Source: a virus. From it: 64,000 bases of DNA. The translations under genes and the position numbers were made by a program. The stretch covers positions 40,908 through 104,907 of the IMG/VR virus record IMGVR_UViG_3300041411_000053; one strand, given 5' to 3'. This document shows positions 1-64,000 of this stretch, in pieces. Below the pieces are notes generated by a model. It made no database searches and was not told the DNA's origin. It worked only from the letters and a program-made list of their open reading frames with translations. The stretch's first letter is position 1, and every line of letters starts with the position of its first letter.

Positions 1-130
1 TTGTTCGCCCTTTCACCTCAACACCATACGCTGAATAGTAAAGCTTTGCAGCTTTGAGCGTCATACGGTTTGTGTCTAGGTTTGTGATAATTGATTGCAT
101 CAAGTCGCGTGCAAGTACCCAATGTTTCAT
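1..130 (-). CDS. hypothetical protein, 3'-truncated at window edge
   Basis: The first 43 codons of a gene that runs off the left end of the window. It starts MKHWVLARDLMQS and is open to base 1. Its ATG shares the bases ATGA with the stop codon of the gene upstream (127-444), so the two are probably translationally coupled. Only the N-terminus is visible and no family is recognised. Confidence 0.7.
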   Translation of the reverse strand, partial: MKHWVLARDLMQSIITNLDTNRMTLKAAKLYYSAYGVEVKGRT

Positions 131-444
131 ACAAACCCCTTTGCTTTGCATTCTAGATGCCAATCAATAAGATCCTTTACATGGGATTCACTTCTGAACA
201 CCACACCTTTACAACATTGATCACCGTACAGATTGAAGGCGTAGAATTTACCGCACACGTCCTTAGCAATCTCTATCCGCTTGTACACTGCGACGGTGGT
301 GATTATCTCCCCACCTTGAGAATATGCCCACTCTTTAGCCTGTTGTTCGGTTTCAAACTGGGCTATAAGCTCACCAGTAACCAAACCACTACGCATACGC
401 AATGCATAATGATCAACGTATTTTTCAACAGACATTAATAACAT
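127..444 (-). CDS. hypothetical protein, 105 aa
   Basis: A small soluble protein of unknown function. The ATG at 444 is preferred to the GTG nine bases upstream because AAAGGTG sits at good Shine-Dalgarno distance from it; ATG 435 is also possible. It contains a segment FETEQQAKEWA, an aromatic-x-T/S...A pattern seen in many other small proteins of this phage. It is the second gene of a short unit from the promoter at 597-624. Confidence 0.75.
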   Translation of the reverse strand: MLLMSVEKYVDHYALRMRSGLVTGELIAQFETEQQAKEWAYSQGGEIITTVAVYKRIEIAKDVCGKFYAFNLYGDQCCKGVVFRSESHVKDLIDWHLECKAKGFV

Positions 445-466
445 TAAAAACACCTTTGTTGTTTGA

Positions 467-562
467 TTACAGACCAGTGATTAAAGAAGTAACCAGAGCA
501 GCAACCAGTGTGGTGATTATCATCCAGAAGATAATTTCACATACCAAGTCAGTGACGTTCAT
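467..562 (-). CDS. single-pass membrane microprotein, 31 aa
   Basis: A 31-codon ORF, MNVTDLVCEIIFW followed by a continuous hydrophobic stretch (about residues 9-30), predicted as one membrane helix. GGAG lies upstream of the ATG and the promoter at 597-624 fires straight into it, which is the main support for it being a real gene. Function unknown; small phage membrane proteins of this kind often disturb host envelope functions, but that is only a suggestion here. Confidence 0.6.
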   Translation of the reverse strand: MNVTDLVCEIIFWMIITTLVAALVTSLITGL

Positions 563-596
563 TTCGTCTTGCTCCGTTGTTTGTCTGTATGGTGTA

Positions 597-624
597 ATTC
601 TAGCAGGTTTAGAGAACCGGTCAA
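597..624 (-). promoter_or_regulatory. sigma-70 promoter (left-end family)
   Basis: On the minus strand TTGACC - 16 nt - TAGAAT. The spacer contains TTCTCTAAA, shared with five other promoters in the first 6.6 kb. It drives the 31-aa membrane ORF and the two genes after it. Confidence 0.8.
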
Positions 625-663
625 GCTTTATTTTCAACCTTTTGAAAAGAAAATCACAGGTAT

Positions 664-690
664 TAAAAACCCCAGCATAAGCTGGGGCTC
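664..690 (-). terminator. intrinsic terminator
   Basis: Minus-strand hairpin AGCCCCAGC - TTAT - GCTGGGG(T) followed by TTTTTAA. It closes the unit transcribed from the promoter at 1457-1484 and insulates it from the promoter at 597-624. Confidence 0.85.
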
Positions 691-711
691 TATTGTTTCA
701 CGTGGAACTCT

Positions 712-873
712 TTACAGCCACCATTTCAGTCGGTCAAGGTTCACAATGCTACCATCCTGCATTAGTGCCGCTCTGGACTGTTTAGGGCATTGTGGGTTGA
801 CTGTATAACCAAGGATAGACGCTACGATCTTACCGCACTTGAACGGCTTCCCGCTTCGTTTCATGACCAACAT
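712..873 (-). CDS. hypothetical basic protein, 53 aa
   Basis: MLVMKRSGKPFKCGKIVAS... ending DRLKWWL. AAGGAA lies five bases before the ATG. The protein is basic with two cysteines about 17 residues apart. It is the last gene before the terminator at 664-690. No family recognised. Confidence 0.7.
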   Translation of the reverse strand: MLVMKRSGKPFKCGKIVASILGYTVNPQCPKQSRAALMQDGSIVNLDRLKWWL

Positions 874-882
874 ATTATTTCC

Positions 883-1059
883 TTATAGTTTTACAACATA
901 ACCGAATGATTGAAAAACATATACAGCATTAAACACTGTAAGTGTAATTAGAGCAAATTTAATAACAAAGTTGGACCAGCTAGTTTTAGCCCATACTACA
1001 GCAAAGAATGCGATAACAACTAAGTTTACTACTGAAAGATATTGCATTTTATACATCAT
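883..1059 (-). CDS. two-helix membrane protein, 58 aa
   Basis: Starts MMYKMQYLS and carries two hydrophobic stretches (about residues 9-23 and 31-50) separated by a short polar turn containing KTSWSN, predicted as a hairpin of two membrane helices. Either of two adjacent ATGs (1059 or 1056) could be used; the ribosome site is weak. It lies between two small genes of the same orientation. Function unknown. Confidence 0.65.
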   Translation of the reverse strand: MMYKMQYLSVVNLVVIAFFAVVWAKTSWSNFVIKFALITLTVFNAVYVFQSFGYVVKL

Positions 1060-1110
1060 GTAATTACTCGAAAGCTCTTAAGTACATAACAGAACTTTCT
1101 GATAATTACA

Positions 1111-1305
1111 CTAGACAATACGCTGTACCAACTTGAGGTTATCAAGTGCGCAACTAGAACCGTCCTCTCTACATACCCACACTGTATTATCATGGGCAAC
1201 TACCATTACAAGATCGTCGGACATGGCTGCATAATCTAGGTTGTTTTCCAGAAGATGCAAGGCTTTTGAAATATTGAACACATTAAGGAAGTTATGAGCT
1301 TTCAT
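1111..1305 (-). CDS. hypothetical protein, 64 aa
   Basis: Starts MKAHNFLNVFN. The ATG follows directly after the stop of the upstream 32-aa membrane ORF (TAATATG), so it is probably translated by coupling, which would explain the lack of a clear Shine-Dalgarno. Function unknown. Confidence 0.7.
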   Translation of the reverse strand: MKAHNFLNVFNISKALHLLENNLDYAAMSDDLVMVVAHDNTVWVCREDGSSCALDNLKLVQRIV

Positions 1306-1306
1306 A

Positions 1307-1405
1307 TTAGATAGTCGTCGCCAGAATGGAACCGTAGTTAATCATAGCATACAGTGCTACAGTAATCAGAACACCAACAGGAAGTGCAACCATATACTTG
1401 TTCAT
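1307..1405 (-). CDS. single-pass membrane microprotein, 32 aa
   Basis: MNKYMVALPVGVLITVALY..., one predicted membrane helix over residues 5-22 and a short polar tail. An in-frame ATG at 1420 would add five residues; GAGAAA before the ATG at 1405 favours the shorter form. It is the first gene after the promoter at 1457-1484. Function unknown. Confidence 0.65.
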   Translation of the reverse strand: MNKYMVALPVGVLITVALYAMINYGSILATTI

Positions 1406-1456
1406 GATAATGTTTCTCATCTTAGGGAAAACCATTTTTCCCCTTTCTTGTCCTCA

Positions 1457-1484
1457 ATTCTACACCAGTTAGAGAAGGAGTCAA
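1457..1484 (-). promoter_or_regulatory. sigma-70 promoter (left-end family)
   Basis: Minus strand TTGACT - 16 nt - TAGAAT, spacer with TTCTCTAA. The TAA ending the upstream reading frame (1488-1490) is only four bases before the -35 box, a layout repeated at several promoters of this region. Confidence 0.8.
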
Positions 1485-1487
1485 GCT

Positions 1488-1680
1488 TTATTTTCGACCT
1501 TCTTTAACAAACCTTTCAGGCATCCATGAGTAGAATGGAACACCTTCTAGGATCAAATCGGTTTTACCGCCAAAATACTTCGATTGTCCTTTCAACAGTG
1601 TATACCTTGTTAAGCTCTAGCACATTCCGATAGTCGGGATCTATGCACATCACTTTGTCACCTTGTTTGATTTCGGTCAT
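1488..1680 (-). pseudogene. small gene interrupted by a +1 frameshift (63 aa if repaired)
   Basis: The ATG at 1680 (ATGA overlap with the gene upstream) opens MTEIKQGDKVMCIDPDY... up to KVYTV, after which this frame reaches a TAA at 1564. The next frame continues without a break as LKGQSKYFGGKTDL to FVKEGRK and a TAA at 1488, right at the following promoter, which is where genes of this region normally end. Removing one base near 1600 restores a 63-codon gene. This is a natural mutation, a sequencing error or, less likely, a programmed shift. The N-terminus resembles the short SH3-like fold common in phage proteins. Confidence 0.5.
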
Positions 1681-1928
1681 GGTGCATCATCCTCTACAAT
1701 CTCTTTCGTTTCCATTTCGAGCGAGACAATTTCGAAAACAGTCTCACCGATCTTAAACTCTGTGAGCCAGTCTGTCAACTGTTGTTCATCACCCCAAAGG
1801 GCTAGAAAGCGCTCATCTTGAGCATGGGTGTTTGAGTTGGCATCTTGCACGTTTGACGCTGTATCAATCACATAGTCAGAACAAGCCGACATTGTGCACA
1901 CTACAGCGATAGTTGCCCATATTGACAT
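1677..1928 (-). CDS. possible lipoprotein, 83 aa
   Basis: Starts MSIWATIAVVCTMSAC; the hydrophobic start followed by MSAC looks like a short signal peptide with a lipobox (cysteine 16), but the usual basic residues before the hydrophobic core are missing, so lipidation is uncertain. The remainder is acidic. AAAGGA precedes the ATG. It is the first gene after the promoter at 1971-1999. Function unknown. Confidence 0.65.
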   Translation of the reverse strand: MSIWATIAVVCTMSACSDYVIDTASNVQDANSNTHAQDERFLALWGDEQQLTDWLTEFKIGETVFEIVSLEMETKEIVEDDAP

Positions 1929-1970
1929 TTTCGTATTCCTTTAGAAAAATTGTTTTGTTTCGACGGGGTT

Positions 1971-1999
1971 ATAGTCTCATCTGGTTAACCCCGTGTCAA
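1971..1999 (-). promoter_or_regulatory. probable sigma-70 promoter
   Basis: Minus strand TTGACA - 17 nt - GACTAT. The -35 box is perfect, the -10 poor. It lies immediately after the stop codon of the upstream gene and before the lipoprotein-like gene at 1677-1928. Confidence 0.55.
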
Positions 2000-2002
2000 C
2001 GG

Positions 2003-2215
2003 TTATTTTGCAATTTCATAAATAAACAGCTGTTGTCCATGTGAGCCGCGAAACTCAGCACCGTCTGGAACGTCAAACCAGCTGTTAAAGTCACAAACCT
2101 GTAGAACACCGTCCTTTACACGAACATCATAATAACGACTATCAATGTATATTCCGTTGCCTGAGTCAAGGTGTCTACAGATAAGAATTTGCGCCTGTTT
2201 AGGAGTGAGAATCAT
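2003..2215 (-). CDS. hypothetical protein, 70 aa
   Basis: MILTPKQAQILICRHLDSG..., no family recognised. AAGGGT lies about 10 bases before the ATG. Its stop codon sits three bases from the -35 box of the next promoter. It is the last gene of the run that begins at 3937. Confidence 0.7.
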   Translation of the reverse strand: MILTPKQAQILICRHLDSGNGIYIDSRYYDVRVKDGVLQVCDFNSWFDVPDGAEFRGSHGQQLFIYEIAK

Positions 2216-2231
2216 TTTCGTTAACCCTTAA

Positions 2232-2477
2232 TTAGTCCGGTTTGAATTTGCAAAGAATGTGAGACGGTGCAATAAACTGGAGTGCGTAGCATTGAGCATC
2301 TTGCAAGGTCTTGAATGGTTTAAAGTCCCAATCAACACCAACGCCGCCAGAGTGTGTACTAACTTCAAAGCGACAACCTTTAAACACAGGTGTCTCACTT
2401 TCGTATATACGTGCTATACGGTCAACCTGTGAGCTGTGAGTGTGTACGTTACTGCTGTATGTGCAAAGCTTTTTCAT
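2232..2477 (-). CDS. hypothetical protein, 81 aa
   Basis: Starts MKKLCTYSSNVHTH and contains FKTLQDAQCYA, the aromatic-x-T...A pattern found in several small proteins of this phage. Its ATG overlaps the stop of the upstream gene (ATGA). Function unknown. Confidence 0.7.
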   Translation of the reverse strand: MKKLCTYSSNVHTHSSQVDRIARIYESETPVFKGCRFEVSTHSGGVGVDWDFKPFKTLQDAQCYALQFIAPSHILCKFKPD

Positions 2478-2707
2478 GGCTGTGCTACCTCTACAGTTTC
2501 AACATTGGACAGGCTGTTAAACCATGTCGCATATGCACGCTTACCCATCTTGCGTTCAAGTGCATCATTCATGGCATCAAACAACACACTAGGCCATTGT
2601 GGCTCTTTCCAGTCCGCTTTAATACTTTCTTGCAGACCATCAACGCTCATGTTCATAGCGCTGTTACGCAAAGCTGTACGATGTTTCTTGTATTCACGAA
2701 TATCCAT
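2474..2707 (-). CDS. hypothetical protein, 77 aa
   Basis: The start at 2707 (MDIREYKKHRTALRN) is preferred to ATG 2725 because TTGAGG lies at good distance from it. The protein is helical and charged. It overlaps the next gene by ATGA. Function unknown. Confidence 0.65.
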   Translation of the reverse strand: MDIREYKKHRTALRNSAMNMSVDGLQESIKADWKEPQWPSVLFDAMNDALERKMGKRAYATWFNSLSNVETVEVAQP

Positions 2708-2794
2708 TTGGCAAACCTCAATCATCAGTTAAGAGTAATTACCGGCAGCTACTGCGAACATCCTGCTGTCTTGTACGTTGTTAGATTAGCATGT

Positions 2795-3118
2795 TTAACA
2801 CTGTTGTAAACTACCGTCTGTCGACTTTTGTTGAAAAGCTACCATCATATGCGGACACACACTACGAGCGTACACGCGGGGCGGGCGACCAACCCCGCAA
2901 CCATCTTCAAGCTTGCCAACATGGCTAACAAGCTTTCCAATGTATTCAAGCCTTACCAGTTCATTGCTGACAGCTTTCGATAAATCAACAGCCTCTAGGC
3001 TCGTGTGTGTGTCTTTAAGGCACGCTATCACGTCAGCTACACAGAACGTTGTCTCACTTGTTCCAGCAAGCCAGAGAGCCACACAGGAACGCACAAAGGG
3101 AGTATGAGTGTTTGCCAT
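2795..3118 (-). CDS. hypothetical protein, possible winged-helix, 107 aa
   Basis: The middle part, FCVADVIACL to LVRLEYIGKL and then GRPPRVYAR, follows the helix - recognition helix - beta wing order of winged-helix DNA-binding domains, and the GRPPRVY end is typical of a wing. This is a pattern reading only. A weak promoter-like pair (TTTACA - 16 - TAATCT) just downstream could serve the next gene. If it is a regulator, it is the only candidate in the first 10 kb. Confidence 0.6.
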   Translation of the reverse strand: MANTHTPFVRSCVALWLAGTSETTFCVADVIACLKDTHTSLEAVDLSKAVSNELVRLEYIGKLVSHVGKLEDGCGVGRPPRVYARSVCPHMMVAFQQKSTDGSLQQC

Positions 3119-3121
3119 GGT

Positions 3122-3223
3122 TCAATCTTCCTTCACATGACAGTATCGGCAAAACATACCGGGGTAATTGCTAAACATAGCACCGCATCCCATGCATTTC
3201 TTCTTACGCTTTAGAATCGCCAC
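3122..3223 (-). CDS. zinc-ribbon microprotein, 33 aa
   Basis: A GTG-started ORF one base after the stop of the gene upstream. It reads VAILKRKKKCMGCG... ending FCRYCHVKED, so two CxxC pairs 17 residues apart follow a basic start: a single minimal zinc ribbon. It ends three bases before the next ATG. The tight spacing and metal-binding pattern support a real gene; its target is unknown. Confidence 0.65.
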   Translation of the reverse strand: MAILKRKKKCMGCGAMFSNYPGMFCRYCHVKED

Positions 3224-3224
3224 G

Positions 3225-3524
3225 TTACTCAATTCCTTTTGTTTTATGCAACACAGTTAGTTCATAACTACGGTGCAAATCAGCTTTGATTGCTGCAATG
3301 GTTTCAGGTGACAGACCATCACGAATAACAACAGGGTTGATAATCTCACGACCACCTAAGGCGGTAAGTTGCAACAGTACACCGCTCGCCATCATTCTAG
3401 ATGTTGAAGCTTTGTCTATTTCAGATTGGGCGTATGCATAACGGTGTGCTAACTGTGACTCAAGTTCAAGAATCTGGCGCTCAAGTTGTTGACGGGTTTT
3501 CTTAGTCGGTTTTGTAGTAGCCAT
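3225..3524 (-). CDS. hypothetical coiled-coil protein, 99 aa
   Basis: The start at MATTKPTKKTRQQLE (3524) is chosen because GAGGTG lies four bases before it; the longer reading to 3581 has no ribosome site. Residues 8-35 form a charged coiled coil (QQLERQILELESQLA). Function unknown. Confidence 0.7.
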   Translation of the reverse strand: MATTKPTKKTRQQLERQILELESQLAHRYAYAQSEIDKASTSRMMASGVLLQLTALGGREIINPVVIRDGLSPETIAAIKADLHRSYELTVLHKTKGIE

Positions 3525-3568
3525 GTTACACCTCATTTGTCCGTTTGTATTACATTCAGAAGACTTAC

Positions 3569-3596
3569 TAGAAGCACCCAATCTAGAGTGCTTCTA
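3569..3596. other. perfect 9-bp hairpin
   Basis: TAGAAGCAC and GTGCTTCTA separated by ten bases, between two co-directional genes. Neither strand has a U-run after it, so it is not a clear terminator; it may be a processing or stability element. Confidence 0.5.
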
Positions 3597-3607
3597 TAAA
3601 TCAACTG

Positions 3608-3937
3608 TTATTCTTCGTCCTCATCTTCTTCTTCAAGTTCCCATTCGTCACCGTCGATAAATTCGATATCGTCGGAGTCTTCTTTAGACAGTTGGTTTTC
3701 AAGTTCCGACTGCAACTCACTTTCATAATCACCCTTACCACAACGGAAAGCCGTAGGGTCTGCATCTTGCAAAAGACGACCGGAACCGAAAGTCATACCA
3801 CACACTTGCACGTCACCGTAAACCTCATCGAGATAGTCTACATATTCACTTTCAGATACAGACACTTCACCATTGTTAACGTCGAAGCCTTTGAAAGTTT
3901 TAACGTTGTCAACATTCCAGAATTGTTCGGATTTCAT
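3608..3937 (-). CDS. acidic hypothetical protein, 109 aa
   Basis: Starts MKSEQFWNVDNV (AAAGGAATAAAG upstream). The C-terminal third is extremely acidic, ending in a run of Glu and Asp (ELEEEDEDEE). Such tails in phage early proteins can mimic DNA or bind basic host proteins, but no family is recognised. It is the first gene after the promoter at 3985-4012. Confidence 0.75.
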   Translation of the reverse strand: MKSEQFWNVDNVKTFKGFDVNNGEVSVSESEYVDYLDEVYGDVQVCGMTFGSGRLLQDADPTAFRCGKGDYESELQSELENQLSKEDSDDIEFIDGDEWELEEEDEDEE

Positions 3938-3984
3938 AATCTTTATTCCTTTAGCGAGAGGCGTTTGCCTCTCTTGTGTGGTTG

Positions 3985-4012
3985 ATTCTAGCAGGTTTAG
4001 AGAAGTGGTCAA
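3985..4012 (-). promoter_or_regulatory. sigma-70 promoter (left-end family)
   Basis: Minus strand TTGACC - 16 nt - TAGAAT; spacer nearly identical to the one at 597-624 (TTCTCTAAACCTGC). It drives the acidic protein and a run of genes down to about 2.0 kb. Confidence 0.8.
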
Positions 4013-4015
4013 GCT

Positions 4016-4243
4016 TTATTTATAAACAATCATGAAATCAGCATGGTATGAGGCTATCCACAGCTGTTGATATTCCTTGTGACATTCAATCCCATCACCA
4101 AGATCCTCGGAACACCAAAAGTCAACGCATTCAAGAAGGTACAACCCTTTAAAATCACTTCCTTCTGATGGTAGTGCGTGAATAACTTTGTACTTGTTAC
4201 CACCTTCTAACAGACAAAGAATTGTACCATGTTGATGTTTCAT
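4016..4243 (-). CDS. hypothetical protein, 75 aa
   Basis: MKHQHGTILCLLEGGNKYK..., start one base after the upstream stop (TAAAATG). The stop TAA is directly followed by the -35 box of the promoter at 3985-4012. Function unknown. Confidence 0.7.
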   Translation of the reverse strand: MKHQHGTILCLLEGGNKYKVIHALPSEGSDFKGLYLLECVDFWCSEDLGDGIECHKEYQQLWIASYHADFMIVYK

Positions 4244-4244
4244 T

Positions 4245-4568
4245 TTACTTACCACCTTTGATAAGTAGGAACAATTGATTACCACAAGCGTACCAATAGT
4301 TCTCAATCAGTGTAGTTTGTGCGTCATCGCTTTTACGACTGATTCCGTTCTTTGCCAGAAGTTCTAGAATTTCATTATTCCAGAATGGAACAGTGCATAC
4401 ACTTGGCAACCCTTGCAAATAATCTTTGCACGCTGTAGGAGTCAAACCATTGTAACCGTATTCAGCTTGGTACACTTCACCTACTGTTGTCTTACCACAA
4501 TCGGTCACATACTCCATGTCAATAGCTGATTCGACAATTTGTTTTGCAACTTGGTTAACTGTTGTCAT
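4245..4568 (-). CDS. hypothetical protein, 107 aa
   Basis: Start MTTVNQVAKQIVESAID at 4568 with AAAGAGA upstream. It includes VPFWNNEILELLAKNG. It is the first gene after the promoter at 4619-4646. No family recognised. Confidence 0.7.
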   Translation of the reverse strand: MTTVNQVAKQIVESAIDMEYVTDCGKTTVGEVYQAEYGYNGLTPTACKDYLQGLPSVCTVPFWNNEILELLAKNGISRKSDDAQTTLIENYWYACGNQLFLLIKGGK

Positions 4569-4618
4569 GTTCGCATTCTCTTTAGTGGTGAAAGAGGTTT
4601 TCCCCTTTCTTGACGCCC

Positions 4619-4646
4619 ATTCTACAGGCTTTAGAAAACGAGTCAA
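4619..4646 (-). promoter_or_regulatory. sigma-70 promoter (left-end family)
   Basis: Minus strand TTGACT - 16 nt - TAGAAT; spacer variant TTTTCTAAA. It is separated from the preceding unit by the terminator at 4684-4710. Confidence 0.8.
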
Positions 4647-4683
4647 CAACTATTTTCACCATTTTGCATTTATTTTTAGGCAA

Positions 4684-4710
4684 TGAAAAGCCCCGCAAAA
4701 GCGGGGCTCT
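4684..4710 (-). terminator. intrinsic terminator
   Basis: Minus-strand hairpin AGCCCCGC - TTTT - GCGGGGCT followed by TTTCATT. It ends the two-gene unit 5096-5224 / 4729-5091. Confidence 0.85.
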
Positions 4711-4728
4711 ATACATTTGTTCTATCAG

Positions 4729-5091
4729 TTACCAGTGACCAAAATATGAGTCGTCAAGGTCAACAGGGTTTCGATCAAGCCATTTTGAATAAACACCAGC
4801 ATGGGCGTCTGCCGCTTTCTTGCTACGGAACAGGCTGCATTTACGGTCGTCGTATGCAAAACCCGGAACGCCTAAATCACCCGGAAAAATGTAGTCTTCA
4901 CGACCAACACAAAACGAGTAACACTTGTCAGAGTCAGTGCACAAGACCTTGACTTTCTCAACCCATCCGTCTTTCTCAACCGGACCCAGAACCGTTAGAG
5001 TTTTACCGCCGAAGAACTCACAGGTGAACAGTTGGTCACCAACGTTAAACTTGAAAGGTTTGGTTGATACTACGATACTTTTGATGGTCAT
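4729..5091 (-). CDS. hypothetical protein, 120 aa
   Basis: MTIKSIVVSTKPFKFNVGDQ..., beta-rich N-terminus resembling an SH3-like barrel (FNVGDQLFTCEFFGGKTLTV), then FRSKKAADAHA near the C-terminus. AAGG lies about 11 bases before the ATG. Function unknown. Confidence 0.7.
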   Translation of the reverse strand: MTIKSIVVSTKPFKFNVGDQLFTCEFFGGKTLTVLGPVEKDGWVEKVKVLCTDSDKCYSFCVGREDYIFPGDLGVPGFAYDDRKCSLFRSKKAADAHAGVYSKWLDRNPVDLDDSYFGHW

Positions 5092-5095
5092 GAGG

Positions 5096-5224
5096 TTATG
5101 CCTTCTTATCGATCAAGAAACCCCAGCGACGACCATTAGGCGCGTCATGACCATGATCAACCACTTTACCGTTGGTGCTTTTGAATTGACGTGCAAGTGT
5201 ACGGCTTTTGAAGAACAAAGTCAT
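5096..5224 (-). CDS. hypothetical basic protein, 42 aa
   Basis: MTLFFKSRTLARQFKS... ending GRRWGFLIDKKA. It is the first gene after the promoter at 5259-5286; its stop lies four bases before the next ATG. Short, basic, with the aromatic-K-S...A pattern. Function unknown. Confidence 0.7.
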   Translation of the reverse strand: MTLFFKSRTLARQFKSTNGKVVDHGHDAPNGRRWGFLIDKKA

Positions 5225-5258
5225 TACGGTGAGTCCTATTCGTTGTTTGATGGTGAGT

Positions 5259-5286
5259 ATTCTAAATTAATTTGCTAGATTGTCAA
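5259..5286 (-). promoter_or_regulatory. sigma-70 promoter
   Basis: Minus strand TTGACA - 16 nt - TAGAAT. Its spacer (ATCTAGCAAATTAATT) lacks the TTCTCTAAA element of its neighbours. Confidence 0.8.
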
Positions 5287-5290
5287 CCTT

Positions 5291-5671
5291 TTATTTCAAA
5301 CCCTTTTGCATTTTACTGATTGTTGCAAACATTTTAACAGCATGTTCAACCTGTAGCAAGTGGTTTGGATTCTCGAAAACACTCTTAATGTTATTGGCTG
5401 CAAAACAAACGGTAATAACATTACCAGAAACATAACCTTTTGAGTTGTCAACCCGCTCGAAACTCATATCTGTATTCTTTTGCTTTTCAGCCGGGAGTGT
5501 CAACCGGATTCCTGTATATTGACAAACACGACGGGCACACAATTTGCGGAATTCCGAGAAGGTTAGACCAAACTCAAGACTACGCACCTTTGCATCATTC
5601 GCTTTGATGCGATAGCGGCTCGAAACGTACAAGTCAAACTCAATAGGTGACATTCCGTGAATCAATTTCAT
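5291..5671 (-). CDS. HNH-like protein, possibly inactive, 126 aa
   Basis: The C-terminal half carries CQYTGIRLTL, then SFERVDNSKGYVSGNVITVC and ANNIKS: the D-N/S-xGYxxGNV signature of phage HNH-type homing endonucleases. The first conserved position, normally (L)DRID, here reads ERVD, and no zinc ribbon is present, so it may be a degraded or specialised nuclease. It is 126 residues long, against 184 for the related complete protein at 31986-32540. It follows the gene at 5707-6018 in the unit from promoter 6053-6080. Confidence 0.65.
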   Translation of the reverse strand: MKLIHGMSPIEFDLYVSSRYRIKANDAKVRSLEFGLTFSEFRKLCARRVCQYTGIRLTLPAEKQKNTDMSFERVDNSKGYVSGNVITVCFAANNIKSVFENPNHLLQVEHAVKMFATISKMQKGLK

Positions 5672-5706
5672 TACAAACTCTTTATGTTTAGTGGGTTATA
5701 AGAAGT

Positions 5707-6018
5707 TTACAAGCCTTCGGCTTTCAGCTCTGCAATCATGTCTTGCCAGAATACAACACGCATTTTGTAGCAGACGTTAGACGACCAACCATAACGATGG
5801 CTATACCCTTCGTATTTCTTATTGGTGTATCTCAAAACATTATGTAAAACAATTGTATGATGTTGTCTTAGTATCCAGTAAATTTTATCGTCCAGCAAAG
5901 CCAACGCATTACGCGTTTCAGGTGTTCCGTCGTTTGCACAATGTTCCAGTTCGTGGCACATGTAAGAAGAATTCTCGTATTTTGTAAGTGCTAGTGTCAA
6001 CAGTTCAGAAGCTTTCAT
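5707..6018 (-). CDS. hypothetical protein, 103 aa
   Basis: MKASELLTLALTKYENSSY..., GGGAATAAG upstream of the ATG at 6018. Helical, with several cysteines and histidines. First gene after the promoter at 6053-6080. No family recognised. Confidence 0.7.
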   Translation of the reverse strand: MKASELLTLALTKYENSSYMCHELEHCANDGTPETRNALALLDDKIYWILRQHHTIVLHNVLRYTNKKYEGYSHRYGWSSNVCYKMRVVFWQDMIAELKAEGL

Positions 6019-6052
6019 GTTCTTATTCCCGTTTGCTTGTTTGGTGTTGACC

Positions 6053-6080
6053 ATTCTACAGACATTTAGAGAATGGTCAA
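6053..6080 (-). promoter_or_regulatory. sigma-70 promoter (left-end family)
   Basis: Minus strand TTGACC - 16 nt - TAGAAT, spacer with TTCTCTAAA shifted by one base relative to its relatives. Confidence 0.8.
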
Positions 6081-6088
6081 GCTTTTAT

Positions 6089-6493
6089 TTAACCAACGTA
6101 AACCAATCCATCATCACCCAAATACAAATTAACACTGCCATACACTTTGCTTACTGCTGTCAGACGGTTTCCAAGCTCACCCAAGCCCCGATCCCAAAAT
6201 CCAGAACCGTGACCATTGCGTGTAAGCCAGAAGTCATGACCAGCACACTCAAAGGCGTCATAACCGGGAGCATGGCTTTTCTTATCAGCATACTCTAGCA
6301 AGTCGGCGGTATTACTGTTAATGAAGTCAAGACAATCGTCTTCCAACTTATCAGATTCACCGGGAGCCCAATCAAAATCATCAAGGTTGACTTGAGTATC
6401 GTCCGCACCCGGTAAGGTATCGGTAGACGACCACAGAGCTTCTGTCAAGTAGCCTTCGATAAATGATTGGATTTGCTGTTCTGTGATTTTCAT
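6089..6493 (-). CDS. acidic hypothetical protein, 134 aa
   Basis: MKITEQQIQSFIEGYLTEALW..., AAGGAAT upstream of the ATG. Contains a segment GYDAFECAGHDFWLTRNGHG seen in small phage proteins of unknown function. It forms a single-gene unit: promoter 6532-6559 before it, the next -35 box nine bases after its stop. Confidence 0.75.
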   Translation of the reverse strand: MKITEQQIQSFIEGYLTEALWSSTDTLPGADDTQVNLDDFDWAPGESDKLEDDCLDFINSNTADLLEYADKKSHAPGYDAFECAGHDFWLTRNGHGSGFWDRGLGELGNRLTAVSKVYGSVNLYLGDDGLVYVG

Positions 6494-6531
6494 TACATGA
6501 TTCCTTAAGCTTGTTTGCTTTCGATATGTGA

Positions 6532-6559
6532 AGTCTACAGCATTTAGAGAAGGCGTCAA
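6532..6559 (-). promoter_or_regulatory. sigma-70 promoter (left-end family)
   Basis: Minus strand TTGACG - 16 nt - TAGACT, spacer with TTCTCTAAA. It drives the single gene 6089-6493. Confidence 0.7.
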
Positions 6560-6661
6560 GCATCTTTTTCAAATTCTTTTCAGCCTTGTATATAGAGGAA
6601 CGGGTGCACGCGAATAGCACAACAACAAAGGAAGTCAAGCAAAATAATTTTAGAAAAGGTG

Positions 6662-6689
6662 TTGCATTGTTCTACGGGTTTGCTATTAT
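6662..6689 (+). promoter_or_regulatory. possible plus-strand promoter
   Basis: TTGCAT - 16 nt - TATTAT on the plus strand, opposite to every gene nearby. It would transcribe antisense to the ORF at 6757-6975. It matches the consensus moderately; a chance match in AT-rich sequence is possible. Confidence 0.3.
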
Positions 6690-6756
6690 ACAAGTGCAGG
6701 AACGAAACGCGAAAGCGCAGACACTGGAGTACAAAACAGGGAGGGTGGACGTTATT

Positions 6757-6975
6757 CTACGAATGCAAATGATTATCGACACGCATTAAAATAAGTGTTG
6801 TATTTGTGCTAAACTCACTGTAGTATTCAATTGTCGTCGGGATTCCGAAGGCCAGAGTGTGCCCGATACAAACGCACATTGTTTTTAGAATAGGAATAAG
6901 AACCAATCCTGTTCCCTGTCTTGAATGAGAATGAATAGCGTTCCGATTATCAAATGCGAATGCTTCCCATTCCAT
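6757..6975 (-). CDS. possible membrane-associated protein, 72 aa
   Basis: The ATG at 6975 is preceded by AGGAGGTGAT, an almost complete anti-Shine-Dalgarno match and the strongest ribosome site in the left arm. The product starts MEWEAFAFDNRN and has a hydrophobic stretch GLVLIPILKTMCVCIGHTLA. A second open frame (6885 to about 7142 or further) overlaps it in another frame with equally protein-like sequence, so it is uncertain which is translated. Neither is recognised. Confidence 0.4.
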   Translation of the reverse strand: MEWEAFAFDNRNAIHSHSRQGTGLVLIPILKTMCVCIGHTLAFGIPTTIEYYSEFSTNTTLILMRVDNHLHS

Positions 6976-7180
6976 ATCACCTCCTGATTCGAATTTCCTG
7001 CCAGTGAATTTCTCAACTTCCCCAAATCGAAAACACATTTCTGAATATTCCAAAAGGCACCCCGTGGGAATTTTGGAGTTAAAATAGAAAGCCTAAATAT
7101 CCCATCAAATTCCAAACTTGGTTCACTATTCCAACTAACGGTCACCAACTTCCACACTTCAGTAATTAAATTGCAGACAA
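6976..7180. other. stretch without an assigned gene
   Basis: Lies between the AGGAGG-preceded ORF and the terminator at 7181-7208. On the minus strand one frame is open through it and into the ORF region (reading WNSEPSLEFDGIF and FWNIQKCVFDLGKL, stop at 6885), with only GTG or TTG starts. No promoter is seen on the minus strand. It could be an unrecognised gene, remains of one, or a leader. Confidence 0.35.
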
Positions 7181-7208
7181 AAGAAAACCCGCTCAACTGG
7201 CGGGCTCT
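7181..7208 (-). terminator. intrinsic terminator
   Basis: Minus-strand hairpin CCCGC - CAGTTGA - GCGGG followed by TTTTCTTTT, directly after the 49-aa gene at 7224-7373. Confidence 0.8.
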
Positions 7209-7223
7209 TTCAACATCTTTTGT

Positions 7224-7373
7224 TTACTCTTCTTCACCAATTGCTTTAACTTGCCGACCAACCTTACGATCATCCCGACGTTGTTGGTCCCGCTTCTTAC
7301 CAGTGTGCAACTGTTCCTCTTGTTTCCAGTCCAGTTTGCGCTTGGTCTTCTCGAAACGTACTACTTGATTCAT
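7224..7373 (-). CDS. small highly charged protein, 49 aa
   Basis: MNQVVRFEKTKRKLDWKQ... rich in Lys, Arg, Gln and Asp, with an acidic end (GEEE). AAGGAAAG precedes the ATG. It has its own promoter (7412-7440) and terminator (7181-7208), so it is a single-gene unit. The charge pattern suggests nucleic-acid or RNA polymerase contact, but that is inference. Confidence 0.75.
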   Translation of the reverse strand: MNQVVRFEKTKRKLDWKQEEQLHTGKKRDQQRRDDRKVGRQVKAIGEEE

Positions 7374-7411
7374 TGTCTTTCCTTACTTGGTATTGATTAC
7401 TTAATGAGGGT

Positions 7412-7440
7412 ATATTAATTGGTATACAACTGAGTGTCAA
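7412..7440 (-). promoter_or_regulatory. sigma-70 promoter
   Basis: Minus strand TTGACA - 17 nt - TAATAT, upstream of the 49-aa charged protein. Lacks the TTCTCTAAA spacer element. Confidence 0.75.
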
Positions 7441-7448
7441 CTAACTAT

Positions 7449-7688
7449 TTATTCAGCTTTATCTTTAACATCAATTTGAATAATAGATTCAATCTCATCA
7501 AGTCCAAGGTGTAGGATCTTCATGTTCTCAGATGCTGAAACCTTCCACTCAACACTGGTAATCGCTCCACCAGCGGACTTGATGTTCATCTTATCAAACC
7601 ATGCTTCAATGACATAACCACTCTTATAAGAGATACGTACCTTGTACATCACGTTGGTTTCATTGTTAGTGTTCACTGCTTCACTCAT
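7449..7688 (-). CDS. hypothetical protein, 79 aa
   Basis: MSEAVNTNNETNVMYKVRIS..., ATG at 7688 inside the end of the upstream gene, with AAGGGG about ten bases before it. Predicted mostly beta strand. Function unknown; last gene of a long overlapping run. Confidence 0.7.
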   Translation of the reverse strand: MSEAVNTNNETNVMYKVRISYKSGYVIEAWFDKMNIKSAGGAITSVEWKVSASENMKILHLGLDEIESIIQIDVKDKAE

Positions 7689-7950
7689 ACACAAATACCC
7701 CTTTATAAACTGATGGTAACACTTCTTCTAATGTTGATGCAACATCGGTAAGCGCGTCGTGCTCTGCTGTATCCTTTTTCAACTTTTGAAGTCGTTCGAG
7801 CATGTAGGAATTTACACCATCCTCAGGACGATACAACAACATGTCGAGTTCACAGGCATAGTCCATCCAGTAGAAGAACCGACCATTATCACTGTACTCT
7901 TCTGGTGTTGGGTACAGGCTTTCAATTACTTCAATAAAAGTATCAACCAT
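7681..7950 (-). CDS. hypothetical protein, 89 aa
   Basis: MVDTFIEVIESLYPTPEEY..., acidic and helical. The ATG at 7950 with GGTG six bases before it is preferred to ATG 7965; both overlap the end of the gene upstream. Function unknown. Confidence 0.7.
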   Translation of the reverse strand: MVDTFIEVIESLYPTPEEYSDNGRFFYWMDYACELDMLLYRPEDGVNSYMLERLQKLKKDTAEHDALTDVASTLEEVLPSVYKGVFVYE

Positions 7951-8116
7951 GTTGTTCACCGTCATAAATTGTGCACTGAGAAGAGTCGATCACCTTACCA
8001 CAAATCTTTAGCGTAACCTCAAGGTGAGGATAGCTATAGTAACCTTGATCGCGGCTGATTTCAATAGTTATATTGTCACGCAGGAACTGAACAAGTTCCT
8101 CTTCATTAATTCCCAT
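7943..8116 (-). CDS. hypothetical protein, 57 aa
   Basis: MGINEEELVQFLRDNITIE... ending YDGEQHG. Both ends overlap neighbours (11 bases with the gene upstream, 8 with the one downstream), the usual tight packing here. No family recognised. Confidence 0.7.
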   Translation of the reverse strand: MGINEEELVQFLRDNITIEISRDQGYYSYPHLEVTLKICGKVIDSSQCTIYDGEQHG

Positions 8117-8402
8117 CGGTCATTCCTTTCAATACATGTAGTAGATTAACATGAACTTCCCAAAGTATAGCACTCTTACCAAGTACGAAGTCCGCAATAT
8201 CATCAGATAGTTTATGAATACCAAGATCATTGCGTGCAATCATCTCCATGTTCTCACGACGTACCATCTCAATCCATTTAACGAAGTCTTCGAGTGTATT
8301 CACACCGGCATGTCGAGCCATGCCATCGATTGGACCTTCACACTTTAGTCGATCACCAATAGTTATAAACCCAGCAGAAATCAGTTTATCATCCAATGTC
8401 AT
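8106..8402 (-). CDS. hypothetical protein, 98 aa
   Basis: The ATG at 8402 (MTLDDKLISAGFITIGD) forms an ATGA overlap with the stop of the 48-aa gene before it, which decides it over the GTG at 8414. Helical, no family recognised. The promoter at 8436-8464 would add transcripts here. Confidence 0.7.
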   Translation of the reverse strand: MTLDDKLISAGFITIGDRLKCEGPIDGMARHAGVNTLEDFVKWIEMVRRENMEMIARNDLGIHKLSDDIADFVLGKSAILWEVHVNLLHVLKGMTDGN

Positions 8403-8545
8403 TTCTGAATCCACTCATATCCGAACAGTTGGCAGATACTACCCGAACGTCGATAGATTGTCAAGCCAAATAGTGTAAGATGTTCAACTGACCCAATACG
8501 GCTGTATTCAAGCCAAAGGAATGCCCATTTGTGTTCTCGTTTCAC
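8399..8545 (-). CDS. small basic protein, 48 aa
   Basis: GTG start shared with the upstream stop (GTGA). It reads VKREHKWAFLWLEYS... ending GYEWIQK and ends in an ATGA overlap with the next gene. The perfect fit between two neighbours supports it, although a good promoter (8436-8464) lies inside it. Function unknown. Confidence 0.6.
   Translation of the reverse strand: MKREHKWAFLWLEYSRIGSVEHLTLFGLTIYRRSGSICQLFGYEWIQK
8436..8464 (-). promoter_or_regulatory. sigma-70 promoter within a gene
   Basis: Minus strand TTGACA - 17 nt - TAGTAT inside the 48-aa ORF, positioned to boost the genes from 8402 downwards. Confidence 0.65.
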
Positions 8546-8805
8546 TGTAGTGTTTCCAATGTAAGTACGCCGTTAAAGTTCTTGAAACAACCAATGTTAA
8601 ACGAGGTAACATGTGTCCCAATGTCATATGGTGACTTCTCACTTATGTGTACAACAGTACCAGTGAATGTAGTCTTGTTAACAACTGATTCAACAAGTAC
8701 GATATAAAACATATCAGCAGTATACTTGGTCATATCAAGACCAACAAGGTCACCCATTTTAAATCCGTCTTCACGGTGCTTGGTTGCGATACTTGATTTA
8801 ATCAC
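8542..8805 (-). CDS. hypothetical protein, 87 aa
   Basis: GTG start overlapping the upstream stop (GTGA), product MIKSSIATKHREDGFKMGD.... The central part (FKMGDLVGLDMTKY...) is beta-rich. Function unknown. Confidence 0.65.
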   Translation of the reverse strand: MIKSSIATKHREDGFKMGDLVGLDMTKYTADMFYIVLVESVVNKTTFTGTVVHISEKSPYDIGTHVTSFNIGCFKNFNGVLTLETLQ

Positions 8806-9203
8806 TTAACTCTCTCCAAAGGTCCAACAATACGAACAACGTCACCAAAGTCGATGAAACCACGACCTACACCGAACAAAGCACCACCATCAAGCGCTTC
8901 CTTGTCGATTGCAAGGCTTTCACCACTCTCTTTACACCGATACACAACCCCAAGGTATTGAAGCTCTCTACGACGCTTATGGAACCTTGTAACCCATGTG
9001 TGATATCTGCTATCTTGTGGGAAACCCCACAGATGTTGCAGAAGAAACTCTTGTTCACGAATGTGTGAAGCCACATCGTAAGCATCTTGGTCAAGAGTGC
9101 AACCATCAATCAGTTCTTCAAGATGATCGTGGATAAGGTCAATCTCAGCAATCGCTTCTGCACTAATCCCACGAAGCAACGCCAAATCTCTATTTGCTGC
9201 CAT
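8802..9203 (-). CDS. hypothetical protein, 133 aa
   Basis: MAANRDLALLRGISAEAIA..., helical N-terminal two thirds with several His and Arg (YHTWVTRFHKRRRELQYLG), then a Gly-rich beta end. TAGGAG precedes the ATG. Function unknown. Confidence 0.75.
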   Translation of the reverse strand: MAANRDLALLRGISAEAIAEIDLIHDHLEELIDGCTLDQDAYDVASHIREQEFLLQHLWGFPQDSRYHTWVTRFHKRRRELQYLGVVYRCKESGESLAIDKEALDGGALFGVGRGFIDFGDVVRIVGPLERVK

Positions 9204-9204
9204 G

Positions 9205-9381
9205 TTACCAAACTCCTAGTTCTTTAGATTGTTTCTTCAGCAGGTCACCCAATGACCGACTGTGCCCCACTTCAACACCTTTGTCGTACATCACCCACCA
9301 ACCATCCGAGACACGCTTACTAAACGTGTAACCAGAGTCTTGTAGGACAACCTTGATTAACTCAGCGTGACCGAAAAGCAT
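9205..9381 (-). CDS. hypothetical protein, 58 aa
   Basis: MLFGHAELIKVVLQDSGYTF..., ends KKQSKELGVW two bases before the next ATG; its own sequence supplies the TAGGAG of the following gene. Function unknown. Confidence 0.7.
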   Translation of the reverse strand: MLFGHAELIKVVLQDSGYTFSKRVSDGWWVMYDKGVEVGHSRSLGDLLKKQSKELGVW

Positions 9382-9391
9382 GGTGTGATCC

Positions 9392-9790
9392 TCAGATGTC
9401 TACGAATTTGAATACAGCATAATTGAGACGTGTCCCACCGTCAACCGATTTTATGGAGTGTTGACTATTGAGGTAAGTATCAATGGTCCAACCTTCCTCT
9501 TGACAGTTTTCAACCAACCATTGCGTAAAGTCCACTTGATTGTATCGACTAAGCGGACACACGACAGTTCGTGTCTCACGTACACGCTGCTTACCAACAC
9601 GATCCAACCCATTTACTGTTGCTTGAATACCACTTGAAGGCAAACCGGTTACAGCTTCAGCAAATTGCTCAGCAGTCAGCTTGAGTTCACAGAAATTAGT
9701 ACGACTGGTTTCACAGCCAATACGAATGTAGTAGTTACCATCACTTGACCGTGTGAAACCCAAATCAACATCAATTACTTTAGAAGACAT
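9392..9790 (-). CDS. hypothetical protein, 132 aa
   Basis: MSSKVIDVDLGFTRSSDGNY..., beta-rich; the N-terminal half resembles small phage proteins that sit under an amino-acid pattern CELKLTAEQFAEAV. It overlaps the end of the upstream gene by 16 bases. Function unknown. Confidence 0.7.
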   Translation of the reverse strand: MSSKVIDVDLGFTRSSDGNYYIRIGCETSRTNFCELKLTAEQFAEAVTGLPSSGIQATVNGLDRVGKQRVRETRTVVCPLSRYNQVDFTQWLVENCQEEGWTIDTYLNSQHSIKSVDGGTRLNYAVFKFVDI

Positions 9791-9966
9791 TGGTCAGTTC
9801 CTAATTTAGATTTGATTTCGATGATAGTTTGTTGGTACACGATGTCATCATAGTCTGTTGGACGCAAGACGTCAAGCGTCCAGATTCCAATATGCATCAT
9901 GAGAGTGGTTACACTCAAGCTCGCTGCATATTTGCAATCGAGAATGGCTTGTTCACGCTGATTCAT
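9775..9966 (-). CDS. hypothetical protein, 63 aa
   Basis: MNQREQAILDCKYAASLS..., helical. ATGA overlap with the gene upstream; no family recognised. Confidence 0.7.
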   Translation of the reverse strand: MNQREQAILDCKYAASLSVTTLMMHIGIWTLDVLRPTDYDDIVYQQTIIEIKSKLGTDQCLLK

Positions 9967-10325
9967 TTCTTCTTCCTTTTGAACTTGAGCTTAATCATAT
10001 CCCAGATGGTTCGTGAACACAACACCTTTAGCTCATCATTCAGTTTATTGATCCTGACTTGACAGATATCACGCACAGCATTCTCAGACGTGGTAATCAT
10101 TGAATGTACAATGTCCCGTAGCTGTGGGTCAAGGGCGATGAAGAACTCACGACCATCAAACACCCAGCGTTCAACTGGAAGGTGATGAACATGTGATATG
10201 GTGTCCTTCTCAAAGATGTCTGGTGAATTGTAAGCCCTAATAGGTTGTCGTACATGGTATGGAATGAATCCACCGTAAACACGTACCAACCGTTGCTCAG
10301 CAGAGTATAGTGTTACTGTTCTCAT
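9963..10325 (-). CDS. hypothetical protein, 120 aa
   Basis: MRTVTLYSAEQRLVRVYGG..., ends in a strongly basic tail KLKFKRKKK. ATGA overlap with the upstream gene. The tail would suit nucleic-acid or membrane-surface binding; no family recognised. Confidence 0.7.
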   Translation of the reverse strand: MRTVTLYSAEQRLVRVYGGFIPYHVRQPIRAYNSPDIFEKDTISHVHHLPVERWVFDGREFFIALDPQLRDIVHSMITTSENAVRDICQVRINKLNDELKVLCSRTIWDMIKLKFKRKKK

Positions 10326-10471
10326 TCGGGGATGTGATCGTCTAGATCATCCTCGTACTCACCTTCCATTTCTTTTTCATAAGCTTCTTGTAGATACTTA
10401 TCCCGTTTGTCTTGCTCGACACTCGCACGGTTGAAGTTGTTCATGTGTTTTGCTACCCAGTTGTGTTTCAT
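10322..10471 (-). CDS. small acidic protein, 49 aa
   Basis: MKHNWVAKHMNNFNRASVEQ..., C-terminal half very acidic (GEYEDDLDDHIPE). AAGGAAGAG precedes the ATG; both ends overlap neighbours by four bases. The start MKHNWVAKHM resembles the N-terminus of the truncated gene at 1-130 (MKHWVLARDL). Function unknown. Confidence 0.7.
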   Translation of the reverse strand: MKHNWVAKHMNNFNRASVEQDKRDKYLQEAYEKEMEGEYEDDLDDHIPE

Positions 10472-10692
10472 TTTCTCTTCCTTACAACAGTATAAATTGT
10501 TCCAGTGGAGTATGACGCTGCACCATTTCGATATTTCTTGTGAACCCTTTCATACAACTCTGAACCTTCACCAAGCTCACATGCTTTGTTCCAAGCGTTC
10601 TTCAGGAATGGGATACTGAAATACCCATCACCCGGAATATAGTTTGGTGGATAGACGATCCAGCTACGCTTAATTTGTGCCTTCTTACTCAT
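10468..10692 (-). CDS. hypothetical protein, 74 aa
   Basis: MSKKAQIKRSWIVYPPNYI..., basic at both ends (VVRKRK at the C-terminus). ATGA overlaps on both sides. Function unknown. Confidence 0.7.
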   Translation of the reverse strand: MSKKAQIKRSWIVYPPNYIPGDGYFSIPFLKNAWNKACELGEGSELYERVHKKYRNGAASYSTGTIYTVVRKRK

Positions 10693-10889
10693 TTCAACAT
10701 CTCCGCAAAGTCTAGTGATGCCCGTGCTGCATTTGCCATCTTTGTAAACTCAGAAGCTAACTGGATATCTCGCCCATTGTGATAGATCTGAGGGTCAAAG
10801 GAACCAGCAGCACGTAGCGTGCGTTCAAGACTACCGAGTGTACGCTTCAGGTCTTCAATTATCACATCTTTCGGGTCAACACCGATCAT
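10689..10889 (-). CDS. hypothetical protein, 66 aa
   Basis: MIGVDPKDVIIEDLKRTLG..., two predicted helices with a coiled-coil character (EDLKRTLGSLERTLRAAG). ATGA overlap with the gene upstream. Function unknown. Confidence 0.7.
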   Translation of the reverse strand: MIGVDPKDVIIEDLKRTLGSLERTLRAAGSFDPQIYHNGRDIQLASEFTKMANAARASLDFAEMLK

Positions 10890-11272
10890 TTGTCCGAACC
10901 CTTCAGCCGCTCGTTCTCTGCTTTAAGCGCCTTCGTGTCAACATCCCACACGTCGAAGTCATGATTCATTGCGGTTATCTTTTGACGTGCAGTAGTCAGT
11001 TCAACCGTCAGCCGTGCGATGGCGGCTTGCAGTTCGGCGAGTTCGGGCGGGGCGCGGTAAAGCGCTGTTGGTTCACAGCTTGGCGGTTCCCGGAATGCTG
11101 GAATGCACTCGTTACTGTGGTCGCGCAGGTATGCCGCATCTATCCACAATGCAGGCTGGCGCTCGACGACAGGGGCGGCGAGTTTTCCGGTGCCTTTACA
11201 GTGCTTGCACGTCTCTAGTTGACCTATGCCACCAGTGCCCATGCATTCGCCGCAATCAATTTTACTGCTCAT
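10886..11272 (-). CDS. DnaJ-type zinc-finger and coiled-coil protein, 128 aa
   Basis: Residues 7-30 contain two CxxC(x)GxG units (CGECMGTGG and CKHCKGTGK), the metal-binding repeat of DnaJ-like zinc fingers, here only one pair of repeats instead of the usual two pairs. The C-terminal third is a coiled coil (LAELQAAIARLTVELTTARQ). The middle is rich in Pro, Ala and Cys. Base composition of 11.0-11.25 kb is clearly more GC-rich than its neighbours, suggesting recent transfer from a higher-GC phage or host. Function unknown; likely a metal-stabilised adaptor. Confidence 0.7.
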   Translation of the reverse strand: MSSKIDCGECMGTGGIGQLETCKHCKGTGKLAAPVVERQPALWIDAAYLRDHSNECIPAFREPPSCEPTALYRAPPELAELQAAIARLTVELTTARQKITAMNHDFDVWDVDTKALKAENERLKGSDK

Positions 11273-11532
11273 TATTCAATCCCCAATGCTGCTTTGATGT
11301 CATGTTGCACGATTTCTTTACCTTTCGTAAGACCAAGATTATACACATGAATCAACGCTGTGTAAATGATCGACTGTACGTCAGGCGCTGTTGCTGAGAA
11401 GTCAAAACCTTCGAAGTCAGCGTTCAGCGTTTCAAACGACACGTCACAGTCACGATGATTTATTTCAAAACCCAAGCTCATGAGCAGTTCACATTTCTTG
11501 TTCAATTCTTCAACGTTTTTATTGAGTCGCAT
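11272..11532 (-). CDS. hypothetical protein, 86 aa
   Basis: MRLNKNVEELNKKCELLMS..., AGGAGATAC precedes the ATG at 11532. Its stop overlaps the next start by one base. It is the first gene after the promoter at 11558-11585, heading a long run that extends towards 7.4 kb. No family recognised. Confidence 0.75.
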   Translation of the reverse strand: MRLNKNVEELNKKCELLMSLGFEINHRDCDVSFETLNADFEGFDFSATAPDVQSIIYTALIHVYNLGLTKGKEIVQHDIKAALGIE

Positions 11533-11557
11533 GGTGTATCTCCTGTTTGATGTGCTC

Positions 11558-11585
11558 AGTCTAGCAGCTTTGTCCACCCTGTCAA
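11558..11585 (-). promoter_or_regulatory. sigma-70 promoter
   Basis: Minus strand TTGACA - 16 nt - TAGACT. It lies directly after the tailspike terminator and starts the 11.5-7.4 kb run. Confidence 0.75.
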
Positions 11586-11597
11586 CACTTTTCTTCA

Positions 11598-11628
11598 GGC
11601 ATGAAAAAGCCCCGCGTGAGCAGGGCTA
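11598..11628 (-). terminator. intrinsic terminator of the tailspike gene
   Basis: Minus-strand hairpin AGCCCTGC - TCAC - GCGGGGCT followed by TTTTCATG. The single T-G position pairs as U-G only on the minus strand, confirming its direction. Confidence 0.85.
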
Positions 11629-11632
11629 TAAG

Positions 11633-13462
11633 TTATGCAGCAAGGTTAGGCATTGCCTTGGTTACAAGAGTCGTGCCAGCCAATCCAGCAGTGGTAACAA
11701 CCCAGCCCATTGGACCGCCAGCAACCATTCCACGCCGCCAGATACGGTGATCTAACGGGTAGAAGAAACCATCAGATGGAGCAGCTGTAGCCCTGTGTTC
11801 GGTTACAGAAATAAACACCCACTCTACGTTACCAATTACTTGATAAACACGTTCAAGAACCAATGTACCAGACAACGGTACACAAACAGCAGGTTCACCG
11901 TTGATGGAGATGTTACCAGTGTTGACCACTGTGATTGGTCCAGTAAGTGCACGAATACTAACCCGTTCACCCGGAGCAACCAGAGATTTCAACGTCGCTA
12001 ACTTCAGGCTAGGATCGCCCGGTGCAGGGTTAATAACAACGAACTTATGCCCGCCTATATCAATATCACCACCGGTAAGAACCATGGTTTTGTAACCAGC
12101 AGCCTTGTATTTCTGGTATGTATCACCATACGCCAAACCTTCCACTTTCAGACTTCGAATGTTATTCAGGTTTGTAGTTGGTTCAAGGTAGTTATCAACA
12201 ATACCAATAACATCAGAAGTCGATTTGAATTCCAATGCAGCACTGGTGTTCATTTTAAAGAAGTAACCAGTACCAGCCACACCACCAACACTACCATCAG
12301 CAGCGTTAGCCAAGTGGTTAGACTCAAAGGTCAAGTGAGCATTGGTAGACAAGTCAATAAGCTCAGCAATGTCTTCTACCCAAGCACCCTGTACAGATAC
12401 CTGACGGCAGTTCTTAGCTACAATACCTTTGCGAGATTTCTGAATAGAGAAACCATTACCAAAGTTGACGTTGTATGGAGCCTGCACAGCGTTACCTGTA
12501 CCAGCGGTGTCAGATGTACTTTCACCATGACCACTGCTGTTGTCAGCCATTGTCGATGGTTCTGGGTCCATACCAATGTTAATACAGATACCTGCCACAA
12601 CACTATCACGACCTTCAGCAGACCCACCACGGAACTCAATCTGACCATGTTGACCTGTCATGCGGAGCGCTTCACCACCAGTTGGAACTTGGATGAATAC
12701 TTTGTCGAATGTCAGGAACTGAATAGGACGCTGGTAGTTGTTGATGGTGTATCCACCACGTGTCCAAACACCTTTGTTGAAGTTAGAGAATCGAACATCA
12801 CGAAACTCAGAGTACCAAAGACCACCATGTTGGTAAGTTGCATCCCATTGTGCTTTGGCGTACATACCCCATTGCTCAGCGTTCACTGTTGTTTGTGCAA
12901 ATCCCGCAACAGCACTACCCATGAAGTGCATACCGATCATGTGGGACGATGACACAGCACCCGGTTCAACTTCAATCATTCCGAAGTGACCTGTTGTTCC
13001 AACAGCCAAGGTTGTAATGTAAGTAACACTAGAACCATCACCAACCCAACTCACACCGTGTTGCTTGACCATTTTGGTGTGAGGGTAGCTACCTGTTGGA
13101 TATCGAATCCAACCACCACCTTTTGACTTAAGGTAAGCGGACGCTGCTGCTGTAGCAGGAGTCCAATCCCATGTTGATGGAGCGATGGTTGGTCGATTGG
13201 TGATTACGTGTTGATATTCCCAAATGTTGACCTGCAAACCTGACAACATCATACTTACTGTATCAAGTACCTCGGTCAGAGGTTTACGTTTAAAGCCCAA
13301 CAGTTCTGAACCCAAGTCAGGGTCAGCAAGGTCACTTGTCAGCGTGTCAACACGGGCGTCAACAGCACCTTCTGCATCAAAAGCGTAGTCAAAAGCACCA
13401 GCCTTGATTGCTCCAATAACTCCATTCTTACTTACGACTGTTACTAATTCATCTTTATTCAT
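11633..13462 (-). CDS. tailspike, beta-helix, probable polysaccharide depolymerase
   Basis: A 609-residue protein. Residues about 45-75 (GSELLGFKRKPLTEVLDTVS) match the short N-terminal particle-binding segment that precedes pectate-lyase-like beta-helices in tailspikes and capsule depolymerases. The next part (WTPATAAASAYLKSKGGGWI ... YPTGSYPHTK) is the classic first rung of such a helix, and Gly/Asn/Val-rich rungs continue to about residue 420, followed by beta domains likely for trimerisation. No chaperone-cleavage motif was seen. It lies 40 kb from the tail genes and has its own promoter and terminator, so it was probably exchanged as a cassette and determines host range. The substrate cannot be read from sequence. 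Confidence 0.85.
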   Translation of the reverse strand: MNKDELVTVVSKNGVIGAIKAGAFDYAFDAEGAVDARVDTLTSDLADPDLGSELLGFKRKPLTEVLDTVSMMLSGLQVNIWEYQHVITNRPTIAPSTWDWTPATAAASAYLKSKGGGWIRYPTGSYPHTKMVKQHGVSWVGDGSSVTYITTLAVGTTGHFGMIEVEPGAVSSSHMIGMHFMGSAVAGFAQTTVNAEQWGMYAKAQWDATYQHGGLWYSEFRDVRFSNFNKGVWTRGGYTINNYQRPIQFLTFDKVFIQVPTGGEALRMTGQHGQIEFRGGSAEGRDSVVAGICINIGMDPEPSTMADNSSGHGESTSDTAGTGNAVQAPYNVNFGNGFSIQKSRKGIVAKNCRQVSVQGAWVEDIAELIDLSTNAHLTFESNHLANAADGSVGGVAGTGYFFKMNTSAALEFKSTSDVIGIVDNYLEPTTNLNNIRSLKVEGLAYGDTYQKYKAAGYKTMVLTGGDIDIGGHKFVVINPAPGDPSLKLATLKSLVAPGERVSIRALTGPITVVNTGNISINGEPAVCVPLSGTLVLERVYQVIGNVEWVFISVTEHRATAAPSDGFFYPLDHRIWRRGMVAGGPMGWVVTTAGLAGTTLVTKAMPNLAA

Positions 13463-13510
13463 CTGATTATTCCTTTTAGAGAAGTATTCCTTAGAGCAAT
13501 ATTAATCGTG

Positions 13511-13539
13511 ATTATACCGCATATCCAGCTAAAAGTAAA
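13511..13539 (-). promoter_or_regulatory. promoter of the tailspike gene
   Basis: Minus strand TTTACT - 17 nt - TATAAT. The -10 is perfect. It lies between the preceding terminator (13562-13591) and the tailspike. Confidence 0.65.
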
Positions 13540-13561
13540 TACCGGGTTATAAATAGTCAGG

Positions 13562-13591
13562 CATGAAAAAGCCCCACCGAAGTGAGGCTCT
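13562..13591 (-). terminator. intrinsic terminator
   Basis: Minus-strand hairpin AGCCTCAC - TTCG - GTGGGGCT with a UUCG tetraloop, followed by TTTTCATG. It closes the two-gene unit 13901-14104 / 13605-13883. Confidence 0.85.
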
Positions 13592-13604
13592 GTCTTGAAG
13601 CTCG

Positions 13605-13883
13605 TTACACGCTCTGTGTCAGTTCCCAGAGACGATCACCAATCAGGTCACCGTGCTGGTCATCAATCTCATCGTAGAGCGTCTGAGGGAGAAAGAACCA
13701 ACGCTCATCAACCAACGCTCTTGCATAAATCACTTGCCATTCAACATCTGTGAAGCTTTGGATATTTTCTATCCCGTCGACCTTGAGAGTGGTTTGTCGT
13801 TCCACTCCCAGAACAAGGTCGATTGGTGAAGCAGAGAAGGTTGTCTTAATCTGAGAAAGCTCGACTTCATACGCTTCGTTCAT
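13605..13883 (-). CDS. hypothetical protein, 92 aa
   Basis: MNEAYEVELSQIKTTFSAS..., GGAG four bases before the ATG region. Contains DVEWQVIYARALVDERWFFL. Second gene of the unit from the promoter at 14224-14253. Function unknown. Confidence 0.75.
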   Translation of the reverse strand: MNEAYEVELSQIKTTFSASPIDLVLGVERQTTLKVDGIENIQSFTDVEWQVIYARALVDERWFFLPQTLYDEIDDQHGDLIGDRLWELTQSV

Positions 13884-13900
13884 GCATACTCCTATTGATG

Positions 13901-14104
13901 TCAGTTTGCCCTACGAATTGTTTTGAACGCATCGCTGAGCGTGTCTTTGGTACGTTCTTTACCATCTTGACGCAGTACGCGATATTTTCCACGTCCAACC
14001 TTCAAGATCATCCCCAGCAGTTGTTCCCCGTCGGCTGTGTAAACGTGACGAATGTCACTACCCACAACTGCACTGACTCGACTCACCACCTTGTTTTTGC
14101 TCAT
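13901..14104 (-). CDS. small basic protein, 67 aa
   Basis: MSKNKVVSRVSAVVGSDIRH..., basic, with a beta-rich middle (GEQLLGMILKVGRGKYRVL) suggestive of a small SH3/KOW-like barrel. It is preceded by an unusually long leader of about 110 bases from its promoter, without an internal ATG. Function unknown. Confidence 0.7.
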   Translation of the reverse strand: MSKNKVVSRVSAVVGSDIRHVYTADGEQLLGMILKVGRGKYRVLRQDGKERTKDTLSDAFKTIRRAN

Positions 14105-14223
14105 ATTATTCCACCACTAGAACTGGATTGTAAGAAATTACGCTTTCGCAATTACTCGTCAGCTTGGCTTCTTTGCCTTTCCCCCTTCCGTGTTATGCAA
14201 ATGATAGGTTAGTGATGTCACCC

Positions 14224-14253
14224 TGTCTACTACCGTTCGTCGCCTTTTGTCAA
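14224..14253 (-). promoter_or_regulatory. probable sigma-70 promoter
   Basis: Minus strand TTGACA - 18 nt - TAGACA (or 17 nt - GTAGAC). It sits right after the terminator of the nucleotide operon and feeds the long leader of the 67-aa gene. Confidence 0.6.
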
Positions 14254-14263
14254 GCTCCAGATG

Positions 14264-14292
14264 TGAAAAAGCCCCGCACAAGGCAGGGCAAT
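14264..14292 (-). terminator. intrinsic terminator of the thyX-nrdBA operon
   Basis: Minus-strand hairpin GCCCTGC - CTTGT - GCGGGGC followed by TTTTTCACA, nine bases after the nrdA stop. Confidence 0.85.
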
Positions 14293-14300
14293 TTTCTTAT

Positions 14301-16034
14301 TTAAGCAGCACAGGCAATGCACTCATCCTTGACAACAACACCTGACCGTGAATAAATATAGTACTGACTGATCACATTGTCATCCAACAACAGCTTGGTC
14401 AACAGGGTTGCAATCAGATCCTCACTACCATCCTCTGGTACGTAGAAATTCAGGCTCTGACCTTGACAAGTCCAACGTTGTCGTTGGCTGGCCTGTCGGA
14501 GTAGAATCAACTGATCCATCTCGTAGGCATTGAGATAAACCAGTTTCTCATCATTATTCAACCAGTCAACATGTTGAACCGAACCAAGGTTGTTGATGAT
14601 GTCCATCACGGTTTCTTCTGTGTAAACACCTTTGTCTTTCATAAGCTGATAGAACATTGGTGGAATACGACGAAGCTCACCAACACTGGAACCAGCATCA
14701 AAGATCATGCCCGGATCAGGGAACCACGATTCACTCACACCACCCATCAACAAACTGGATGTTTTTGTAGGGGCGTATGCGGTTCGATGGGTGTTACGAA
14801 CGCCGTAGCCTTCACACCACATTGGACTACCGTACTCTTCAGCTAACCACTTACTAGCACGAAGTGACTCATCATGCAAATGCTTAGCAATCGCTGTACT
14901 CAGGAACTGAGCTTCCAAGCCAATGTATGGAATGTTCTTAGACTGCAAATATGTGTGGAAACCCATCACACCCAAACCAATCGCTCGACCACGAATGGTG
15001 AATTCACGAACCTTTTCCAGACCAACAATACCAGCCGACTTCTCAATGAATTCAGAACACAGACAGTCAAGAAAAACTGTTCCGATGAAAGCAGATTCAC
15101 GCTCTGGCATTGTATCCCAATGAATCAAGTTCTCTGAAGCAAGAATACACGAGTAAGTCAACATCTCCGAACTGTGAAGCATAATCTCTGTGCAAAGGTT
15201 GGACGCCTCAATAAACAGATTCCAGTCTACGTACATCTGAGGACGGTGACGGTTGGCACAGTCAACTTTAAAGATGTAACCCTTACCTGTAATCAACTTT
15301 GTGTAAACAGCCTTGATCCAACGACGGTTAGCTTCTGGATCATTGTTCTTCAGACGCTCAATGAAAGTGTCTTTGATGATCCAACCATAGTTCTTACCGT
15401 TGTGATCGTGTGCCAGAGAATCACATGCTTCATCCCAGTCACCATGCTCAATGTCAAGATATGCACCAATCGAGCCGCGACGTGCACCGCCTTGACTAAT
15501 GTCAGCTACGGTTTCAAAGTAACGGTTGATAACCTGTACAGCACCGTTAGCTTTACCACCTTTGGAAATCTTAGAACCACGTGGTCGGATATTACTAAAG
15601 TTTGCGCTAGTACCAAACCCTTGCTTAGACAACAGAGCTGTCTCAGTCATACCTGTGTAGAAGTCTTCAACGCTGTCACCAACAACTTGACCTGAGCAAG
15701 CAACCATCATACCACGATCAGTACCAGTGTTTGCCAGAGCAGGTGAAGATGGTGACAGAACACCATCCCAAAGCTCACGAAAGAACTTCTCTTCCCATTC
15801 AGCTTCACGACCTTTCATATGCTTTGCCAGTGTGCTAGCAATCTTACGGTGACGACCTAGAACAGCCTGTTCACCGTCATAAGCATATTTCTCTTTGAAC
15901 ATCTGCCAGCCTTGGGTTGTATACCAATCAGGTAGATACCCTTTAGCTTGTAACTCTTTACGCTCTTTACTGAATTGCTCAAACTTCTGTAACTCTTCTT
16001 CTTGCATTTCACCGACATTATCTTCAATCAACAT
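14301..16034 (-). CDS. nrdA: ribonucleotide reductase, class I, large (alpha) subunit
   Basis: Reduces ribonucleoside diphosphates to deoxyribonucleotides together with NrdB. Visible catalytic residues: the N-L-C-T-E motif (Asn279, Cys281, Glu283) of the active site, the redox pair Cys113 (VACSG) and Cys296 (TYSCI), the tyrosine pair near the C-terminus (SQYYIYS), and the C-terminal thioredoxin-exchange cysteines (ECIACAA). At 577 residues it is far shorter than the about 760 of E. coli NrdA and lacks the N-terminal ATP-cone, so overall activity control by dATP should be absent, as in other phage enzymes. It overlaps nrdB by one base and ends the operon. Confidence 0.95.
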   Translation of the reverse strand: MLIEDNVGEMQEEELQKFEQFSKERKELQAKGYLPDWYTTQGWQMFKEKYAYDGEQAVLGRHRKIASTLAKHMKGREAEWEEKFFRELWDGVLSPSSPALANTGTDRGMMVACSGQVVGDSVEDFYTGMTETALLSKQGFGTSANFSNIRPRGSKISKGGKANGAVQVINRYFETVADISQGGARRGSIGAYLDIEHGDWDEACDSLAHDHNGKNYGWIIKDTFIERLKNNDPEANRRWIKAVYTKLITGKGYIFKVDCANRHRPQMYVDWNLFIEASNLCTEIMLHSSEMLTYSCILASENLIHWDTMPERESAFIGTVFLDCLCSEFIEKSAGIVGLEKVREFTIRGRAIGLGVMGFHTYLQSKNIPYIGLEAQFLSTAIAKHLHDESLRASKWLAEEYGSPMWCEGYGVRNTHRTAYAPTKTSSLLMGGVSESWFPDPGMIFDAGSSVGELRRIPPMFYQLMKDKGVYTEETVMDIINNLGSVQHVDWLNNDEKLVYLNAYEMDQLILLRQASQRQRWTCQGQSLNFYVPEDGSEDLIATLLTKLLLDDNVISQYYIYSRSGVVVKDECIACAA

Positions 16035-17041
16035 TAAACCAACTCCCTTTTAAATCCAAGCTTAGGTTTCGACCAATTACGTGTGTACTGGAGTTGTGTA
16101 GCTGCAAAGAAGTCTGGAATCTTTACGGTAGACAATTGCTGATAGAACCAACCACTAATTACACCTTGCTTTGGGCGTGAAAACATTGGTGGACGACCAA
16201 GACGATTACGTACAACATCCAATCGATCCTCAAGGAATTCAACACACTCTTGTTCTTTAACTACACGGTTGTTTCCAACCTCAAACATCTTACGAATAAT
16301 CAACAACTCATGGTTGTAAACATCCATTGTGATCTTGTCGATCTTTGTATTCAGAATATTGTCACGACGTGTACTATGATTACCCATTTCTTTACGTTCA
16401 GCTTTACATTGTTTGAACAAGTTAGCCGATGCAATGGAATGGAAGTTTTCATCTTTAGTACTACCATCAATACCACTAACAAAGTGTGGAATCAGATTGT
16501 AACCACGACTGTTAAAGCCTTTGAAGTAACCAAAGATGGAAAACAGAATAGCACCTTCCAAGAACGCAAGTGCAGCAGTAACTTCCAATGCATCATTGCT
16601 ACTTGCACATTCACTGATGAACGCCATACGCTCGGCAAGGATTGGATCAAGTTTCCACTGAGTGTAAAACTCATCAGTTGCCTTACCCAAAACCTTGTTA
16701 CCAAGATCGTAGAAAGGTGCATGTGAACCAAGTTCTACGTTAGCAAAACAAGCAGCCATACGTTGAATCTCAGGACGGGGGAACAACTTTGCAATCTTAC
16801 CACCCCACAGTTCATCACCACCAATCATCAACTCATATTGAGTTAGAATCGATTGTGCTGTCAGAATACCGTGAAGTTCACCTTCCGTCAGGTTGGTTCG
16901 AAAGTCTTGTTCATCATCCTCTACACCCAGTTCTTCAGCGGGCCAGAACAATGATTGTTGCTGGATTGCCATCTGAGTAGCCCAAGGATAATGAGCTACA
17001 TATGAATCGGTTGGTGTTTCAATTTGACTCAGATACTTCAT
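16034..17041 (-). CDS. nrdB: ribonucleotide reductase, class I, small (beta) subunit
   Basis: Provides the tyrosyl radical for NrdA. Of the di-iron site one sees His107 with Tyr111 four residues later (HAPFY), the same His-Tyr spacing as the radical tyrosine of E. coli, Glu103 before it, Glu162 in the hydrophobic helix (AFLEGAILF), and the E-x-x-H pair Glu198/His201 (DENFH). In E. coli the first pair is ExxH; here it reads E-L-G-S-H, with one extra residue. Length 335 is normal. It starts in an ATGA overlap with the gene upstream. Confidence 0.93.
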   Translation of the reverse strand: MKYLSQIETPTDSYVAHYPWATQMAIQQQSLFWPAEELGVEDDEQDFRTNLTEGELHGILTAQSILTQYELMIGGDELWGGKIAKLFPRPEIQRMAACFANVELGSHAPFYDLGNKVLGKATDEFYTQWKLDPILAERMAFISECASSNDALEVTAALAFLEGAILFSIFGYFKGFNSRGYNLIPHFVSGIDGSTKDENFHSIASANLFKQCKAERKEMGNHSTRRDNILNTKIDKITMDVYNHELLIIRKMFEVGNNRVVKEQECVEFLEDRLDVVRNRLGRPPMFSRPKQGVISGWFYQQLSTVKIPDFFAATQLQYTRNWSKPKLGFKRELV

Positions 17042-17481
17042 ACTTCTGATTCCTTTTCGCTACATTTAATATCTACGACGACAGCATATTTAGCTGCCTG
17101 ATCCATCATTACTTCATTCAATGCGGAATCTTCATTCAGGCATTGACGCATACCAGTCGCTCTCAGGCTATTGTGGGTGTTTCGCACAATATCTGAGGTA
17201 GCCATCATGTTATCAACCCACCACTTGTCAGTACGCTCACGGAAGCCTACACGGACACCATATTCAACCTTGTTGGAAGTACGAGCCCGATGTAGACAAA
17301 CTCGGAAGTCATAACCATGTGCTAAGTCCGCACCCATATCATGCAAGATTGTTTCAAATGCTTCTTTGTCTTGTCCAATCCATGCCTTCTCCCATAGTGG
17401 ATGAAGCTCCATATCCAACTGACCAAGATATTGATCGAAGTCATGTGGTTGGTCAAACTTCTCTACTGCTAATTCAGACAT
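17038..17481 (-). CDS. unknown protein in the thyX-nrdBA operon, 147 aa
   Basis: MSELAVEKFDQPHDFDQYLG..., soluble, with His/Cys-containing central part (FRVCLHRARTSNK) and an acidic end. Three bases after thyX and overlapping nrdB by ATGA, so it is co-translated with the dNTP enzymes and may regulate or assist them. No family recognised. Confidence 0.8.
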   Translation of the reverse strand: MSELAVEKFDQPHDFDQYLGQLDMELHPLWEKAWIGQDKEAFETILHDMGADLAHGYDFRVCLHRARTSNKVEYGVRVGFRERTDKWWVDNMMATSDIVRNTHNSLRATGMRQCLNEDSALNEVMMDQAAKYAVVVDIKCSEKESEV

Positions 17482-17484
17482 AAA

Positions 17485-18507
17485 TTACCCCTTCTTAACG
17501 TGGTTTGGTACTAGTTGGCGATGTTGAATGAATCCTTTCAGATTACCAGAACACAATGTACCGTCACGATCCATATGTGTAATACCTTCTTCCCAAGTGT
17601 GTGGGAAACCGGGAGCGTTTACCTCAAAGTCTTGTGCAAAACCATGTTGATATTTGTATTCGGCAATTGGCGTAGCCTGATGTTCCAACGGACTTGCATG
17701 AACCGGTTGATCAGGTTCTTCACCTTGCAGATTCAATCGTGCAACAACACCACGAGCTTTCTCAATTGTGTCATCCAGCTTTCGATACGATACTTGAGCA
17801 GAACACGAGCTACTGATAATCAATGCATGTTCAAGACTATGACCGAACTTATCTACAACAACTGGACCGTCTGTAGTGCGAGCAGTTGACGACGGAATCC
17901 AATACCCCTCATTGTAGTAAGGGACATGCCATTCACCAGATTGCAGAACAACTGGAACACTTGCTTCTTGTGCTGCAATTACTTTCTGACACAGTGAGTC
18001 AATCGTTGGATCAGCAGCATCATGACGACGTAGCCATTTGAAGTTGTTCAACTCAGTTGCAGTCATTACAACTTTCATCATCTGGAATGGTTCAATCAGA
18101 CGATTGCAAACTTGCTTGGCATATCCAGCACTGTGAAACAGTTGAGCATATTCGGCATATTTATTTGCAATGTGTGCCCATGCTTCGTGTGGACCAAGTA
18201 CAATTTGGTTGCCATCCTCATCACTTTCATTGAAGTAAATAAGATCGTTGTGTGCACCATTATCCTGCATACCCGTGTTAGCGGCACCATATCGTGCAAG
18301 GTAAGCAGGAGTCTCACGTACTTGCTTCAGCATGGTTGGTACTGGAATAGCACGAGATGAGCTAGCATTCTTGGAAAGAGCGTTGTGAGTGTTAAATTCG
18401 GCTAATATGGGGCGGGGAAACTCTAGTTCAAAGGTGATGATTTCCTTACCGGTTACTGCGCTTTTACTGTGTGCGATTACTGTTGCTTTAGTTTGATCAA
18501 AAAACAC
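17485..18507 (-). CDS. thyX: flavin-dependent thymidylate synthase, variant motif
   Basis: Makes dTMP from dUMP using FAD, NADPH and methylene-tetrahydrofolate. The diagnostic region is residues 37-56, EFNTHNALSKNASSSRAIPV. Against the usual ThyX signature RHRxxSxNExSxR it keeps His41, Ser45, Asn47, Ser50 and Arg52, but has Thr, Asn and Ala in place of Arg, Arg and Glu; the SSRAIP ending is typical of a divergent phage clade. The C-terminal part (SCSAQVSYRKLD, then HASPLEHQATP) is also ThyX-like. At 340 residues it is longer than the roughly 220-250 of bacterial enzymes. GTG start with GGAGAGAAGA upstream. First gene of the nucleotide operon. Confidence 0.88.
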   Translation of the reverse strand: MFFDQTKATVIAHSKSAVTGKEIITFELEFPRPILAEFNTHNALSKNASSSRAIPVPTMLKQVRETPAYLARYGAANTGMQDNGAHNDLIYFNESDEDGNQIVLGPHEAWAHIANKYAEYAQLFHSAGYAKQVCNRLIEPFQMMKVVMTATELNNFKWLRRHDAADPTIDSLCQKVIAAQEASVPVVLQSGEWHVPYYNEGYWIPSSTARTTDGPVVVDKFGHSLEHALIISSSCSAQVSYRKLDDTIEKARGVVARLNLQGEEPDQPVHASPLEHQATPIAEYKYQHGFAQDFEVNAPGFPHTWEEGITHMDRDGTLCSGNLKGFIQHRQLVPNHVKKG

Positions 18508-18538
18508 TCTTCTCTCCTTTCATATGACTGGGTTGACC

Positions 18539-18567
18539 ATTATACTGGAATCAACCCAATATTGCAA
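18539..18567 (-). promoter_or_regulatory. promoter of the thyX-nrdBA operon
   Basis: Minus strand TTGCAA - 17 nt - TATAAT between the 83-aa gene and thyX. Confidence 0.7.
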
Positions 18568-18580
18568 TACCTAATACAAA

Positions 18581-18832
18581 CTATTCGAAGTAGTTTGCAA
18601 CTTCTCGCATTGTTTCAAATGCGTTATAAATCAACATTTCTCGTTGTGTTGCAATTCGAAGACGGGTTGATTCAGCAAATCCGCTACCACCCTGAGTCCA
18701 GTAACCAGCACGAAGTTCTGCGTCAATTGGAAGACGACACATCACTTTCCAGCTCTCTTCCATGTCGTGGATGACACTTACTGGATCAATTTCAACATCG
18801 ATTGTTTTACGTTGGGTAGCTTGTACGATCAT
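18581..18832 (-). CDS. hypothetical protein, 83 aa
   Basis: MIVQATQRKTIDVEIDPVSV..., with a C-terminal helix. ATGA overlap with the dATP/dGTP diphosphohydrolase-like gene upstream. No family recognised. Confidence 0.75.
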   Translation of the reverse strand: MIVQATQRKTIDVEIDPVSVIHDMEESWKVMCRLPIDAELRAGYWTQGGSGFAESTRLRIATQREMLIYNAFETMREVANYFE

Positions 18833-19419
18833 TTAATTACTCCTGTCAGGATGAGTTCTAGTTCAGCTAGTGTGTTAAACGCCTCATGAGCCTTGTGAAG
18901 CAACTTACTCTCATGGTCAGTACGAGCAGTTGCGACAAACCCTTCTGCCTTCTGTACGCTGTTGTCGTTACGATGACGATATGCAGCCGATGGAAGTGCA
19001 ACGTCAGCATTTGGTAAGTTACGCCAGTCATGCAACTTGTATCCTTTAGCATCGGCTGCCCAAGTCATTACTTCAGCAACGGCACGCAATGCCCGAGGGA
19101 AACCATCGTCAACCATGTGCATCTGAATCTTACCAACCTTGCGATCTTCAAGGTTTGGTCGGTACACACCAAGCTCTTCAGCCTGCTCACCAAGTAACCC
19201 ACCTGAGAAATACTTATCCTCAACTTTGGTGAAGTCTTCAGGATAGTGTTTCAATGCCTCAATTTCAATCTCATCCGTTTCAGGGTTTACCCAACTTTCA
19301 AGAGGAACATCATGTTTGTCAATGACGGTCAGAACAGTATCTTTGGTCATGCCATCACCCAACCATGTTTCGAAATCCTGTACAATTTTTACTTTATCAT
19401 CAACTTTAAATGCCGTCAT
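18829..19419 (-). CDS. dATP/dGTP diphosphohydrolase-like protein (DUF5664 type), 196 aa
   Basis: Residues about 95-190 match the DUF5664 / dATP-dGTP diphosphohydrolase N-terminal domain pattern: FPRALRAVAEVMTWAADAKG, HDWRNLPNAD, then AAYRHRND and HESKLLHKAHEAFNTLAELE, the order ALRAVAEVL - WR - YLRHL - HL.HA..N...L. The first 50 residues form a separate beta-rich SH3-like module (FKVDDKVKIVQDF...) not usual for the family, so this may be a fusion. The likely role is shaping the dNTP pool next to dUTPase and ThyX; the reaction is inferred from the family name and is not certain. Confidence 0.65.
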   Translation of the reverse strand: MTAFKVDDKVKIVQDFETWLGDGMTKDTVLTVIDKHDVPLESWVNPETDEIEIEALKHYPEDFTKVEDKYFSGGLLGEQAEELGVYRPNLEDRKVGKIQMHMVDDGFPRALRAVAEVMTWAADAKGYKLHDWRNLPNADVALPSAAYRHRNDNSVQKAEGFVATARTDHESKLLHKAHEAFNTLAELELILTGVIK

Positions 19420-19428
19420 GTTATCTCC

Positions 19429-19854
19429 TTACTGTACGCCTGTACTACCGAAACCACCAGCACCACGTTCTGTTTCCGAAAGGTCATCAACTTCTAGGAA
19501 TTGAACTTGTTCAAATGGAATGACCATTGCTTGTGCAATGCGTTCACCAACATGAACTACAAAGAAGTCTTCACCGTCGTTGGTTAGTTTAACTTTGAGT
19601 TCACCACGGTAATCCGAGTCAATAATACCAACACAGTTAGCCAGTCGAATGTCATTCTTGAAACCATGACCGCTCCGACTAAATACCAACATCACATACC
19701 CAACAGGGATTTCAAATGACAAACCTGTATCGAAAACAAATGAGTTGTCTACCAAACCAGAGTTAGTTGTGTAGATATCGAAGCAACCACTGCCGTCTGT
19801 TGCGTAGGTTGGAAGCTTTGCTTCTGGTGTTAGTCGTTTAGTTTTGATTTGCAT
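19429..19854 (-). CDS. dut: deoxyuridine 5'-triphosphate nucleotidohydrolase (dUTPase)
   Basis: Hydrolyses dUTP to dUMP and pyrophosphate, keeping uracil out of DNA and feeding ThyX. All five trimeric-dUTPase motifs are present in order: ATDGSGCFDIY (18-28), SRSG (59-62), GIIDSDYRGE (76-85), GERIAQAM (103-110) and the C-terminal RGAGGFGSTG (130-139). Length 141 is normal. The ATG at 19854 gives the usual N-terminus MQIKTKRL and lies one base after the upstream stop; ATG 19863 is an alternative. Confidence 0.95.
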   Translation of the reverse strand: MQIKTKRLTPEAKLPTYATDGSGCFDIYTTNSGLVDNSFVFDTGLSFEIPVGYVMLVFSRSGHGFKNDIRLANCVGIIDSDYRGELKVKLTNDGEDFFVVHVGERIAQAMVIPFEQVQFLEVDDLSETERGAGGFGSTGVQ

Positions 19855-19855
19855 A

Positions 19856-20233
19856 TTACTCATCCTCATCTTGTTTGAAATAGTTATCAAAGAACTCATT
19901 CACTCGACGATAATATTGATCACTTTCGGTCAGGTACTCGGCCCATACACGAACGTTCTTCATGTACTCTTCTTCAACCCATCGTTCACCATACTTGTCA
20001 CACTCAACGTAAGATGGGAAGAATTCAAATTTGTCCTCTTGGTCAACATATCCTTTTGCTTCATTGATGTTGATAATTTTGTTTGCCCACTCAGCATGAC
20101 CTTTACCAAGCAACCAGTAAGCCCAACTACCGAACGCCCAATTGTCAAGGAAGTAGTCAGTAAAACCCTCACCAGCTTTCAACTCCCAATCACGAATGGC
20201 TTTCACCATCGCGTCTACATTACGCTCAATCAT
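19856..20233 (-). CDS. hypothetical protein, 125 aa
   Basis: MIERNVDAMVKAIRDWELKA..., rich in Trp, Tyr and Phe, acidic C-terminus (FKQDEDE). ATGA overlap with the gene upstream, directly before dut. No family recognised. Confidence 0.75.
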   Translation of the reverse strand: MIERNVDAMVKAIRDWELKAGEGFTDYFLDNWAFGSWAYWLLGKGHAEWANKIININEAKGYVDQEDKFEFFPSYVECDKYGERWVEEEYMKNVRVWAEYLTESDQYYRRVNEFFDNYFKQDEDE

Positions 20234-20403
20234 TCGTCATCCTCATCGTAAAAGAAGTAACTAGCATCAGTGTCAATTCGATCAACCCCATTCATACAAC
20301 CGTCGTTGTCATCTGCATACGATTCAGCCTCTTCACGAGTACGGAACTTACGACTAGCAGCATAACCATCACCAACGTCTTCTACAACTTCATAATAAAT
20401 CAT
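20230..20403 (-). CDS. small acidic protein, 57 aa
   Basis: MIYYEVVEDVGDGYAASRKF then RTREEAESYADDN: a beta strand followed by the FRTREEAESYA helix, the aromatic-x-T...A pattern of many small proteins here. GGAGAG precedes the ATG. A short hairpin (TGGGG - TGAAAG - CCCCA, minus strand) lies just upstream. Confidence 0.75.
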   Translation of the reverse strand: MIYYEVVEDVGDGYAASRKFRTREEAESYADDNDGCMNGVDRIDTDASYFFYDEDDE

Positions 20404-20442
20404 ATTCTCTCCAGAATTAATGGGGCTTTCACCCCAACACAA

Positions 20443-21369
20443 TTAGATGTTAGCCAGCAGTTGACCACGTTTCTCTTTCGACAACTCATTAACACGCGAG
20501 CGACGTTGTGCACCAGTGTTTACATTACGATAACGCTTGTACTTAGCCAAATTGGTATGAACAAAACCATCTTCAACCCACTCAGACATATCCAGTAATT
20601 CATCAACGTAGACATCGAAGTTTGGCAACTTGCTATCCCAAGAAGACAGGACATTGTAAAGTGCTTCAGTACCATGAATGTCGTCAATGTTGTATGCCTT
20701 CATCTCTGCCCAAGCCAGTGGATTACCTTTCAGACATTCGGCCCACAGTTCATGACCGGGGAACTCTTTGTGCTTACTCTTCTTATGTTCTGGACACAAC
20801 TTGTCAGTCATGTATTCCAGTTTATTAGAAGTGAAGCCAAATTGCTCTTTGGCAATAATCATTGTATCAATTTGACGATAGGTGCTTGGTTTAGGGAAAC
20901 CATTGAGTACAAAGCGAGCATTCACCTTCTTTGTGTCGAATCGCTTAACGTTCTGACCAATCACAATGTCTGCTTCGTTCAACAATGACCACAACTTAGA
21001 AAGCAAATACGTGTCGTCTTCCATCGGGTATACATCTTTCTGATCCCAATAGAATACTTCATCTTCACCCAGCCATTTAGCTGCGACAGACATAATGTAC
21101 CAATCAGAATCAATTTGGTTTAGACCGACATTATTATCCCACAACTTCCAAACATGAGCAAGGATTGGAGCGGTTTCAATATCATAAATCAGGATACGTG
21201 GGCCACCTTTCAGCTTAGATGGTACAATCAATTGCGCATCGTACTTGGTAAAGAAGTCATTCACTGTACTCTTACCAATATCTAAGCTCTGTGCAATCTT
21301 ACGACTGCTCATACCATAACCACGAAGCTCTAACGCTGCTGTGTGCCACTCTTTAATTTGATGAATCAT
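20443..21369 (-). CDS. HTH domain fused to DnaQ-like 3'-5' exonuclease, 308 aa
   Basis: Residues 17-43 (GYGMSSRKIAQSLDIGKSTV) are a helix-turn-helix of the type found in transposase and sigma-factor-like proteins. Residues 57-240 are an RNase H-fold DEDD exonuclease: Asp63 and Glu65 in ILIYDIETAP (ExoI), Asn140 and Asp145 in GQNVKRFDTKK (ExoII), and YNIDD with Tyr226/Asp230 (ExoIII, YxxxD). The HTH could deliver the nuclease to particular DNA sites. Its partner is unknown; as PolB has its own exonuclease, this is an extra enzyme for recombination, repair or host DNA handling. Confidence 0.82.
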   Translation of the reverse strand: MIHQIKEWHTAALELRGYGMSSRKIAQSLDIGKSTVNDFFTKYDAQLIVPSKLKGGPRILIYDIETAPILAHVWKLWDNNVGLNQIDSDWYIMSVAAKWLGEDEVFYWDQKDVYPMEDDTYLLSKLWSLLNEADIVIGQNVKRFDTKKVNARFVLNGFPKPSTYRQIDTMIIAKEQFGFTSNKLEYMTDKLCPEHKKSKHKEFPGHELWAECLKGNPLAWAEMKAYNIDDIHGTEALYNVLSSWDSKLPNFDVYVDELLDMSEWVEDGFVHTNLAKYKRYRNVNTGAQRRSRVNELSKEKRGQLLANI

Positions 21370-21380
21370 TCAACCTCCAA

Positions 21381-21542
21381 TTATTCCAGTTCGATTTCAA
21401 TATCAGTAATTACGTCTTTGATTCCCCAGTGAGTGGCAATGATAAAATCATCATCTTGGTCATCACAGATATCAAGTGAATCCATTGCACTTTTTAGATT
21501 TGAAATACAATCAAGCAATGCTTCTCGTTTATCATTGGTCAT
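21381..21542 (-). CDS. small acidic protein, 53 aa
   Basis: MTNDKREALLDCISNLKSAM..., very acidic centre (CDDQDDD). It overlaps the end of the upstream gene by 11 bases and contains the ribosome site of the following exonuclease (TTGGAGG). Function unknown. Confidence 0.7.
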   Translation of the reverse strand: MTNDKREALLDCISNLKSAMDSLDICDDQDDDFIIATHWGIKDVITDIEIELE

Positions 21543-21750
21543 TCTTTGCACTCTCAATTAGTTTCTCAACATAATCTTCAAGAACTTTACACTCTTCACG
21601 ACCCTCTGTTGCATATACGTTGAACACATTCTTCAACTCAACACCAACAGAATGTACATCCTCTAACAACAAAGCGATTGCTTCAGATTCTGAAGTAGCT
21701 GACACCAAGTGAACATACGCATCACTCTCACCATATATAGCGAAGCTCAT
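21532..21750 (-). CDS. hypothetical protein, 72 aa
   Basis: MSFAIYGESDAYVHLVSATS then ESEAIALLLEDVHS: strand followed by a helix with the T/S...A pattern shared by several small proteins. GGAGAG before the ATG comes from the end of the 26-aa ORF upstream. Function unknown. Confidence 0.75.
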   Translation of the reverse strand: MSFAIYGESDAYVHLVSATSESEAIALLLEDVHSVGVELKNVFNVYATEGREECKVLEDYVEKLIESAKNDQ

Positions 21751-21760
21751 TCAACTCTCC

Positions 21761-21841
21761 TTAAATGATGTATTGGAATACAAGTGCTGTTTGGACAGCG
21801 AGCGCAACATTGTTCATGAACATGAATGTGTGGATGTTCAT
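21761..21841 (-). CDS. possible 26-aa hydrophobic microprotein
   Basis: MNIHTFMFMNNVALAVQTAL..., start in an ATGA overlap with the 40-aa gene upstream, stop directly before the next ribosome site. It fills the gap exactly, but is very short, so confidence is limited. Confidence 0.45.
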   Translation of the reverse strand: MNIHTFMFMNNVALAVQTALVFQYII

Positions 21842-21960
21842 CGAAGACCAACCTTAAATTCAAGGTCATAAACTCGTTTTTCAAGTTTACTGATCTTATC
21901 CAGAAGTTGCTTCAAGATGTCGTTATCAATTTGCACGACCACGTTGGCGATTTTACCCAT
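21838..21960 (-). CDS. small coiled-coil protein, 40 aa
   Basis: MGKIANVVVQIDNDILKQLL..., a single helix with leucine/isoleucine heptads (LDKISKLEKRVYDLE), probably a dimeric coiled coil. TAATG overlap with the gene upstream. Function unknown. Confidence 0.65.
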   Translation of the reverse strand: MGKIANVVVQIDNDILKQLLDKISKLEKRVYDLEFKVGLR

Positions 21961-22178
21961 TATTCATAACTCCCATCAGGCTGAACAACTAACACAGGTT
22001 TCAAGCTTGCTTTGTACATCTGGTCAAGGAATGCATACGCTTCCTCAAGCGTTTCATATGATGAGTAAGGATTCTCCGAGTAGTTGACATCACCATTCTC
22101 TTTGTAAAGAACACGACATACTTGGAACAACTCTAAACCAGCTTGATGAATGGAAACAATTCGAATGTCATTCAACAT
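21960..22178 (-). CDS. hypothetical protein, 72 aa
   Basis: MLNDIRIVSIHQAGLELFQV..., with YETLEEAYAFLDQMY, another member of the strand-helix pattern. Its start overlaps the end of the upstream gene by 11 bases. Function unknown. Confidence 0.75.
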   Translation of the reverse strand: MLNDIRIVSIHQAGLELFQVCRVLYKENGDVNYSENPYSSYETLEEAYAFLDQMYKASLKPVLVVQPDGSYE

Positions 22179-22350
22179 CTACACGCTCCCATTCACCCTC
22201 AAACAATGCGGAAAGTTCATCGTTGTCGTCTCTCACATCAACAGCAAGACCATCGGTCAAACCCCAAGCATCATACATTTTACCAACTGTGAATCCTTGA
22301 TCGCCCGGTTGATGTTCGTCAAGCTTGATTACTCTTACTTTAATAGTCAT
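22168..22350 (-). CDS. hypothetical protein, 60 aa
   Basis: MTIKVRVIKLDEHQPGDQGF..., a small beta-rich domain resembling a phage SH3-like barrel (GKMYDAWGLTDGLAVDVRDD). ATGA overlap with the HNH gene upstream. Function unknown. Confidence 0.7.
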   Translation of the reverse strand: MTIKVRVIKLDEHQPGDQGFTVGKMYDAWGLTDGLAVDVRDDNDELSALFEGEWERVDVE

Positions 22351-22907
22351 ACATTCCCCTTCATAAAATGATCAACAAGTTGTTCACGACGTTTATCTTT
22401 TGTGCTGGCGGCATTGTATCCGTGTTCGGTGAGGAAAGCAACCACGTTTTTGACAGATTCTTTATTCTTTTCAATAGCTTGCTTCTGAGCCATTGCTTCA
22501 TGAATTGACAATCCGTATCGTTCAGCGTGAGTTTTGACCTTGTGGCATGGTTTGCACAACAACGCAAGGTCTTCTTTCCTGACAAACACCACACCTTCAA
22601 CAAACTTCTGGATGTCGGTGACAGTCTTCAACGAATGCTCGCCTGTCTTGTGGTCAACTTCACAATTACCACCAGCAAAAGTCTTCAGACATTGCTCGCA
22701 TTTGAATCCCCAAACAGTTGGATGAGCTTTCATACTCCGAGGATTGGTGTTGACCATCTTAACACGATTCTCTTTCATGAACTGAAGTTTGACCGGATTC
22801 TTTGACCAAAGGTGGCGACGAATGCCACCACGAATAAACGAAAGGAAAGCACTCTCTGTCTTCCAGAATTCAGGGTATTCCTCCCACATTTTGATAGTGT
22901 TAGTCAT
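22347..22907 (-). CDS. HNH endonuclease, 186 aa
   Basis: A complete HNH domain: CEQCLKTF (first CxxC), CEVDHKTGEHSL (catalytic His with Asp-His), then ALLCKPCHKVKTHAERYG (second CxxC and final His). The remaining C-terminal part is helical and basic. The first in-frame ATG (22907) lies inside the end of the upstream gene. Unlike the other two HNH-like proteins here, this is of the RED-type 'VDH...LLCKPCHK' class seen in free-standing phage homing endonucleases and packaging nucleases. It sits among small genes with no split target next to it, so a homing role is only likely. Confidence 0.85.
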   Translation of the reverse strand: MTNTIKMWEEYPEFWKTESAFLSFIRGGIRRHLWSKNPVKLQFMKENRVKMVNTNPRSMKAHPTVWGFKCEQCLKTFAGGNCEVDHKTGEHSLKTVTDIQKFVEGVVFVRKEDLALLCKPCHKVKTHAERYGLSIHEAMAQKQAIEKNKESVKNVVAFLTEHGYNAASTKDKRREQLVDHFMKGNV

Positions 22908-23127
22908 AATAAGCAACTAGTGGATAAACACCATACTCAGTTTGATCCTTGAACTTCACCCTACTCAAATGACCGAACCGTGCATCGTGTGAGAAATAAC
23001 CATAGTCAGTAACACGGTTAAATCCACCAGCATCCGCTTCTTTAGAATCATAACTTGAACGATTGGTTGGGAACCGTTCTTTTGTTTCATTATGTAGAAT
23101 CACATAACCATAAACTTTCTTACTCAT
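22900..23127 (-). CDS. hypothetical protein, 75 aa
   Basis: MSKKVYGYVILHNETKERFP..., one-base overlap with the gene upstream, strand-rich. Function unknown. Confidence 0.75.
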   Translation of the reverse strand: MSKKVYGYVILHNETKERFPTNRSSYDSKEADAGGFNRVTDYGYFSHDARFGHLSRVKFKDQTEYGVYPLVAYYD

Positions 23128-23465
23128 TATTCAAACTCCGGTGTGAATGGTTTTGTACGATACTTGGTTACAGTATGAGCAGGGATTACAACTTCAGGTA
23201 CAAGCTCTTCATATGGCTCTGTGAGCGTGTATGTTGTATCACCCCAATCAGTGCCCCAACTATCATCCCAAGTACCATGCCGCTCAATACAGACATTCAG
23301 GAAGGCACTTGCATCAATACCATCAGTAGCCAGTTCATCAACATCAGCTTGGGTGATTGTGTGGTTCAAATTGCAATAGAATGAACTGTATTTACGATGC
23401 TCTTTTTCAAACTCACCAACTTCACCAACGTATTCAAGCAGTACGGCTTCACTAATCTTTTTCAT
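23127..23465 (-). CDS. hypothetical protein, 112 aa
   Basis: MKKISEAVLLEYVGEVGEFE..., acidic with many Trp, Asp and Thr in the middle (WDDSWGTDWGDTTYTLTEP). One-base overlaps on both sides tie it to the exonuclease. Function unknown. Confidence 0.75.
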   Translation of the reverse strand: MKKISEAVLLEYVGEVGEFEKEHRKYSSFYCNLNHTITQADVDELATDGIDASAFLNVCIERHGTWDDSWGTDWGDTTYTLTEPYEELVPEVVIPAHTVTKYRTKPFTPEFE

Positions 23466-24472
23466 CAGTATTTAACTCCCATTTTATCAAGTACGTCTTT
23501 AATAACCGTTCGTTCTTCTGTAAGCGTTCGTTGCATCTTAGCCATGTCGAACATCTCTTGGAAGACATAAAGCCAGTCAATTTCAATCTCATCACCACGC
23601 CAACCAGTAACAACCTTTGGTTCTGGATACAGGTGTTTGAATGTATGCACCATAGCTTCAAAGCATTCTTTGTCTGTCTTACAATCAACCAAGGTGTTGA
23701 ATGCACTAACACTTCCCCATTCAATATCACTGAAGCAGTTTGCTTTGTAATTATCTACATCGTCTTGGCTAATGATTTGATAGTAGAGATGCATACGACC
23801 TTCACCACGGACAATCTTCTTGTCATCCTTGAACAACATACCAAGCTTGTCACAGTTCACGATACCACGATGTGTACGGTTGATATCATAGTAGTTAACT
23901 GGTGATCCCCAATAATCCTTATCCTCACCAATCACAAAATGATTGGCTTGCTTGTATGCCCGAATGACACACATGTCGTCAGCTTCACGATCAGTAATGA
24001 TTTCAGCCTTATAACGACGCTCAAGATAGTTACTCACTTCATCGAGATGGAAAGGTTTAACAACATCATCACGGTTACCTTTGTACTTCAACAACGTAGA
24101 CCATTCAACACGTTGACTATCACCTTTACCCATGTACATCTCATATGTCTTTGCACCAGACTGAGCAATTACATCGTCCACCATAACTTTAGCGGTATGT
24201 AGAACGTTCTGAATTGGCTCAGGAGTTGAGATGTCTTCGATGTCAAATTCGTCAGGCAACCACGGACTTTCCCGTTTCTTATTTTCTTCTGCAAGAATAC
24301 CAGCGGCTCGTTTCTTCCAGTGCCCCCAGAATGCAGTTCGACTCTTTGCTTCGAATGTAACACTCGTATCACCTTTCAAAGTTGCACGAATGGACTTCTT
24401 TTCACCAACGTAAGCCGCCGCATATTTGAAGGCATCAAGGTCAACTACAGCATGTGTTGGAACTTCACTCAT
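23465..24472 (-). CDS. 5'-3' exonuclease / flap endonuclease (PIN-like), 335 aa
   Basis: Removes 5' flaps and RNA primers during replication. The phage-type motifs are present: Asp11 in VVDLDAFKYAA, KYKGNRDDVVKP (129-140, the substrate-binding arch YKGNR), READDMC (162-168, acidic metal site) and VIGEDKDYW (180-188). Length fits T7 gp6/T5 D15-like enzymes. The start at 24472 has GGAGATTTACT upstream; the longer reading to 24487 does not. It overlaps the 59-aa gene before it by eight bases. Confidence 0.88.
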   Translation of the reverse strand: MSEVPTHAVVDLDAFKYAAAYVGEKKSIRATLKGDTSVTFEAKSRTAFWGHWKKRAAGILAEENKKRESPWLPDEFDIEDISTPEPIQNVLHTAKVMVDDVIAQSGAKTYEMYMGKGDSQRVEWSTLLKYKGNRDDVVKPFHLDEVSNYLERRYKAEIITDREADDMCVIRAYKQANHFVIGEDKDYWGSPVNYYDINRTHRGIVNCDKLGMLFKDDKKIVRGEGRMHLYYQIISQDDVDNYKANCFSDIEWGSVSAFNTLVDCKTDKECFEAMVHTFKHLYPEPKVVTGWRGDEIEIDWLYVFQEMFDMAKMQRTLTEERTVIKDVLDKMGVKY

Positions 24473-24644
24473 AGTAAATCTCCACATTACTCAAACCAAT
24501 CAATCGCTCTTCACGTAGCTGGTCGTAATTCTCATCAATCCCACATGCCTCAAGATTCATATTCGCATGTTTAATAGCAACTTCACGAGTGGCGAACACT
24601 TTACCTTCAATCCCAATATCCCATTCACACCAGACTGTAAACAT
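24465..24644 (-). CDS. hypothetical protein, 59 aa
   Basis: MFTVWCEWDIGIEGKVFATR then EVAIKHANMNLEA: strand plus helix with FATREVAIKHA, again the recurring pattern. TAATG overlap with the gene upstream. Function unknown. Confidence 0.7.
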   Translation of the reverse strand: MFTVWCEWDIGIEGKVFATREVAIKHANMNLEACGIDENYDQLREERLIGLSNVEIYYE

Positions 24645-24811
24645 TATGGACGCACCCGATAAGTTAGACCGTTATGGAAGCCAATACCGTCTTCAGCATC
24701 CAACGTAAGCCAACCAATACTTGAGAGCATTTGAATCGTCTCACCATCTTCATATGCTGATTGCAACCACTCAGGAATAACACCATCTTCTACAACTTCA
24801 AATACATAACT
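24644..24811 (-). CDS. hypothetical protein, 55 aa
   Basis: MSYVFEVVEDGVIPEWLQSA..., AAGGAGAAAG before the ATG at 24811. Its beginning resembles the 57-aa protein at 20230-20403 (YYEVVEDVG). Function unknown. Confidence 0.7.
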   Translation of the reverse strand, partial: SYVFEVVEDGVIPEWLQSAYEDGETIQMLSSIGWLTLDAEDGIGFHNGLTYRVRP

Positions 24812-24824
24812 CATGTCTTTCTCC

Positions 24825-25145
24825 TTAGCTAACTTGTTCAAAGGTAAGTACTTCAGCATCATCACCTGTCAATCGTTTGAACTCTGCAATCAGACCATCA
24901 AAGTCTTTGTAACTAGATGGATGAGTTTCAAACCCAACATACCAACCTTCACCAGACCAATAGTTCTCACATTGGACATTCAATGGGAAACCTCGGTTGG
25001 ACATTGCTTGAATGTCATCACCATAGACAACTTCAAGTTCACCGGCTTTCAACAAACCTTTTGCGATCAGGTATTGCTCAGCATCGTCTTTGGTTTCACC
25101 TGCATAGATTCCCACATAAGTCATTGAATCATAAGAGGCACCCAT
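24825..25145 (-). CDS. hypothetical protein, 106 aa
   Basis: MGASYDSMTYVGIYAGETKD then DAEQYLIAKGLLKAGE, another strand-helix N-terminus. One-base (TAATG) overlap with the gene upstream. Function unknown. Confidence 0.75.
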   Translation of the reverse strand: MGASYDSMTYVGIYAGETKDDAEQYLIAKGLLKAGELEVVYGDDIQAMSNRGFPLNVQCENYWSGEGWYVGFETHPSSYKDFDGLIAEFKRLTGDDAEVLTFEQVS

Positions 25146-25321
25146 TACACACTGTCCTTTGTAAACCGTACACCAGTTGGGACCAGTTCATATTCAGTAA
25201 CTTGCTGAGTTGGATAAAGAGCGTTTACAGCAGCATGTTTAGCAACATAAACACGAGTTCCTTTACCGTAAACACGACGACGTTCGCCAGTTTCAATATT
25301 CTCAACCAAATACACTTTCAT
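25145..25321 (-). CDS. small basic protein, 58 aa
   Basis: MKVYLVENIETGERRRVYGK then GTRVYVAKHAAVNALYP. GGAGATTGATAA precedes the ATG. A terminator hairpin lies 20 bases upstream, so it and the genes below must rely on read-through or a promoter that is not recognised. Function unknown. Confidence 0.7.
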   Translation of the reverse strand: MKVYLVENIETGERRRVYGKGTRVYVAKHAAVNALYPTQQVTEYELVPTGVRFTKDSV

Positions 25322-25339
25322 TTATCAATCTCCAGAAAC

Positions 25340-25366
25340 AAGAAAGCCCGCACATTGGCGGGCTAT
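25340..25366 (-). terminator. intrinsic terminator or attenuator
   Basis: Minus-strand hairpin AGCCCGC - CAATGT - GCGGGCT followed by TTCTTGTTTC. It follows the ssb unit; no promoter is seen between it and the next gene, so partial read-through is likely. Confidence 0.75.
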
Positions 25367-25405
25367 TGTGCAACTCAAATTGTCACTACTAAACTGATAA
25401 CCCGA

Positions 25406-25735
25406 TCAGTCGTTGTAGTTAGTTAGACGCTCATAAGCGTTGAAGAATGTCAGTGCTTCAATCTTCTTCTCTTCGTAGTCACGAGCGGCATAACGTACAG
25501 CAGTCTTTGCAATTTGCTTAACTTCCTGACCATCAATACCTTGCGGGTTGGATTTCTTGTGATACTTGGTATCTTTAATCAGTTGCTTGATATCTTCTTT
25601 GCGAGTGTTGATTTCTTTGTTCAACCGGGTAAGTTGTTCCAGAAGTTGCTCAGCACTCAATACTGGTTTTGGACCAGCTTCGATATCGGTTTGATCAAGC
25701 AGTTCACCAGTTTCAGCATTTACAAACAGTGTCAT
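25406..25735 (-). CDS. hypothetical coiled-coil protein, 109 aa
   Basis: MTLFVNAETGELLDQTDIEA..., then a long charged coiled coil (about residues 27-60, LLEQLTRLNKEINTRKEDI) and a basic helix KQIAKTAVRYAARDYEEKK. The layout faintly resembles GapR-like DUF2312 proteins, but the identity is not convincing. Located between ssb and the terminator at 25340-25366. Confidence 0.7.
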   Translation of the reverse strand: MTLFVNAETGELLDQTDIEAGPKPVLSAEQLLEQLTRLNKEINTRKEDIKQLIKDTKYHKKSNPQGIDGQEVKQIAKTAVRYAARDYEEKKIEALTFFNAYERLTNYND

Positions 25736-25736
25736 A

Positions 25737-25925
25737 TTATTCTCCTTGGATTTTGTTGAGGTATTTCAAAAACGTGTTAGCCGAATCAACACCGTAGTTG
25801 GTGTCATCATAATCAGCAGCGTCATAGTCTACAGAGGCAGAAGGGTCAGCTTTGTAATCGGTCCACCAAGCGTTATACGAAGCAACCAATTCTTCAAACG
25901 TCATCGAAATCTTTGACTTACCCAT
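25737..25925 (-). CDS. acidic hypothetical protein, 62 aa
   Basis: MGKSKISMTFEELVASYNAW..., with an Asp/Tyr-rich middle (DYDAADYDDTNYG). The beginning TFEELVASYNAWWTDY resembles the 61-aa protein at 36147-36332 (TLEEMMESFEAWYTDA), suggesting the two are distant paralogues. Confidence 0.75.
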   Translation of the reverse strand: MGKSKISMTFEELVASYNAWWTDYKADPSASVDYDAADYDDTNYGVDSANTFLKYLNKIQGE

Positions 25926-25926
25926 T

Positions 25927-26082
25927 TTAGTGCAACCTCACATATTGAACGTAATAGTTTGGATTACCTGTTTTAAAGATCAGGTCAACTACAACTTCTT
26001 CAGCTTTGTCAAAGTCTGTGTAAGCATCAATGACCATTTCATCCCCTTCGGTAATCAACGTAACTAGTGCAATCTCTTTCAT
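25927..26082 (-). CDS. hypothetical protein, 51 aa
   Basis: MKEIALVTLITEGDEMVIDA..., AAGGAGAGATGT before the ATG. Strand - helix (FDKAEEVVVDLI) - strand order. Second gene of the ssb unit. Function unknown. Confidence 0.7.
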   Translation of the reverse strand: MKEIALVTLITEGDEMVIDAYTDFDKAEEVVVDLIFKTGNPNYYVQYVRLH

Positions 26083-26146
26083 ACATCTCTCCTTGAAAGT
26101 GTGGGTTGCCTTATGACAACCCGATATACCAAATCACTTTCTTAGA

Positions 26147-27175
26147 TCAGAAAGGAATATCGTCATCAAACGAATCAAAGTCGATTGGCTCTTGTGGAGC
26201 AGCTTGTTGTACAGGTTTTGCCTGTTGGGCTACAGCTGGTTTGGTTTCACCAGTTGCACCACTTTCACCAACTTTGACCTTACCGATTTCGATCAGTGCT
26301 CGTTGTACATCAGAGCCTTCAAAGTCTTCAGCCATTTTCATGGTGTTGATAACCGACTGACGAAGAGTCTTCAGTACTTCCAGATCCTGTTCACCTTTGA
26401 AGTTGACAACGTGCATGAACTTCTCATCCAGCACAGGAACCATCTTCTGCATTGCTTTTGGTACAGGACCATTGAATGCAAGTTTCTCATTCAAGTAATG
26501 CTTACCGGCATGTTCATTCAGATAGACATGAACGTTGAACATTGCAGCCTCACCAATCAAGTTACCCAACATTGCTGGTTTGAAGTTACCCTGTGTATCC
26601 AGTTGGTTAGTTGCTTGAGCCAGTTTGAACAAGATAGTGTTGTTCTTAAAGCCCCAAGTACCATCGTCATTACGTTGTTCACGCAGACTGTATGGTTTTC
26701 CAACTACTTTACCAACACCCTTCAGACCGAACTCGTTGTTCAACAGACCACGGAATGGAAGTGGTTCACCAACTTTATCCTCATCAAAGAACTGACCACG
26801 ATTAACCAGCGTGTCAGGGAAGTCAACGTTCAAGGCAACACAACGTTGCGCTTTTACAGGCCAGCGCTTACACAGAGTTGGAACATTGTTTTGACCGTGT
26901 GGAACAACTTCGAAGTATTCTTTCGACTCACCACGAGCAGCTTTCGCCTCTACTTCAGCTTTCTCAGCGTCAGTACCTTTCCATTCCATCTTGGCGTCTT
27001 CTTGTGCTTGCAGACCCAAGTCAATAACACCGGAAACAATACCAATGAGTGCTTCTGGTTTATCGGCACAACCAACTGCTTCAACAACATGCTTGGAAAG
27101 AGCATCGAAGTCTACGTTGGAAGTTTCTGGATTGGATTGTGGAACTTGAGCGTTAAATACGAATTTCTTAGCCAT
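26147..27175 (-). CDS. ssb: single-stranded DNA-binding protein
   Basis: 342 residues ending in a flexible Gln/Ala/Pro-rich linker and the acidic tip DFDSFDDDIPF, the DDDIPF signature by which SSBs recruit partner proteins. The body (about 90-260) is beta-rich, consistent with an OB fold in the phage-specific large form; no zinc motif is visible. It coats single-stranded DNA at the fork and would interact with PolB, primase-helicase and the exonucleases encoded nearby. AAAGGAAAAC precedes the ATG, after an about 105-base leader from a consensus promoter, implying strong expression. Confidence 0.8.
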   Translation of the reverse strand: MAKKFVFNAQVPQSNPETSNVDFDALSKHVVEAVGCADKPEALIGIVSGVIDLGLQAQEDAKMEWKGTDAEKAEVEAKAARGESKEYFEVVPHGQNNVPTLCKRWPVKAQRCVALNVDFPDTLVNRGQFFDEDKVGEPLPFRGLLNNEFGLKGVGKVVGKPYSLREQRNDDGTWGFKNNTILFKLAQATNQLDTQGNFKPAMLGNLIGEAAMFNVHVYLNEHAGKHYLNEKLAFNGPVPKAMQKMVPVLDEKFMHVVNFKGEQDLEVLKTLRQSVINTMKMAEDFEGSDVQRALIEIGKVKVGESGATGETKPAVAQQAKPVQQAAPQEPIDFDSFDDDIPF

Positions 27176-27288
27176 GTGTAATGTTTTCCTTTTGCGGATT
27201 ATTCAGTTTGCTGTATGAAGGCAGCAGATATGTTTTGCAGCAATTCATGCTCTTCTCGTTCGTTAGAACTACTCAACATGAATTGCCT

Positions 27289-27317
27289 ATTATACAGAGG
27301 TAGAAGACTGTTGTCAA
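27289..27317 (-). promoter_or_regulatory. consensus sigma-70 promoter of ssb
   Basis: Minus strand TTGACA - 17 nt - TATAAT, a perfect match in both boxes and spacing. Confidence 0.9.
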
Positions 27318-27343
27318 CTACTTTAAAGCACTTTTAAACATTA

Positions 27344-27631
27344 TTACATGAACAACGATGCGATAAAACCAAGTGTCAACGCAGTCAATGTAATACCAAA
27401 ATGATAACCTTGTCGTTGACCAAATGTTTTCTTAATCAACATTTCAGGTTTGAAAAGTTTTGGATTTCTGATTTGGTAGAAGGTAATCAGTAAGTTAATA
27501 CCGAAAGCTTGAACCATCGTGATTGGAATGGCACCCAGAGGTACTACAAACCAACCCCAAAGCGAAGTAATCGTGAACAACATCAGTAGTAAGTTTACGA
27601 TTGTGATTGTCGGGTATGTGATGTATTTCAT
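27344..27631 (-). CDS. three-helix membrane protein, 95 aa
   Basis: MKYITYPTITIVNLLLMLF..., hydrophobic segments at about 7-27, 33-50 and 76-95, with a basic loop KPEMLIKKTFGQRQG between the second and third. GAGG precedes the ATG at 27631. Function unknown; the last gene of the unit from 28959-28987. Confidence 0.75.
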   Translation of the reverse strand: MKYITYPTITIVNLLLMLFTITSLWGWFVVPLGAIPITMVQAFGINLLITFYQIRNPKLFKPEMLIKKTFGQRQGYHFGITLTALTLGFIASLFM

Positions 27632-27633
27632 AC

Positions 27634-27726
27634 TCAACCTCGCAGTTTACGTTCAAGACGTTGAACTGCTTTCTTAACTTCAGCAGTGTCGGTAGCCAGT
27701 TTGCGAAACTTAGTCAGAATGCTCAT
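27634..27726 (-). CDS. small basic helical protein, 30 aa
   Basis: MSILTKFRKLATDTAEVKKA..., amphipathic and basic. ATGA overlap with the gene upstream, stop three bases before the next ATG and containing its GAGG. Short, hence moderate confidence. Confidence 0.55.
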   Translation of the reverse strand: MSILTKFRKLATDTAEVKKAVQRLERKLRG

Positions 27727-27872
27727 CGTACAATACGCTCCAGTGTGATCTTTTGGACAATTCGAGGTACAACTACAGTTTCATCGGTTCGAAACGAACG
27801 CTGGATGACACGTGCCGCTTCACGAGTGGCAACAGCAATGCCACCGACTTGATATGCATATTTCTTTTTCAT
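27723..27872 (-). CDS. small basic protein, 49 aa
   Basis: MKKKYAYQVGGIAVATREAA..., strand then the VATREAARVIQ helix of the recurrent pattern, then a beta end. AAGGAGAAATG upstream. Function unknown. Confidence 0.65.
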   Translation of the reverse strand: MKKKYAYQVGGIAVATREAARVIQRSFRTDETVVVPRIVQKITLERIVR

Positions 27873-27881
27873 CATTTCTCC

Positions 27882-28163
27882 TTACGCTTGTTGTGCACGA
27901 GTGCGGAAGATATCACCGTGCTCTTGGTAATCGTTCATGAACTTACGTGCATAGAACGCTGTGTGGTTGTTGCTCAGCTTGAATACATCATCAGAGACTG
28001 TACTGATATTAACTTCCCATCGAATGCGCTCTACAATCAATGCAGCACTCAGTTTCTTACGTCCGAGGTTGATCAAATCGTTAGCAAATCGCTTAAATAG
28101 AAAGTAAACACCCGGATTCTCAGAGTCAAACTTTTCAAACTTCTCAGCCAGTGTTACAGCCAT
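27882..28163 (-). CDS. conserved phage protein, 93 aa
   Basis: Reads MAVTLAEKFEKFDSENPGVY, then LFKRFANDLINLGRKKLSAA, and later FKLSNNHTAFYARKF. This F..NP.VY.LF..FA....GRK..S...I.ERIRWE pattern is a widespread uncharacterised phage and prophage family, normally about 90-150 residues. Its molecular role is not known. One-base overlap with the gene upstream. Confidence 0.8.
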   Translation of the reverse strand: MAVTLAEKFEKFDSENPGVYFLFKRFANDLINLGRKKLSAALIVERIRWEVNISTVSDDVFKLSNNHTAFYARKFMNDYQEHGDIFRTRAQQA

Positions 28164-28435
28164 TAAACATCTCCCATTGGTAGTAGGTAAACTTTAGACA
28201 CTTCCTTCAGGTCAAAGGTGTAACAAGTATCTAGTAGATTACGGTTGATCACTTTGAACTTACCGTTCTGTACAGCGAAGGCATGGACAGGGTTGATATG
28301 TTCAGCTTTATATCCTTTAGCACGACCTTTCCAATGAATGATCACTTCAAGTTTCAGATGTTCTGGAACTGTGTGAATGAAGTCTTCACCCTTCAGGTTG
28401 ATGGTTGGTGCCGCTAGTTTATTCTTCTTGCTCAC
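28163..28435 (-). CDS. hypothetical protein, 90 aa
   Basis: MSKKNKLAAPTINLKGEDFI..., beta-rich (LKLEVIIHWKGRAKGYK ...). ATGA overlap with the gene upstream and one-base overlap with the next. Function unknown. Confidence 0.75.
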   Translation of the reverse strand: MSKKNKLAAPTINLKGEDFIHTVPEHLKLEVIIHWKGRAKGYKAEHINPVHAFAVQNGKFKVINRNLLDTCYTFDLKEVSKVYLLPMGDV

Positions 28436-28638
28436 TGTGCTTCCTTAATAAAATCAACGTCTTCAGCATTGAAGAAATCCCAATCACAATCGTAGTCAAA
28501 CGCACGTGTTACATCATCATCCAACCATCTTGTTCCACGAGTTAGGATTGTGCCCTTTGGGATATCAAACCACTCGTTATCCCCAGTGAAGACAACTTTA
28601 TCACCATCCTTCAACGCTTCAAATTCAGATTGCAGCAT
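28432..28638 (-). CDS. acidic protein, 68 aa, SH3-like
   Basis: MLQSEFEALKDGDKVVFTGD..., the LKDGDKVVFTG start and turn-strand pattern suggest an SH3/KOW-like barrel; the rest is rich in Asp and Trp. Function unknown. Confidence 0.75.
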   Translation of the reverse strand: MLQSEFEALKDGDKVVFTGDNEWFDIPKGTILTRGTRWLDDDVTRAFDYDCDWDFFNAEDVDFIKEAQ

Positions 28639-28648
28639 TGGTTACTCC

Positions 28649-28930
28649 TTATGCGGTGAAGGCTTGAACACGCTTCAGAACACGATCCAGCTTACCAATG
28701 GAACCGGTAGCAGCCAGAACACGCTTCTGAGCTTCTTCAATTGCTTTCTCTTCTTCATCGATCTGCAATTGGATCTGATTGATAGCATCACCCATTTGGG
28801 CTTCAGCTTTGGTAAATGCAGACAACGCATCTTCAACCAGTGCTTCATGGGAAGTAACTTTCTTACCAAATACGAAGTTGGAAGCGTTTACCACGAAGTT
28901 ACCTACAGTTGGTTCGTTACGAGTAGTCAT
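28649..28930 (-). CDS. coiled-coil protein, 93 aa
   Basis: Start MTTRNEPTVGNFVVNASN at 28930 with GGAGAATAAA upstream. Residues 30-90 are a continuous coiled coil (INQIQLQIDEEEKAIEEAQK). First gene after a consensus promoter, so likely abundant. Function unknown. Confidence 0.8.
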   Translation of the reverse strand: MTTRNEPTVGNFVVNASNFVFGKKVTSHEALVEDALSAFTKAEAQMGDAINQIQLQIDEEEKAIEEAQKRVLAATGSIGKLDRVLKRVQAFTA

Positions 28931-28958
28931 TTTATTCTCCATTTGTTCAAGTGTGCGT

Positions 28959-28987
28959 ATTATACGCTTGTGGTGTACGGTTGTCAA
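28959..28987 (-). promoter_or_regulatory. consensus sigma-70 promoter
   Basis: Minus strand TTGACA - 17 nt - TATAAT, upstream of the 93-aa coiled-coil protein. Confidence 0.9.
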
Positions 28988-28992
28988 ACTAT

Positions 28993-29322
28993 TTATGCAG
29001 CAATTGCCATTGTGTTTACAAATTCTTTTTGTCGTGTGCTGCCCGGTGTACCACCTTGTGGTGGAGTTCCGTCAGGTCCATCACCCTTCGGTTCAAGGTG
29101 TGGATTCTTCTTACGTTGTTCTGCATTGTAACGATGAATCTGACCAGCAAACTCACCACGTTCCAAAGCATTCATTGGGAATGTCAAATGAACAGTACCA
29201 TCCGGTTGTCCCATTCCAGCAAACTGACGTTGTGAAAGATTGCGTCGTTGAACCTGAACAATTACGTCAAGCTCAGACAGTCCAGTGAAAGTAATGTTGT
29301 TACCATTGATTGTTACGTTCAT
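28993..29322 (-). CDS. hypothetical protein, 109 aa
   Basis: MNVTINGNNITFTGLSELDV..., strand-rich N-terminal half, then a Gly/Pro/Thr-rich tail (DGPDGTPPQGGTPGST) typical of a flexible linker. Start in a GTGATG overlap with the upstream stop. Function unknown. Confidence 0.75.
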   Translation of the reverse strand: MNVTINGNNITFTGLSELDVIVQVQRRNLSQRQFAGMGQPDGTVHLTFPMNALERGEFAGQIHRYNAEQRKKNPHLEPKGDGPDGTPPQGGTPGSTRQKEFVNTMAIAA

Positions 29323-29579
29323 CACGGAATACTCTTGTTGATTTTCTTCAATTGTTTGATCAAGTCTTTACCTTCGTCTTGTTCAAAATCACCACGAAGG
29401 GATGTGAACAACTCTTTGATCAGGGTCATAGTGAAATCACCGTCTTGCATATTCAAGTCAAGGGCTTTCACCAAATCAAGGGTGTCTTGTTCATTATTCA
29501 TTGCACCGAGTATATCACCAATCTCCACCGAAGAACACACTTGAAGCTTTTTACCTACCAACTTATTTAACTGACTCAT
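29322..29579 (-). CDS. hypothetical protein, 85 aa
   Basis: MSQLNKLVGKKLQVCSSVEI..., helical and charged, C-terminal coiled coil (GKDLIKQLKKINKS). ATGA overlap with the 40-aa gene upstream. Function unknown. Confidence 0.75.
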   Translation of the reverse strand: MSQLNKLVGKKLQVCSSVEIGDILGAMNNEQDTLDLVKALDLNMQDGDFTMTLIKELFTSLRGDFEQDEGKDLIKQLKKINKSIP

Positions 29580-29698
29580 TTCGCATTACTCTTTAGTTGA
29601 TCGATTTCTTCTTGTAGCAATTTATTCAACTCTCGCTCCCTTTCAAGTAGAATCAAAAGTGCTTTATTTTCTCGCGTTAATTCCAATTTAGTCTTCAT
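29576..29698 (-). CDS. small coiled-coil protein, 40 aa
   Basis: MKTKLELTRENKALLILLER..., one leucine-rich charged helix. GGAGAGTTGAA precedes the ATG. First gene after the promoter at 29731-29758. Confidence 0.7.
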   Translation of the reverse strand: MKTKLELTRENKALLILLERERELNKLLQEEIDQLKSNAK

Positions 29699-29730
29699 TT
29701 CAACTCTCCAATTGTTTGATGATGACGCTC

Positions 29731-29758
29731 ATTCTACCTGAGTCTGAGCGTCTGTCAA
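29731..29758 (-). promoter_or_regulatory. sigma-70 promoter
   Basis: Minus strand TTGACA - 16 nt - TAGAAT, nine bases after the polB stop codon. Confidence 0.85.
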
Positions 29759-29767
29759 CAATTATTT

Positions 29768-31999
29768 TCAGTCTTCTTCACCTTCGTCATCAAGCTCTAC
29801 ATCACCATGGATCGCAGCCACAAGCTTCTTGGCTTCCTGCACATAGTAATCGTAGTTGATACCCCAACTGAAGTCAGCCATGTCATTGCAAGGTGTGACG
29901 TTCCATTTAGCATCAATGGACATACGACGATCACCCTCAAGCTCTTTACCTTCCAATGCTGGCATGAGTTTAATCAACTTACCACCATGAACAGATGGAT
30001 AATACCGGCAGATGTTTTGCAACTGCTTCTCTTCACCTGTCTCTTCATTGAACAACACCAACTTAGAGCTTCTAGGAACCTTTGTACGCAACATAAAGTC
30101 GAAAGGGTCATCATGCTTACGGATCAAGTCTTCAGCGTCTCCAAGGCCAAGCAGCTCGTGCACAGCAGCCATCTTGACAACCAAAGCCGATTGGTTTTTA
30201 TGCCAATCCAAGTCTTTGAACTCGTATGCACCTTTACGCTTCACTTCACCACCTTTAAACACAGCGATATAGTTGTTTACGTTAGCAGACATCATCTTGT
30301 CGTACAGAGCACCTTCCATGGTCAATCCCGTCAGAGTTTCCCATTCGGTAACCAGTTTGTCAATACGTTTCTTTGTCTTTGGATCATCCGAGGCTACAAA
30401 CTCAAAACCATCCGTGTTGCACATGATAATCTCTGCATCAACTTCTTTCAACAGTTTTTCCATCAACATGCACAACGACAGTTGACCATTGATCGTGATA
30501 CTCATCATGAACTTAGGATCGTACATTGGACTGAATTCGTCACCTGAAGCACCATATGTACCATTCAACGCCAGCTTCAATGCCTTGTTGGTTGCACTCT
30601 TCTTGTCATACGAACGACGTTCAACATAAAGGTCACCATACACATTACAGAACAATACATCAAGGTGTTCAGGGAAGATTTTATTCTTAATACTCAGGTT
30701 TGGATAATACGAGGCAACGTCCAGTGTGTAAATACGTTTACCATTACCCGACTCAGTTACACCTTTCTTGCACCCATGAATCCCACCAGTTCCAAAGTCA
30801 TACTGGAAACCATCAATAACCACATTGAGTGGACTACTGTTGGTTTTCTTGTCGTCAATACCAGCTACACCAGCTGTGATTCTCCAGCAGAACCAGTAAC
30901 TTGCAGCACCCTTTGGACTCTTGAGTTCAACAGCTTCAACCCAACCCAATGGATGCTCAGCCATCATTTCCAACACATGAGCTTCAGTCGGAACATAACG
31001 CTTGTTCTTTGCGCCTTGCTCTGGACAGTTGAACTTCTTCATCTTGACTTTCATGTTCGCATACTTTGCTACATCACCCAACTGATGTTCTTCCAAGTCG
31101 GAGAACACACCATTGGTTTCGGTGATCGTCTGTTCTGAAAACCACTTACGAATGGCTTCAAACTCAGGACGTTCAAACTTGATGTACGGAAGAATGCACT
31201 CACCCAAGTTGATGAACTCACGTTTGGTCTGCTGCATCTTGCGAACCATTCGTGGACCTTTCTTCTCCATCTTGAAACAAATACCGGGTTTAGCAGCTTC
31301 CAACCGATTCACAAACAACTCTTTGCCGATCTTGGTGTCATTGTAGTTGGTGCAATCAAAACCAAACTGCTTTGTCAGTTCACTACGCATCTTGATTGCA
31401 TCCATCGAATGATGGTAGAACTTCAGAGTTTCTAGTACGTCGTGATGGTTATATGTAATCAACACATCTTTCTGAGCATCATTCAGACGCATACCTACCG
31501 GGAACGGTAAGTCTTCAATATTCTTACTGCGCATGTTGAACTCAAGCACCTTCAGGCTTGTCATACGAGCCTTGTTATCGAAGTGGTGAATCTTGAACAA
31601 GTCAACTTGTGGAATCAGAACATCAGACGAACGAACAGCAGTTCCAAACTTGTTGAACTTCGCTTGTTCAAACATCTTGCACACTTTGCTATAGATTTCA
31701 GCACAAGTGATTTTGATCTTCTCACCCTTCTTGTTGGCTTCCTTACTCTTCTCCAGAATGTAATGCAATACTGGATAGTCAAATCCAACGTTGTTAAAAC
31801 CAACCAGACGATGACCAGCAGTCTTTACTTTACGAAGGAAGTCCAACATCTCTTCTACTTCGTTTTTACGGTCTGAAATCTCGAATACTCGCTTACCTTT
31901 ACCATTTGCAAAGATTGTAGCGAAGGTGAAGCAATTAGGGTAAGTCTCGCAATCGTAAATCCAATCATCAAACACTTTTTCGAACTTAAGCACTTCCAT
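29768..31999 (-). CDS. family B DNA polymerase with 3'-5' exonuclease
   Basis: Replicative polymerase of 743 residues. N-terminal proofreading domain: Asp16/Glu18 (YDCET, ExoI), Asn69/Asp74 (GFNNVGFDY, ExoII), Tyr183/Asp187 (YNHHD, ExoIII). Polymerase motifs: A, TLDVASYYPNL (Asp427); B, KLALNGTYG (475-483); C, CNTDGF, where the first Asp of the usual DTD is Asn and the catalytic second Asp (530) is kept. The C-terminus is acidic. No protein-primed TPR insertion was recognised, so RNA priming by the adjacent primase-helicase is likely. It overlaps the HNH gene upstream by 14 bases. Confidence 0.9.
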   Translation of the reverse strand: MEVLKFEKVFDDWIYDCETYPNCFTFATIFANGKGKRVFEISDRKNEVEEMLDFLRKVKTAGHRLVGFNNVGFDYPVLHYILEKSKEANKKGEKIKITCAEIYSKVCKMFEQAKFNKFGTAVRSSDVLIPQVDLFKIHHFDNKARMTSLKVLEFNMRSKNIEDLPFPVGMRLNDAQKDVLITYNHHDVLETLKFYHHSMDAIKMRSELTKQFGFDCTNYNDTKIGKELFVNRLEAAKPGICFKMEKKGPRMVRKMQQTKREFINLGECILPYIKFERPEFEAIRKWFSEQTITETNGVFSDLEEHQLGDVAKYANMKVKMKKFNCPEQGAKNKRYVPTEAHVLEMMAEHPLGWVEAVELKSPKGAASYWFCWRITAGVAGIDDKKTNSSPLNVVIDGFQYDFGTGGIHGCKKGVTESGNGKRIYTLDVASYYPNLSIKNKIFPEHLDVLFCNVYGDLYVERRSYDKKSATNKALKLALNGTYGASGDEFSPMYDPKFMMSITINGQLSLCMLMEKLLKEVDAEIIMCNTDGFEFVASDDPKTKKRIDKLVTEWETLTGLTMEGALYDKMMSANVNNYIAVFKGGEVKRKGAYEFKDLDWHKNQSALVVKMAAVHELLGLGDAEDLIRKHDDPFDFMLRTKVPRSSKLVLFNEETGEEKQLQNICRYYPSVHGGKLIKLMPALEGKELEGDRRMSIDAKWNVTPCNDMADFSWGINYDYYVQEAKKLVAAIHGDVELDDEGEED

Positions 32000-32540
32000 C
32001 TACGATCCCCTTACAAATCTTTAAAAGTTCTTTATCACTAATCTCACCTTTCATCAAATTGTATTGCCAGATAACAAGTCGAACATTACCGTGAATGTAA
32101 CCTGTATTTGGATCAATTCTATCTAGTGATGGAGCATATGGATTTTTCTTTGTCTTGGTCGGTCTGCTATAATCGAACTCAATACCTGTAACACTGCAAT
32201 GTGATTGACTTACAAGCATCTCGTGAATGTCTTCAAATGTCAAGTTTGTATCTTGTTCAAACTTATCAGACCGACGATTCACTGTCTTCATCATTGATTT
32301 GGCTCTACCATACTTCGTCGCGTAGTAGTCACGGCTGTATTGAAGAAGCTCCTTGCGTTTCTCGGAACCGAAGTTAGATTGTCGAATCCTTCTCTTTTCA
32401 CGTTGGTCCGTAGAAGATGAATAGTTACGATTGTACTCTTTGGTGCACTCCTTACATTTTGAGTAATTTGGTTTTCCGTTAGATCTTTTGTAGTAATCAC
32501 CATCGCACTTCTCCAGATTACAATGTTTACATATCCTCAA
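31986..32540 (-). CDS. free-standing HNH homing endonuclease, 184 aa
   Basis: N-terminal zinc ribbon (CKHC at 4-7, CKEC further on) and a C-terminal nuclease domain CSVTGIEFD ... APSLDRIDPNTGYIHGNVR followed by WQYNLMKG, a signature of mobile phage endonucleases. TTG start with GGAGAA seven bases before it. It is wedged between primase-helicase and polB, directly after a terminator, the usual position of an intron-less homing gene next to a conserved replication gene. Confidence 0.85.
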   Translation of the reverse strand: MRICKHCNLEKCDGDYYKRSNGKPNYSKCKECTKEYNRNYSSSTDQREKRRIRQSNFGSEKRKELLQYSRDYYATKYGRAKSMMKTVNRRSDKFEQDTNLTFEDIHEMLVSQSHCSVTGIEFDYSRPTKTKKNPYAPSLDRIDPNTGYIHGNVRLVIWQYNLMKGEISDKELLKICKGIVDGSA

Positions 32541-32549
32541 TGTCTTCTC

Positions 32550-32582
32550 CTAATAAAACAAAAGGGACCGAAGTCCCTTATT
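32550..32582 (-). terminator. intrinsic terminator after primase-helicase
   Basis: Minus-strand hairpin AAGGGAC - TTCG - GTCCCTT followed by TTGTTTTATT. No promoter is seen between it and the HNH-polB pair, so either read-through occurs or the HNH gene was inserted after the terminator. Confidence 0.85.
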
Positions 32583-32590
32583 CAAAACAA

Positions 32591-34519
32591 TCAGAAACCC
32601 GGATCACCATCTTGTTGGGCGTGACCGTTATCACTATGGTTAGACATACTAGCCTGCCGTGCAAGCCATTCATCATAGTTTACCATCAAGCGTGTTTCAG
32701 TGTCATACAACAATTGCATAATCTCGCCGGTTTCACCACCGCGACACTTAGGCATGTCAACGTGTGTCAGGTTTCGTTCGATAACATCTTGTGCCATCTT
32801 GTTACGACTAATGACGATGTTATACGCGGCAGACTGTACAAATGAACTACTACCGAAAGCGTCATATTCGCTCGCTTTCCGCCATGTACCATCACCACCA
32901 GCGGGTTTACGTGTGTGTAGCACGTTGATGATTGTAACACCTGTCTTAACAATTTGCTTCTGGTATTTCATGTGTTCTTCTTGCATGTCAGAACTCATAC
33001 CGCGAAGAATGTCAGTCAGTACGTCGATCACAATAATCTTGCAACCATACTGGTGAATCAGTTTGTCAATCTGGCGTTCCAACATCTTGATGTCACCATC
33101 TCGTTCATCCAAGATAGAGAATCGTGGTTCACCAGATTCAGAAGTCAACAAGTTGTCATATAAACTAACTACATCTGGTCGATCAAGATAGGCAAGAATG
33201 TCTTCACCTTCACCAATCCACAAAAGGTTTTTCTCAAGATGCAAGCTCAACATGTCCAACGTATACTGACCAGAAGTTGCCTCAAGACTAACAACACCAA
33301 CTTTCTCTGGTGCGTTAAACATCCAGAAGTAATTAAGTCCATTAATTACAGTAGACTTACCAACTGAAGTGTCACCGATAATGTTGACGATGGAACCTTG
33401 ACGGATACCACCTTTCATCGCCCGTTCAACCTCAGACCACTCAGGTGGTAGCTTGATTCGTGGACGCATCAACTCTTCACGAACTTGATCCATCAAACCA
33501 GTTGACTCAACAATACCAGAAGCAATCAACGGTTTAGCGTTATAGAAGTCACGAACAAACACACCAGCTAAACCATCTTCCAGCATCTTGTTTGGATCTT
33601 TACCAGTCCAAACTACTACCTTAACTTTCTCTTTCGGGAGAACTTCAGCAATTGCTTTCGCTGCTTTATGTCCAGCTTCGTCATTATCCATACCAATAAT
33701 GATTTGTTCATACATATCGAAGAAGGAATACTGAGAGGCAATCTGTTTAACTGCACTGTTCTCACCACATGTTGGGCTAACCACATGAACAGGGGCAATG
33801 TTACCTTTACCCGCACGGTTCTCTTCGAACATCTGATAGGCTGCAACTTTATCCTCTTCACCACCTACAATCAAGATGTACTTGTTGTGACCAGAGTATT
33901 TAACTTGACCACTAAGTTGGTTCTTACCGCCTGTACTACCAATATTGCCATAACGAAAGTCTTTAGGATGGTTGCGGCACTTATAACCAGACAACTTACC
34001 TTTAGTGTTTGTCTCAGGATAGTGACGACTAATTACTTTACCATCATCATCTTTCTTAGTTAGATGACCGAAGAACTTAAGATATTCATCTTTAATCCCA
34101 CGATAACCCATACCGCTGTAACCGCTTACTTTACGACCATTGATTTCACGATGAGCACTTGCAATGAACGCACGCACTTCCTCATCTGTCATCGCCGGAA
34201 GACAATCGTTTGTCATCACTTGCACATCACTCACTTTCTTTCTCTCCTCTTGATATTTCTCGTATGTCATCCCCAGAATGCTCATTGTCAAGTCACGGAC
34301 TTTAATGAACTCTTCTTTTGCATCCAACCCCTCACTGTCAGCAACAAAGTCAATAGGAGTGCTACCAGCACCACAACCATAACAGTAATAAGTATGTTGG
34401 TGATGGTATACGTTGAATGACGGACTTCTTTCTTTATGGAACGGGCAGCAGATTTTATCACTACCATCGTATTTAGGGTGGTAGTGTTTAATTACCTTAT
34501 CGATCAAACTTTCAGTCAA
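32591..34519 (-). CDS. primase-helicase, T7 gp4 / Twinkle type
   Basis: 642 residues combining both fork functions. Zinc-binding primase domain: Cys24/25, His28 (CCPFHKERSPSF) and CYGCG (46-50). TOPRIM: Glu221 in LIVGGEEDKVAAY and Asp278/Asp280 in GMDNDEAGHKAA. RecA/DnaB-type helicase: Walker A GDTSVGKST (382-390), Walker B KIIVIDVL (494-501), and downstream LHTRKP and RNK motifs. It makes RNA primers for PolB and unwinds DNA. It heads the polymerase block and is followed by a terminator. Confidence 0.95.
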   Translation of the reverse strand: MTESLIDKVIKHYHPKYDGSDKICCPFHKERSPSFNVYHHQHTYYCYGCGAGSTPIDFVADSEGLDAKEEFIKVRDLTMSILGMTYEKYQEERKKVSDVQVMTNDCLPAMTDEEVRAFIASAHREINGRKVSGYSGMGYRGIKDEYLKFFGHLTKKDDDGKVISRHYPETNTKGKLSGYKCRNHPKDFRYGNIGSTGGKNQLSGQVKYSGHNKYILIVGGEEDKVAAYQMFEENRAGKGNIAPVHVVSPTCGENSAVKQIASQYSFFDMYEQIIIGMDNDEAGHKAAKAIAEVLPKEKVKVVVWTGKDPNKMLEDGLAGVFVRDFYNAKPLIASGIVESTGLMDQVREELMRPRIKLPPEWSEVERAMKGGIRQGSIVNIIGDTSVGKSTVINGLNYFWMFNAPEKVGVVSLEATSGQYTLDMLSLHLEKNLLWIGEGEDILAYLDRPDVVSLYDNLLTSESGEPRFSILDERDGDIKMLERQIDKLIHQYGCKIIVIDVLTDILRGMSSDMQEEHMKYQKQIVKTGVTIINVLHTRKPAGGDGTWRKASEYDAFGSSSFVQSAAYNIVISRNKMAQDVIERNLTHVDMPKCRGGETGEIMQLLYDTETRLMVNYDEWLARQASMSNHSDNGHAQQDGDPGF

Positions 34520-34531
34520 ACAATCTCTCCT

Positions 34532-34759
34532 CTAGTATTTGTCGCAGTTAAACTCATAACCCTCATGTACCATAACTTCTTTTAATTGTGCAACAAGCTC
34601 AGCAAAATCATACTGTGCACGATCACTATAGAAAGAATAACCTCGCATCGACAACCAATCATCACGCATCCAGACAACACCTTTATTACCATGGTTGTCT
34701 TCAAGGTTATCAATGTCTTTCATCATTTGCAGGTCAATCTTGGTAAGATCAAATTTCAT
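34532..34759 (-). CDS. hypothetical protein, 75 aa
   Basis: MKFDLTKIDLQMMKDIDNLE..., start at 34759 with GAGAAAC. Contains RGYSFYSDRAQYDFAELVAQ. Function unknown; precedes primase-helicase. Confidence 0.7.
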   Translation of the reverse strand: MKFDLTKIDLQMMKDIDNLEDNHGNKGVVWMRDDWLSMRGYSFYSDRAQYDFAELVAQLKEVMVHEGYEFNCDKY

Positions 34760-34767
34760 ATTGTTTC

Positions 34768-34923
34768 TCAACATTGTTGTTTGTATTTACGTTTACCACA
34801 TTTATCACAAGATGAATAAGTCCAGAATCCAACGTGTGAATTACCACTTACAACATTGCCAGTTCTTAATACAACCCATTTGTGATCGCAAAGACCAAGC
34901 AGGAAACGAATAACTTTAATCAT
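34768..34923 (-). CDS. zinc-finger-like microprotein, 51 aa
   Basis: MIKVIRFLLGLCDHKWVVLR..., with a C-D-H pair near residue 12 and CDKCGKRKYKQQC at the end, so four possible metal ligands. Its ATG forms TAATG with the upstream stop. This LC(D)HKW...C..C pattern is common in small phage proteins of unknown role. Confidence 0.7.
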   Translation of the reverse strand: MIKVIRFLLGLCDHKWVVLRTGNVVSGNSHVGFWTYSSCDKCGKRKYKQQC

Positions 34924-35096
34924 TAGTATTTCTCGATATCTTTAATTGCTGAATGGAGTGCTTGATAGAAGTCAATATCAACATCATCCCAACACCAATA
35001 ATGGTTATACCCACGGCATTCAATAGTACGTCGGCTGAAGTCTACTTGCAACCTGTATTTGAACATAGCTTGCAATGCCCACGCTTGATCACTCAT
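34923..35096 (-). CDS. hypothetical protein, 57 aa
   Basis: MSDQAWALQAMFKYRLQVDF..., ATG at 35096 with GGGAAG, overlapping the end of the upstream gene. Contains DDVDIDFYQALHSAI. Function unknown. Confidence 0.65.
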   Translation of the reverse strand: MSDQAWALQAMFKYRLQVDFSRRTIECRGYNHYWCWDDVDIDFYQALHSAIKDIEKY

Positions 35097-35349
35097 TGTT
35101 AGCTTCCCATTCTTTAATGTATGCGTCTGGATTATCAATCCAATGATGAACCAACGAATCTTTCAAAAGCCTAATCCATCTATCTTGACGTTTAACGGCA
35201 GCATCATATTCCTGAAGCTTATTCACAGCTTCGAGTGCTGCGCTCTCAAGTCTGACTCTCTCTTCTTTGTAGTAAGAAAGTCCACGATTGAACAGGATAG
35301 AATTAAGTTCATCTTTGCGATCCAGTTCATGACATCTCAATCTACTCAT
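35089..35349 (-). CDS. hypothetical coiled-coil protein, 86 aa
   Basis: MSRLRCHELDRKDELNSILF..., AAGGAGAAAG before the ATG. Charged helix with coiled-coil character. Function unknown. Confidence 0.7.
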   Translation of the reverse strand: MSRLRCHELDRKDELNSILFNRGLSYYKEERVRLESAALEAVNKLQEYDAAVKRQDRWIRLLKDSLVHHWIDNPDAYIKEWEANNE

Positions 35350-35473
35350 AAGCTTTCTCCTTGAATTGATACAAGAATGTACGCAGATGTGTTCTAAGTT
35401 GCTGAGTGTGACCATAGGTCTTCACAAGCTCAAGTAACTCATTCACCTGTTCACGGAACTCATGATCTTTCAT
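35342..35473 (-). CDS. small helical protein, 43 aa
   Basis: The start at 35473 (MKDHEFREQVNELLELV) with GAGG seven bases before it is chosen; the upstream part of this frame only shadows the previous gene. Function unknown. Confidence 0.65.
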   Translation of the reverse strand: MKDHEFREQVNELLELVKTYGHTQQLRTHLRTFLYQFKEKAYE

Positions 35474-35900
35474 CGCGTACCTCACATAGTCCAAGGTTGC
35501 AAGCAGGAAGACTGTCAAGCTGCTTATCGAAGTCATCCCAACTAAGGTATTGGGCAATCGCTCCAAGCTGTGTAACCTCACCCCAACCCTCTTGTACACC
35601 GCTTGACATCCATTGACGGAGTTTCTCGTAACGCTCAGCATTCAATTTCAATTGTTCAATTTCACTACGATGTTGGGCAACAAGCCGTTGAGAGTATCGA
35701 GCAATCTCGATCTGCTCGGGTAACATCTCCAGAACATAGCTATACGTTGCCTTTTGCTGCATTCGTCGATTTATCGAAGACTGACTGTATGGATCACAAC
35801 CAAACGGAATGTTCATAGGGTCATCACATTCTTTCAGACGCTTTTCAAGCAGTTCCTTGAAATCTTTCATACCGTATTGCTTTTCAAAAAGACTCATCAT
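35460..35900 (-). CDS. hypothetical coiled-coil protein, about 146 aa
   Basis: Starts MMSLFEKQYGMKDFKELLEK (ATG 35900 or 35897, with GGGTGAT just before). A coiled coil at about 60-95 (EIEQLKLNAERYEKLRQWM). Function unknown. Confidence 0.75.
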   Translation of the reverse strand: MMSLFEKQYGMKDFKELLEKRLKECDDPMNIPFGCDPYSQSSINRRMQQKATYSYVLEMLPEQIEIARYSQRLVAQHRSEIEQLKLNAERYEKLRQWMSSGVQEGWGEVTQLGAIAQYLSWDDFDKQLDSLPACNLGLCEVRDERS

Positions 35901-35901
35901 A

Positions 35902-36150
35902 TCACCCAATCAACATTTCATCAAGACGACCACGAGAGTCGAGGTTAAGGGTTTCACTGCGACCTGTGCAATACTTACCATCGGTGAAACCAGCAGCAAT
36001 AGGCTTTCGGTACTGACGCTCCCAGTCACGGAAACTCGTGTGGACTTTGATGTGACTTAACACTTCAGCGAAGTCATCGTGGTTGATATGCTTTGGAAAC
36101 ATGAACAATTCTTCTTTACCATCTTCTCTTTCAGTAACCACGTATTTCAT
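35902..36150 (-). CDS. hypothetical protein, 82 aa
   Basis: MKYVVTEREDGKEELFMFPK then HINHDDFAEVLSH. ATGA overlap with the gene upstream. Resembles small phage proteins with a HINHD core; function unknown. Confidence 0.75.
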   Translation of the reverse strand: MKYVVTEREDGKEELFMFPKHINHDDFAEVLSHIKVHTSFRDWERQYRKPIAAGFTDGKYCTGRSETLNLDSRGRLDEMLIG

Positions 36151-36332
36151 TTGCTAATCCTCAGGTTCATTGCTGCATACCACACCGTGAAGCACTCAGC
36201 AGCATGATCAGAGATGTATTGACCGTCATGCTTGGTAAGGTGACGACTAGCTCGTCCACGCGCTCCAGAGCGCACCACATAAGCGTCTGTATACCAAGCT
36301 TCAAAGGATTCCATCATCTCTTCGAGTGTCAT
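36147..36332 (-). CDS. hypothetical protein, 61 aa
   Basis: MTLEEMMESFEAWYTDAYVV..., its start resembles that of the 62-aa protein at 25737-25925, suggesting a duplicated family. First gene after the promoter at 36362-36390. Function unknown. Confidence 0.75.
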   Translation of the reverse strand: MTLEEMMESFEAWYTDAYVVRSGARGRASRHLTKHDGQYISDHAAECFTVWYAAMNLRISK

Positions 36333-36361
36333 GATTGTAGTCTCTATTGGTTGATGTCGTC

Positions 36362-36390
36362 ATTCTACAGTCGGTGGACATTCCTGTCAA
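36362..36390 (-). promoter_or_regulatory. sigma-70 promoter
   Basis: Minus strand TTGACA - 17 nt - TAGAAT. It drives the run of small genes that ends with primase-helicase. Confidence 0.85.
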
Positions 36391-36415
36391 CCCTTGATTT
36401 CACTTTATTTCAGGA

Positions 36416-36456
36416 ATGAAAAAGCCCCACCCAATGCAATCATTGTGTGGGGCTTC
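36416..36456 (-). terminator. intrinsic terminator
   Basis: Long minus-strand hairpin AGCCCCAC...GTGGGGCT with an inner CAATG/CATTG stem, followed by TTTTCATT. It ends the SPFH unit. Confidence 0.85.
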
Positions 36457-36459
36457 ATC

Positions 36460-36588
36460 TTATGCGCTTACTTGAACGTTACCACGACCACGTTTACGAC
36501 TCTTTGGTGCAGACACCTTGAATGCTTTGTGACCAGCGGTTTGGGTGGTGCCTTGTGGATGTGCTTGTTCGTAGAAGATTTTACCCAT
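36460..36588 (-). CDS. small basic protein, 42 aa
   Basis: MGKIFYEQAHPQGTTQTAGH then KAFKVSAPKSRKRGRG: a basic, probably disordered protein with a KSRKRGRG nucleic-acid-binding-like tail. GGAGTAACAAC before the ATG. Function unknown. Confidence 0.7.
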   Translation of the reverse strand: MGKIFYEQAHPQGTTQTAGHKAFKVSAPKSRKRGRGNVQVSA

Positions 36589-36592
36589 GTTG

Positions 36593-36919
36593 TTACTCCT
36601 TATTCAATTTAATTTGTTGGTTAATGCTATTGTCAATTTCTTCAAGTGCCTTGTTACGTTCAGCGTCATACTCGGTAGCTGATTTCGGTTTCAGCAACAG
36701 ATCAACAATTGGTTTGTCAACTGTGTGGAACGCTGTGTTTGGAAGTGCTTTGACTGTACCCTTCGGTATGTAACTTGGTTGGATTTGATTGTAAAGAACG
36801 ATTAGACCAAGAGCGATCAGTGCAGTACCAACTTTACGCTTCCATCCCGGTACGAAGCAAATGACAAGTCCACCAAAGAAGATAATCAGAAATGGAACTA
36901 TGTTAATCAGGAAAACCAT
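36593..36919 (-). CDS. two-helix membrane protein, 108 aa
   Basis: MVFLINIVPFLIIFFGGLVI..., two helices (about 1-22 and 29-46) and a soluble, charged C-terminal half. Directly follows the 67-aa gene with a one-base overlap and lies in the SPFH unit, so the two membrane proteins may act together. Function unknown. Confidence 0.75.
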   Translation of the reverse strand: MVFLINIVPFLIIFFGGLVICFVPGWKRKVGTALIALGLIVLYNQIQPSYIPKGTVKALPNTAFHTVDKPIVDLLLKPKSATEYDAERNKALEEIDNSINQQIKLNKE

Positions 36920-37122
36920 TACAACTCCTTAGCTGTGAAGAATGTTTTCCAACTCAAACCACGACCGTCTGGTTCCAAAGTATATGTTTCACCATCAATG
37001 TAGACATACTCACAGTCAACACCACTCACTACAACCTCACAGCCAATACCCAAACCATCCGGGTCACCACCTAGTTCCTCAATCTCACCAAACGGTCTAG
37101 TTACAAGAATCTTACCAAGCAT
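36919..37122 (-). CDS. hypothetical protein, 67 aa
   Basis: MLGKILVTRPFGEIEELGGD..., Gly/Asp-rich beta protein. GGAG precedes the ATG. In the SPFH unit; function unknown. Confidence 0.75.
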   Translation of the reverse strand: MLGKILVTRPFGEIEELGGDPDGLGIGCEVVVSGVDCEYVYIDGETYTLEPDGRGLSWKTFFTAKEL

Positions 37123-37186
37123 GTCAAACTCCTTAGTTTAATGAGCGACCGCATATTGACAGCCGCTCATATTCAGTCTTACACGA

Positions 37187-38083
37187 TTACTTGTTACGCA
37201 TGTCCATGATCATTGGGATATTACCGTCACCACCCATGATTGTTTGCGGCAGACCACCATCCCACTTCTCAGCCAGAATCTTCTGAATCTCAAGCTCTTT
37301 GATACGCAGGGAGCGAGGATCTACAGCGGCTGCCAATACCATTTGTGCTTGAGCTTCTGTCTCAGCTTTCTCTTTGTCAATTGCACGCTGCATCTTGGCT
37401 TCTTGCAGTTCACGAGACAGTTGAACCTTGCTTACTTCGAGTGCTGCTTCTTCCTGAGCGATCATCTCACGACGTTTTGCACTGTTCTCTTGTGCTTCGG
37501 TGATGATTGGTGGGTACTTAATGTTGGTCAAACCAGCATATCGTACAGTAAACGGTGTACGCTCAGACATTACCTTAGACAGAATCACCTGAATGTCAGC
37601 GTTGATCTTCTCACCATTCGAAGCAATTTCGGAAATGGTGTATCGAGTCAGGTACGAACGAACTTCAGCTTGCAACACCTGACGACCATATGTCCCGTAG
37701 ATCGACTCAGCAGAAATCTTACTGAATTGGTCAGTCTCTGCAACTTGAGGAAGCTTGTTGAACATTGCTTCAGCTTTGGTTGGGTCAACAGACAGCGTTG
37801 CACGCAGATCAACCTTTACAATCAGCTTGTCGCCGGGAATGAAGATTTCCATCGGTTCAACATAAGACTTGTCGGTGGTGTCCAGTACTACCAGACGATC
37901 ACAGTAAGCATTACAGAATGGAAGACGAAGCTTCGAAGTTGGAATCAAACCTTCTTGGTAACCATCTTTTGTCATGATCTTGCCGACAAAGCCCGGTGGA
38001 ACTTCAACTCGCTCACCACAACCAACCATCAGGGTTGCAGCCAGTGCCAATGCGGAAGCTTTGATCAGATTGCTAAATTTCAA
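37187..38083 (-). CDS. SPFH/prohibitin-like lipoprotein, 298 aa
   Basis: Signal peptide with basic start and lipobox LMVGC (Cys22), so it should be lipid-anchored. Residues 27-200 follow the SPFH (band 7) order: VPPGFVGKIMTKDGYQEG, IFIPGDKLIVKVDLRATLSV, a central AESIYGTYGRQVLQAEVRSY, then KYPPIITEAQENSAKRREM. A charged coiled coil (about 205-255) follows, as in prohibitins that build ring assemblies. In bacteria such proteins (HflK/HflC) guard the FtsH protease, which degrades the lambda CII protein; a phage copy might act as a decoy or modulator. That role is inference. Own consensus promoter at 38119-38147. Confidence 0.82.
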   Translation of the reverse strand: MKFSNLIKASALALAATLMVGCGERVEVPPGFVGKIMTKDGYQEGLIPTSKLRLPFCNAYCDRLVVLDTTDKSYVEPMEIFIPGDKLIVKVDLRATLSVDPTKAEAMFNKLPQVAETDQFSKISAESIYGTYGRQVLQAEVRSYLTRYTISEIASNGEKINADIQVILSKVMSERTPFTVRYAGLTNIKYPPIITEAQENSAKRREMIAQEEAALEVSKVQLSRELQEAKMQRAIDKEKAETEAQAQMVLAAAVDPRSLRIKELEIQKILAEKWDGGLPQTIMGGDGNIPMIMDMRNK

Positions 38084-38118
38084 ACTATTCTCCTTAGTAC
38101 ATCGTTTGTGTGACGCCC

Positions 38119-38147
38119 ATTATACGGAAGTCAGATTAGTGTGTCAA
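38119..38147 (-). promoter_or_regulatory. consensus sigma-70 promoter of the SPFH unit
   Basis: Minus strand TTGACA - 17 nt - TATAAT, eight bases after the stop of the 40-aa gene. Confidence 0.9.
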
Positions 38148-38155
38148 CAACTATT

Positions 38156-38278
38156 TTAACGCTTGATTTTAAACTCATTTGGGATCGAATCAAGTTGATT
38201 CAAAATTGAAGCCATTACCTTTTGATCTTGTTCACGTTGTACATTGCGATCCTGTTGTGCTTTCAAAGCCTTCTCCAC
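38156..38278 (-). CDS. small basic helical protein, 40 aa
   Basis: GTG start with AGGGGAT six bases before it; VEKALKAQQDRNVQREQDQK..., Gln/Lys-rich. Lies between the tRNA-like element and the SPFH promoter. Function unknown. Confidence 0.6.
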   Translation of the reverse strand: MEKALKAQQDRNVQREQDQKVMASILNQLDSIPNEFKIKR

Positions 38279-38321
38279 AATTATCCCCTAATGGTTTTGG
38301 TTGGAATGTTGTAACATGTAA

Positions 38322-38430
38322 GGTGGCACGGGTGGGAGTCGAACCCACATGCTTTTCAGCCCCAGTATCATCAGTAACTGTCACCGTATACTGAATCCTC
38401 CAGTCTGTCTACCAATTCCATCACCGTGTC
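38322..38430 (-). tRNA. oversized tRNA-like element, isotype unclear
   Basis: On the minus strand a perfect T-arm (GTGGG - TTCGACT - CCCAC) is flanked by a 7-bp acceptor stem (GACACGG / CCGTGCC, one A-C mismatch) and a D-arm typical of type II tRNAs (GGAATTGGTAGACA). In between, a normal tRNA has 45-50 nt, this one about 56, giving a total of 109 nt. No single standard anticodon arm fits: ACTG - GAGGATT - CAGT gives GGA without U33; CAGT(T)A - CTGATGA - TACTG gives GAU with a bulge; a GCT - GAAA - AGC variable arm follows. CCA is not encoded. It may be a degenerate tRNA, a tRNA with an insertion, or a tRNA mimic. Confidence 0.55.
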
Positions 38431-38454
38431 TTTATGATCTTTACGGTTTGAATT

Positions 38455-38793
38455 CTACGCTAGTCGTTTCTTCAAGTCAAGCACTTCTTGTTCAAGTTTT
38501 AAAATTCGCTCAAGCAGATTACCTTTGTACAACTCTACATCGTCATGATTGACTTCACCCCAGATTTCACGTTCATCTTCAGGAGTGTATGTTGGCTTGC
38601 CAGTAGAGAGTAAAAGCTTGCTGAATGGAAACACACAATTTGTTTCATGCTGGCGATGTGACTCCCACAAGGTGTAGTGTACTAACGCTGTATCACCTAT
38701 CAAATCAGTTACAACCCCAAACGATCCATGGTTGTTGAAACCCGGATTAATAATCTTTACCTTGTCATCAATTTCAAGCTTACGATACGCCAC
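38455..38793 (-). CDS. hypothetical protein, KOW-like with C-terminal coiled coil, 112 aa
   Basis: MAYRKLEIDDKVKIINPGFN then NHGSFGVVTDLIGDTALVHY: an SH3/KOW-like barrel (residues 8-50), then acidic stretch and a coiled coil at the end (LLERILKLEQEVLDLKKRLA). Such proteins often bind nucleic acid or ribosomes. Adjacent to the tRNA-like element and EF-Ts-domain gene. Confidence 0.75.
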   Translation of the reverse strand: MAYRKLEIDDKVKIINPGFNNHGSFGVVTDLIGDTALVHYTLWESHRQHETNCVFPFSKLLLSTGKPTYTPEDEREIWGEVNHDDVELYKGNLLERILKLEQEVLDLKKRLA

Positions 38794-38818
38794 TTAATTT
38801 CTCCTGTCAATCTGTTGG

Positions 38819-39112
38819 TTAGATGCAAAGTGTACCTGAGCTTCTGAGATAGTCAACTGCTTTATCCATATCGCCGTCAGAGTGCTTGAGAGCCTTGTGA
38901 CACGACATCATACCCTCACCTGTACGTTGACGCAACTCTCTAACCATGTCCGTTGTAATCACAGTAGGTGTCATCATATCGTCAAGAACGATAGTCATGT
39001 ACTCAAGGTGTTGTGTAGCCTCACTGCAACCACCGTGTGCTTCAGTCACAACAGCGGTAATAGCTTGAATCATTTTATGCATTTGGTCAAGCTTATCGTT
39101 TACTGTTGACAT
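38819..39112 (-). CDS. small protein with an EF-Ts-type UBA/TS-N domain, 97 aa
   Basis: Residues 53-93 read [20 protein letters not shown] followed by [22 protein letters not shown], almost the textbook N-terminal TS-N domain of elongation factor Ts (KELRERTGAGMMDCKKAL...DG..ExA...LR). The EF-Ts core and TDVG motif are missing; residues 1-45 are a helical region with Met/His repeats. TS-N contacts EF-Tu, so this protein may target translation or EF-Tu, perhaps during takeover. ATG 39112 (AAGGG eight bases before) is preferred to 39118. Confidence 0.75.
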
Positions 39113-39444
39113 CACCATTGCCCTTCAGGAAGTTTGTTTCTCATCACACCATCTGCTGCAAACTTGTTCCAACTGATGCGAAGGTTATCTGGTATGTATT
39201 CTGCTGTCAACCCTGTTCGTTTCAATACAGACAACACTGATTCAGTTCGTACCGGATGTTCTTCATACTTCCTGAAGCAAAGGCATGTTGCCCAACTACC
39301 GTTATTGAATCGCCAGCTTCGAGGATGAACACCACAGCGACCACATTTAGACCAACCGTCTGTATCTACAAGCATTTCGTAAGCATCAATGTGTCTCATC
39401 TCATACAGCTTGTCAATCTCTTTATCACTAAAATTACTGAACAC
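39112..39444 (-). CDS. zinc-binding hypothetical protein, 110 aa
   Basis: GTG start at 39444 with GGAGA seven bases before it, inside the end of the upstream gene. Metal-binding pattern CGRCGVHP ... CLCF (four cysteines). It reads [16 protein letters not shown]..., the C-terminal part ending LPEGQW. Function unknown. Confidence 0.7.
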
Positions 39445-39628
39445 ATTGTGTCTCCTGCCATGCATCAATTATGTATTGTGGATTCATCTTACCTCGTTCT
39501 TGCTGCATGAACCATCTCATAAATTCAGGAAGGTTGTCAATCTTTGTATTCCTGACATTCCATGTACACCAATCTAACATGTCTTGTCTATAACTCTTTT
39601 CCCATAAGTCTGTTTCTGGTCTTTCCAT
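39434..39628 (-). CDS. hypothetical protein, 64 aa
   Basis: MERPETDLWEKSYRQDMLDW..., helical, several Trp. Its end supplies the ribosome site of the next gene. Function unknown. Confidence 0.7.
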   Translation of the reverse strand: MERPETDLWEKSYRQDMLDWCTWNVRNTKIDNLPEFMRWFMQQERGKMNPQYIIDAWQETQCVQ

Positions 39629-39631
39629 TTT

Positions 39632-39787
39632 TCAACCTCTCAAACCCATATGATACCCCCGAATGAACGCATCATATGCAATTCGTGTTTTACCTTTCAA
39701 ATACTTCACACCACATCCATTCAAGGTGAAGTCAAGATCAAAATCTTTCATATCACTTTCAAATTGTATCTTAAGATCATCACACAT
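39632..39787 (-). CDS. hypothetical protein, 51 aa
   Basis: MCDDLKIQFESDMKDFDLDF..., then KTRIAYDAFIRGYHMGLRG, a helix-rich C-terminus. GGGAGAAG before the ATG. Function unknown. Confidence 0.65.
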   Translation of the reverse strand: MCDDLKIQFESDMKDFDLDFTLNGCGVKYLKGKTRIAYDAFIRGYHMGLRG

Positions 39788-39805
39788 ATTGCTTCTCCCA
39801 TATGC

Positions 39806-39874
39806 TCATTGTTGTAGTATAGATAGACTTCCCCTAAGGGGTTCCACAATCGGGAACCAAGGAGTCATCTTCAT
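39806..39874 (-). CDS. possible 22-aa ORF
   Basis: MKMTPWFPIVEPLRGSLSIL..., with GGTGAGC just before the ATG. Inside it are the palindromes GGTTCC/GGAACC and CCCC/GGGG, so the stretch may instead be a structured spacer between the two real genes. Low confidence. Confidence 0.3.
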   Translation of the reverse strand: MKMTPWFPIVEPLRGSLSILQQ

Positions 39875-39885
39875 GCTCACCGTAG

Positions 39886-40077
39886 CTAGCATCCTGATTC
39901 ATCAGGCATGTACACAAAGTACACGAGATAGGATAAGGTAGCAACACCTTTCTCCCGAGATACGCTTACACCGTTGCCGATGCCTGCAATGTCGTATCTG
40001 GTCCCGTTAGGGATCACTTCCACATTATGTTGGCCTGCTTTCTTCTTGCCTTTAACACTGAGTCGGTGAGTGGTTAT
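39886..40077 (-). CDS. basic hypothetical protein with apparent ATA start, 63 aa
   Basis: The frame is protein-like from ITTHRLSVKGKKKAGQHNVE onward (VIPNGTRYDIAGIG, VSREKGVATLSYLVYF) and stays open to a TAG at 39886. No ATG, GTG or TTG lies where it would be needed; GAGAGA sits about seven bases before an ATA codon at 40077, which would give an N-terminus TTHRLS. A GTG at residue 19 would cut off the basic start. It is the first gene after the minus-strand promoter of the divergent pair. Start codon usage needs proof. Confidence 0.5.
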   Translation of the reverse strand: MTTHRLSVKGKKKAGQHNVEVIPNGTRYDIAGIGNGVSVSREKGVATLSYLVYFVYMPDESGC

Positions 40078-40125
40078 GACATTTCTCTCTCAGTGCGAGA
40101 AGCTTTATCTGCTTCAAGGTTGCCC

Positions 40126-40154
40126 ATTCTACAGATGTGAACTGATTTTGTCAA
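40126..40154 (-). promoter_or_regulatory. minus promoter of the divergent pair
   Basis: TTGACA - 17 nt - TAGAAT on the minus strand. It starts the leftward run at the direction switch. Confidence 0.85.
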
Positions 40155-40159
40155 TAGGC

Positions 40160-40187
40160 TTGACATGCTGAATTGGTGGTGTATGAT
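40160..40187 (+). promoter_or_regulatory. plus promoter of the divergent pair
   Basis: TTGACA - 16 nt - TATGAT on the plus strand, starting five bases after the -35 box of the opposite promoter. It serves the whole 40.2-47.9 kb plus-strand block, for which no other promoter is visible. Confidence 0.85.
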
Positions 40188-40212
40188 GGCGACATTCCAA
40201 AGGAGAAACCAG

Positions 40213-40374
40213 ATGACTACCGAATACAACCCCAACAACGTCCTGTACTACGTCAATATTTGTGGAAAGCTTCAGGTGTGCCCTCCTTTTGCAAATGGTG
40301 ACTGGGTTAAGGTTTCTGATTTTGAAGAATTACTTGAAGCCTACTACGCATTGAAGAATGGAGAACAGAAGTGA
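40213..40374 (+). CDS. hypothetical protein, 53 aa
   Basis: MTTEYNPNNVLYYVNICGKL..., AAAGGAGAAACC before the ATG at 40213. First gene of the plus-strand operon. Contains SDFEELLEAYYALKNGE. Function unknown. Confidence 0.75.
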   Translation: MTTEYNPNNVLYYVNICGKLQVCPPFANGDWVKVSDFEELLEAYYALKNGEQK

Positions 40375-40622
40375 ATAAGCCAACCAATCCGCAAAACGCT
40401 CCAAAGAATGCCACACATTGGGCTCCAGAAACAGACCAGTGGCCTGAATGTTGGTATAGACTTGAAGATGGATTGTGGTACACTCTCTGTGATTATTGGG
40501 CTGACGCAATTGACGAATACCCTTGGTCACCACCGGCTAAGAACTGGAATACTAAAAGTAAAGGCGTTGCAGTTTTGAAACGCCCACTCACTGACTTGAT
40601 TCCGTTGGAGAAATTGAAATGA
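40371..40622 (+). CDS. hypothetical protein, 83 aa
   Basis: GTG start in a GTGA overlap, product MNKPTNPQNAPKNATHWAPE..., Trp/Pro-rich (WPECWYRLEDGLWYTLCDYW). A widespread type of phage ORF in which such a Trp-rich segment recurs; function unknown. Confidence 0.7.
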   Translation: MNKPTNPQNAPKNATHWAPETDQWPECWYRLEDGLWYTLCDYWADAIDEYPWSPPAKNWNTKSKGVAVLKRPLTDLIPLEKLK

Positions 40623-40843
40623 GCAGACCTGTAAGTGATGCAAATCAACTCTACATCCCAATTGGTAACTTTGGAACGATAAACATGGATGACCTATTGG
40701 AGCGAGCCTGTTCACATTTTGGTTGCGTGACTATTGATGAGGTTACAATCTCTCCTGAAAATCTGAAGGTTGATGGTTGCTCTTGTTGTTATGACTCGTC
40801 AGATTATGAAATGTACCTTTGTGTGACAGTCAACAAGGATTAA
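40619..40843 (+). CDS. hypothetical protein, 74 aa
   Basis: MSRPVSDANQLYIPIGNFGT..., with CSHFGC and CSCCYDSSDYE, possibly metal-binding. ATGA overlap. Function unknown. Confidence 0.75.
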   Translation: MSRPVSDANQLYIPIGNFGTINMDDLLERACSHFGCVTIDEVTISPENLKVDGCSCCYDSSDYEMYLCVTVNKD

Positions 40844-40848
40844 ATGAA

Positions 40849-41010
40849 ATGGGTGGTCGAGTCAGCCCTGTTAAGCAACGCAAGGTTCTGAGCAGTCACG
40901 TTGCTGCTTACTACACTCATTTGATGAATTCTGTTGACACAGGTTGTCCAATGATGGATTATTGTACCAAGGACATTTACGTTTACGACATCTTGAGGAA
41001 TATGGTATGA
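40849..41010 (+). CDS. small basic protein, 53 aa
   Basis: MGGRVSPVKQRKVLSSHVAA..., start at 40849 with AAGGAT upstream. Ends in an ATGA overlap. Function unknown. Confidence 0.65.
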   Translation: MGGRVSPVKQRKVLSSHVAAYYTHLMNSVDTGCPMMDYCTKDIYVYDILRNMV

Positions 41011-41234
41011 CAACATTGAAAGCTACTGCGTACATGAAACCTGATGTACTTGAAATACTTCGCCCACAAGACTGCTTTTTCGCGTTTGCTACAAAGGACA
41101 AACATGCTACCGTTCCACTCTTCACATGGGAACAAGTTAAGGTCTTCATGCGTGAATCGAACGAAAGTAAATTCGATGCTGAAGATTACATTGACTACAT
41201 TCAAGAACAGCTTGACAAGGAGAATAAAGATTAA
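41007..41234 (+). CDS. hypothetical protein, 75 aa
   Basis: MTTLKATAYMKPDVLEILRP..., acidic end (DKENKD). ATGA overlap with the gene before; AAGGAG at its end serves the next gene. Function unknown. Confidence 0.75.
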   Translation: MTTLKATAYMKPDVLEILRPQDCFFAFATKDKHATVPLFTWEQVKVFMRESNESKFDAEDYIDYIQEQLDKENKD

Positions 41235-41388
41235 GACAGGTAACATTCCAGCTAAGCGATTTAAAGCAGGTGAATCACACAAATATATTTCAATTGGTGG
41301 TAGCACTCCTCCACAAAGTCGTGTACAGTTACTACCTAAGCACATGAACAAGCCACTCTTGTGGCGAATAAAGGAGTGGTGGTCATGA
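41230..41388 (+). CDS. small basic protein with apparent ATT start, 52 aa
   Basis: AAGGAGAATAAAG directly precedes an ATT that overlaps the upstream TAA (ATTAA). The frame reads IKTGNIPAKRFKAGESHKYI..., basic and protein-like, and ends in an ATGA overlap with the next gene. There is no ATG, GTG or TTG between the ribosome site and this segment; later starts would lose a well-formed part. AUU starts are known (infC), so this is plausible but unproved. Confidence 0.5.
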   Translation: MKTGNIPAKRFKAGESHKYISIGGSTPPQSRVQLLPKHMNKPLLWRIKEWWS

Positions 41389-41564
41389 AGGTATACATTT
41401 TATACGAGTTATACTATGATTATTGCGATCAATGGGATAACATCCTTGATATCTATGACTCAGAAGATAAAGCAGTGATGGCTCAGATTGAGGAAGAGTC
41501 AAAACCTCAGTACAAGAATAAAGAACAATACTCGACATCAATTGAAGAAAGAGAAGTGAAATGA
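41385..41564 (+). CDS. acidic hypothetical protein, 59 aa
   Basis: MKVYILYELYYDYCDQWDNI..., then IYDSEDKAVMAQIEEESKP: strand and helix of the recurrent small-protein pattern. AAAGGAGTGG before the ATG. Function unknown. Confidence 0.75.
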   Translation: MKVYILYELYYDYCDQWDNILDIYDSEDKAVMAQIEEESKPQYKNKEQYSTSIEEREVK

Positions 41565-43195
41565 GTGTTATCGTACCAACGGATGAACAAGGCAATGTAT
41601 GTGCTCAGTCTAAGATTCATCGATTGCTGAAAATCTCTGCTTATGCAGGTGCTGCTAAAACGTCTACACTCGTGATGGTGGCTGAAGAGCATGTGGTCCC
41701 TAGTCTGATGTTGACTTTCAACAAATCGTTGGCTGACGAGGCTCGTGGGCGCTTTCCGTCGTGGGTTGAATGCAGGACAACTCACAGTCTTGCATATGCT
41801 TCATTTGGTGCACAACTTCAGAAGAAGTTGAAACGTCCACAAGGTGCATACAAAAACGTTGCTGGAACCGGTACAGAGATTGCCAAGTATTTCAAAACTG
41901 GTGACTTCATTTACATGATCGAAGGTGAGCGTGAAGCTCGCAAGATGAAGGCTGGTGGCGTTGGTGTAGCCATTAAAGAAACGGTTGCTAAATACGAACA
42001 ATCAGCTGATGAAGAACTGGGTTACAAGCATGTGTCGATCAACCCTTGTGATCAGATTCTGTTGAAAGACGAAAAGAGTATGCGTGCATTCAAATACTTG
42101 GTATTGAGTTGTGCACAGAAGTTGTGGCGTCTTCGCACTGATCTTCGTTCGGATGTCTTGGCTACTCACGATACATACCTGAAGTTGTTCCAACTGTCTA
42201 AACCAGACTTGTCACGTTATGAAGTGTTGTATCTGGATGAATGTCAGGATGTCAACGAGGTTGTTCTTGATATCTTCTTGCGTCAGAAAGATAAATGTCG
42301 GTTGTATGCCGTAGGTGATGGTTTCCAAAACATTTATTCATGGCGTGGTGCGAAGAATGCAATGCTTGAACTTGATTGGCCTGAAGCCTCGCTGTCCAAG
42401 AGTTTTCGTTTTGGTCAAGCAATTGGTGATCTTGCTGACTGTGTTCTGGCTCGTGATGGTCGTAAGATTACAGCCGTTAAAGGTTGGGAGAAACTAACCA
42501 CTAAGATCATGCCCAAGTATGAAATCCCACAAGAAATTTGGGATGGTCCATACACCATGTTGTTCCGTACTAACGGGGCACTGATATTTGAAGCCGTTGA
42601 TTTGATGGAACAAGGTAAGCGTGTCAATCTGGAAATTGATGTCACCGACTTCACCAAACTGCTTGATTCGGCAATTGAGCTTCATCGTGGTAATCTTCCA
42701 AAGGTTAAACACGAAAGCCTTGTACAGTTTGCAAGTTGGAAAGAGTGTGAGACAGAAGCGGAAGCAGTACAAGGTGAATTGCTTCGTGTGTTTAACATGG
42801 TGCAGAACGGTTCTGTTTACAAAATCCTTGGTGTGTTATCCAAGCATAAGAATTGTCAAGATCCAGATGTAACGCTGACAACTGCTCATAAATCTAAAGG
42901 TCGTGAGTTTGATGTTGTTATTCTTGCAGATGACTTTCCATCACCGTATAATCAACAAGGTGAGTGGGTTGGTCTTCAGGATATGGAACGCAACTTGTTG
43001 TATGTTGCTCTTACTCGGACCAAGAAAGTGTTGGGTTACAATCAAACTGTCATCCATATGATTGAGCGCTGTTCTCCAATGACTCAGTATGAACATGAGA
43101 TTACATCTGAGCTTGATGTTGATGAATTGTTTGATCAAGTTGTGGGAAAGCAGGTACGTCAAATGGATCGAGAGCTTCAGGACATTCTGGTGTAA
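41561..43195 (+). CDS. SF1 DNA helicase, UvrD/Rep-like, 544 aa
   Basis: Helicase motifs in order: I, SAYAGAAKTSTL (26-37, Walker A); Ia, LTFNKSLADEA; II, YLDECQD (224-230); III, VGDGFQNIYSWRGA (251-264); IV, SLSKSFRFG; V, TTAHKSKGREFDVVIL; VI, LLYVALTRTKK. It is a 3'-5' type superfamily 1 helicase, shorter than UvrD (720), and lacks most of the 1B/2B insertions. A role in recombination or fork restart is likely. ATGA overlap with the gene before. It is the only replication enzyme on the plus strand. Confidence 0.92.
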   Translation: MSVIVPTDEQGNVCAQSKIHRLLKISAYAGAAKTSTLVMVAEEHVVPSLMLTFNKSLADEARGRFPSWVECRTTHSLAYASFGAQLQKKLKRPQGAYKNVAGTGTEIAKYFKTGDFIYMIEGEREARKMKAGGVGVAIKETVAKYEQSADEELGYKHVSINPCDQILLKDEKSMRAFKYLVLSCAQKLWRLRTDLRSDVLATHDTYLKLFQLSKPDLSRYEVLYLDECQDVNEVVLDIFLRQKDKCRLYAVGDGFQNIYSWRGAKNAMLELDWPEASLSKSFRFGQAIGDLADCVLARDGRKITAVKGWEKLTTKIMPKYEIPQEIWDGPYTMLFRTNGALIFEAVDLMEQGKRVNLEIDVTDFTKLLDSAIELHRGNLPKVKHESLVQFASWKECETEAEAVQGELLRVFNMVQNGSVYKILGVLSKHKNCQDPDVTLTTAHKSKGREFDVVILADDFPSPYNQQGEWVGLQDMERNLLYVALTRTKKVLGYNQTVIHMIERCSPMTQYEHEITSELDVDELFDQVVGKQVRQMDRELQDILV

Positions 43196-43209
43196 GAATT
43201 AAAAGTATT

Positions 43210-43395
43210 GTGAAATGGGAACCATATATGGCCTTCGGGTCATCTATGGAATCAAAGATTGAAGCTCAAATGATGGCGTTAGGTTCAGGTACGATCACAG
43301 ACCTTGACCGATTTATTATGCCAAACCTTAACAACTGTGACATGGATGGTTATGAGGTTTACACAAATGAACTCGGTGAAATCACACGATTCTGA
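43210..43395 (+). CDS. hypothetical protein, 61 aa
   Basis: GTG start (MKWEPYMAFGSSMESKIE...), ATG 43228 being an alternative. Its end overlaps the next gene by 29 bases. Function unknown. Confidence 0.6.
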   Translation: MKWEPYMAFGSSMESKIEAQMMALGSGTITDLDRFIMPNLNNCDMDGYEVYTNELGEITRF

Positions 43396-43639
43396 TGACA
43401 AGTTCTTACTGGTTGTCGTAGGTGAGAGAACTGATCGACAAACAAAAATGATTGACCTGCTTCACGAAAGATATGGTGATAGACTGGAAGTAATTACCGA
43501 GAAAGAGTTCGATAAGATCAATGGTATTGAAATGGACTTTGTAATCATGGATGAATTGCGACCAGTATCACCAATAGTTCTTGAAGACTCATTTAAATTC
43601 CGTGGTCGAGAATATTGGCAGAAAGGACGATGGGGTTGA
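43367..43639 (+). CDS. hypothetical protein, 90 aa
   Basis: MNSVKSHDSDDKFLLVVVGE..., with GAGG about nine bases before the ATG. Residues 12-70 look like a small alpha/beta (Rossmann-like) domain (FLLVVVGERTDRQTKMIDLL). Function unknown. Confidence 0.65.
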   Translation: MNSVKSHDSDDKFLLVVVGERTDRQTKMIDLLHERYGDRLEVITEKEFDKINGIEMDFVIMDELRPVSPIVLEDSFKFRGREYWQKGRWG

Positions 43640-43761
43640 AATACGAGATTTGGATTATTAAAACAGGAGGTTGGCATTGCATTGTTTGCAATACAATCAA
43701 AGAGGCAATATACCTACGGGATAATTTGAGGAGTATTGAAGATTGGAATTTAGCAATCTAG
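43636..43761 (+). CDS. small protein, 41 aa, TTG start
   Basis: TTG overlapping the upstream stop (TTGA), AAAGGA ten bases before. It reads LKYEIWIIKTGGWHCIVCNT..., then KEAIYLRDNL: strand, CxxC, helix. Function unknown. Confidence 0.55.
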   Translation: MKYEIWIIKTGGWHCIVCNTIKEAIYLRDNLRSIEDWNLAI

Positions 43762-44024
43762 TATTCTCGGAATACACAAAGTTCAACGTAACTGACATTG
43801 AGGATTATCATGTTAAAGGCACATTCGATAGCAACGCTGCTTGTGACACTGAATTCTATGGATACAGAGAAACAGCTTTCTGTGTTTCATCTGCCAAAGG
43901 AAAGGACTCAATCGGTTGGTGGTCTTTCGATGAAGATGAACTGGAATACTTCATCGAAAACAACGGTTCTAAAATAACACTAATCGTACAAGATGCAATT
44001 GATAAACAAAATGGAGAATATTAA
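43743..44024 (+). CDS. acidic hypothetical protein, 93 aa
   Basis: TTG start with AGGAG about ten bases before it; MEFSNLVFSEYTKFNVTDIE.... It overlaps the 41-aa gene and shares one base with the RNA ligase gene. Function unknown. Confidence 0.65.
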   Translation: MEFSNLVFSEYTKFNVTDIEDYHVKGTFDSNAACDTEFYGYRETAFCVSSAKGKDSIGWWSFDEDELEYFIENNGSKITLIVQDAIDKQNGEY

Positions 44025-45175
44025 TGTCTGATCGTAAATTGGCTCGTATTGTACAAATTGATAGCCTGCATGAGATTGCTGGTGCAGAAAGAATTGAACT
44101 TGCCTTTATTGGTGGTTGGCAAGTAGTTGTTGGTAAAGGTCTGTACAAGGTTGGCGAAAAATGCATGTATTTTGAAGTTGATTCCCTACTTCCAACTGCA
44201 CATCCTGCATTTGCAGAACTGGCTAATCGTCTTAGTTCCAAACTGTTGTTTGAGATTGATGGTAAGGGTTATGCTCGAATCAAGACAGCTAAGTTGATGA
44301 AACAACTGTCGCAGGGTTTCTGTGTGCCATTGTCAGAACTTAACATCTTTGATCTTGGTGGTGTGGAAGTTGATCAAGACTTCACCAAGTTCCTCGGTGT
44401 TCTGAAGTATGAGAAAGGTGAAGAGCGTTCGATGAATAACGCTGGTGTTGCTGATGGTGTTAAAGGACGTGTAACTAAGCCATTCCCTTCGTTCATTCCA
44501 AAGACTGACCAGAATCGTGTGCAGAACATTGTTCCACGTTACTTGCAATCTGTTGAATCTGGTGAACTGTTCGAGAAGACATTCAAACTTGACGGTTCTT
44601 CTATGACTATCTGGATTAAGAATGGTGTGACTGGTGTTGCTTCCCGCAATGTAAGTTTCCGTCTGCAAACAGAGAACAAAGGTTTTGTACAGTCGTTCCG
44701 TGATTACTTCAAACAGGTGAAGAAACATGGTTTCCGTCATGCTAAGTTTGTTACACAACTTGAAGCCGATGTCAATGCGTTCACTCAGATGGCTAACAAC
44801 TCTGGTGTATTGACTGCATTGGTTCATGAAGGTCGAAACCTTGCTATTCAGGGTGAAATGGTTGGTCCAAGCATTCAGAAGAACTTCGAAGGTGTCAAGA
44901 GTAATCAATTCTACATCTATGACATCTATGATATTGACAAGCAGAAATATCTGTTACCTTCAGAACGTCTTGAATTTATTGCAGATTATGAGTTGACTGG
45001 TGTACCACCAGCTGGTATTGTATCGCTCTTACCGACAGTTGCTGAAGCTATTGAAGATGCTGATGGTCCATCCGGTTTGAATGGTAAATACAGGGAAGGT
45101 GTAGTTTACAAGAGTATGGAGCGGGACTTCTCGTTTAAAGTGATCAGCAACAAGTATCTGTTGAAGGAAGAGTAA
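44024..45175 (+). CDS. RNA ligase, Rnl5 / DraRnl type, 383 aa
   Basis: An ATP-dependent ligase joining RNA 3'-OH and 5'-phosphate ends. Nucleotidyltransferase motifs: I, EKTFKLDGSSMTIW with Lys188 as the AMP acceptor; Ia-like, GVASRN; III, AIQGEMVGP; IV, REGVVYKS; V, FSFKVISNKYL. The first about 120 residues form an extra N-terminal OB-like domain (IAGAERIELAFIGGWQVVV ... GEKCMYFEVDS), as in the Deinococcus DraRnl family, which seals nicks in RNA or RNA/DNA duplexes. A role in repairing tRNA or mRNA cut by host defence is plausible. No partner polynucleotide kinase is seen in this window. Confidence 0.9.
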   Translation: MSDRKLARIVQIDSLHEIAGAERIELAFIGGWQVVVGKGLYKVGEKCMYFEVDSLLPTAHPAFAELANRLSSKLLFEIDGKGYARIKTAKLMKQLSQGFCVPLSELNIFDLGGVEVDQDFTKFLGVLKYEKGEERSMNNAGVADGVKGRVTKPFPSFIPKTDQNRVQNIVPRYLQSVESGELFEKTFKLDGSSMTIWIKNGVTGVASRNVSFRLQTENKGFVQSFRDYFKQVKKHGFRHAKFVTQLEADVNAFTQMANNSGVLTALVHEGRNLAIQGEMVGPSIQKNFEGVKSNQFYIYDIYDIDKQKYLLPSERLEFIADYELTGVPPAGIVSLLPTVAEAIEDADGPSGLNGKYREGVVYKSMERDFSFKVISNKYLLKEE

Positions 45176-45363
45176 TGAATATTCGCGACTACGGAACATC
45201 TTGGTATCTTGAACTTGAAGGTGTTCGTCAGCGACTTGATGATATTGAAAACTGCATTGACTTTGATGAGGCAATCTTCTGTGCTCAAGAGTTGTCAGCT
45301 GATATCGAAACAATTCAACAAGAGCTTGATACTCAACTAGAACTTGGAATGGATGAAGAATGA
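45175..45363 (+). CDS. small acidic coiled-coil protein, 62 aa
   Basis: MNIRDYGTSWYLELEGVRQR..., helical and acidic. One-base overlap (TAATG) with the RNA ligase gene. Function unknown. Confidence 0.75.
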   Translation: MNIRDYGTSWYLELEGVRQRLDDIENCIDFDEAIFCAQELSADIETIQQELDTQLELGMDEE

Positions 45364-45533
45364 TTGTCAGTATGTTGATTTATGATCCTGATATGAACAG
45401 AAAATATGAACTAGACTTCTGTGTTTCGAAGCTACAAGATGCATGGACAGCTGCTGAATTAAAAGTAAAACCATGGGGTCATGTGGTGCGTGGTTTTGGT
45501 ACATCAAACAAAGTCGAGGGAAGTAGAGTATGA
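45360..45533 (+). CDS. hypothetical protein, 57 aa
   Basis: MIVSMLIYDPDMNRKYELDF..., both ends overlap by ATGA. Strand - turn - helix (KLQDAWTAAELK). Function unknown. Confidence 0.7.
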   Translation: MIVSMLIYDPDMNRKYELDFCVSKLQDAWTAAELKVKPWGHVVRGFGTSNKVEGSRV

Positions 45534-45709
45534 TTCTTGCAAGTCAAAGTGGAATGATGATAGCATGTCGTCTGATTAAAGAAACAGACAAAGCATGGAT
45601 CATCAACTACAACGATAAAGCGTATCCTAAAGATGTGCGAGTTCCTAAGTTAAGTAATCGAAAGTTGTTTAACAATGTTGATGAAGCACTTGAATGGATG
45701 GATAATTGA
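45530..45709 (+). CDS. hypothetical protein, 59 aa
   Basis: MILASQSGMMIACRLIKETD then KAWIINYNDKAYPKDV and FNNVDEALEWM, again the strand-helix pattern. ATGA overlap at its start; the stop shares a base with the next ATG. Function unknown. Confidence 0.7.
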   Translation: MILASQSGMMIACRLIKETDKAWIINYNDKAYPKDVRVPKLSNRKLFNNVDEALEWMDN

Positions 45710-45927
45710 TGCACGGTTTTGACAAACTTGGTTGTACATTGATTGGTGTACTGTTCGGTATTATTGGCGGTGGTGCTTTATCCACCTACTCACATAGTCA
45801 GGCTGAGCAGCCCGTGGTTAAACATTGTGAGGTGTCTACTTCCAATAAGGTTTCTGGTGTTGAACAACGAATCAAACCAGTGTATGATACTAACTCATTT
45901 GAACACAAGGTTAAACGAACAGAATGA
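45709..45927 (+). CDS. single-pass membrane protein, 72 aa
   Basis: MHGFDKLGCTLIGVLFGIIG..., one N-terminal membrane helix (residues 8-26) followed by a soluble, basic tail ending EHKVKRTE. The ATG at 45709 is preferred to the TTG just before it. Function unknown. Confidence 0.7.
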   Translation: MHGFDKLGCTLIGVLFGIIGGGALSTYSHSQAEQPVVKHCEVSTSNKVSGVEQRIKPVYDTNSFEHKVKRTE

Positions 45928-46124
45928 TATTTATTCAAAAGCGTGACAAGTATTCTGATGTTATGTCAATCCCTGAGTTTGATGGATGTGTCGACGTTGG
46001 TGCATTCATTCCAGAGGATGGTAATGGTTATTATGGTACTGAAACACACTACAGTTATAGTTACGGTGTGTGGTCTGATTATCCACCAAAAGGTGCAACT
46101 CACGTACATTGGTATAACAAATGA
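45924..46124 (+). CDS. hypothetical protein, 66 aa
   Basis: MIFIQKRDKYSDVMSIPEFD..., Tyr/Gly-rich (DGNGYYGTETHYSYSYGVW). ATGA overlaps on both sides. Function unknown. Confidence 0.75.
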   Translation: MIFIQKRDKYSDVMSIPEFDGCVDVGAFIPEDGNGYYGTETHYSYSYGVWSDYPPKGATHVHWYNK

Positions 46125-46339
46125 TGGTTACTTATATGATGCGTTACTTATCGCTTGATGAAATCATGACATACCCTGATCGTAACTGTATTGACGGTGT
46201 TGAATACTTTGAAGAAGGATGTCTGTGCATTCGGTCGGGTAAGTTGTCAGTCTTATTCGACAAGAGCCCACAAGAACAATTTTATCACTATTTGCAAGGT
46301 TGCCGATGCAGCCGACATATTGACGGAGAACTGAAATAA
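46121..46339 (+). CDS. hypothetical protein, 72 aa
   Basis: MMVTYMMRYLSLDEIMTYPD..., four cysteines (CLCIR, CRCSR), possibly metal-binding. ATG overlapping the upstream stop. Function unknown. Confidence 0.7.
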   Translation: MMVTYMMRYLSLDEIMTYPDRNCIDGVEYFEEGCLCIRSGKLSVLFDKSPQEQFYHYLQGCRCSRHIDGELK

Positions 46340-46509
46340 TGGACTTTATAACAAGACCAGATGAACAACAACCCGCAAAGATCAATCCTGATCATTATAT
46401 TGAGATGTTTTCACTGCTTTCTACCATTGCTGTATTCTGTGATGATGAACGTTATGCAAAACAAGCTGAAGAGATGGTTCGTAAAATTCGTTGGAGTAAA
46501 GGTCGATGA
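46339..46509 (+). CDS. hypothetical protein, 56 aa
   Basis: MDFITRPDEQQPAKINPDHY..., helical, basic end (RKIRWSKGR). TAATG and ATGA overlaps. Function unknown. Confidence 0.7.
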   Translation: MDFITRPDEQQPAKINPDHYIEMFSLLSTIAVFCDDERYAKQAEEMVRKIRWSKGR

Positions 46510-46724
46510 AAGTTGAAAGAGAAGTAGTTGTTCCAGTATTTGAACCAATCGTAATCACCATTGAATCGCTTGACGAACTGAAGTGGTTGACGGCTATTGC
46601 AAACACTTCAGAGTTAACAGCACGACAACTCGGTCGTGATCTAGGGTTTGATATGGAACGTGATTGTAAAGCACAAATGGATCTTTGGAATGGTATTAGT
46701 AAACATATGGATCTGATTGTATGA
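46506..46724 (+). CDS. hypothetical protein, 72 aa
   Basis: MKVEREVVVPVFEPIVITIE then SLDELKWLTAIANTSELTAR: a beta-strand start and an alpha-helical rest resembling the 84-aa protein at 47693-47947 in layout (V...P...IT/VT...E...). Function unknown. Confidence 0.75.
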   Translation: MKVEREVVVPVFEPIVITIESLDELKWLTAIANTSELTARQLGRDLGFDMERDCKAQMDLWNGISKHMDLIV

Positions 46725-46954
46725 ATAACTGTCCCGGTTGTAACAATCCAATGATCGATGGTCAAGTATTCAATGGTCTTCTGAAGTGCCACTGGGACTG
46801 TCAGGACGTTGTACGAACTAACATGGGTGAAGCTAACGCTTTTGAACTAATCAAGCACAGAGCAGATGTCAGGCTGCGACAGGATGGGTTGTTTCCCGGT
46901 CATCACCTGTATGACAAACTAATGGACGCAACTATGGATGAGTATTTCAAATGA
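46721..46954 (+). CDS. zinc-binding hypothetical protein, 77 aa
   Basis: MNNCPGCNNPMIDGQVFNGL then LKCHWDC: two CxxC-like pairs 17 residues apart, a zinc ribbon or rubredoxin-like knuckle, followed by a helix. ATGA overlaps. Function unknown. Confidence 0.75.
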   Translation: MNNCPGCNNPMIDGQVFNGLLKCHWDCQDVVRTNMGEANAFELIKHRADVRLRQDGLFPGHHLYDKLMDATMDEYFK

Positions 46955-47340
46955 CCGAGCGCATCGTATATAGCAAAGACAATGAGAACTTCAATACTGA
47001 TTGTGTTGGTGATATTATTGTTGATATCATTAATGAAAGCTTTGAAGAATTGAAAGTTGGTGATACAATCACATATTATGAGGCTGTTGCTCGTGATTTT
47101 ATACCATCTGATTTCATTACTGATCATCGCATTGAAAGCTTCATTGATGATCTAAACTGCGCAGCCTGTGATGAAGCTGGTGAATATGCTGAGGATTTTG
47201 GTTATTGCAATCCAGAGGATCGTGAAGAACTTAAAGCATTGATTGGTGCATGGGTAGATAAACATCTCACTTGTTCATTCTGGGGTGTTGAGAAGTCTAA
47301 ACAAGTTGATGTTATCGTAACTCAGGAGATGCTTGATTAA
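46951..47340 (+). CDS. acidic hypothetical protein, 129 aa
   Basis: MTERIVYSKDNENFNTDCVG..., acidic, with six cysteines. Contains GDTITYYEAVARDFIPSDFI. Function unknown. Confidence 0.75.
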   Translation: MTERIVYSKDNENFNTDCVGDIIVDIINESFEELKVGDTITYYEAVARDFIPSDFITDHRIESFIDDLNCAACDEAGEYAEDFGYCNPEDREELKALIGAWVDKHLTCSFWGVEKSKQVDVIVTQEMLD

Positions 47341-47693
47341 TGGAATTCTTTATCTTATACCTGTTGATGATCCTTGAGAATGTTCAAGGTTGGTTGATCG
47401 CTGCCAGTTTAATTACCGGTTCAATAATTGGGTGGAGTATGCTCAATGCATTTTTCGAAGGTGATCCTGTACCAAAATTTTGCAAGTGGTTGATTCCAGT
47501 GTGTATTGTGTTATCACTTTGTGCAACACTGATACCAAGTAAGAAAGAAATGGCAATCATTGCAGCGGCGGGTGTGACCTACAACGTGGTTACCAGTGAT
47601 GCAGCAAAGGAGATTGGTGGTAAAGGTGTTGACCTTCTGAATAAGAAGCTTGATGAAATGTTGAAAGATGAACCGACAAAGGTTGTTAAGTAA
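47340..47693 (+). CDS. two-helix membrane protein, 117 aa
   Basis: MEFFILYLLMILENVQGWLI..., hydrophobic segments at about 1-35 and 47-66 and a soluble tail ending KDEPTKVVK. TAATG overlap. Could be a membrane-bound early protein; no holin features otherwise. Confidence 0.75.
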   Translation: MEFFILYLLMILENVQGWLIAASLITGSIIGWSMLNAFFEGDPVPKFCKWLIPVCIVLSLCATLIPSKKEMAIIAAAGVTYNVVTSDAAKEIGGKGVDLLNKKLDEMLKDEPTKVVK

Positions 47694-47947
47694 TGGCTAA
47701 GATAGTTGAACTACCTGTAGTGACTGTAACTGCAAAGTTCACGGTGACAGAGGGTGAACTAAGGGCACTCGATGCTCTTGCTGGGTATGGTGATGACGCT
47801 TTCATCAGAACATTCTATGAGAAGATGGGTCAAACGTATCTTAAACCACATGAGTTACATCTTCGTGAGTTCCTAAAGTCGATTCGCGAAATTGCTAGTC
47901 CAATCCTGAGTAGGGCAGACGCTGCACGTAAAGCTTTCAGCAAATAG
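47693..47947 (+). CDS. hypothetical protein, 84 aa
   Basis: MAKIVELPVVTVTAKFTVTE then GELRALDALAGYGDDAFIRT, ending with a helical, basic part. A known layout among small phage proteins of unknown role. Last gene before the bidirectional terminator. Confidence 0.75.
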   Translation: MAKIVELPVVTVTAKFTVTEGELRALDALAGYGDDAFIRTFYEKMGQTYLKPHELHLREFLKSIREIASPILSRADAARKAFSK

Positions 47948-47954
47948 TAGATAT

Positions 47955-47990
47955 GAAAAAGCCCGGACCTAATCAAAGGTATCCGGGCTT
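47955..47990. terminator. bidirectional terminator at convergent genes
   Basis: Stem GCCCGGA / TCCGGGC with an inner CCT/AGG pair between the plus-strand block and the minus-strand lysis block. The minus direction has a good U-run (TTTTTCATA), the plus direction a weaker one (TTAATTGTGCTT). Confidence 0.85.
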
Positions 47991-48005
47991 AATTGTGCTT
48001 GTAAT

Positions 48006-48317
48006 TTACTTTGGAGCGTTCAAGTCAACACGAAGAGCACCAGTTAGTTCACGAATATCCTGACGTAATCCTTGCGTCTCACGAATCCATTGTTCTTGAA
48101 CAGACTTGAATTCTTCTCGACTCACTTTACCTTCTTGCAGACGACTAATTTCCCTTTGAGTACTTGCAATACTCTTTTCCAAACTAGATATTGATGACTG
48201 AGTGTTTGCCTTATCACCTTGATACATAAATGCAGACAAGGATACTAGAGCGATACCAGCCCAACCACCAAACTTCGCAATCAATTCCTGTAACTTACTT
48301 TCTGGTGGGTTGCTCAT
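48006..48317 (-). CDS. membrane-anchored coiled-coil protein, 103 aa
   Basis: MSNPPESKLQELIAKFGGWA..., one helix at about 17-33 (GWAGIALVSLSAFMYQ) and a coiled coil after it (SSLEKSIASTQREISRLQEG). It overlaps Rz1 and is the last gene of the lysis cassette; XhlA-like or accessory lysis proteins have a similar build, but the order of anchor and coiled coil differs. Confidence 0.7.
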   Translation of the reverse strand: MSNPPESKLQELIAKFGGWAGIALVSLSAFMYQGDKANTQSSISSLEKSIASTQREISRLQEGKVSREEFKSVQEQWIRETQGLRQDIRELTGALRVDLNAPK

Positions 48318-48597
48318 TATTGACTGCCCCTTCTTGTGTATGGTTTTTAATTAATCCTTCAACCAAAATCTGGTGTGCACGAAGGCAGCTCGTGTTGTTT
48401 ACCCATGAACTAGCGAGAGTACGCACTGTCTCGCCCGCTGATTGCTCTATACAACTAACTCTTAGCAAATCCAAGGGAATGTACTGCTTTTGATAGATCG
48501 TCTCTACAATCGTCTCCGGTGGCTTATTTGAGCAACTTGATAAGATCAGTAGGCAAGCGATCATCAATGTCTGCAACGTTTTGCTTAGCATCTTCAT
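48295..48597 (-). CDS. outer-membrane spanin subunit, Rz1-like lipoprotein
   Basis: Signal peptide with lipobox LSSC (ILSSCSNKPP), so the mature protein starts at a lipidated Cys. The body has the typical beginning P.ET.VETIYQKQYIPLDLL of Rz1 partners. Start at 48597 with GGGG before it. It begins inside the Rz gene in another frame, a classic Rz/Rz1 arrangement, and acts with Rz to fuse the membranes at lysis. Confidence 0.82.
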   Translation of the reverse strand: MKMLSKTLQTLMIACLLILSSCSNKPPETIVETIYQKQYIPLDLLRVSCIEQSAGETVRTLASSWVNNTSCLRAHQILVEGLIKNHTQEGAVNNEQPTRK

Positions 48598-48907
48598 TGA
48601 CAACCCCCTTCTTGGATGGTAGCGAATTTATAACCTGTTGTTTTACAAAACCATTACACACTTCCTTACTAACTTCTTTTGTGATGGTGATATATTCTTT
48701 TGGTTTGTTTTTAAGCTCTTCCGCTAATTCCAAGTTCTGTTCAGACAAACGCTTGTTCAGCGTTACATGTGTCAGTAACTTATCCTGAGCAGCGTCCAAC
48801 GCTTCCCTGTCAGACTTACCCGACATGTACGAAACACTGAGCAACGTCATCAGGATAATAACAAGAAGAGTTAAACCTTTACTCTTTATTGCCGCAATTA
48901 GATTCAT
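48524..48907 (-). CDS. inner-membrane spanin subunit, Rz-like
   Basis: 127 residues. N-terminal membrane anchor (MNLIAAIKSKGLTLLVIILM..., residues 10-27), then a periplasmic coiled coil (LDAAQDKLLTHVTLNKRLSE). AAGGAGCATACTA precedes the ATG at 48907. Embedded in a different frame is the start of the Rz1 gene. Confidence 0.82.
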   Translation of the reverse strand: MNLIAAIKSKGLTLLVIILMTLLSVSYMSGKSDREALDAAQDKLLTHVTLNKRLSEQNLELAEELKNKPKEYITITKEVSKEVCNGFVKQQVINSLPSKKGVVNEDAKQNVADIDDRLPTDLIKLLK

Positions 48908-49139
48908 TAGTATGCTCCTTAACTTTATCCAAGTCATCAATCTCTTGATCGAGTAACTTACCAATACCGAAAAGTATTGCGAACATGATACCCCAACCGA
49001 CTAACCAAGTAACAGCCATAGTGTCAGTAAGAAGTCCAAGTAATGCAAGGCCAGCCATACTCACGGCATTCAGAATGTTTGCAGTAAAGGAGTAAAGTTG
49101 GTAATGTTTGCACAGGTGTTTATAAAATCTTTTACCCAT
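48879..49139 (-). CDS. holin or pinholin, 86 aa
   Basis: Two to three hydrophobic helices (about 18-36 and 42-62) with short loops, ending in an acidic/charged tail (DLDKVKEHTNESNCGNKE), GGAG before the ATG. Position between SAR-type endolysin and spanins makes holin the best reading; with a SAR endolysin it would probably be a pinholin that depolarises the membrane. Confidence 0.72.
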   Translation of the reverse strand: MGKRFYKHLCKHYQLYSFTANILNAVSMAGLALLGLLTDTMAVTWLVGWGIMFAILFGIGKLLDQEIDDLDKVKEHTNESNCGNKE

Positions 49140-49143
49140 GTTG

Positions 49144-49701
49144 TTACTCCCATGTTTTCATTAACGGTTTGTAATCAGCAGGAACCTCACCCATACAGTA
49201 TTTATACTGTTTACTGGCTCGAATCTCCAAACCCTTAAGTTTGACTTTCTTACCAGCAATCGTACCAAACACCCATTTTGTCAACTCAACACAGGCACCG
49301 TCGTAATCCTGACGATTCAACTTTGTAAGCATTGTGCTAGAGTTTAGATTCCCACCACCTTTGTTGAACGTGAAGTCTGTTACAGCACCTTTCATCCAAC
49401 CAGACCTGAATGGAACTTTCACAGCCTGTTCAACAATCTTCTCGTGTATAATCCAGTCTTTAACGAACTGAGCAATACATTCGTCTTCGGTGTAGTTCTG
49501 TTTTGGTGTCTCACCTTTCTTCACCAAGTGCCCAATGCATGTAGTCTGCAACCCAACAGGGTCCAAATGAAGATGTGTTAGAACACCCTCAGATGGAACT
49601 GTTAACTCAGATGCAATGTAAGCAGATGGTCCAGCTACACCAGCAGCAATCAGAGCAGCAAATACCCTACCCTTCATGCCTTTGGTAATTGTCATCTTCA
49701 T
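49144..49701 (-). CDS. endolysin, GH24 lysozyme with SAR-type N-terminus
   Basis: Muramidase that cuts peptidoglycan. Catalytic triad Glu38 - Asp47 - Thr53 (SEGVLTHLHLDPVGLQTTCIG), eight and five residues apart as in T4/P21-type lysozymes. Residues 13-31 (VFAALIAAGVAGPSAYIAS) form a weakly hydrophobic Ala/Gly-rich helix with basic residues before it, typical of a signal-arrest-release anchor: it is exported by Sec and kept inactive at the membrane until depolarisation. Length 185 is typical. Confidence 0.88.
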   Translation of the reverse strand: MKMTITKGMKGRVFAALIAAGVAGPSAYIASELTVPSEGVLTHLHLDPVGLQTTCIGHLVKKGETPKQNYTEDECIAQFVKDWIIHEKIVEQAVKVPFRSGWMKGAVTDFTFNKGGGNLNSSTMLTKLNRQDYDGACVELTKWVFGTIAGKKVKLKGLEIRASKQYKYCMGEVPADYKPLMKTWE

Positions 49702-49713
49702 ACGGTGCTCCTG

Positions 49714-50073
49714 TTAATAATGCTTCCAACCACCTAGACGAACACCAGCATAAAATACGAGTGAACGCCACTTGGCAACACCCTCTGTGCGTAATGCTCG
49801 ATAAAGGTACTTGTCAGCCTGTTTACGACTCATCATCTTAGTACGATATAGATAGTCATGGACTGTGCTACCATAGTTCCCATATCCGCTCACAAGAGCG
49901 TACAGAGGATAAAGGAAGATGTTGTGTACAGCTTTCAAACTTGCGAAGTCAGTTATGAAATCAGTTGGTACAACCACATCACCAGCAGAGTCCCTAAAAT
50001 GAAGTGGCGCAAGAAGTCGAAACTTCCTACGCTCTAATTGTTCAGTTTTGAGAGTAGTTACAAACTCACTCAT
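49714..50073 (-). CDS. DUF1353-family protein, 119 aa
   Basis: MSEFVTTLKTEQLERRKFRL ... VVVPTDFITDFASLKAVHNI then GSTVHDYLYR, SRKQADKYLYRALRTEGV: the order VP.GF.TDFAS...HDYLY....AD..F..A....G of DUF1353, a phage family linked to lysis or tail genes. Function unknown. GGGAGTATTGAA before the ATG at 50073. Confidence 0.82.
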   Translation of the reverse strand: MSEFVTTLKTEQLERRKFRLLAPLHFRDSAGDVVVPTDFITDFASLKAVHNIFLYPLYALVSGYGNYGSTVHDYLYRTKMMSRKQADKYLYRALRTEGVAKWRSLVFYAGVRLGGWKHY

Positions 50074-50074
50074 T

Positions 50075-50470
50075 TCAATACTCCCGTGCTGGCCAACCTT
50101 CATCAAGCATGTTATCGGTGAACATGTTATCATTGAGAGCACTCATAATCTCACCTTCCCGCGTGTAGCAAGCTTGGACATAATCACCAATGACATCACC
50201 AATAGTAATAATCTGGTCGGCTGTCATGTTGATGAAAGTACCACTCGTTGTCTTCCAATCAACAGTGTAATCAGGATCACGGGTAGCACGAAGAGTAGCG
50301 GCTGTTAACTTCATCTGAGTAGTACGATCAGTGTACACACTCAGACCATTTACACTAATACCAGCTGTTTCAGCAAGCCATCGTTTACTTGCAATGGTCG
50401 CTATTGTTTCTTCTCGTTTCTTAGCATCCTTTTGAGCTTTGTTTACGATTTTTGAACGGTCAATGTTCAT
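50075..50470 (-). CDS. DUF4376-type protein, 131 aa
   Basis: Helical N-terminal basic region, then AGISVNGLSVYTDRTTQMKL ... TVDWKTTSGTFINMTADQII and AACYTREGEI-like end (VQACYTREGEIM): the layout of DUF4376 proteins that occur next to tail fibres. Possibly part of, or a chaperone for, the fibre. Ends one base before the DUF1353 gene. Confidence 0.75.
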   Translation of the reverse strand: MNIDRSKIVNKAQKDAKKREETIATIASKRWLAETAGISVNGLSVYTDRTTQMKLTAATLRATRDPDYTVDWKTTSGTFINMTADQIITIGDVIGDYVQACYTREGEIMSALNDNMFTDNMLDEGWPAREY

Positions 50471-50472
50471 TA

Positions 50473-50784
50473 TTAATTCTCCACATTGGACAATGGTTGT
50501 GGGAAGGCAACTAGACCATCTGGTACATTAACCAAGTCAACTGGAAAAGCTTGCTCTTGACTATAATTTGCCGGAATAGGAAGCATCAAAGTGAGTGTTA
50601 GTTCACCATCTTCTTTGGTGACTTCTCCCAAAAACCATTCGGATTGAATGGCGTCTGCTTGCAAGGTGTCATAATCAACCATGAATGAGAAGTCATAATC
50701 AACCCCATTCACGGTCAATACATCACCACTCTTGTAGACTTCTAGAACTTTATCGCAACGTATCGGTGATAATTTGATTATCAT
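50473..50784 (-). CDS. tail-fibre-associated protein, 103 aa
   Basis: MIIKLSPIRCDKVLEVYKSG..., start in a TAATG overlap with the fibre stop. Contains LSPIRCDK.LE..K.GD.L..NG..YDFS, a pattern widespread in proteins encoded just after lambdoid side tail fibres. It may help fibre assembly. Confidence 0.75.
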   Translation of the reverse strand: MIIKLSPIRCDKVLEVYKSGDVLTVNGVDYDFSFMVDYDTLQADAIQSEWFLGEVTKEDGELTLTLMLPIPANYSQEQAFPVDLVNVPDGLVAFPQPLSNVEN

Positions 50785-53003
50785 TAGTACCATCTCCCAA
50801 TTGCAGTAAGTTTAACAACAACGGTGCCAAAGTTAAGACCAGACCCCGATTCGGTAACGGCTCGCCAGCTACCAAAACTATTGGACGATGGTCTGGAAAA
50901 ACAACTTGCAAACAGTAGAGTTGGGTTTCCAGAACCGGGTAAAACACTTACTGTAACTACTGGTTCTGAAGTGAATGTGACCGGTGTACTCCCACCAAAC
51001 GCATCACCACCATATAAAATACCACCAGCAAGTGAATATGAATTACCAGTGCCAGCTGTGATGGACCGCCAAGCGATTTGTGTACCATCTACAAACTTTG
51101 TATATTCACCGTTACCGTTTGTACCACGCTCAATTATGGCGCTTTGACCAACTGTGGCAGGGTTTATAACCGTACCAACAATTGTGTTCTGGTCAAAAAC
51201 CAGTCTCCAGTTACCCCAAACACCAGTCCCGTATTTATCCCTAATCCATGTGGTTTTAGTACCCACAGCACCGTCGAAATCGTTCCAAACTTGTCGAATA
51301 GCTGAACCACTACTTGGAGTATTCCCAACCGTTTGAAGAATACCATATGTCTTTGATGGTGGTTTAGTACCAGTAGTCGATGCCCCAGCCATCACATAGC
51401 CGTATGGAATGCTTGCTGTATCGTCAATGTCACCAACAAACATCGTTGGGTTATCACCGACCATTGGAGCCGTGCTAGTTTTCACCCAAGCTTGCCAACC
51501 AGCACGATATTGTCGCATGTAGCACTTTGAAGATGTACCGCCTTCAAGGTATGCAATTTGGGTGACCTCCGCATCGTAGGTGAAAGAGTGGATAATGTAT
51601 GCCGTTGCTGTTGGACAGTTTGTAAATGGACTAAGTACTTTATAAATACCACCATTTACAGAAATTGCATTGTTTGCGTCGGTAACTGAAATTGCTACAC
51701 TACCCAAACCATAATCACCAACTTTTAGCAGGCGCCCTGCCGTAACGTCGGTGTTTGCTCCAGTGGGCACCAACCCCAGTGCTGTTTGTGCAGCCGCCTG
51801 AGTTTCACCACCAGTACCCCCTTTGCTAATAGGAAGCGTTGTAATTGTAGGTTCTTTACCGTTCAATGCTGTCTGTGTCGCTGCTGATACAGGCTTGCTC
51901 GCGTCAGACGTGTTATCCACGTTATCAAGACCAACATCAGCTTTAACCAATGTTACAACTCCAGTCTTACCAGCGACAGAGCTTACCGATTCAGTGTTGT
52001 CGATCTTGTAGAAGTTCTCCATTGGTTTTGAGAAGACCAGTGTGTCGCCGACACCATACTCAATAGTTACACCTGCGTCCGTTGCTGACCCACCAACTGT
52101 AACTTTCCAGAAGGATGAAACAGCTGGTTTAGTTGGATAAACACCAGAAGAAAAATCGACTGGTCCCATGTCCATCAGGTTACCAGTTACAGTAGCAGCA
52201 GCAGCGATTGCATCATCACGAGCTACTTCAGCACGATCAGCATCAGCATCAGCAGAGGTTGCAGCGCTTGTTGCAATGTTAGCTTTTGTGGTTGCAATGG
52301 TGGCGTCAGCGGCTGCACTGTTCTGAGAAGCAAGTGCATTAGTTTCAGATACTTTAGCGGCGTCCTCAGAAGCTTTAGCTGCAACTTTTGATGCATTGGC
52401 AGCGGTTGCACTTGCAGCAGCAGCGTCCTCACTAGCTTTAGAGTTTGTTTCACTAGTTTTGGAATTAGTTTCACTAGTCTTTGCGTTGTTTTCACTAACA
52501 AGAGCAGCATCGGCACTAACATCAGCAGCAGTTGCACTTGCGGCGGCATTTGCTTCACTAACATCAGCAGCGTCAGCACTAACATCAGCACTTAACTCAC
52601 TAGCCTTTGCAGCAAGCTCACTGGCTTTGGCATTTGTCTCACTAACTTCAGCAGCATTCTCAGAAACCAAAGCAGCAGCAGCGGATGCAGCAGCAGCAGC
52701 AACGTCCTCACTGAAGTCACGGATACTGTCGGTGATTGCACGAAGACGATCAGCACTGTCTTTGTTGTAACCCTGAAGTGGTGCAATCATGTAATCTGTT
52801 GAGTTACTAACTGTCACACCTTGATATGCAGGGTAAATACCTAAAACTGTCTCACTAGCAATGTTGGTAACCTCATACCACTCACCATCGGGTGCACGGA
52901 AACCATCACCAACCCGTGCATTTGTAGCAAACTTAGTACCAGTCGCAGTCACTGATGTTTGCCCGGTAGTTACACTTACACTGCCTGTTTTATACCAAGC
53001 CAT
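50784..53003 (-). CDS. side tail fibre (Stf-like), 739 aa
   Basis: N-terminal MAWYKTGSVSVTTGQTSVTA domain (SGT.TVT..GT.F) attaches the fibre; residues about 100-290 are Ala/Ser/Asp/Lys-rich near-heptad repeats such as SETNAKASE, the long shaft; then SVAGKTGVVTLVKADVGLDN and DNTSDASKPVSAATQTALNG motifs of phage fibres and a C-terminal beta domain for receptor binding. ATG 53003 is preferred (GGA before it). Confidence 0.88.
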   Translation of the reverse strand: MAWYKTGSVSVTTGQTSVTATGTKFATNARVGDGFRAPDGEWYEVTNIASETVLGIYPAYQGVTVSNSTDYMIAPLQGYNKDSADRLRAITDSIRDFSEDVAAAAASAAAALVSENAAEVSETNAKASELAAKASELSADVSADAADVSEANAAASATAADVSADAALVSENNAKTSETNSKTSETNSKASEDAAAASATAANASKVAAKASEDAAKVSETNALASQNSAAADATIATTKANIATSAATSADADADRAEVARDDAIAAAATVTGNLMDMGPVDFSSGVYPTKPAVSSFWKVTVGGSATDAGVTIEYGVGDTLVFSKPMENFYKIDNTESVSSVAGKTGVVTLVKADVGLDNVDNTSDASKPVSAATQTALNGKEPTITTLPISKGGTGGETQAAAQTALGLVPTGANTDVTAGRLLKVGDYGLGSVAISVTDANNAISVNGGIYKVLSPFTNCPTATAYIIHSFTYDAEVTQIAYLEGGTSSKCYMRQYRAGWQAWVKTSTAPMVGDNPTMFVGDIDDTASIPYGYVMAGASTTGTKPPSKTYGILQTVGNTPSSGSAIRQVWNDFDGAVGTKTTWIRDKYGTGVWGNWRLVFDQNTIVGTVINPATVGQSAIIERGTNGNGEYTKFVDGTQIAWRSITAGTGNSYSLAGGILYGGDAFGGSTPVTFTSEPVVTVSVLPGSGNPTLLFASCFSRPSSNSFGSWRAVTESGSGLNFGTVVVKLTAIGRWY
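52150..52715 (-). repeat. alanine/serine-rich near-repeats encoding the fibre shaft
   Basis: Imperfect repeats of seven-residue units (SETNAKA, SELAAKA, ADVSEAN) encoded by the side tail fibre gene; low-complexity GCA/TCA/ACA-rich bases on the plus strand. Tandem repeats of this kind vary in number between phages. Confidence 0.7.
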
Positions 53004-53060
53004 ATTCATTCCTCGTAATTAGTTGAACATTGAAAATTATTCTTTCTCCAAAGATAAATA

Positions 53061-53085
53061 CGTCACTAACCATAAGTTAGTGACG
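53061..53085 (-). terminator. possible terminator hairpin between gpJ and fibre genes
   Basis: Perfect 10-bp stem (CGTCACTAAC / GTTAGTGACG) with a five-base loop, followed on the minus strand by TATTTATCTTT. Probably partial, since the fibre gene has no visible promoter of its own. Confidence 0.55.
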
Positions 53086-53093
53086 CTTGTTGT

Positions 53094-56000
53094 TTACCAC
53101 ATACCCATTCTAACTCGAAGTACACCATTCGCATCGAACACGTTAATCACGTTGTTGTTGATTGTCAGACGACCTTGACCACCAATGTTACCGTTGAATT
53201 CAAGTGTGCCTGCCTTGTTCAATCTCCAACCTGTCCAGTTGGCAACATAGTTGTTAGATTGAATCGTGTCACCGATCATTGCGTTGGTAATCCATGCAGT
53301 ACCGATAAGTGCTTGACTGATAAACACCTGACCACCTTGTACGACGAATGGAGCAGCTGTAGTTCCGTTAAGACCACTGACAACAGCAAACCGATCAGCA
53401 CGAACAAGGAACTGACTCTGAAGACCAGCAGGACCATTCTCAATACCCAACCCAATACCAGCAGCAACGTATTGACCGTTGGACTGAGCTTCCATCTTTA
53501 GTGTCCACGCAGTATTAACTTTACCGTCTGTTGTTGCCTGTGCTGTTGAAACTTGCTGAATAGCAGCAGTGTTAGAACCAGCAGTCGCCTGAACAGTGTC
53601 AATCCGAGTACCAAGCGCACCATCGGCGTTAACCCGTGCAGTTTGTTCGGATTGAATAGCGGCATTCAACGTTGAGGTATTGGTGTTTAAGTTTGCTGTG
53701 ACAGTATCAACACGAGTACCTAACGCGTTGTCAGCGTTAACACGAGCCGTTTGTTCACTCGTGATCGAAGCATTCAACGTAGTAGTGGTAGTAGCTAACG
53801 AAGCAGTAACAGTGTCAATCCGAGTACCAAGCGCTGTATCTGCTGTAACGCGTGCTGTTTGCTCGCTTGTGATCGCAGCATTAAGTGTAGCATCACCGGT
53901 GTTAACGGTTGCCGTCAGTGAGTCGATTCGGACACTTAATGCACTGTCAGCAGTTGCTGTTGTTTCTTCGAGAGTACTTATCTGAGCAGTGTTATCGTCG
54001 ATTTCAGACTTAATCACAATCAGCTGACTTGCGAACGCTTCATCAGCGGAAGCTCTTACCACTCGCTCTTCATTGATTTGTGCTCGACTGTTGAACCCTG
54101 CAATTGCGTCATCCTGATCACCCACACCATCATCATCACGATAAGTGGCTTGTAGAGATTCAATTTGACTAACAGTGGATGTCAACTTACCGTCGATAAC
54201 TTCAATGTTAACCGTGTTGATTGCAACTTGCGATGCTGTTGCGTTTGCTTCTTCAATGATAATACCAACATCTTTCCAGTAGGCCACGTTAGGTGGTGGA
54301 GTTTCAGTTGGAACGGCTTCTTGTGCCTGATACAACTTGTTTCCTAGACGGACAATATCACCCACGACGTAAGTCTTAGTTGGGTCATATACAAGTGCAT
54401 CGGTGATGTTCTGGATTTGATCTTCTAGATCAGCGACAGCCGTTTCTAACCGTTCGTTTACACTTCCCGGTCCATCGCCATCGATCAATTCTATACGATC
54501 ATACAGTACTTTGTCAAGAGCAGTTTCAGAAATCATTCCAGCAAAATAGTCATTGTATTGACCATTGTCGTTGATTAAACTTTGACCTTCCACACCAATC
54601 ATGTCTGATGCAGGGAACCATGGGCCAATGTTACCAGTTCGGTCATGTAGGCGGCACCAGAACCAGAACCTTTTACCTGCACTAAGTCCATGCATTTCAT
54701 GAGATGAGATAGGATATGCGAAATCACCAAGGTAGATTGCATTCTCGAAGTTCTCAGTTTCACTGTACATAAACTCTGTACGAAGTGTATCTTCTGCACC
54801 CGGTGGGAAGTACCAATCAAGACGAATACCAAAGATCATACCTGTTGCATTAATCGCAGTTACAGCAGGAGGACTACCAGCTTTACCGTTAAGTTGGGTA
54901 ATAGCACTTGACGCCCAAATGGACTTAATACCATATGCGTTCATTGCTCGAACTCGAACTACGTATTGACCTGTGTAAATACCTTTTACGCTTACCTCAG
55001 GGGCACCTGTTACACCAAGGTTTACCCAATCACCATCTCCAACTTTCCACTGTACTTCATAACCAACAGCATCAGGTGTCTGATCCCACGAAGCAGTCAT
55101 GGTGGTGATTGCCATTGTTTGCTCAATGTAGGTCTGAGCACTGACAACAATATTGGTTGGTGGTTGTTGGATGTTTGGTGGAACTACACTGATTGGACGT
55201 GGTTCAAGTCGTGCACCATTATCGATTGCTGCATATTTACTGTCGTTATACTCTACAGCAGAAATCTCATATACGTTCTCATCCGGTGATGTTATCTTGG
55301 TTACCCGGAACAGTTGTGACTTTAGGTCGGCTGCTTCAAGATACCAGACAGCGTTCGGTTGTGGTAGCTCAGTGTAAGCAACTTGCAGAGTGACAATGTT
55401 ACCTGCTACTGACTCAATTGTACGACCTTCGGTAAGACCGTTTGCACGAGTGATGTACATGATGTCACCACTACTAGCTTCAACATTGCGATCAAGTGTC
55501 AACACACGACCAACTGCGATCTTGATGCGACCAGTGAAAGGACGACCACCAATGAGTGGGTCAACTACATGGATCAGTTTACCCGGCATTACTTCATCAT
55601 TCAGACCTTGAAGACCTGTACGGAAAGAAACAGTACGGTTAAACATGTTGGTGATCAGTGTGTACTTACCACGACGTTGCGCTTCACCACGAGATGTACA
55701 ACCGATTGCACTTATTTCTGTCTGTCTGTCACCTCCCCAGCGTAGGATCTGGCTTGTTTCGAACGTAGACTCTACCTCTGTACCATAATGGTTGTCAGGG
55801 TCGTCATAACTCACCAGAGCGCTTGTATAGATACTCTTGTCATCAGCAGCCTGATAATCGAAACGACCATTGATAACGTTGGACCGTGAGAACACTGGAG
55901 CGTTATTAAACGGTTCACGCTTGTCAGCAATTGCTGTAAACTGGTTACCGTTCCAGTAAGTCATACCATTGAAGATCGAAGCCATATCTCGTAGAACCTG

Positions 56001-57044
56001 CCATGCATCCATCTTTGATTGGACGTACATGTTACAAGTATGGCGTGGTTCAGTAAGACCATTACCTTGACCATTATCAACCAGCACGTCACAGTATTGA
56101 GCAATCTCATAGAGTGACCATTTGTCAACCATGTTTAGGTTAACTTTATTACCAAGACCGAATCGATCATTGGTTATGATGTCATGAAACACCCAAGCAG
56201 GGTTATCGGACCATGCCCATTTGAATGCACCACTCCAGATACCACTGTAGGTTCTTGTTTCAGGATCATAGTTATTTGGTACACGGATGATTCGACCTTT
56301 AGTTCTGACAGATACTTTGGGGATAGCACCCTGACCAAACATGCGACTATCGAACTCTACGTACAGGAGTGCGGTGTTTGGGTAACGTTGTTTGGCGTCA
56401 ACTACTTCAGCAACACTCTTAACATTGATTGTATCTTGAACGTTACCTGCTTGACTATCTGGTGTAAGTTTATTTGCTCGAATGTTCCAACCTACCGATG
56501 CCGCTGGCAGATCAATACGGTGAGTACGCTCATAAGCAGTGTTAGTCTTACCGTTAATGTTGTACCGTTGGTACTCAATGAACGGACCACCATCTGTTGA
56601 AATTTCAACAGAGTAATCCATCGTGTTACCAACAGTGTCACCATTTTGTTTTTGGATCAACAAAGCAGGCCATTGGAATGTAATACGAACAGCATCAAGT
56701 TGGGTTTTTGTTACGTTACGAACCCAAGGTGTTCCATATTTCAGTTCAATACCAACGTTGAATTCTGTGGATACTTCTGGAAGACCTTGGATGTACGTCT
56801 GGTCAGTTGTACCCGGACGCCACTCCCATTTAACACCACCAAAGTTTAAACTACCATCAGCGTTAGCAAGTGGTGTGCCATCGAGAAAGATATCTTGATT
56901 AGTCGGCTGACCAGCAAGTTCACCTTCAGCTACAGCAATCAACACCTTGGCATGGGCAACCGACAACAGGTTGTTAGGTGTTTCTACAGGGGTGTGTGGT
57001 TTTTCCCCGCCACCTTTACCACCCTGAATTTGATAATCAAGCAT
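53094..57044 (-). CDS. tail tip protein, lambda gpJ-like, 1316 aa
   Basis: The central tail-tip/host-specificity protein. N-terminal half is gpJ-like (LLSVAHAKVLIAVAEGEL, DNPAWVFHDIITNDRFGLG, MDAWQVLRDMASIFNGMTYW) with fibronectin-III-like modules around 600-750 (PPTNIVVSAQTYIEQTM ... VKGIYTGQYVVRVRAMNAYG). Residues about 1030-1140 are 36-residue repeats, and the end (GIENGPAGLQSQFLVRADRF ... FNGNIGGQG) is the DUF1983-type C-terminus that sits at the receptor end. Length is close to lambda J (1132) plus the repeats. Confidence 0.93.
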   Translation of the reverse strand: MLDYQIQGGKGGGEKPHTPVETPNNLLSVAHAKVLIAVAEGELAGQPTNQDIFLDGTPLANADGSLNFGGVKWEWRPGTTDQTYIQGLPEVSTEFNVGIELKYGTPWVRNVTKTQLDAVRITFQWPALLIQKQNGDTVGNTMDYSVEISTDGGPFIEYQRYNINGKTNTAYERTHRIDLPAASVGWNIRANKLTPDSQAGNVQDTINVKSVAEVVDAKQRYPNTALLYVEFDSRMFGQGAIPKVSVRTKGRIIRVPNNYDPETRTYSGIWSGAFKWAWSDNPAWVFHDIITNDRFGLGNKVNLNMVDKWSLYEIAQYCDVLVDNGQGNGLTEPRHTCNMYVQSKMDAWQVLRDMASIFNGMTYWNGNQFTAIADKREPFNNAPVFSRSNVINGRFDYQAADDKSIYTSALVSYDDPDNHYGTEVESTFETSQILRWGGDRQTEISAIGCTSRGEAQRRGKYTLITNMFNRTVSFRTGLQGLNDEVMPGKLIHVVDPLIGGRPFTGRIKIAVGRVLTLDRNVEASSGDIMYITRANGLTEGRTIESVAGNIVTLQVAYTELPQPNAVWYLEAADLKSQLFRVTKITSPDENVYEISAVEYNDSKYAAIDNGARLEPRPISVVPPNIQQPPTNIVVSAQTYIEQTMAITTMTASWDQTPDAVGYEVQWKVGDGDWVNLGVTGAPEVSVKGIYTGQYVVRVRAMNAYGIKSIWASSAITQLNGKAGSPPAVTAINATGMIFGIRLDWYFPPGAEDTLRTEFMYSETENFENAIYLGDFAYPISSHEMHGLSAGKRFWFWCRLHDRTGNIGPWFPASDMIGVEGQSLINDNGQYNDYFAGMISETALDKVLYDRIELIDGDGPGSVNERLETAVADLEDQIQNITDALVYDPTKTYVVGDIVRLGNKLYQAQEAVPTETPPPNVAYWKDVGIIIEEANATASQVAINTVNIEVIDGKLTSTVSQIESLQATYRDDDGVGDQDDAIAGFNSRAQINEERVVRASADEAFASQLIVIKSEIDDNTAQISTLEETTATADSALSVRIDSLTATVNTGDATLNAAITSEQTARVTADTALGTRIDTVTASLATTTTTLNASITSEQTARVNADNALGTRVDTVTANLNTNTSTLNAAIQSEQTARVNADGALGTRIDTVQATAGSNTAAIQQVSTAQATTDGKVNTAWTLKMEAQSNGQYVAAGIGLGIENGPAGLQSQFLVRADRFAVVSGLNGTTAAPFVVQGGQVFISQALIGTAWITNAMIGDTIQSNNYVANWTGWRLNKAGTLEFNGNIGGQGRLTINNNVINVFDANGVLRVRMGMW
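53545..53960 (-). repeat. 108-bp tandem repeats in the gpJ gene
   Basis: About three and a half copies of a 108-base unit; equivalent positions 53601, 53709 and 53817 carry near-identical sequence. They encode TLNA(A/S)I(T/Q)SEQTARVNADNALGTR and similar 36-residue units, a repeated coiled-coil spacer. Confidence 0.75.
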
Positions 57045-57058
57045 TCGTTTCTCCTAAA

Positions 57059-57670
57059 TCATAATTGATCTTCTGATACAATAGTTGCAGAAATAACAGC
57101 ACCACCAACTTCCCGATATCCGTAGAAAACAGGAACCGGATTACCTTGGGCAGTCGTGTTGACAGGACCACCAAATGCATAACTCGCCTTGTTCTCAACA
57201 TCAGCAACGGTAGACAAACCATCTGGTTGAGGACTAAGCATTTGTGTGATACCACCAATTGCAAGAGAGATAGCAATAGAAACTGCGATCGAACCAGCGG
57301 TAGTACCAGCAGCAAGAAACCCCATAGCGGGTGCTGTACCTGTACCGGCTGTAAAAACAGTGATCGCAATAATAGCCGCTACGGCAAGCATCGTCATACC
57401 ACTGTTTTTACTACCAGCATATTTAGGAATCAGTCGTACTACTTTTGGCTTACCCATACACAGCTCTTCAGGGTTTGTGATATTACGTTTATCTGTTCTG
57501 ACCGCAAACTGAACACCACGCTTACCAGCAGCACGAAATGCCTCATCAAATCCTTTGACTTGAATTAACATTGCCTTGATTGCTTCAGCGGGTGTGCTCA
57601 CGAAGAATTTGTGGTTACCGAACTTCTTCAGATAACCACCGGGTTGAACTTCAATCCAAGTCTCAGACAT
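57059..57670 (-). CDS. tail assembly protein, lambda gpI-like, 203 aa
   Basis: A predicted gpI: N-terminal ubiquitin-like part (GGYLKKFGNHKFFVSTPAEA ... FEEAF-like), RVIPKYAGSK, a long hydrophobic Ala/Gly/Ile stretch (about 90-140, two helices) and a C-terminal SPVFYGYREVGG-like end (NPVPVFYGYREVGGAVISA). In lambda it is needed for assembly of the tail tip with K and J. Lies 14 bases before gpJ. Confidence 0.88.
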   Translation of the reverse strand: MSETWIEVQPGGYLKKFGNHKFFVSTPAEAIKAMLIQVKGFDEAFRAAGKRGVQFAVRTDKRNITNPEELCMGKPKVVRLIPKYAGSKNSGMTMLAVAAIIAITVFTAGTGTAPAMGFLAAGTTAGSIAVSIAISLAIGGITQMLSPQPDGLSTVADVENKASYAFGGPVNTTAQGNPVPVFYGYREVGGAVISATIVSEDQL

Positions 57671-58475
57671 GTTTCACCTCTTTGTGTCTAAGGATGAACC
57701 TTGTACGCTGCTGCCATTGACCGCCGTATACAATTACATCGCTAAGTTTATTGTACATATGATGTAGCATCAGAGTATTACCAAACAAAGGTCGCCCTTC
57801 AAATTCAGACAATTCACCAAGGTATACACCCGCATGGTTTGGATGGTAACTTCTACCAATCTGCATAATGATCAGGTCAGACGGTTGTGGTGTATCTACT
57901 TGATAGAACCCAGCTGCTTCATAAAACTCTTCATAGAATGAGGTTGTATCTTTTTCTTCCCACCAAAGATCCTTTCGAACATAGGTTGGGAACTCAAGTC
58001 CATGATACTTCTTATAGTAAGATTCACATGTTGACCAACAATCCCACACACCATGTACAAATGGTCTGTCCAGAAGACTAACTGTAACTTCTGGTATAAT
58101 CTGTCTGTAATCACCTTCAGGCCACGATACAATGTGCCACGGAATGGCATGAGAATCAGGGTCAACAATCAATTCAACTTCTCTGTTACGACTCATTACA
58201 GCAATGTCATGTGGACTAGGAACAGTTGTACCATCTGGATGACTATGGACAATACCAACTACTTCACCCAATTCTTCAGCATCAGCATACGAATCAGGGC
58301 ACATATGGAACTCATCAGCGGAAGACTCAGCAATGTTTACACACCGCACATACTTCTCACCTTTTACAGTAATAACGATGACACCACAAATCTCGTTGGG
58401 ATAACCTGCTTCGGCATGGGTCATGATATCTTTCATTGTTTTTGCTTTTAGTTTCTTTGGAATACTAGAAATCAT
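57663..58475 (-). CDS. tail assembly protein, lambda gpK-like, JAB + NlpC/P60, 270 aa
   Basis: N-terminal JAMM metalloprotease: Glu28 (EICGV), His77-Ser-His79 (HSHPDG), Ser87 and Asp90 (HxH-x7-S-x2-D, all present). C-terminal NlpC/P60 peptidase: catalytic Cys in GVWDCWSTC (about 145) and His in HPNHAGVYLG. It probably processes tail-tip proteins and cuts peptidoglycan during entry. Overlaps gpI by eight bases. Confidence 0.92.
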   Translation of the reverse strand: MISSIPKKLKAKTMKDIMTHAEAGYPNEICGVIVITVKGEKYVRCVNIAESSADEFHMCPDSYADAEELGEVVGIVHSHPDGTTVPSPHDIAVMSRNREVELIVDPDSHAIPWHIVSWPEGDYRQIIPEVTVSLLDRPFVHGVWDCWSTCESYYKKYHGLEFPTYVRKDLWWEEKDTTSFYEEFYEAAGFYQVDTPQPSDLIIMQIGRSYHPNHAGVYLGELSEFEGRPLFGNTLMLHHMYNKLSDVIVYGGQWQQRTRFILRHKEVKHV

Positions 58476-58476
58476 A

Positions 58477-59220
58477 TTAACCTCTTGCGATCAAACTGCT
58501 GGCAATGAAACCACCGAATGGAAGTGGAGCCTCTTCACCAAATCGAAGTTTGCAGTCGAGACAAAGACCGCCACACTTATCAAGTACAGGGTTGTCAGTT
58601 GGGACACCTTTCTCGGTGAAGTAGTTAGTCCCAGTATAACCACAATCAGGACCACGGTAGTTCCCATTCATTGCCCAATGACACATCGAATAAATTTGAC
58701 GACGTGGTAATTGTTGACCAGTGAAGTCAGCCGGAGAAGATAGTTCGAATACCACAGATGTTTGGTTTTCACCACTCTTTCGTGTAATGTACCAGTTCTG
58801 TGTGAACTCCATTGACTCATCTGGGTCATCACCATCAGGAAGGTACTGACGGAATGTGATATGCTCTGTGACTTTTGCACCGAACAAGTTCTGGAGTAGT
58901 AAACAAATCGAACTAATACTACCATCAATGTTTGCCACTTCCAAACTAGGCATAGGACTTTTACCTGTACCATCCCATTCAATACCGGTCATAACATATG
59001 GCCAAGCGGAATACTCTTGACCTTTCCAAATGATTTTCTTTGGTGGTATTTCATCACCACTTAGTTGAAGAGCTTCCAACTCAGCTTGTGTGTAGTCAAC
59101 GTTATAGTTATGAAAACGAAGGATAGAACCACCAAATGTGGTACAGTCAACCTCGATTAGTCTTACCTTAGCACCCGGTTCAAGTTTCTGAATTGTTTGT
59201 AGAATATTGGTGGTTGCCAT
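58477..59220 (-). CDS. minor tail protein, lambda gpL-like, 247 aa
   Basis: N-terminal ring-forming part (TTFGGSILRFHNYNVDY) and a C-terminal Cys-rich module with Cys180, 193, 216, 220 and 223, comparable to the four cysteines that bind a [4Fe-4S] cluster in lambda gpL. Part of the tail tip between gpM and gpK. One base before gpK. Confidence 0.88.
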   Translation of the reverse strand: MATTNILQTIQKLEPGAKVRLIEVDCTTFGGSILRFHNYNVDYTQAELEALQLSGDEIPPKKIIWKGQEYSAWPYVMTGIEWDGTGKSPMPSLEVANIDGSISSICLLLQNLFGAKVTEHITFRQYLPDGDDPDESMEFTQNWYITRKSGENQTSVVFELSSPADFTGQQLPRRQIYSMCHWAMNGNYRGPDCGYTGTNYFTEKGVPTDNPVLDKCGGLCLDCKLRFGEEAPLPFGGFIASSLIARG

Positions 59221-59243
59221 GGGTTTCTCCTTATATTGTTTAA

Positions 59244-59942
59244 TTACTGACCTGTAACATCAAGGAACAACAACGAACTTGTGTATGTTCCTACCACACC
59301 AATAGGTGCTGATTGTGACGTGAAGGTTGTCCACCCTCGTGATTGTTGTCGAGTTTTGGTGTAAACATTGTTACTAAATGAAATGAAATGAAGGAAGCTT
59401 GTCATTTCATTCGTCCAACCATCACCGGAATCATCGAATGAATCCTGTACGTATTCACCAACAGGTGAGGATGCCATCACAGCGTAGTTATAACCACCGG
59501 GGAGTGCAACAGACCCCAGTGTTTCACCAAAGTCTTCAGAGAAGTCATAATGTACAACTCTCATGTAATCGTACCCACTGGAGAAAGCTAACGTGCCGTC
59601 TGGTTTAAATACTTCAAAACCAACGTTACCACTAGGTGACAGAAGGTTAGATGGTAGATATGCATACGCGGTGATTGGGGCGTGCAGGGTTAAACACCTG
59701 TATCGATATGTCTTAGTGGAACCACCGTTAAATACAGCTTCAAGTGCAACAGCATATGGTGAATAAACAGCAACAATCGCTTGAGGGTGAACAACGATGT
59801 CAGCATATCCCCCAAAATAATGACTGTCTGGACCGACCGATGAAGTTGTTAGGTTCTGCTTTGAGTACAGAGCATGATTTGCATAATTCTCATCAATCTG
59901 GACAAAAGAGTTGCTGTTCCAAACCTGAATACCTGCTGCCAT
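59244..59942 (-). CDS. tail tip-associated protein, 232 aa
   Basis: MAAGIQVWNSNSFVQIDENY..., start in the stop overlap of the gene before (TAATG). The first 20 residues resemble the start of the 96-aa protein upstream (MPAGLQVFRADGSLKLD), so the pair is a duplication. Positioned between gpM and gpL, where lambda has none; beta-rich, likely a tail decoration or carbohydrate-binding piece. Confidence 0.72.
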   Translation of the reverse strand: MAAGIQVWNSNSFVQIDENYANHALYSKQNLTTSSVGPDSHYFGGYADIVVHPQAIVAVYSPYAVALEAVFNGGSTKTYRYRCLTLHAPITAYAYLPSNLLSPSGNVGFEVFKPDGTLAFSSGYDYMRVVHYDFSEDFGETLGSVALPGGYNYAVMASSPVGEYVQDSFDDSGDGWTNEMTSFLHFISFSNNVYTKTRQQSRGWTTFTSQSAPIGVVGTYTSSLLFLDVTGQ

Positions 59943-60232
59943 TAGTACACCCCGTAAAATACTGTGCAATTTGCGTTTGGTGTACTTAACCCGTTGTTTG
60001 CAAAGTTCCAATAAAATCGATCAGAACCGAAACTTATTTCAGGTAGCATGTACTCACCAATATAACCCAAAGAGATAACCTGAAAGAATGGACGACCACC
60101 TGTCAATCGTGAATCTACAAACTGTCCGTCGCTTGTTCCTGTATTGAATTGACCTAAGTACCGAGTGATACTTGTTGTGATGTCCAGTTTAAGGCTTCCG
60201 TCTGCACGGAACACTTGTAATCCAGCCGGCAT
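59942..60232 (-). CDS. tail-associated protein, 96 aa
   Basis: MPAGLQVFRADGSLKLDITT..., related to the N-terminus of the following gene. Aromatic-rich end (FYWNFANNG). Small tail proteins with AG.QV....S....D starts are common in lambda-type tails. Function unknown. Confidence 0.75.
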   Translation of the reverse strand: MPAGLQVFRADGSLKLDITTSITRYLGQFNTGTSDGQFVDSRLTGGRPFFQVISLGYIGEYMLPEISFGSDRFYWNFANNGLSTPNANCTVFYGVY

Positions 60233-60244
60233 AAATACTCCTAA

Positions 60245-60586
60245 TCATTCTGGTGCAGAAAAACTCTTTACGAATGTCCCTGTGATTGTATATAGGTTTG
60301 CACCTTGGTTGATAGGTTTTGGATCTGAGCAAGTATACAAACCAAGTTTACCAAGTGGCGGAGTCCAGAAAAAACTCTTCCAGCCTTGATGAGCATCAAA
60401 GAAGTCCATAATCTCTTGGGCTTTGCTACCGTAAGCATGAACCTTGATAGCGTGTTGTTCATTCTTAATGTTGATACCGTCTGCTGATGTTTGTTTGTAT
60501 CCGTCACCGAATTGTGTTTCAATAACACGGTAACTGATTGTTTGATCAACATCTCGCTCAACTTTCCACTTAAATGTTTGTGCCAT
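60245..60586 (-). CDS. minor tail protein, lambda gpM-like, 113 aa
   Basis: MAQTFKWKVERDVDQTISYR then VIETQFGDGYKQTSADGINI, and WKSFFWTPPLGKLGLYTCSD: the pattern of gpM/ phage minor tail protein family (FGDGY.Q....G.N....; F.W.PP). It forms a ring between the tape measure and gpL. GGAGAAATAAA before the ATG. Confidence 0.92.
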   Translation of the reverse strand: MAQTFKWKVERDVDQTISYRVIETQFGDGYKQTSADGINIKNEQHAIKVHAYGSKAQEIMDFFDAHQGWKSFFWTPPLGKLGLYTCSDPKPINQGANLYTITGTFVKSFSAPE

Positions 60587-60608
60587 TTTATTTCTCCAGA
60601 AATAGAAA

Positions 60609-60630
60609 CAGGGAAGCTTTCGCCTCCCTG
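60609..60630 (-). other. 5'-leader hairpin with GAAA tetraloop
   Basis: Minus-strand stem CAGGGAGGC - GAAA - GCTTCCCTG (one G-U pair) followed by TTTCTATTTC. It lies just after the start of transcription from the promoter at 60642-60671, so it is either a 5'-end stabiliser or a terminator for read-through from the tape measure gene. Confidence 0.6.
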
Positions 60631-60641
60631 CAATGATTTAC

Positions 60642-60671
60642 ATTCTACTATGTTTTTGAACTTTTTGTCAA
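60642..60671 (-). promoter_or_regulatory. probable promoter for the gpM-to-lysis block
   Basis: Minus strand TTGACA - 18 nt - TAGAAT between the tape measure stop and gpM; the only visible promoter in the tail block. Confidence 0.65.
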
Positions 60672-60686
60672 TAGCAGTAGTTAGTG

Positions 60687-63600
60687 TTATCGACCAGCCT
60701 GAGACTGAAGAGAACCACCCGGACGTGTTTCAGAGTTGATGATTGTGTATACCTTCTGTTCAACAAAGGAACCCAACTCATTACCGAACTGTTTCCATCC
60801 AGCACCACCATCGCTAGAAGACGAAGTACCACCTTCAGCAACTTGGACATTGACGTTAACGACTGTACCGCCATTTCCACCACCACCCATTGCACGGATA
60901 CCAAGATCACCATTACGTGTACGAGCAAGAGGAACAATTGCCTCCTCACCAGCTTCACCCATAATACCTCGTGCACCGTTTGCCATACCAAAAGAGGTTG
61001 GGCTGGATACGACTGAGTTAGTGAAAGCAGCACCTTGTGCGAACAACTGTGTTCCACCAGACCACGCACCTCCTTTTGCTTGGTAGTAGTTATTACCATA
61101 ACCAGCAGCAGTTGCACCAGCAGCAGATGATTTAGCACCAGCAGAACCAGCAGCTAATCCGTTTGTACCACCACCAAAGTATGCACCAGCGGCAGCACCA
61201 GCAATACTCAGGATAGAACCAAGAGCACCCATAGCCGCTTGTTTGGCTGCCATTGTTGCCATATCAGCCATAACACTAAGTGCGAAGTCCTTGAAGTTCA
61301 ACTTACCAGTAGTCACGAATGTTGCCAAGGCGCTACCGGCGTTGTTGAATGCACCAGTCAATGCACCCTCGACAGTAGCTGCGAAGTTCATACCTGCATC
61401 TTGAGCATTCTCGACAGCAGCTGTGAAGCCATTAGTCCAGTCGTAGTTTGCACGCTGAATGTCTTTGTCGTTCTTGATGATCTGTTCTGTCATTGCTGAA
61501 TGGGTGTCACTCAAGTCTTTCAACTTAGTAGCATACTCATCAGGGTCCATCCCTTCACCCAACGACTTAGCAAGGTCACGTTGTTGTTTGGCAAAGCTAC
61601 GGTCATTATCAGCCATCTGTTTTGCAACACCAGACTGACGAGTACCGCGACCAACACCATCTGTAGCACGAGCACCTTCATCAACCAGTCCTTCAAGTTG
61701 CGCATCCAGAGCAGCTTTGTAGGCAGCAATGTTTCGGGTACGCTCTTGAATGCGACCATTCTCCTTGGTTTGAAGAACATCCATCTTAGCGTCAACTTTC
61801 TCCATTGCAATCTGACGGTCGGCTTCCGCTTTGGTCAGTTGATTCTCAAGTGAGATGTTTTGAGCAGCTGAGTTCTTCTTGTTACCCTGAAGTGTTTTGA
61901 TAGATTCAATTTGAGACTCATACGATGAACTAACTGCTTTCCGTTGCTGTTCAAGGATGGCACGTTGAGAGTGATAAGTGGCTTCAGCAGAAACAAGACC
62001 AGCATCACCCAGAGCGGTTACACGTTTGTAATAACCTTCATACTCAGCAGTGACCATAGCCAAGTTGCTCTTAACTTCTTGGATGGAAGTTGTATCAAGA
62101 GCACCGGCAGCTTTTGGCTTGTTTGCTTTCTCACGAGCGTCAGCTACTTCTTTCAACGCACGAGCTTCGTTCTGTGCCATGATCGCATTCTGGTTAGGAC
62201 TTACATCACCACCAGCACGGATCTTATCGTTCTCACGACGAACCTTGAGTAGTTCGTTCTCAGCCTTTTCAACTCCCTTCAGACTAGACTCGTTTCGCTT
62301 CAAGCTAGACTCTTGTGCTAAAACGGAATCTCGACGTGTCTTATTGGTTTTAGCTTCCTGCTCTGCACTGAATTGTTCCATCCCAATTCGCTGCTTGAGT
62401 TGTGTAATTTCTTCTTGAAGCTCTTTCTTTCGAGCACTTGAAACATCAATACCTAAAGCAGCAAGACGACGTTGACCCCCATTGTCTTGGTTCTTTGTCA
62501 GGTTATTCAGTTCCGTTTGCAGCTTGGAAAGTCTATCACCTGTAGTGTCCGCACGACCAATACTTTTCAGTGCGTCCCATGCTTCACTAACTGCATCCTT
62601 TACGCCAACCCAAGCACGTTCGATGTAACCAGCCTCTTCAATCATTCGAGTTGCTGTATCTGAAGACGCCTCAGACAGCTCCCCTTGAAGAAGTTTAACT
62701 GCTTCCATCTCACGACCTTGCTTAACAAGTGAATCAGCTTGAGCGAGCACAGAGGCTGTCAGGAAGCGATACTTTTCATCGAGTTTAACAGCCGCATCAA
62801 CTGGGTCTTTACCAAGAGATGAAAAGTCTTCAATTGTCTTACTCATTGCTTGACCAGTTGCCCGCTCCATCAGGATTGCAGACTCAGCAACTTTGGTGAA
62901 CATGTCACCAGCAATTTGACCACTACTTGCAATCTGTGTAAGTGCATCAGCAGCTTTACCAGCAGTACCAACCGTTGAATCAAGTTGATCACGGAACTCA
63001 GAGAACTGACTAGATGATACACCAGCAGCATTAGACGTTTGAATCAACACACGGTTGAACGCGGTTACTTCCTGACTACCAGAGTAAGCGGCTGCTCCGA
63101 GAAGGGCAACTCCTGCACCGACGACAGTTACAGGACTGAGCATACTGAGTAATGCTGTAGACATCCCTCGAATGGCTGGACCAATACCACCAAACATATC
63201 CTTAATCTGACCACCTTGTTGCAGGAGTACAGTAAGTGGCGCTTGTCCACCTTGCAATGAAACTACAATGTCCGTGATCTGAGCAGGCATACCACGAAGA
63301 GCAGCTTGTTCCTGTTTGTACGACATTGCAGCATCACCACCGGCTTTTACACGCTTCTCTATTTCAGCACGGTGACGTTGTAGGGATTTGGTAGCAGCAT
63401 CGTAATCCTTGATCTGTGTATCGGTTACAACTTTACCTGACTCTTTCTGAGCACGAAGCACTTTCTCTTGTTGCTCGATGTTGCGCAATTCAGCACGATA
63501 CGGGACAAGGCTGTTAAGAGCACGATCATACTCACCACCAAGATCACCCATTCCATTCTTAGCTGCTTTAACACCATCCAGTGCCTGACGTTGTTCTGTC

Positions 63601-64000
63601 AGTGCTTTGTTGAACTGGTCTACACTTACACTACCGTTTTGTAATCCTTGCGACAAGATTCGAACGCTATTGTTATACTGGTCCTGTGCACGAATTACTG
63701 GATCATACGCAGAAAGTACACTTTGTAGTTCACGGGCAAATCGTTGTTCTGCAATGGTGTTGTCATTGGCTGCTGCAACAGATCGATCCCGTTGACTAGC
63801 AAATGCTGCTAGTTTCTGGTCATACTGATCGAGTGTAACCAACCCAAGTTTCTGAGCTTGGTTCAGAACACCAACAGCACGAGTATATTCAACTTCGGCA
63901 CGCTCGACACGACCAAGTGTGGCTGTGTAAGTATCCAGCTTGTTTTGAGTTGCTGTAATTGCACGACTGTTGTCTTCGGTTGCAAGTGCAGCGTCACGCT
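60687..64000 (-). CDS. tail tape measure protein, lambda gpH-like, 5'-truncated
   Basis: Open from the stop at 60687 to the window edge (about 1104 codons visible, N-terminus missing), so the ORF start at the TTG of 63842 is only apparent. Long coiled-coil, Ala/Gln/Lys-rich body sets tail length; a weakly hydrophobic segment (about GIGPAIRGMSTALLSMLSPV) lies near 63.15 kb. The C-terminus, FKDFALSVMADMATMAAKQA ... GAYFGGGTNG, then GEAGEEAIVPLARTRNG, is the gpH-type end. Expected partners are gpM downstream and the tail chaperones beyond the window. Confidence 0.93.
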   Translation of the reverse strand, partial: RDAALATEDNSRAITATQNKLDTYTATLGRVERAEVEYTRAVGVLNQAQKLGLVTLDQYDQKLAAFASQRDRSVAAANDNTIAEQRFARELQSVLSAYDPVIRAQDQYNNSVRILSQGLQNGSVSVDQFNKALTEQRQALDGVKAAKNGMGDLGGEYDRALNSLVPYRAELRNIEQQEKVLRAQKESGKVVTDTQIKDYDAATKSLQRHRAEIEKRVKAGGDAAMSYKQEQAALRGMPAQITDIVVSLQGGQAPLTVLLQQGGQIKDMFGGIGPAIRGMSTALLSMLSPVTVVGAGVALLGAAAYSGSQEVTAFNRVLIQTSNAAGVSSSQFSEFRDQLDSTVGTAGKAADALTQIASSGQIAGDMFTKVAESAILMERATGQAMSKTIEDFSSLGKDPVDAAVKLDEKYRFLTASVLAQADSLVKQGREMEAVKLLQGELSEASSDTATRMIEEAGYIERAWVGVKDAVSEAWDALKSIGRADTTGDRLSKLQTELNNLTKNQDNGGQRRLAALGIDVSSARKKELQEEITQLKQRIGMEQFSAEQEAKTNKTRRDSVLAQESSLKRNESSLKGVEKAENELLKVRRENDKIRAGGDVSPNQNAIMAQNEARALKEVADAREKANKPKAAGALDTTSIQEVKSNLAMVTAEYEGYYKRVTALGDAGLVSAEATYHSQRAILEQQRKAVSSSYESQIESIKTLQGNKKNSAAQNISLENQLTKAEADRQIAMEKVDAKMDVLQTKENGRIQERTRNIAAYKAALDAQLEGLVDEGARATDGVGRGTRQSGVAKQMADNDRSFAKQQRDLAKSLGEGMDPDEYATKLKDLSDTHSAMTEQIIKNDKDIQRANYDWTNGFTAAVENAQDAGMNFAATVEGALTGAFNNAGSALATFVTTGKLNFKDFALSVMADMATMAAKQAAMGALGSILSIAGAAAGAYFGGGTNGLAAGSAGAKSSAAGATAAGYGNNYYQAKGGAWSGGTQLFAQGAAFTNSVVSSPTSFGMANGARGIMGEAGEEAIVPLARTRNGDLGIRAMGGGGNGGTVVNVNVQVAEGGTSSSSDGGAGWKQFGNELGSFVEQKVYTIINSETRPGGSLQSQAGR

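Follow-up and report, generated by a model that had tools for sequence, protein, structure and literature searches.

A candidate tRNA-Leu mimic with a variable arm in place of the anticodon arm, located in the leader of a phage mRNA

That phages make stable tRNA-like RNAs has been known since work on T4 in the 1970s, with no function assigned to them. The thrS operator is a mimic of tRNA-Thr in an mRNA leader, where it controls the gene behind it. The element described here resembles the thrS operator and other leader tRNA mimics in lying just upstream of a Shine-Dalgarno (SD) sequence; however, thrS mimics the anticodon arm, whereas the phage element lacks that arm and sits before different genes. 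tmRNA (RF00023) likewise ends in a tRNA-like domain without an anticodon, but the phage element keeps the D-stem, and no match to RF00023 was found in the window, the 64,000-nucleotide stretch analysed here. T4 RNA C (species 1 RNA) is a stable phage RNA of 139 nt (PMC3014915, PMC9697503). It shares with the element a canonical T-arm (CCGGG-TTCGAAT-CCCGG) and, in part, an acceptor, but it sits in a tRNA cluster, has no Leu D-arm, and its acceptor is 5/7 paired by eye; no sequence homology between the two was seen. Finally, tRNA-Leu of E. coli requires A73, A15-U48, G18G19 and A20a for leucylation (PMC9976931), and variants lacking both the anticodon arm and the variable arm stay active (PMC9976931, citing Larkin 2002). 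The recognition set retained in these minimal transcripts equals that of the phage element, although the former are laboratory constructs and the latter is a natural RNA carrying an additional payload.

Among Pseudomonas phages, sRNA2 of PAK_P3 is one of the most transcribed late features by RNA-seq, and its description reports just an 11-nt match to T-loops (PMC4933390). By inspection, sRNA2 (L309 26308-26430; NC_022970 about 86307-86429) is an RNA of ~120 nt with a 7-bp acceptor (GCTGTGT/ACACAGC), a T-arm and a large replaced middle that contains the inner helix CTGTTGC/GCAACAG. Matches to it are present in 170 GenBank phage records, and in the Pakpunavirus homologs the acceptor and inner helices have changed with pairing preserved. 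Apparently, this published RNA is a tRNA-like RNA earlier unrecognised as such and, by analogy, it may serve as an expression precedent for tRNA-like RNAs in related Pseudomonas phages. It differs from the element in lacking a D-arm, in having a long helix beside the T-arm (a tmRNA-like layout), in its encoded CCA and in its location in a tRNA cluster; the window element, having a D-arm, does not fit the layout of the sRNA2 family. PAK_P3 sRNA1 was considered as a counterpart and rejected, as neither a T-arm nor an acceptor was seen in it.

The window belongs to an IMG/VR phage record of 104,907 bases. Its tRNA-like element occupies 107 nt of the minus strand, from G1 at 38430 to A73 at 38324; its acceptor, D- and T-arms are intact, but a canonical anticodon arm is missing. 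The original prediction of an oversized, aberrant tRNA-like gene is thereby borne out, its length of 109 nt corresponding to the element plus the next CC. The element reads GACACGG-TG-ATGGAATTGGTAGACAG-A-CTGGAGGAT-TCAGTA-TACGGTGACAGT-TACTGA-TGATACTGGG-GCTGAAAAGC-AT-GTGGGTTCGACTCCCAC-CCGTGCC-A. Acceptor strands GACACGG (38424..38430) and CCGTGCC (38325..38331) form 6/7 pairs, the sole mismatch being A-C at 2-71; A73 is followed by CCT, with no encoded CCA. The T-arm GTGGG-TTCGACT-CCCAC (38332..38348) is fully paired (5/5), and the Leu-type D-arm (38405..38421) contains A14, A15, G18, G19 and A20a, of which A15 pairs with U48 (38349). The D-arm word GTGATGGAATTGGTAGACA occurs once in the 64 kb, even with three mismatches allowed, against 0.02 occurrences expected by chance. 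The Rfam tRNA model RF00005 spans the whole element at 26.4 bits, just under the threshold of 29, aligning the acceptor, D- and T-arms with a long insertion between. ARAGORN made no standard tRNA call: it reported 0 tRNA and 0 tmRNA genes in the whole window, and around the element neither an intron-tolerant run nor tmRNA mode returned any gene. A 5-bp anticodon arm with a 7-nt loop and U33, as expected of a decoding tRNA, was not found; the best approximation is a 4-bp stem with the 7-nt loop GAGGAUU, lacking U33. Since the folding energy of the element is no better than that of shuffled sequences (z = 0.02), the case rests on comparison with relatives. Cloverleaf-constrained energies were not used, because for two sequences they fell below the free minimum, apparently as forced non-canonical pairs were tolerated. 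Two other readings were dropped: folding of the plus strand yields no tRNA, and the frames of an ORF within the payload (GTG after GGAGG) by eye end differently in L013 and L027.

To judge by its SPFH lipoprotein, the phage is kin to Pseudomonas phages vB_PpS_SYP and Boevelstad and to Otagovirus Ep020, a member of Vandenendeviridae. Among 19 contigs found with the lipoprotein as a query, elements of the same kind occur one per genome in L012, L013, L014, L019, L026 and L027, and on other fragments (L099/L118). The lengths of the eight members of the group, without A73, are 82, 89, 101, 102, 106, 126, 153 and 161 nt. L010 and L011 retain the lipoprotein promoter; no element was found at their corresponding promoters, and their whole records are without a D-arm match. 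An exact T-arm/acceptor search of viral contigs returned no match, and BLAST of the element against named phages gave only short T-arm matches, none covering the element. The nine ordinary tRNAs of the phage cluster ~65 kb from the element and include none for Leu. The presence of a genuine tRNA-Leu in a phage was considered as a correlate and dropped, since it explains neither the presence nor the absence of the element.

In the window, a promoter (TTGACT-17-TAGAAT, 38452..38480, minus strand) ends 21 nt before the element, and an SD sequence (AGGGGA, 38284..38289, minus) follows 34 nt after it. The element thus lies in the leader of a small ORF of 40 aa with a GTG start (38156..38278, minus), which has element-less counterparts in L010 and L013. 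Further on is the SPFH/Band 7 lipoprotein gene (37187..38083, minus; PF01145, 8.7e-11; phrog_200) with its own promoter (38119-38147, minus). A sigma-70-like promoter precedes and an SD sequence follows each of the nine leader copies, which start 9-21 nt after the -10 box and end 9-34 nt before the SD. The promoters have 10-12 of 12 matches to the sigma-70 consensus (the one in L398, on another contig, has 10 and a 15-nt spacer), and no terminator was found behind the element on the minus strand. Judged by these comparisons, the promoter-element-SD geometry is fixed, and transcription from the strong promoter would give a phage mRNA whose 5′ end holds the element. We propose, with a probability of about one half, that selection maintains the element as a tRNA-Leu mimic that does not decode, carried at this end of the mRNA and equipped with a variable payload arm.

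The strongest rival to a trans-acting RNA product is a cis-acting leader, in which the element would stay on the mRNA, and a tRNA-binding protein, LeuRS or RNase P through its cutting, would control translation or stability of what lies downstream. The constant leader position is equally expected of such an element and counts against our reading to that extent; the proximity of the SD, the missing terminator and the absence of an encoded CCA also agree with it. However, the gene behind the element is not constant: it is the SPFH lipoprotein in L012, L013 and L019, the 40-aa protein in the window and other, unrelated small proteins elsewhere. Moreover, the window and L027 copies, whose shared parts are nearly identical, belong to two distinct promoters within one gene region. 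The element is therefore not bound to one gene, and the payload arms vary freely, which leaves control in cis rather unlikely, though it is the alternative to be taken most seriously. The tRNA-Leu mimic would instead work chiefly in trans, as an RNA product not tied to a single gene behind it; we prefer this in view of the varying downstream genes and of the similar RNAs found within tRNA clusters.

The middle of the element differs from that of a tRNA and also between phages. At the place of the anticodon stem, CUGG (38400..38403) may form a short stem with 38362-38365 (CUGG/CUGG here, CUGG/CCGG in L027 and L398), enclosing a payload hairpin (38371..38394) with a 6-bp stem, UCAGUA/UACUGA, and a 12-nt loop, UACGGUGACAGU. 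The CAGTAT/ATACTG words noticed earlier are indeed present, and it is this hairpin that comparison supports. The loop, UA(C/A)GGUGACAGU, is shared by the window, L027 and L013 and is flanked by six pairs, either UCAGUA/UACUGA or AUCGAU/AUCGAU; L013 carries the loop as in the window on the AUCGAU/AUCGAU stem, so that 5/6 pairs differ on both sides. The chance of six flanking pairs around a random loop is 0.003. The 3′ side of the frame, UGAUACUGG (38362..38370), contains UGAUAC, kept in L027 and L398; in L398 the frame CUGGAGGAU...UGAUAC(C/U)GGGGCUGAAAAGC is retained and the hairpin is replaced by GGGAUAAUGCAACCAUUAUCCU. The short variable arm GCU-GAAA-AGC (38351..38360) corresponds to UCC-GUAA-GGA in L013 and is enlarged by more than 50 nt in L027, a copy otherwise similar to that of the window. 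L012 and L026 have a common frame and variable arm but payloads of very different length. Sequence comparison thus indicates that the middle is modular, the payload being exchanged between phages within a constant frame, and that the anticodon is lost, with no usable one in the element. The suggestion of an internal insertion is supported to the extent that an exchangeable hairpin stands in for the anticodon arm.

A constant tRNA body with a hypervariable arm on the anticodon side could also be a decoy for host defence enzymes that attack tRNAs (e.g. anticodon nucleases), the arm being shaped by an arms race. Multi-copy sets with different payloads in other phages and an RNA ligase in the same region of related phages would suit such a role. 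Yet the payload does not have the shape of an anticodon loop, which known anticodon nucleases need, and we regard the decoy as improbable. The original prediction had invoked a mimic engaging tRNA-processing or tRNA-cutting enzymes and had pointed to a nearby EF-Ts-domain gene and an RNA ligase. Part of it stands, since the element retains what RNase P and LeuRS recognise; the tests made lent no support to an involvement of tRNA-cutting enzymes, of the EF-Ts-like gene or of the RNA ligase, and the 99-aa protein at 38819-39118 does match EF-Ts_N, but below the Pfam cut-off (26.1 vs 33.2 bits).

Viral contigs were scanned twice and prokaryote genomes once for a Leu D-arm and a T-arm at unusual distance, which yielded 88 distinct elements at least 88 nt long. 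All fetched loci together held 243 distinct Leu-D-arm elements, a sample enriched in oversized ones by design: the anticodon arm is canonical in 170, its stem is split in 14, and neither form is present in 59, among which the simple test may have left a few ordinary tRNAs unrecognised. U48 is kept in 57/59 of the last set. The split-stem class (14/243; shuffled middles gave 5.6% of those tested) raises the question of whether the window element could be a tRNA-Leu whose insert is spliced out to give a working tRNA. A tRNA of phage G013 (L170, 20343-20453, minus; RF00005 57.6 bits) does carry a 36-nt insert within its anticodon loop, CUCA[36 nt]UAA, its D-arm, T-arm and anticodon stem all being canonical. 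For the window, though, no excision of an insert was found that leaves a 5-bp stem closed by a 7-nt loop containing U33, nor did the class test place the element among those whose 5-bp stem is split; group I introns far exceed such an insert in length. In addition, insert-free L019 and L118, with a 4-bp stem and a 7-nt loop, still have A34 anticodons (AAU and AAA), not normally used by bacteria. Splicing is thus slightly less probable even than the decoy. The anticodon loop is also split, by inserts of ~20-70 nt, in the tRNA-Leu genes L375, L196, L390, L447, L449 and L468; these inserts are too short for a group I intron.

Selection on the proposed tRNA-Leu mimic is apparent in its outer half. 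Across the eight members, 95% of cells in the acceptor, D-stem and T-stem are paired (100% in the T-arm), and 9/15 pairs, including 6/7 acceptor positions, have changed on both sides. The covariation score is 0.510, compared with 0.209 (sd 0.033) for shuffled alignments, none of which scored as high (0/500), and with 0.07-0.20 for slid controls; adding four elements from other phages raises it to 0.703 over 12 sequences (0.238 shuffled). A14, A15, G18, G19 and A20a of the D-loop are invariant in 8/8 members, U8 is kept in all, position 48 is U in 8/8, and A73 is found in 7/8. By this comparison the outer tRNA half is under selection in the phage group, and decay, which had been raised as an option, is contradicted. 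A tRNA-Leu pseudogene retained by chance, which the absent anticodon, the acceptor mismatch and the sub-threshold Rfam score might suggest, is very improbable given compensatory double changes in 19 cells of the alignment, the invariant D-loop and U48, a payload stem likewise changed on both sides and a perfect acceptor in the longest copy, L027. What counts against the mimic itself is the A-C mismatch at 2-71, the D-stem pair 10-25, unpaired in half of the copies, and L019, which carries U73.

With its acceptor/T-arm stack, D-arm and A15-U48 core kept, the element could be treated as a tRNA by the tRNA machinery of the cell. Since RNase P accepts an intact acceptor/T stack as its substrate, it would probably clip the leader, with the cut expected at G1. 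The LeuRS recognition set (A73, A14, A15-U48, G18G19, A20a) is complete in the window copy, which makes binding plausible, and since LeuRS does not read the anticodon, the enzyme might bind or even charge the element; the requirements used here are those of E. coli, and the Leu character is partly ascertained, as the searches were keyed on the Leu D-arm. An encoded CCA is found in 0/8 members, and nearly all ordinary tRNAs of the same phages have one; charging would thus need a CCA-adding enzyme. The absence of CCA fits a leader that never becomes a charged tRNA, and also one to which CCA is added during maturation. The hairpin module at the place of the anticodon arm, exchanged between phages, would set the target. 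Cleavage, LeuRS binding and action in trans are what we infer from these conserved features.

Anticodon-less RNAs on a tRNA chassis recur in other phages. One phage record (G020; L513-L516: 133.0-135.5, 137.8-139.8, 148.5-149.8 and 159.0-161.2 kb; also L517-L523) has 14 copies of a single T-arm/acceptor chassis, AGTCAGG...CCTGACT, with middles that differ and vary greatly in length, mostly a Leu-like D-arm GGCGGAATTGGTAGACGC and the T-arm ACAGGTTCGAATCCTGT. Rfam sees these elements as tRNA only, and further copies of the chassis are present in other contigs. We tentatively suggest, with less than even confidence, that the window element belongs to a large class of phage RNAs, sometimes with a dozen or more copies per genome, in which a chassis of LeuRS-charged or LeuRS-bound tRNA, mostly tRNA-Leu, never decodes and carries a swappable effector module. 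Our literature searches, with incomplete coverage of preprints and subscription papers, found no description of the class, and anticodon-less tRNA-chassis RNAs in phages are apparently an undescribed set.

Several further tRNA-like sequences were noted. The window's own genome has a second oversized candidate, of 159 nt, in its tRNA cluster (L172, L326; G000 about 13375-13533, minus), with acceptor ACCGGAA/TTCTGGT, a T-arm and no D-arm, near-identical in G004. A recurrent chassis type in L382, L467, L469 and L245, with more than one copy in L469, has the common middle GATTCTTG..AAGAATC..CAGCAA. In L408 and L410, GGCU/AGCC in the middles on a Leu chassis could interleave with AGUAUC/GAUACU or CGCAUC/GAUGCG, and these helices, which show compensatory changes, may form a pseudoknot. 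L169 (G019 7489-7626) contains two neighbouring oversized tRNA-like elements, ~110 and 122 nt, with D- and T-arms intact. Lone irregular tRNA-Arg(UCU)-like sequences in Boevelstad (L165; W01 16691-16770, minus) and vB_PseuGesM_254 (L166; W02 77386-77458) lie directly upstream of an SD and a gene, again in the leader position.

RNAs whose tRNA-Leu body stays constant while an arm is swapped, and whose position between promoter and SD is fixed, lend themselves to testable predictions on the RNase P end, leucylation and the target of the payload. They also suggest that functional RNAs may be hidden among the oversized ‘bad tRNA’ calls of phage genomes.
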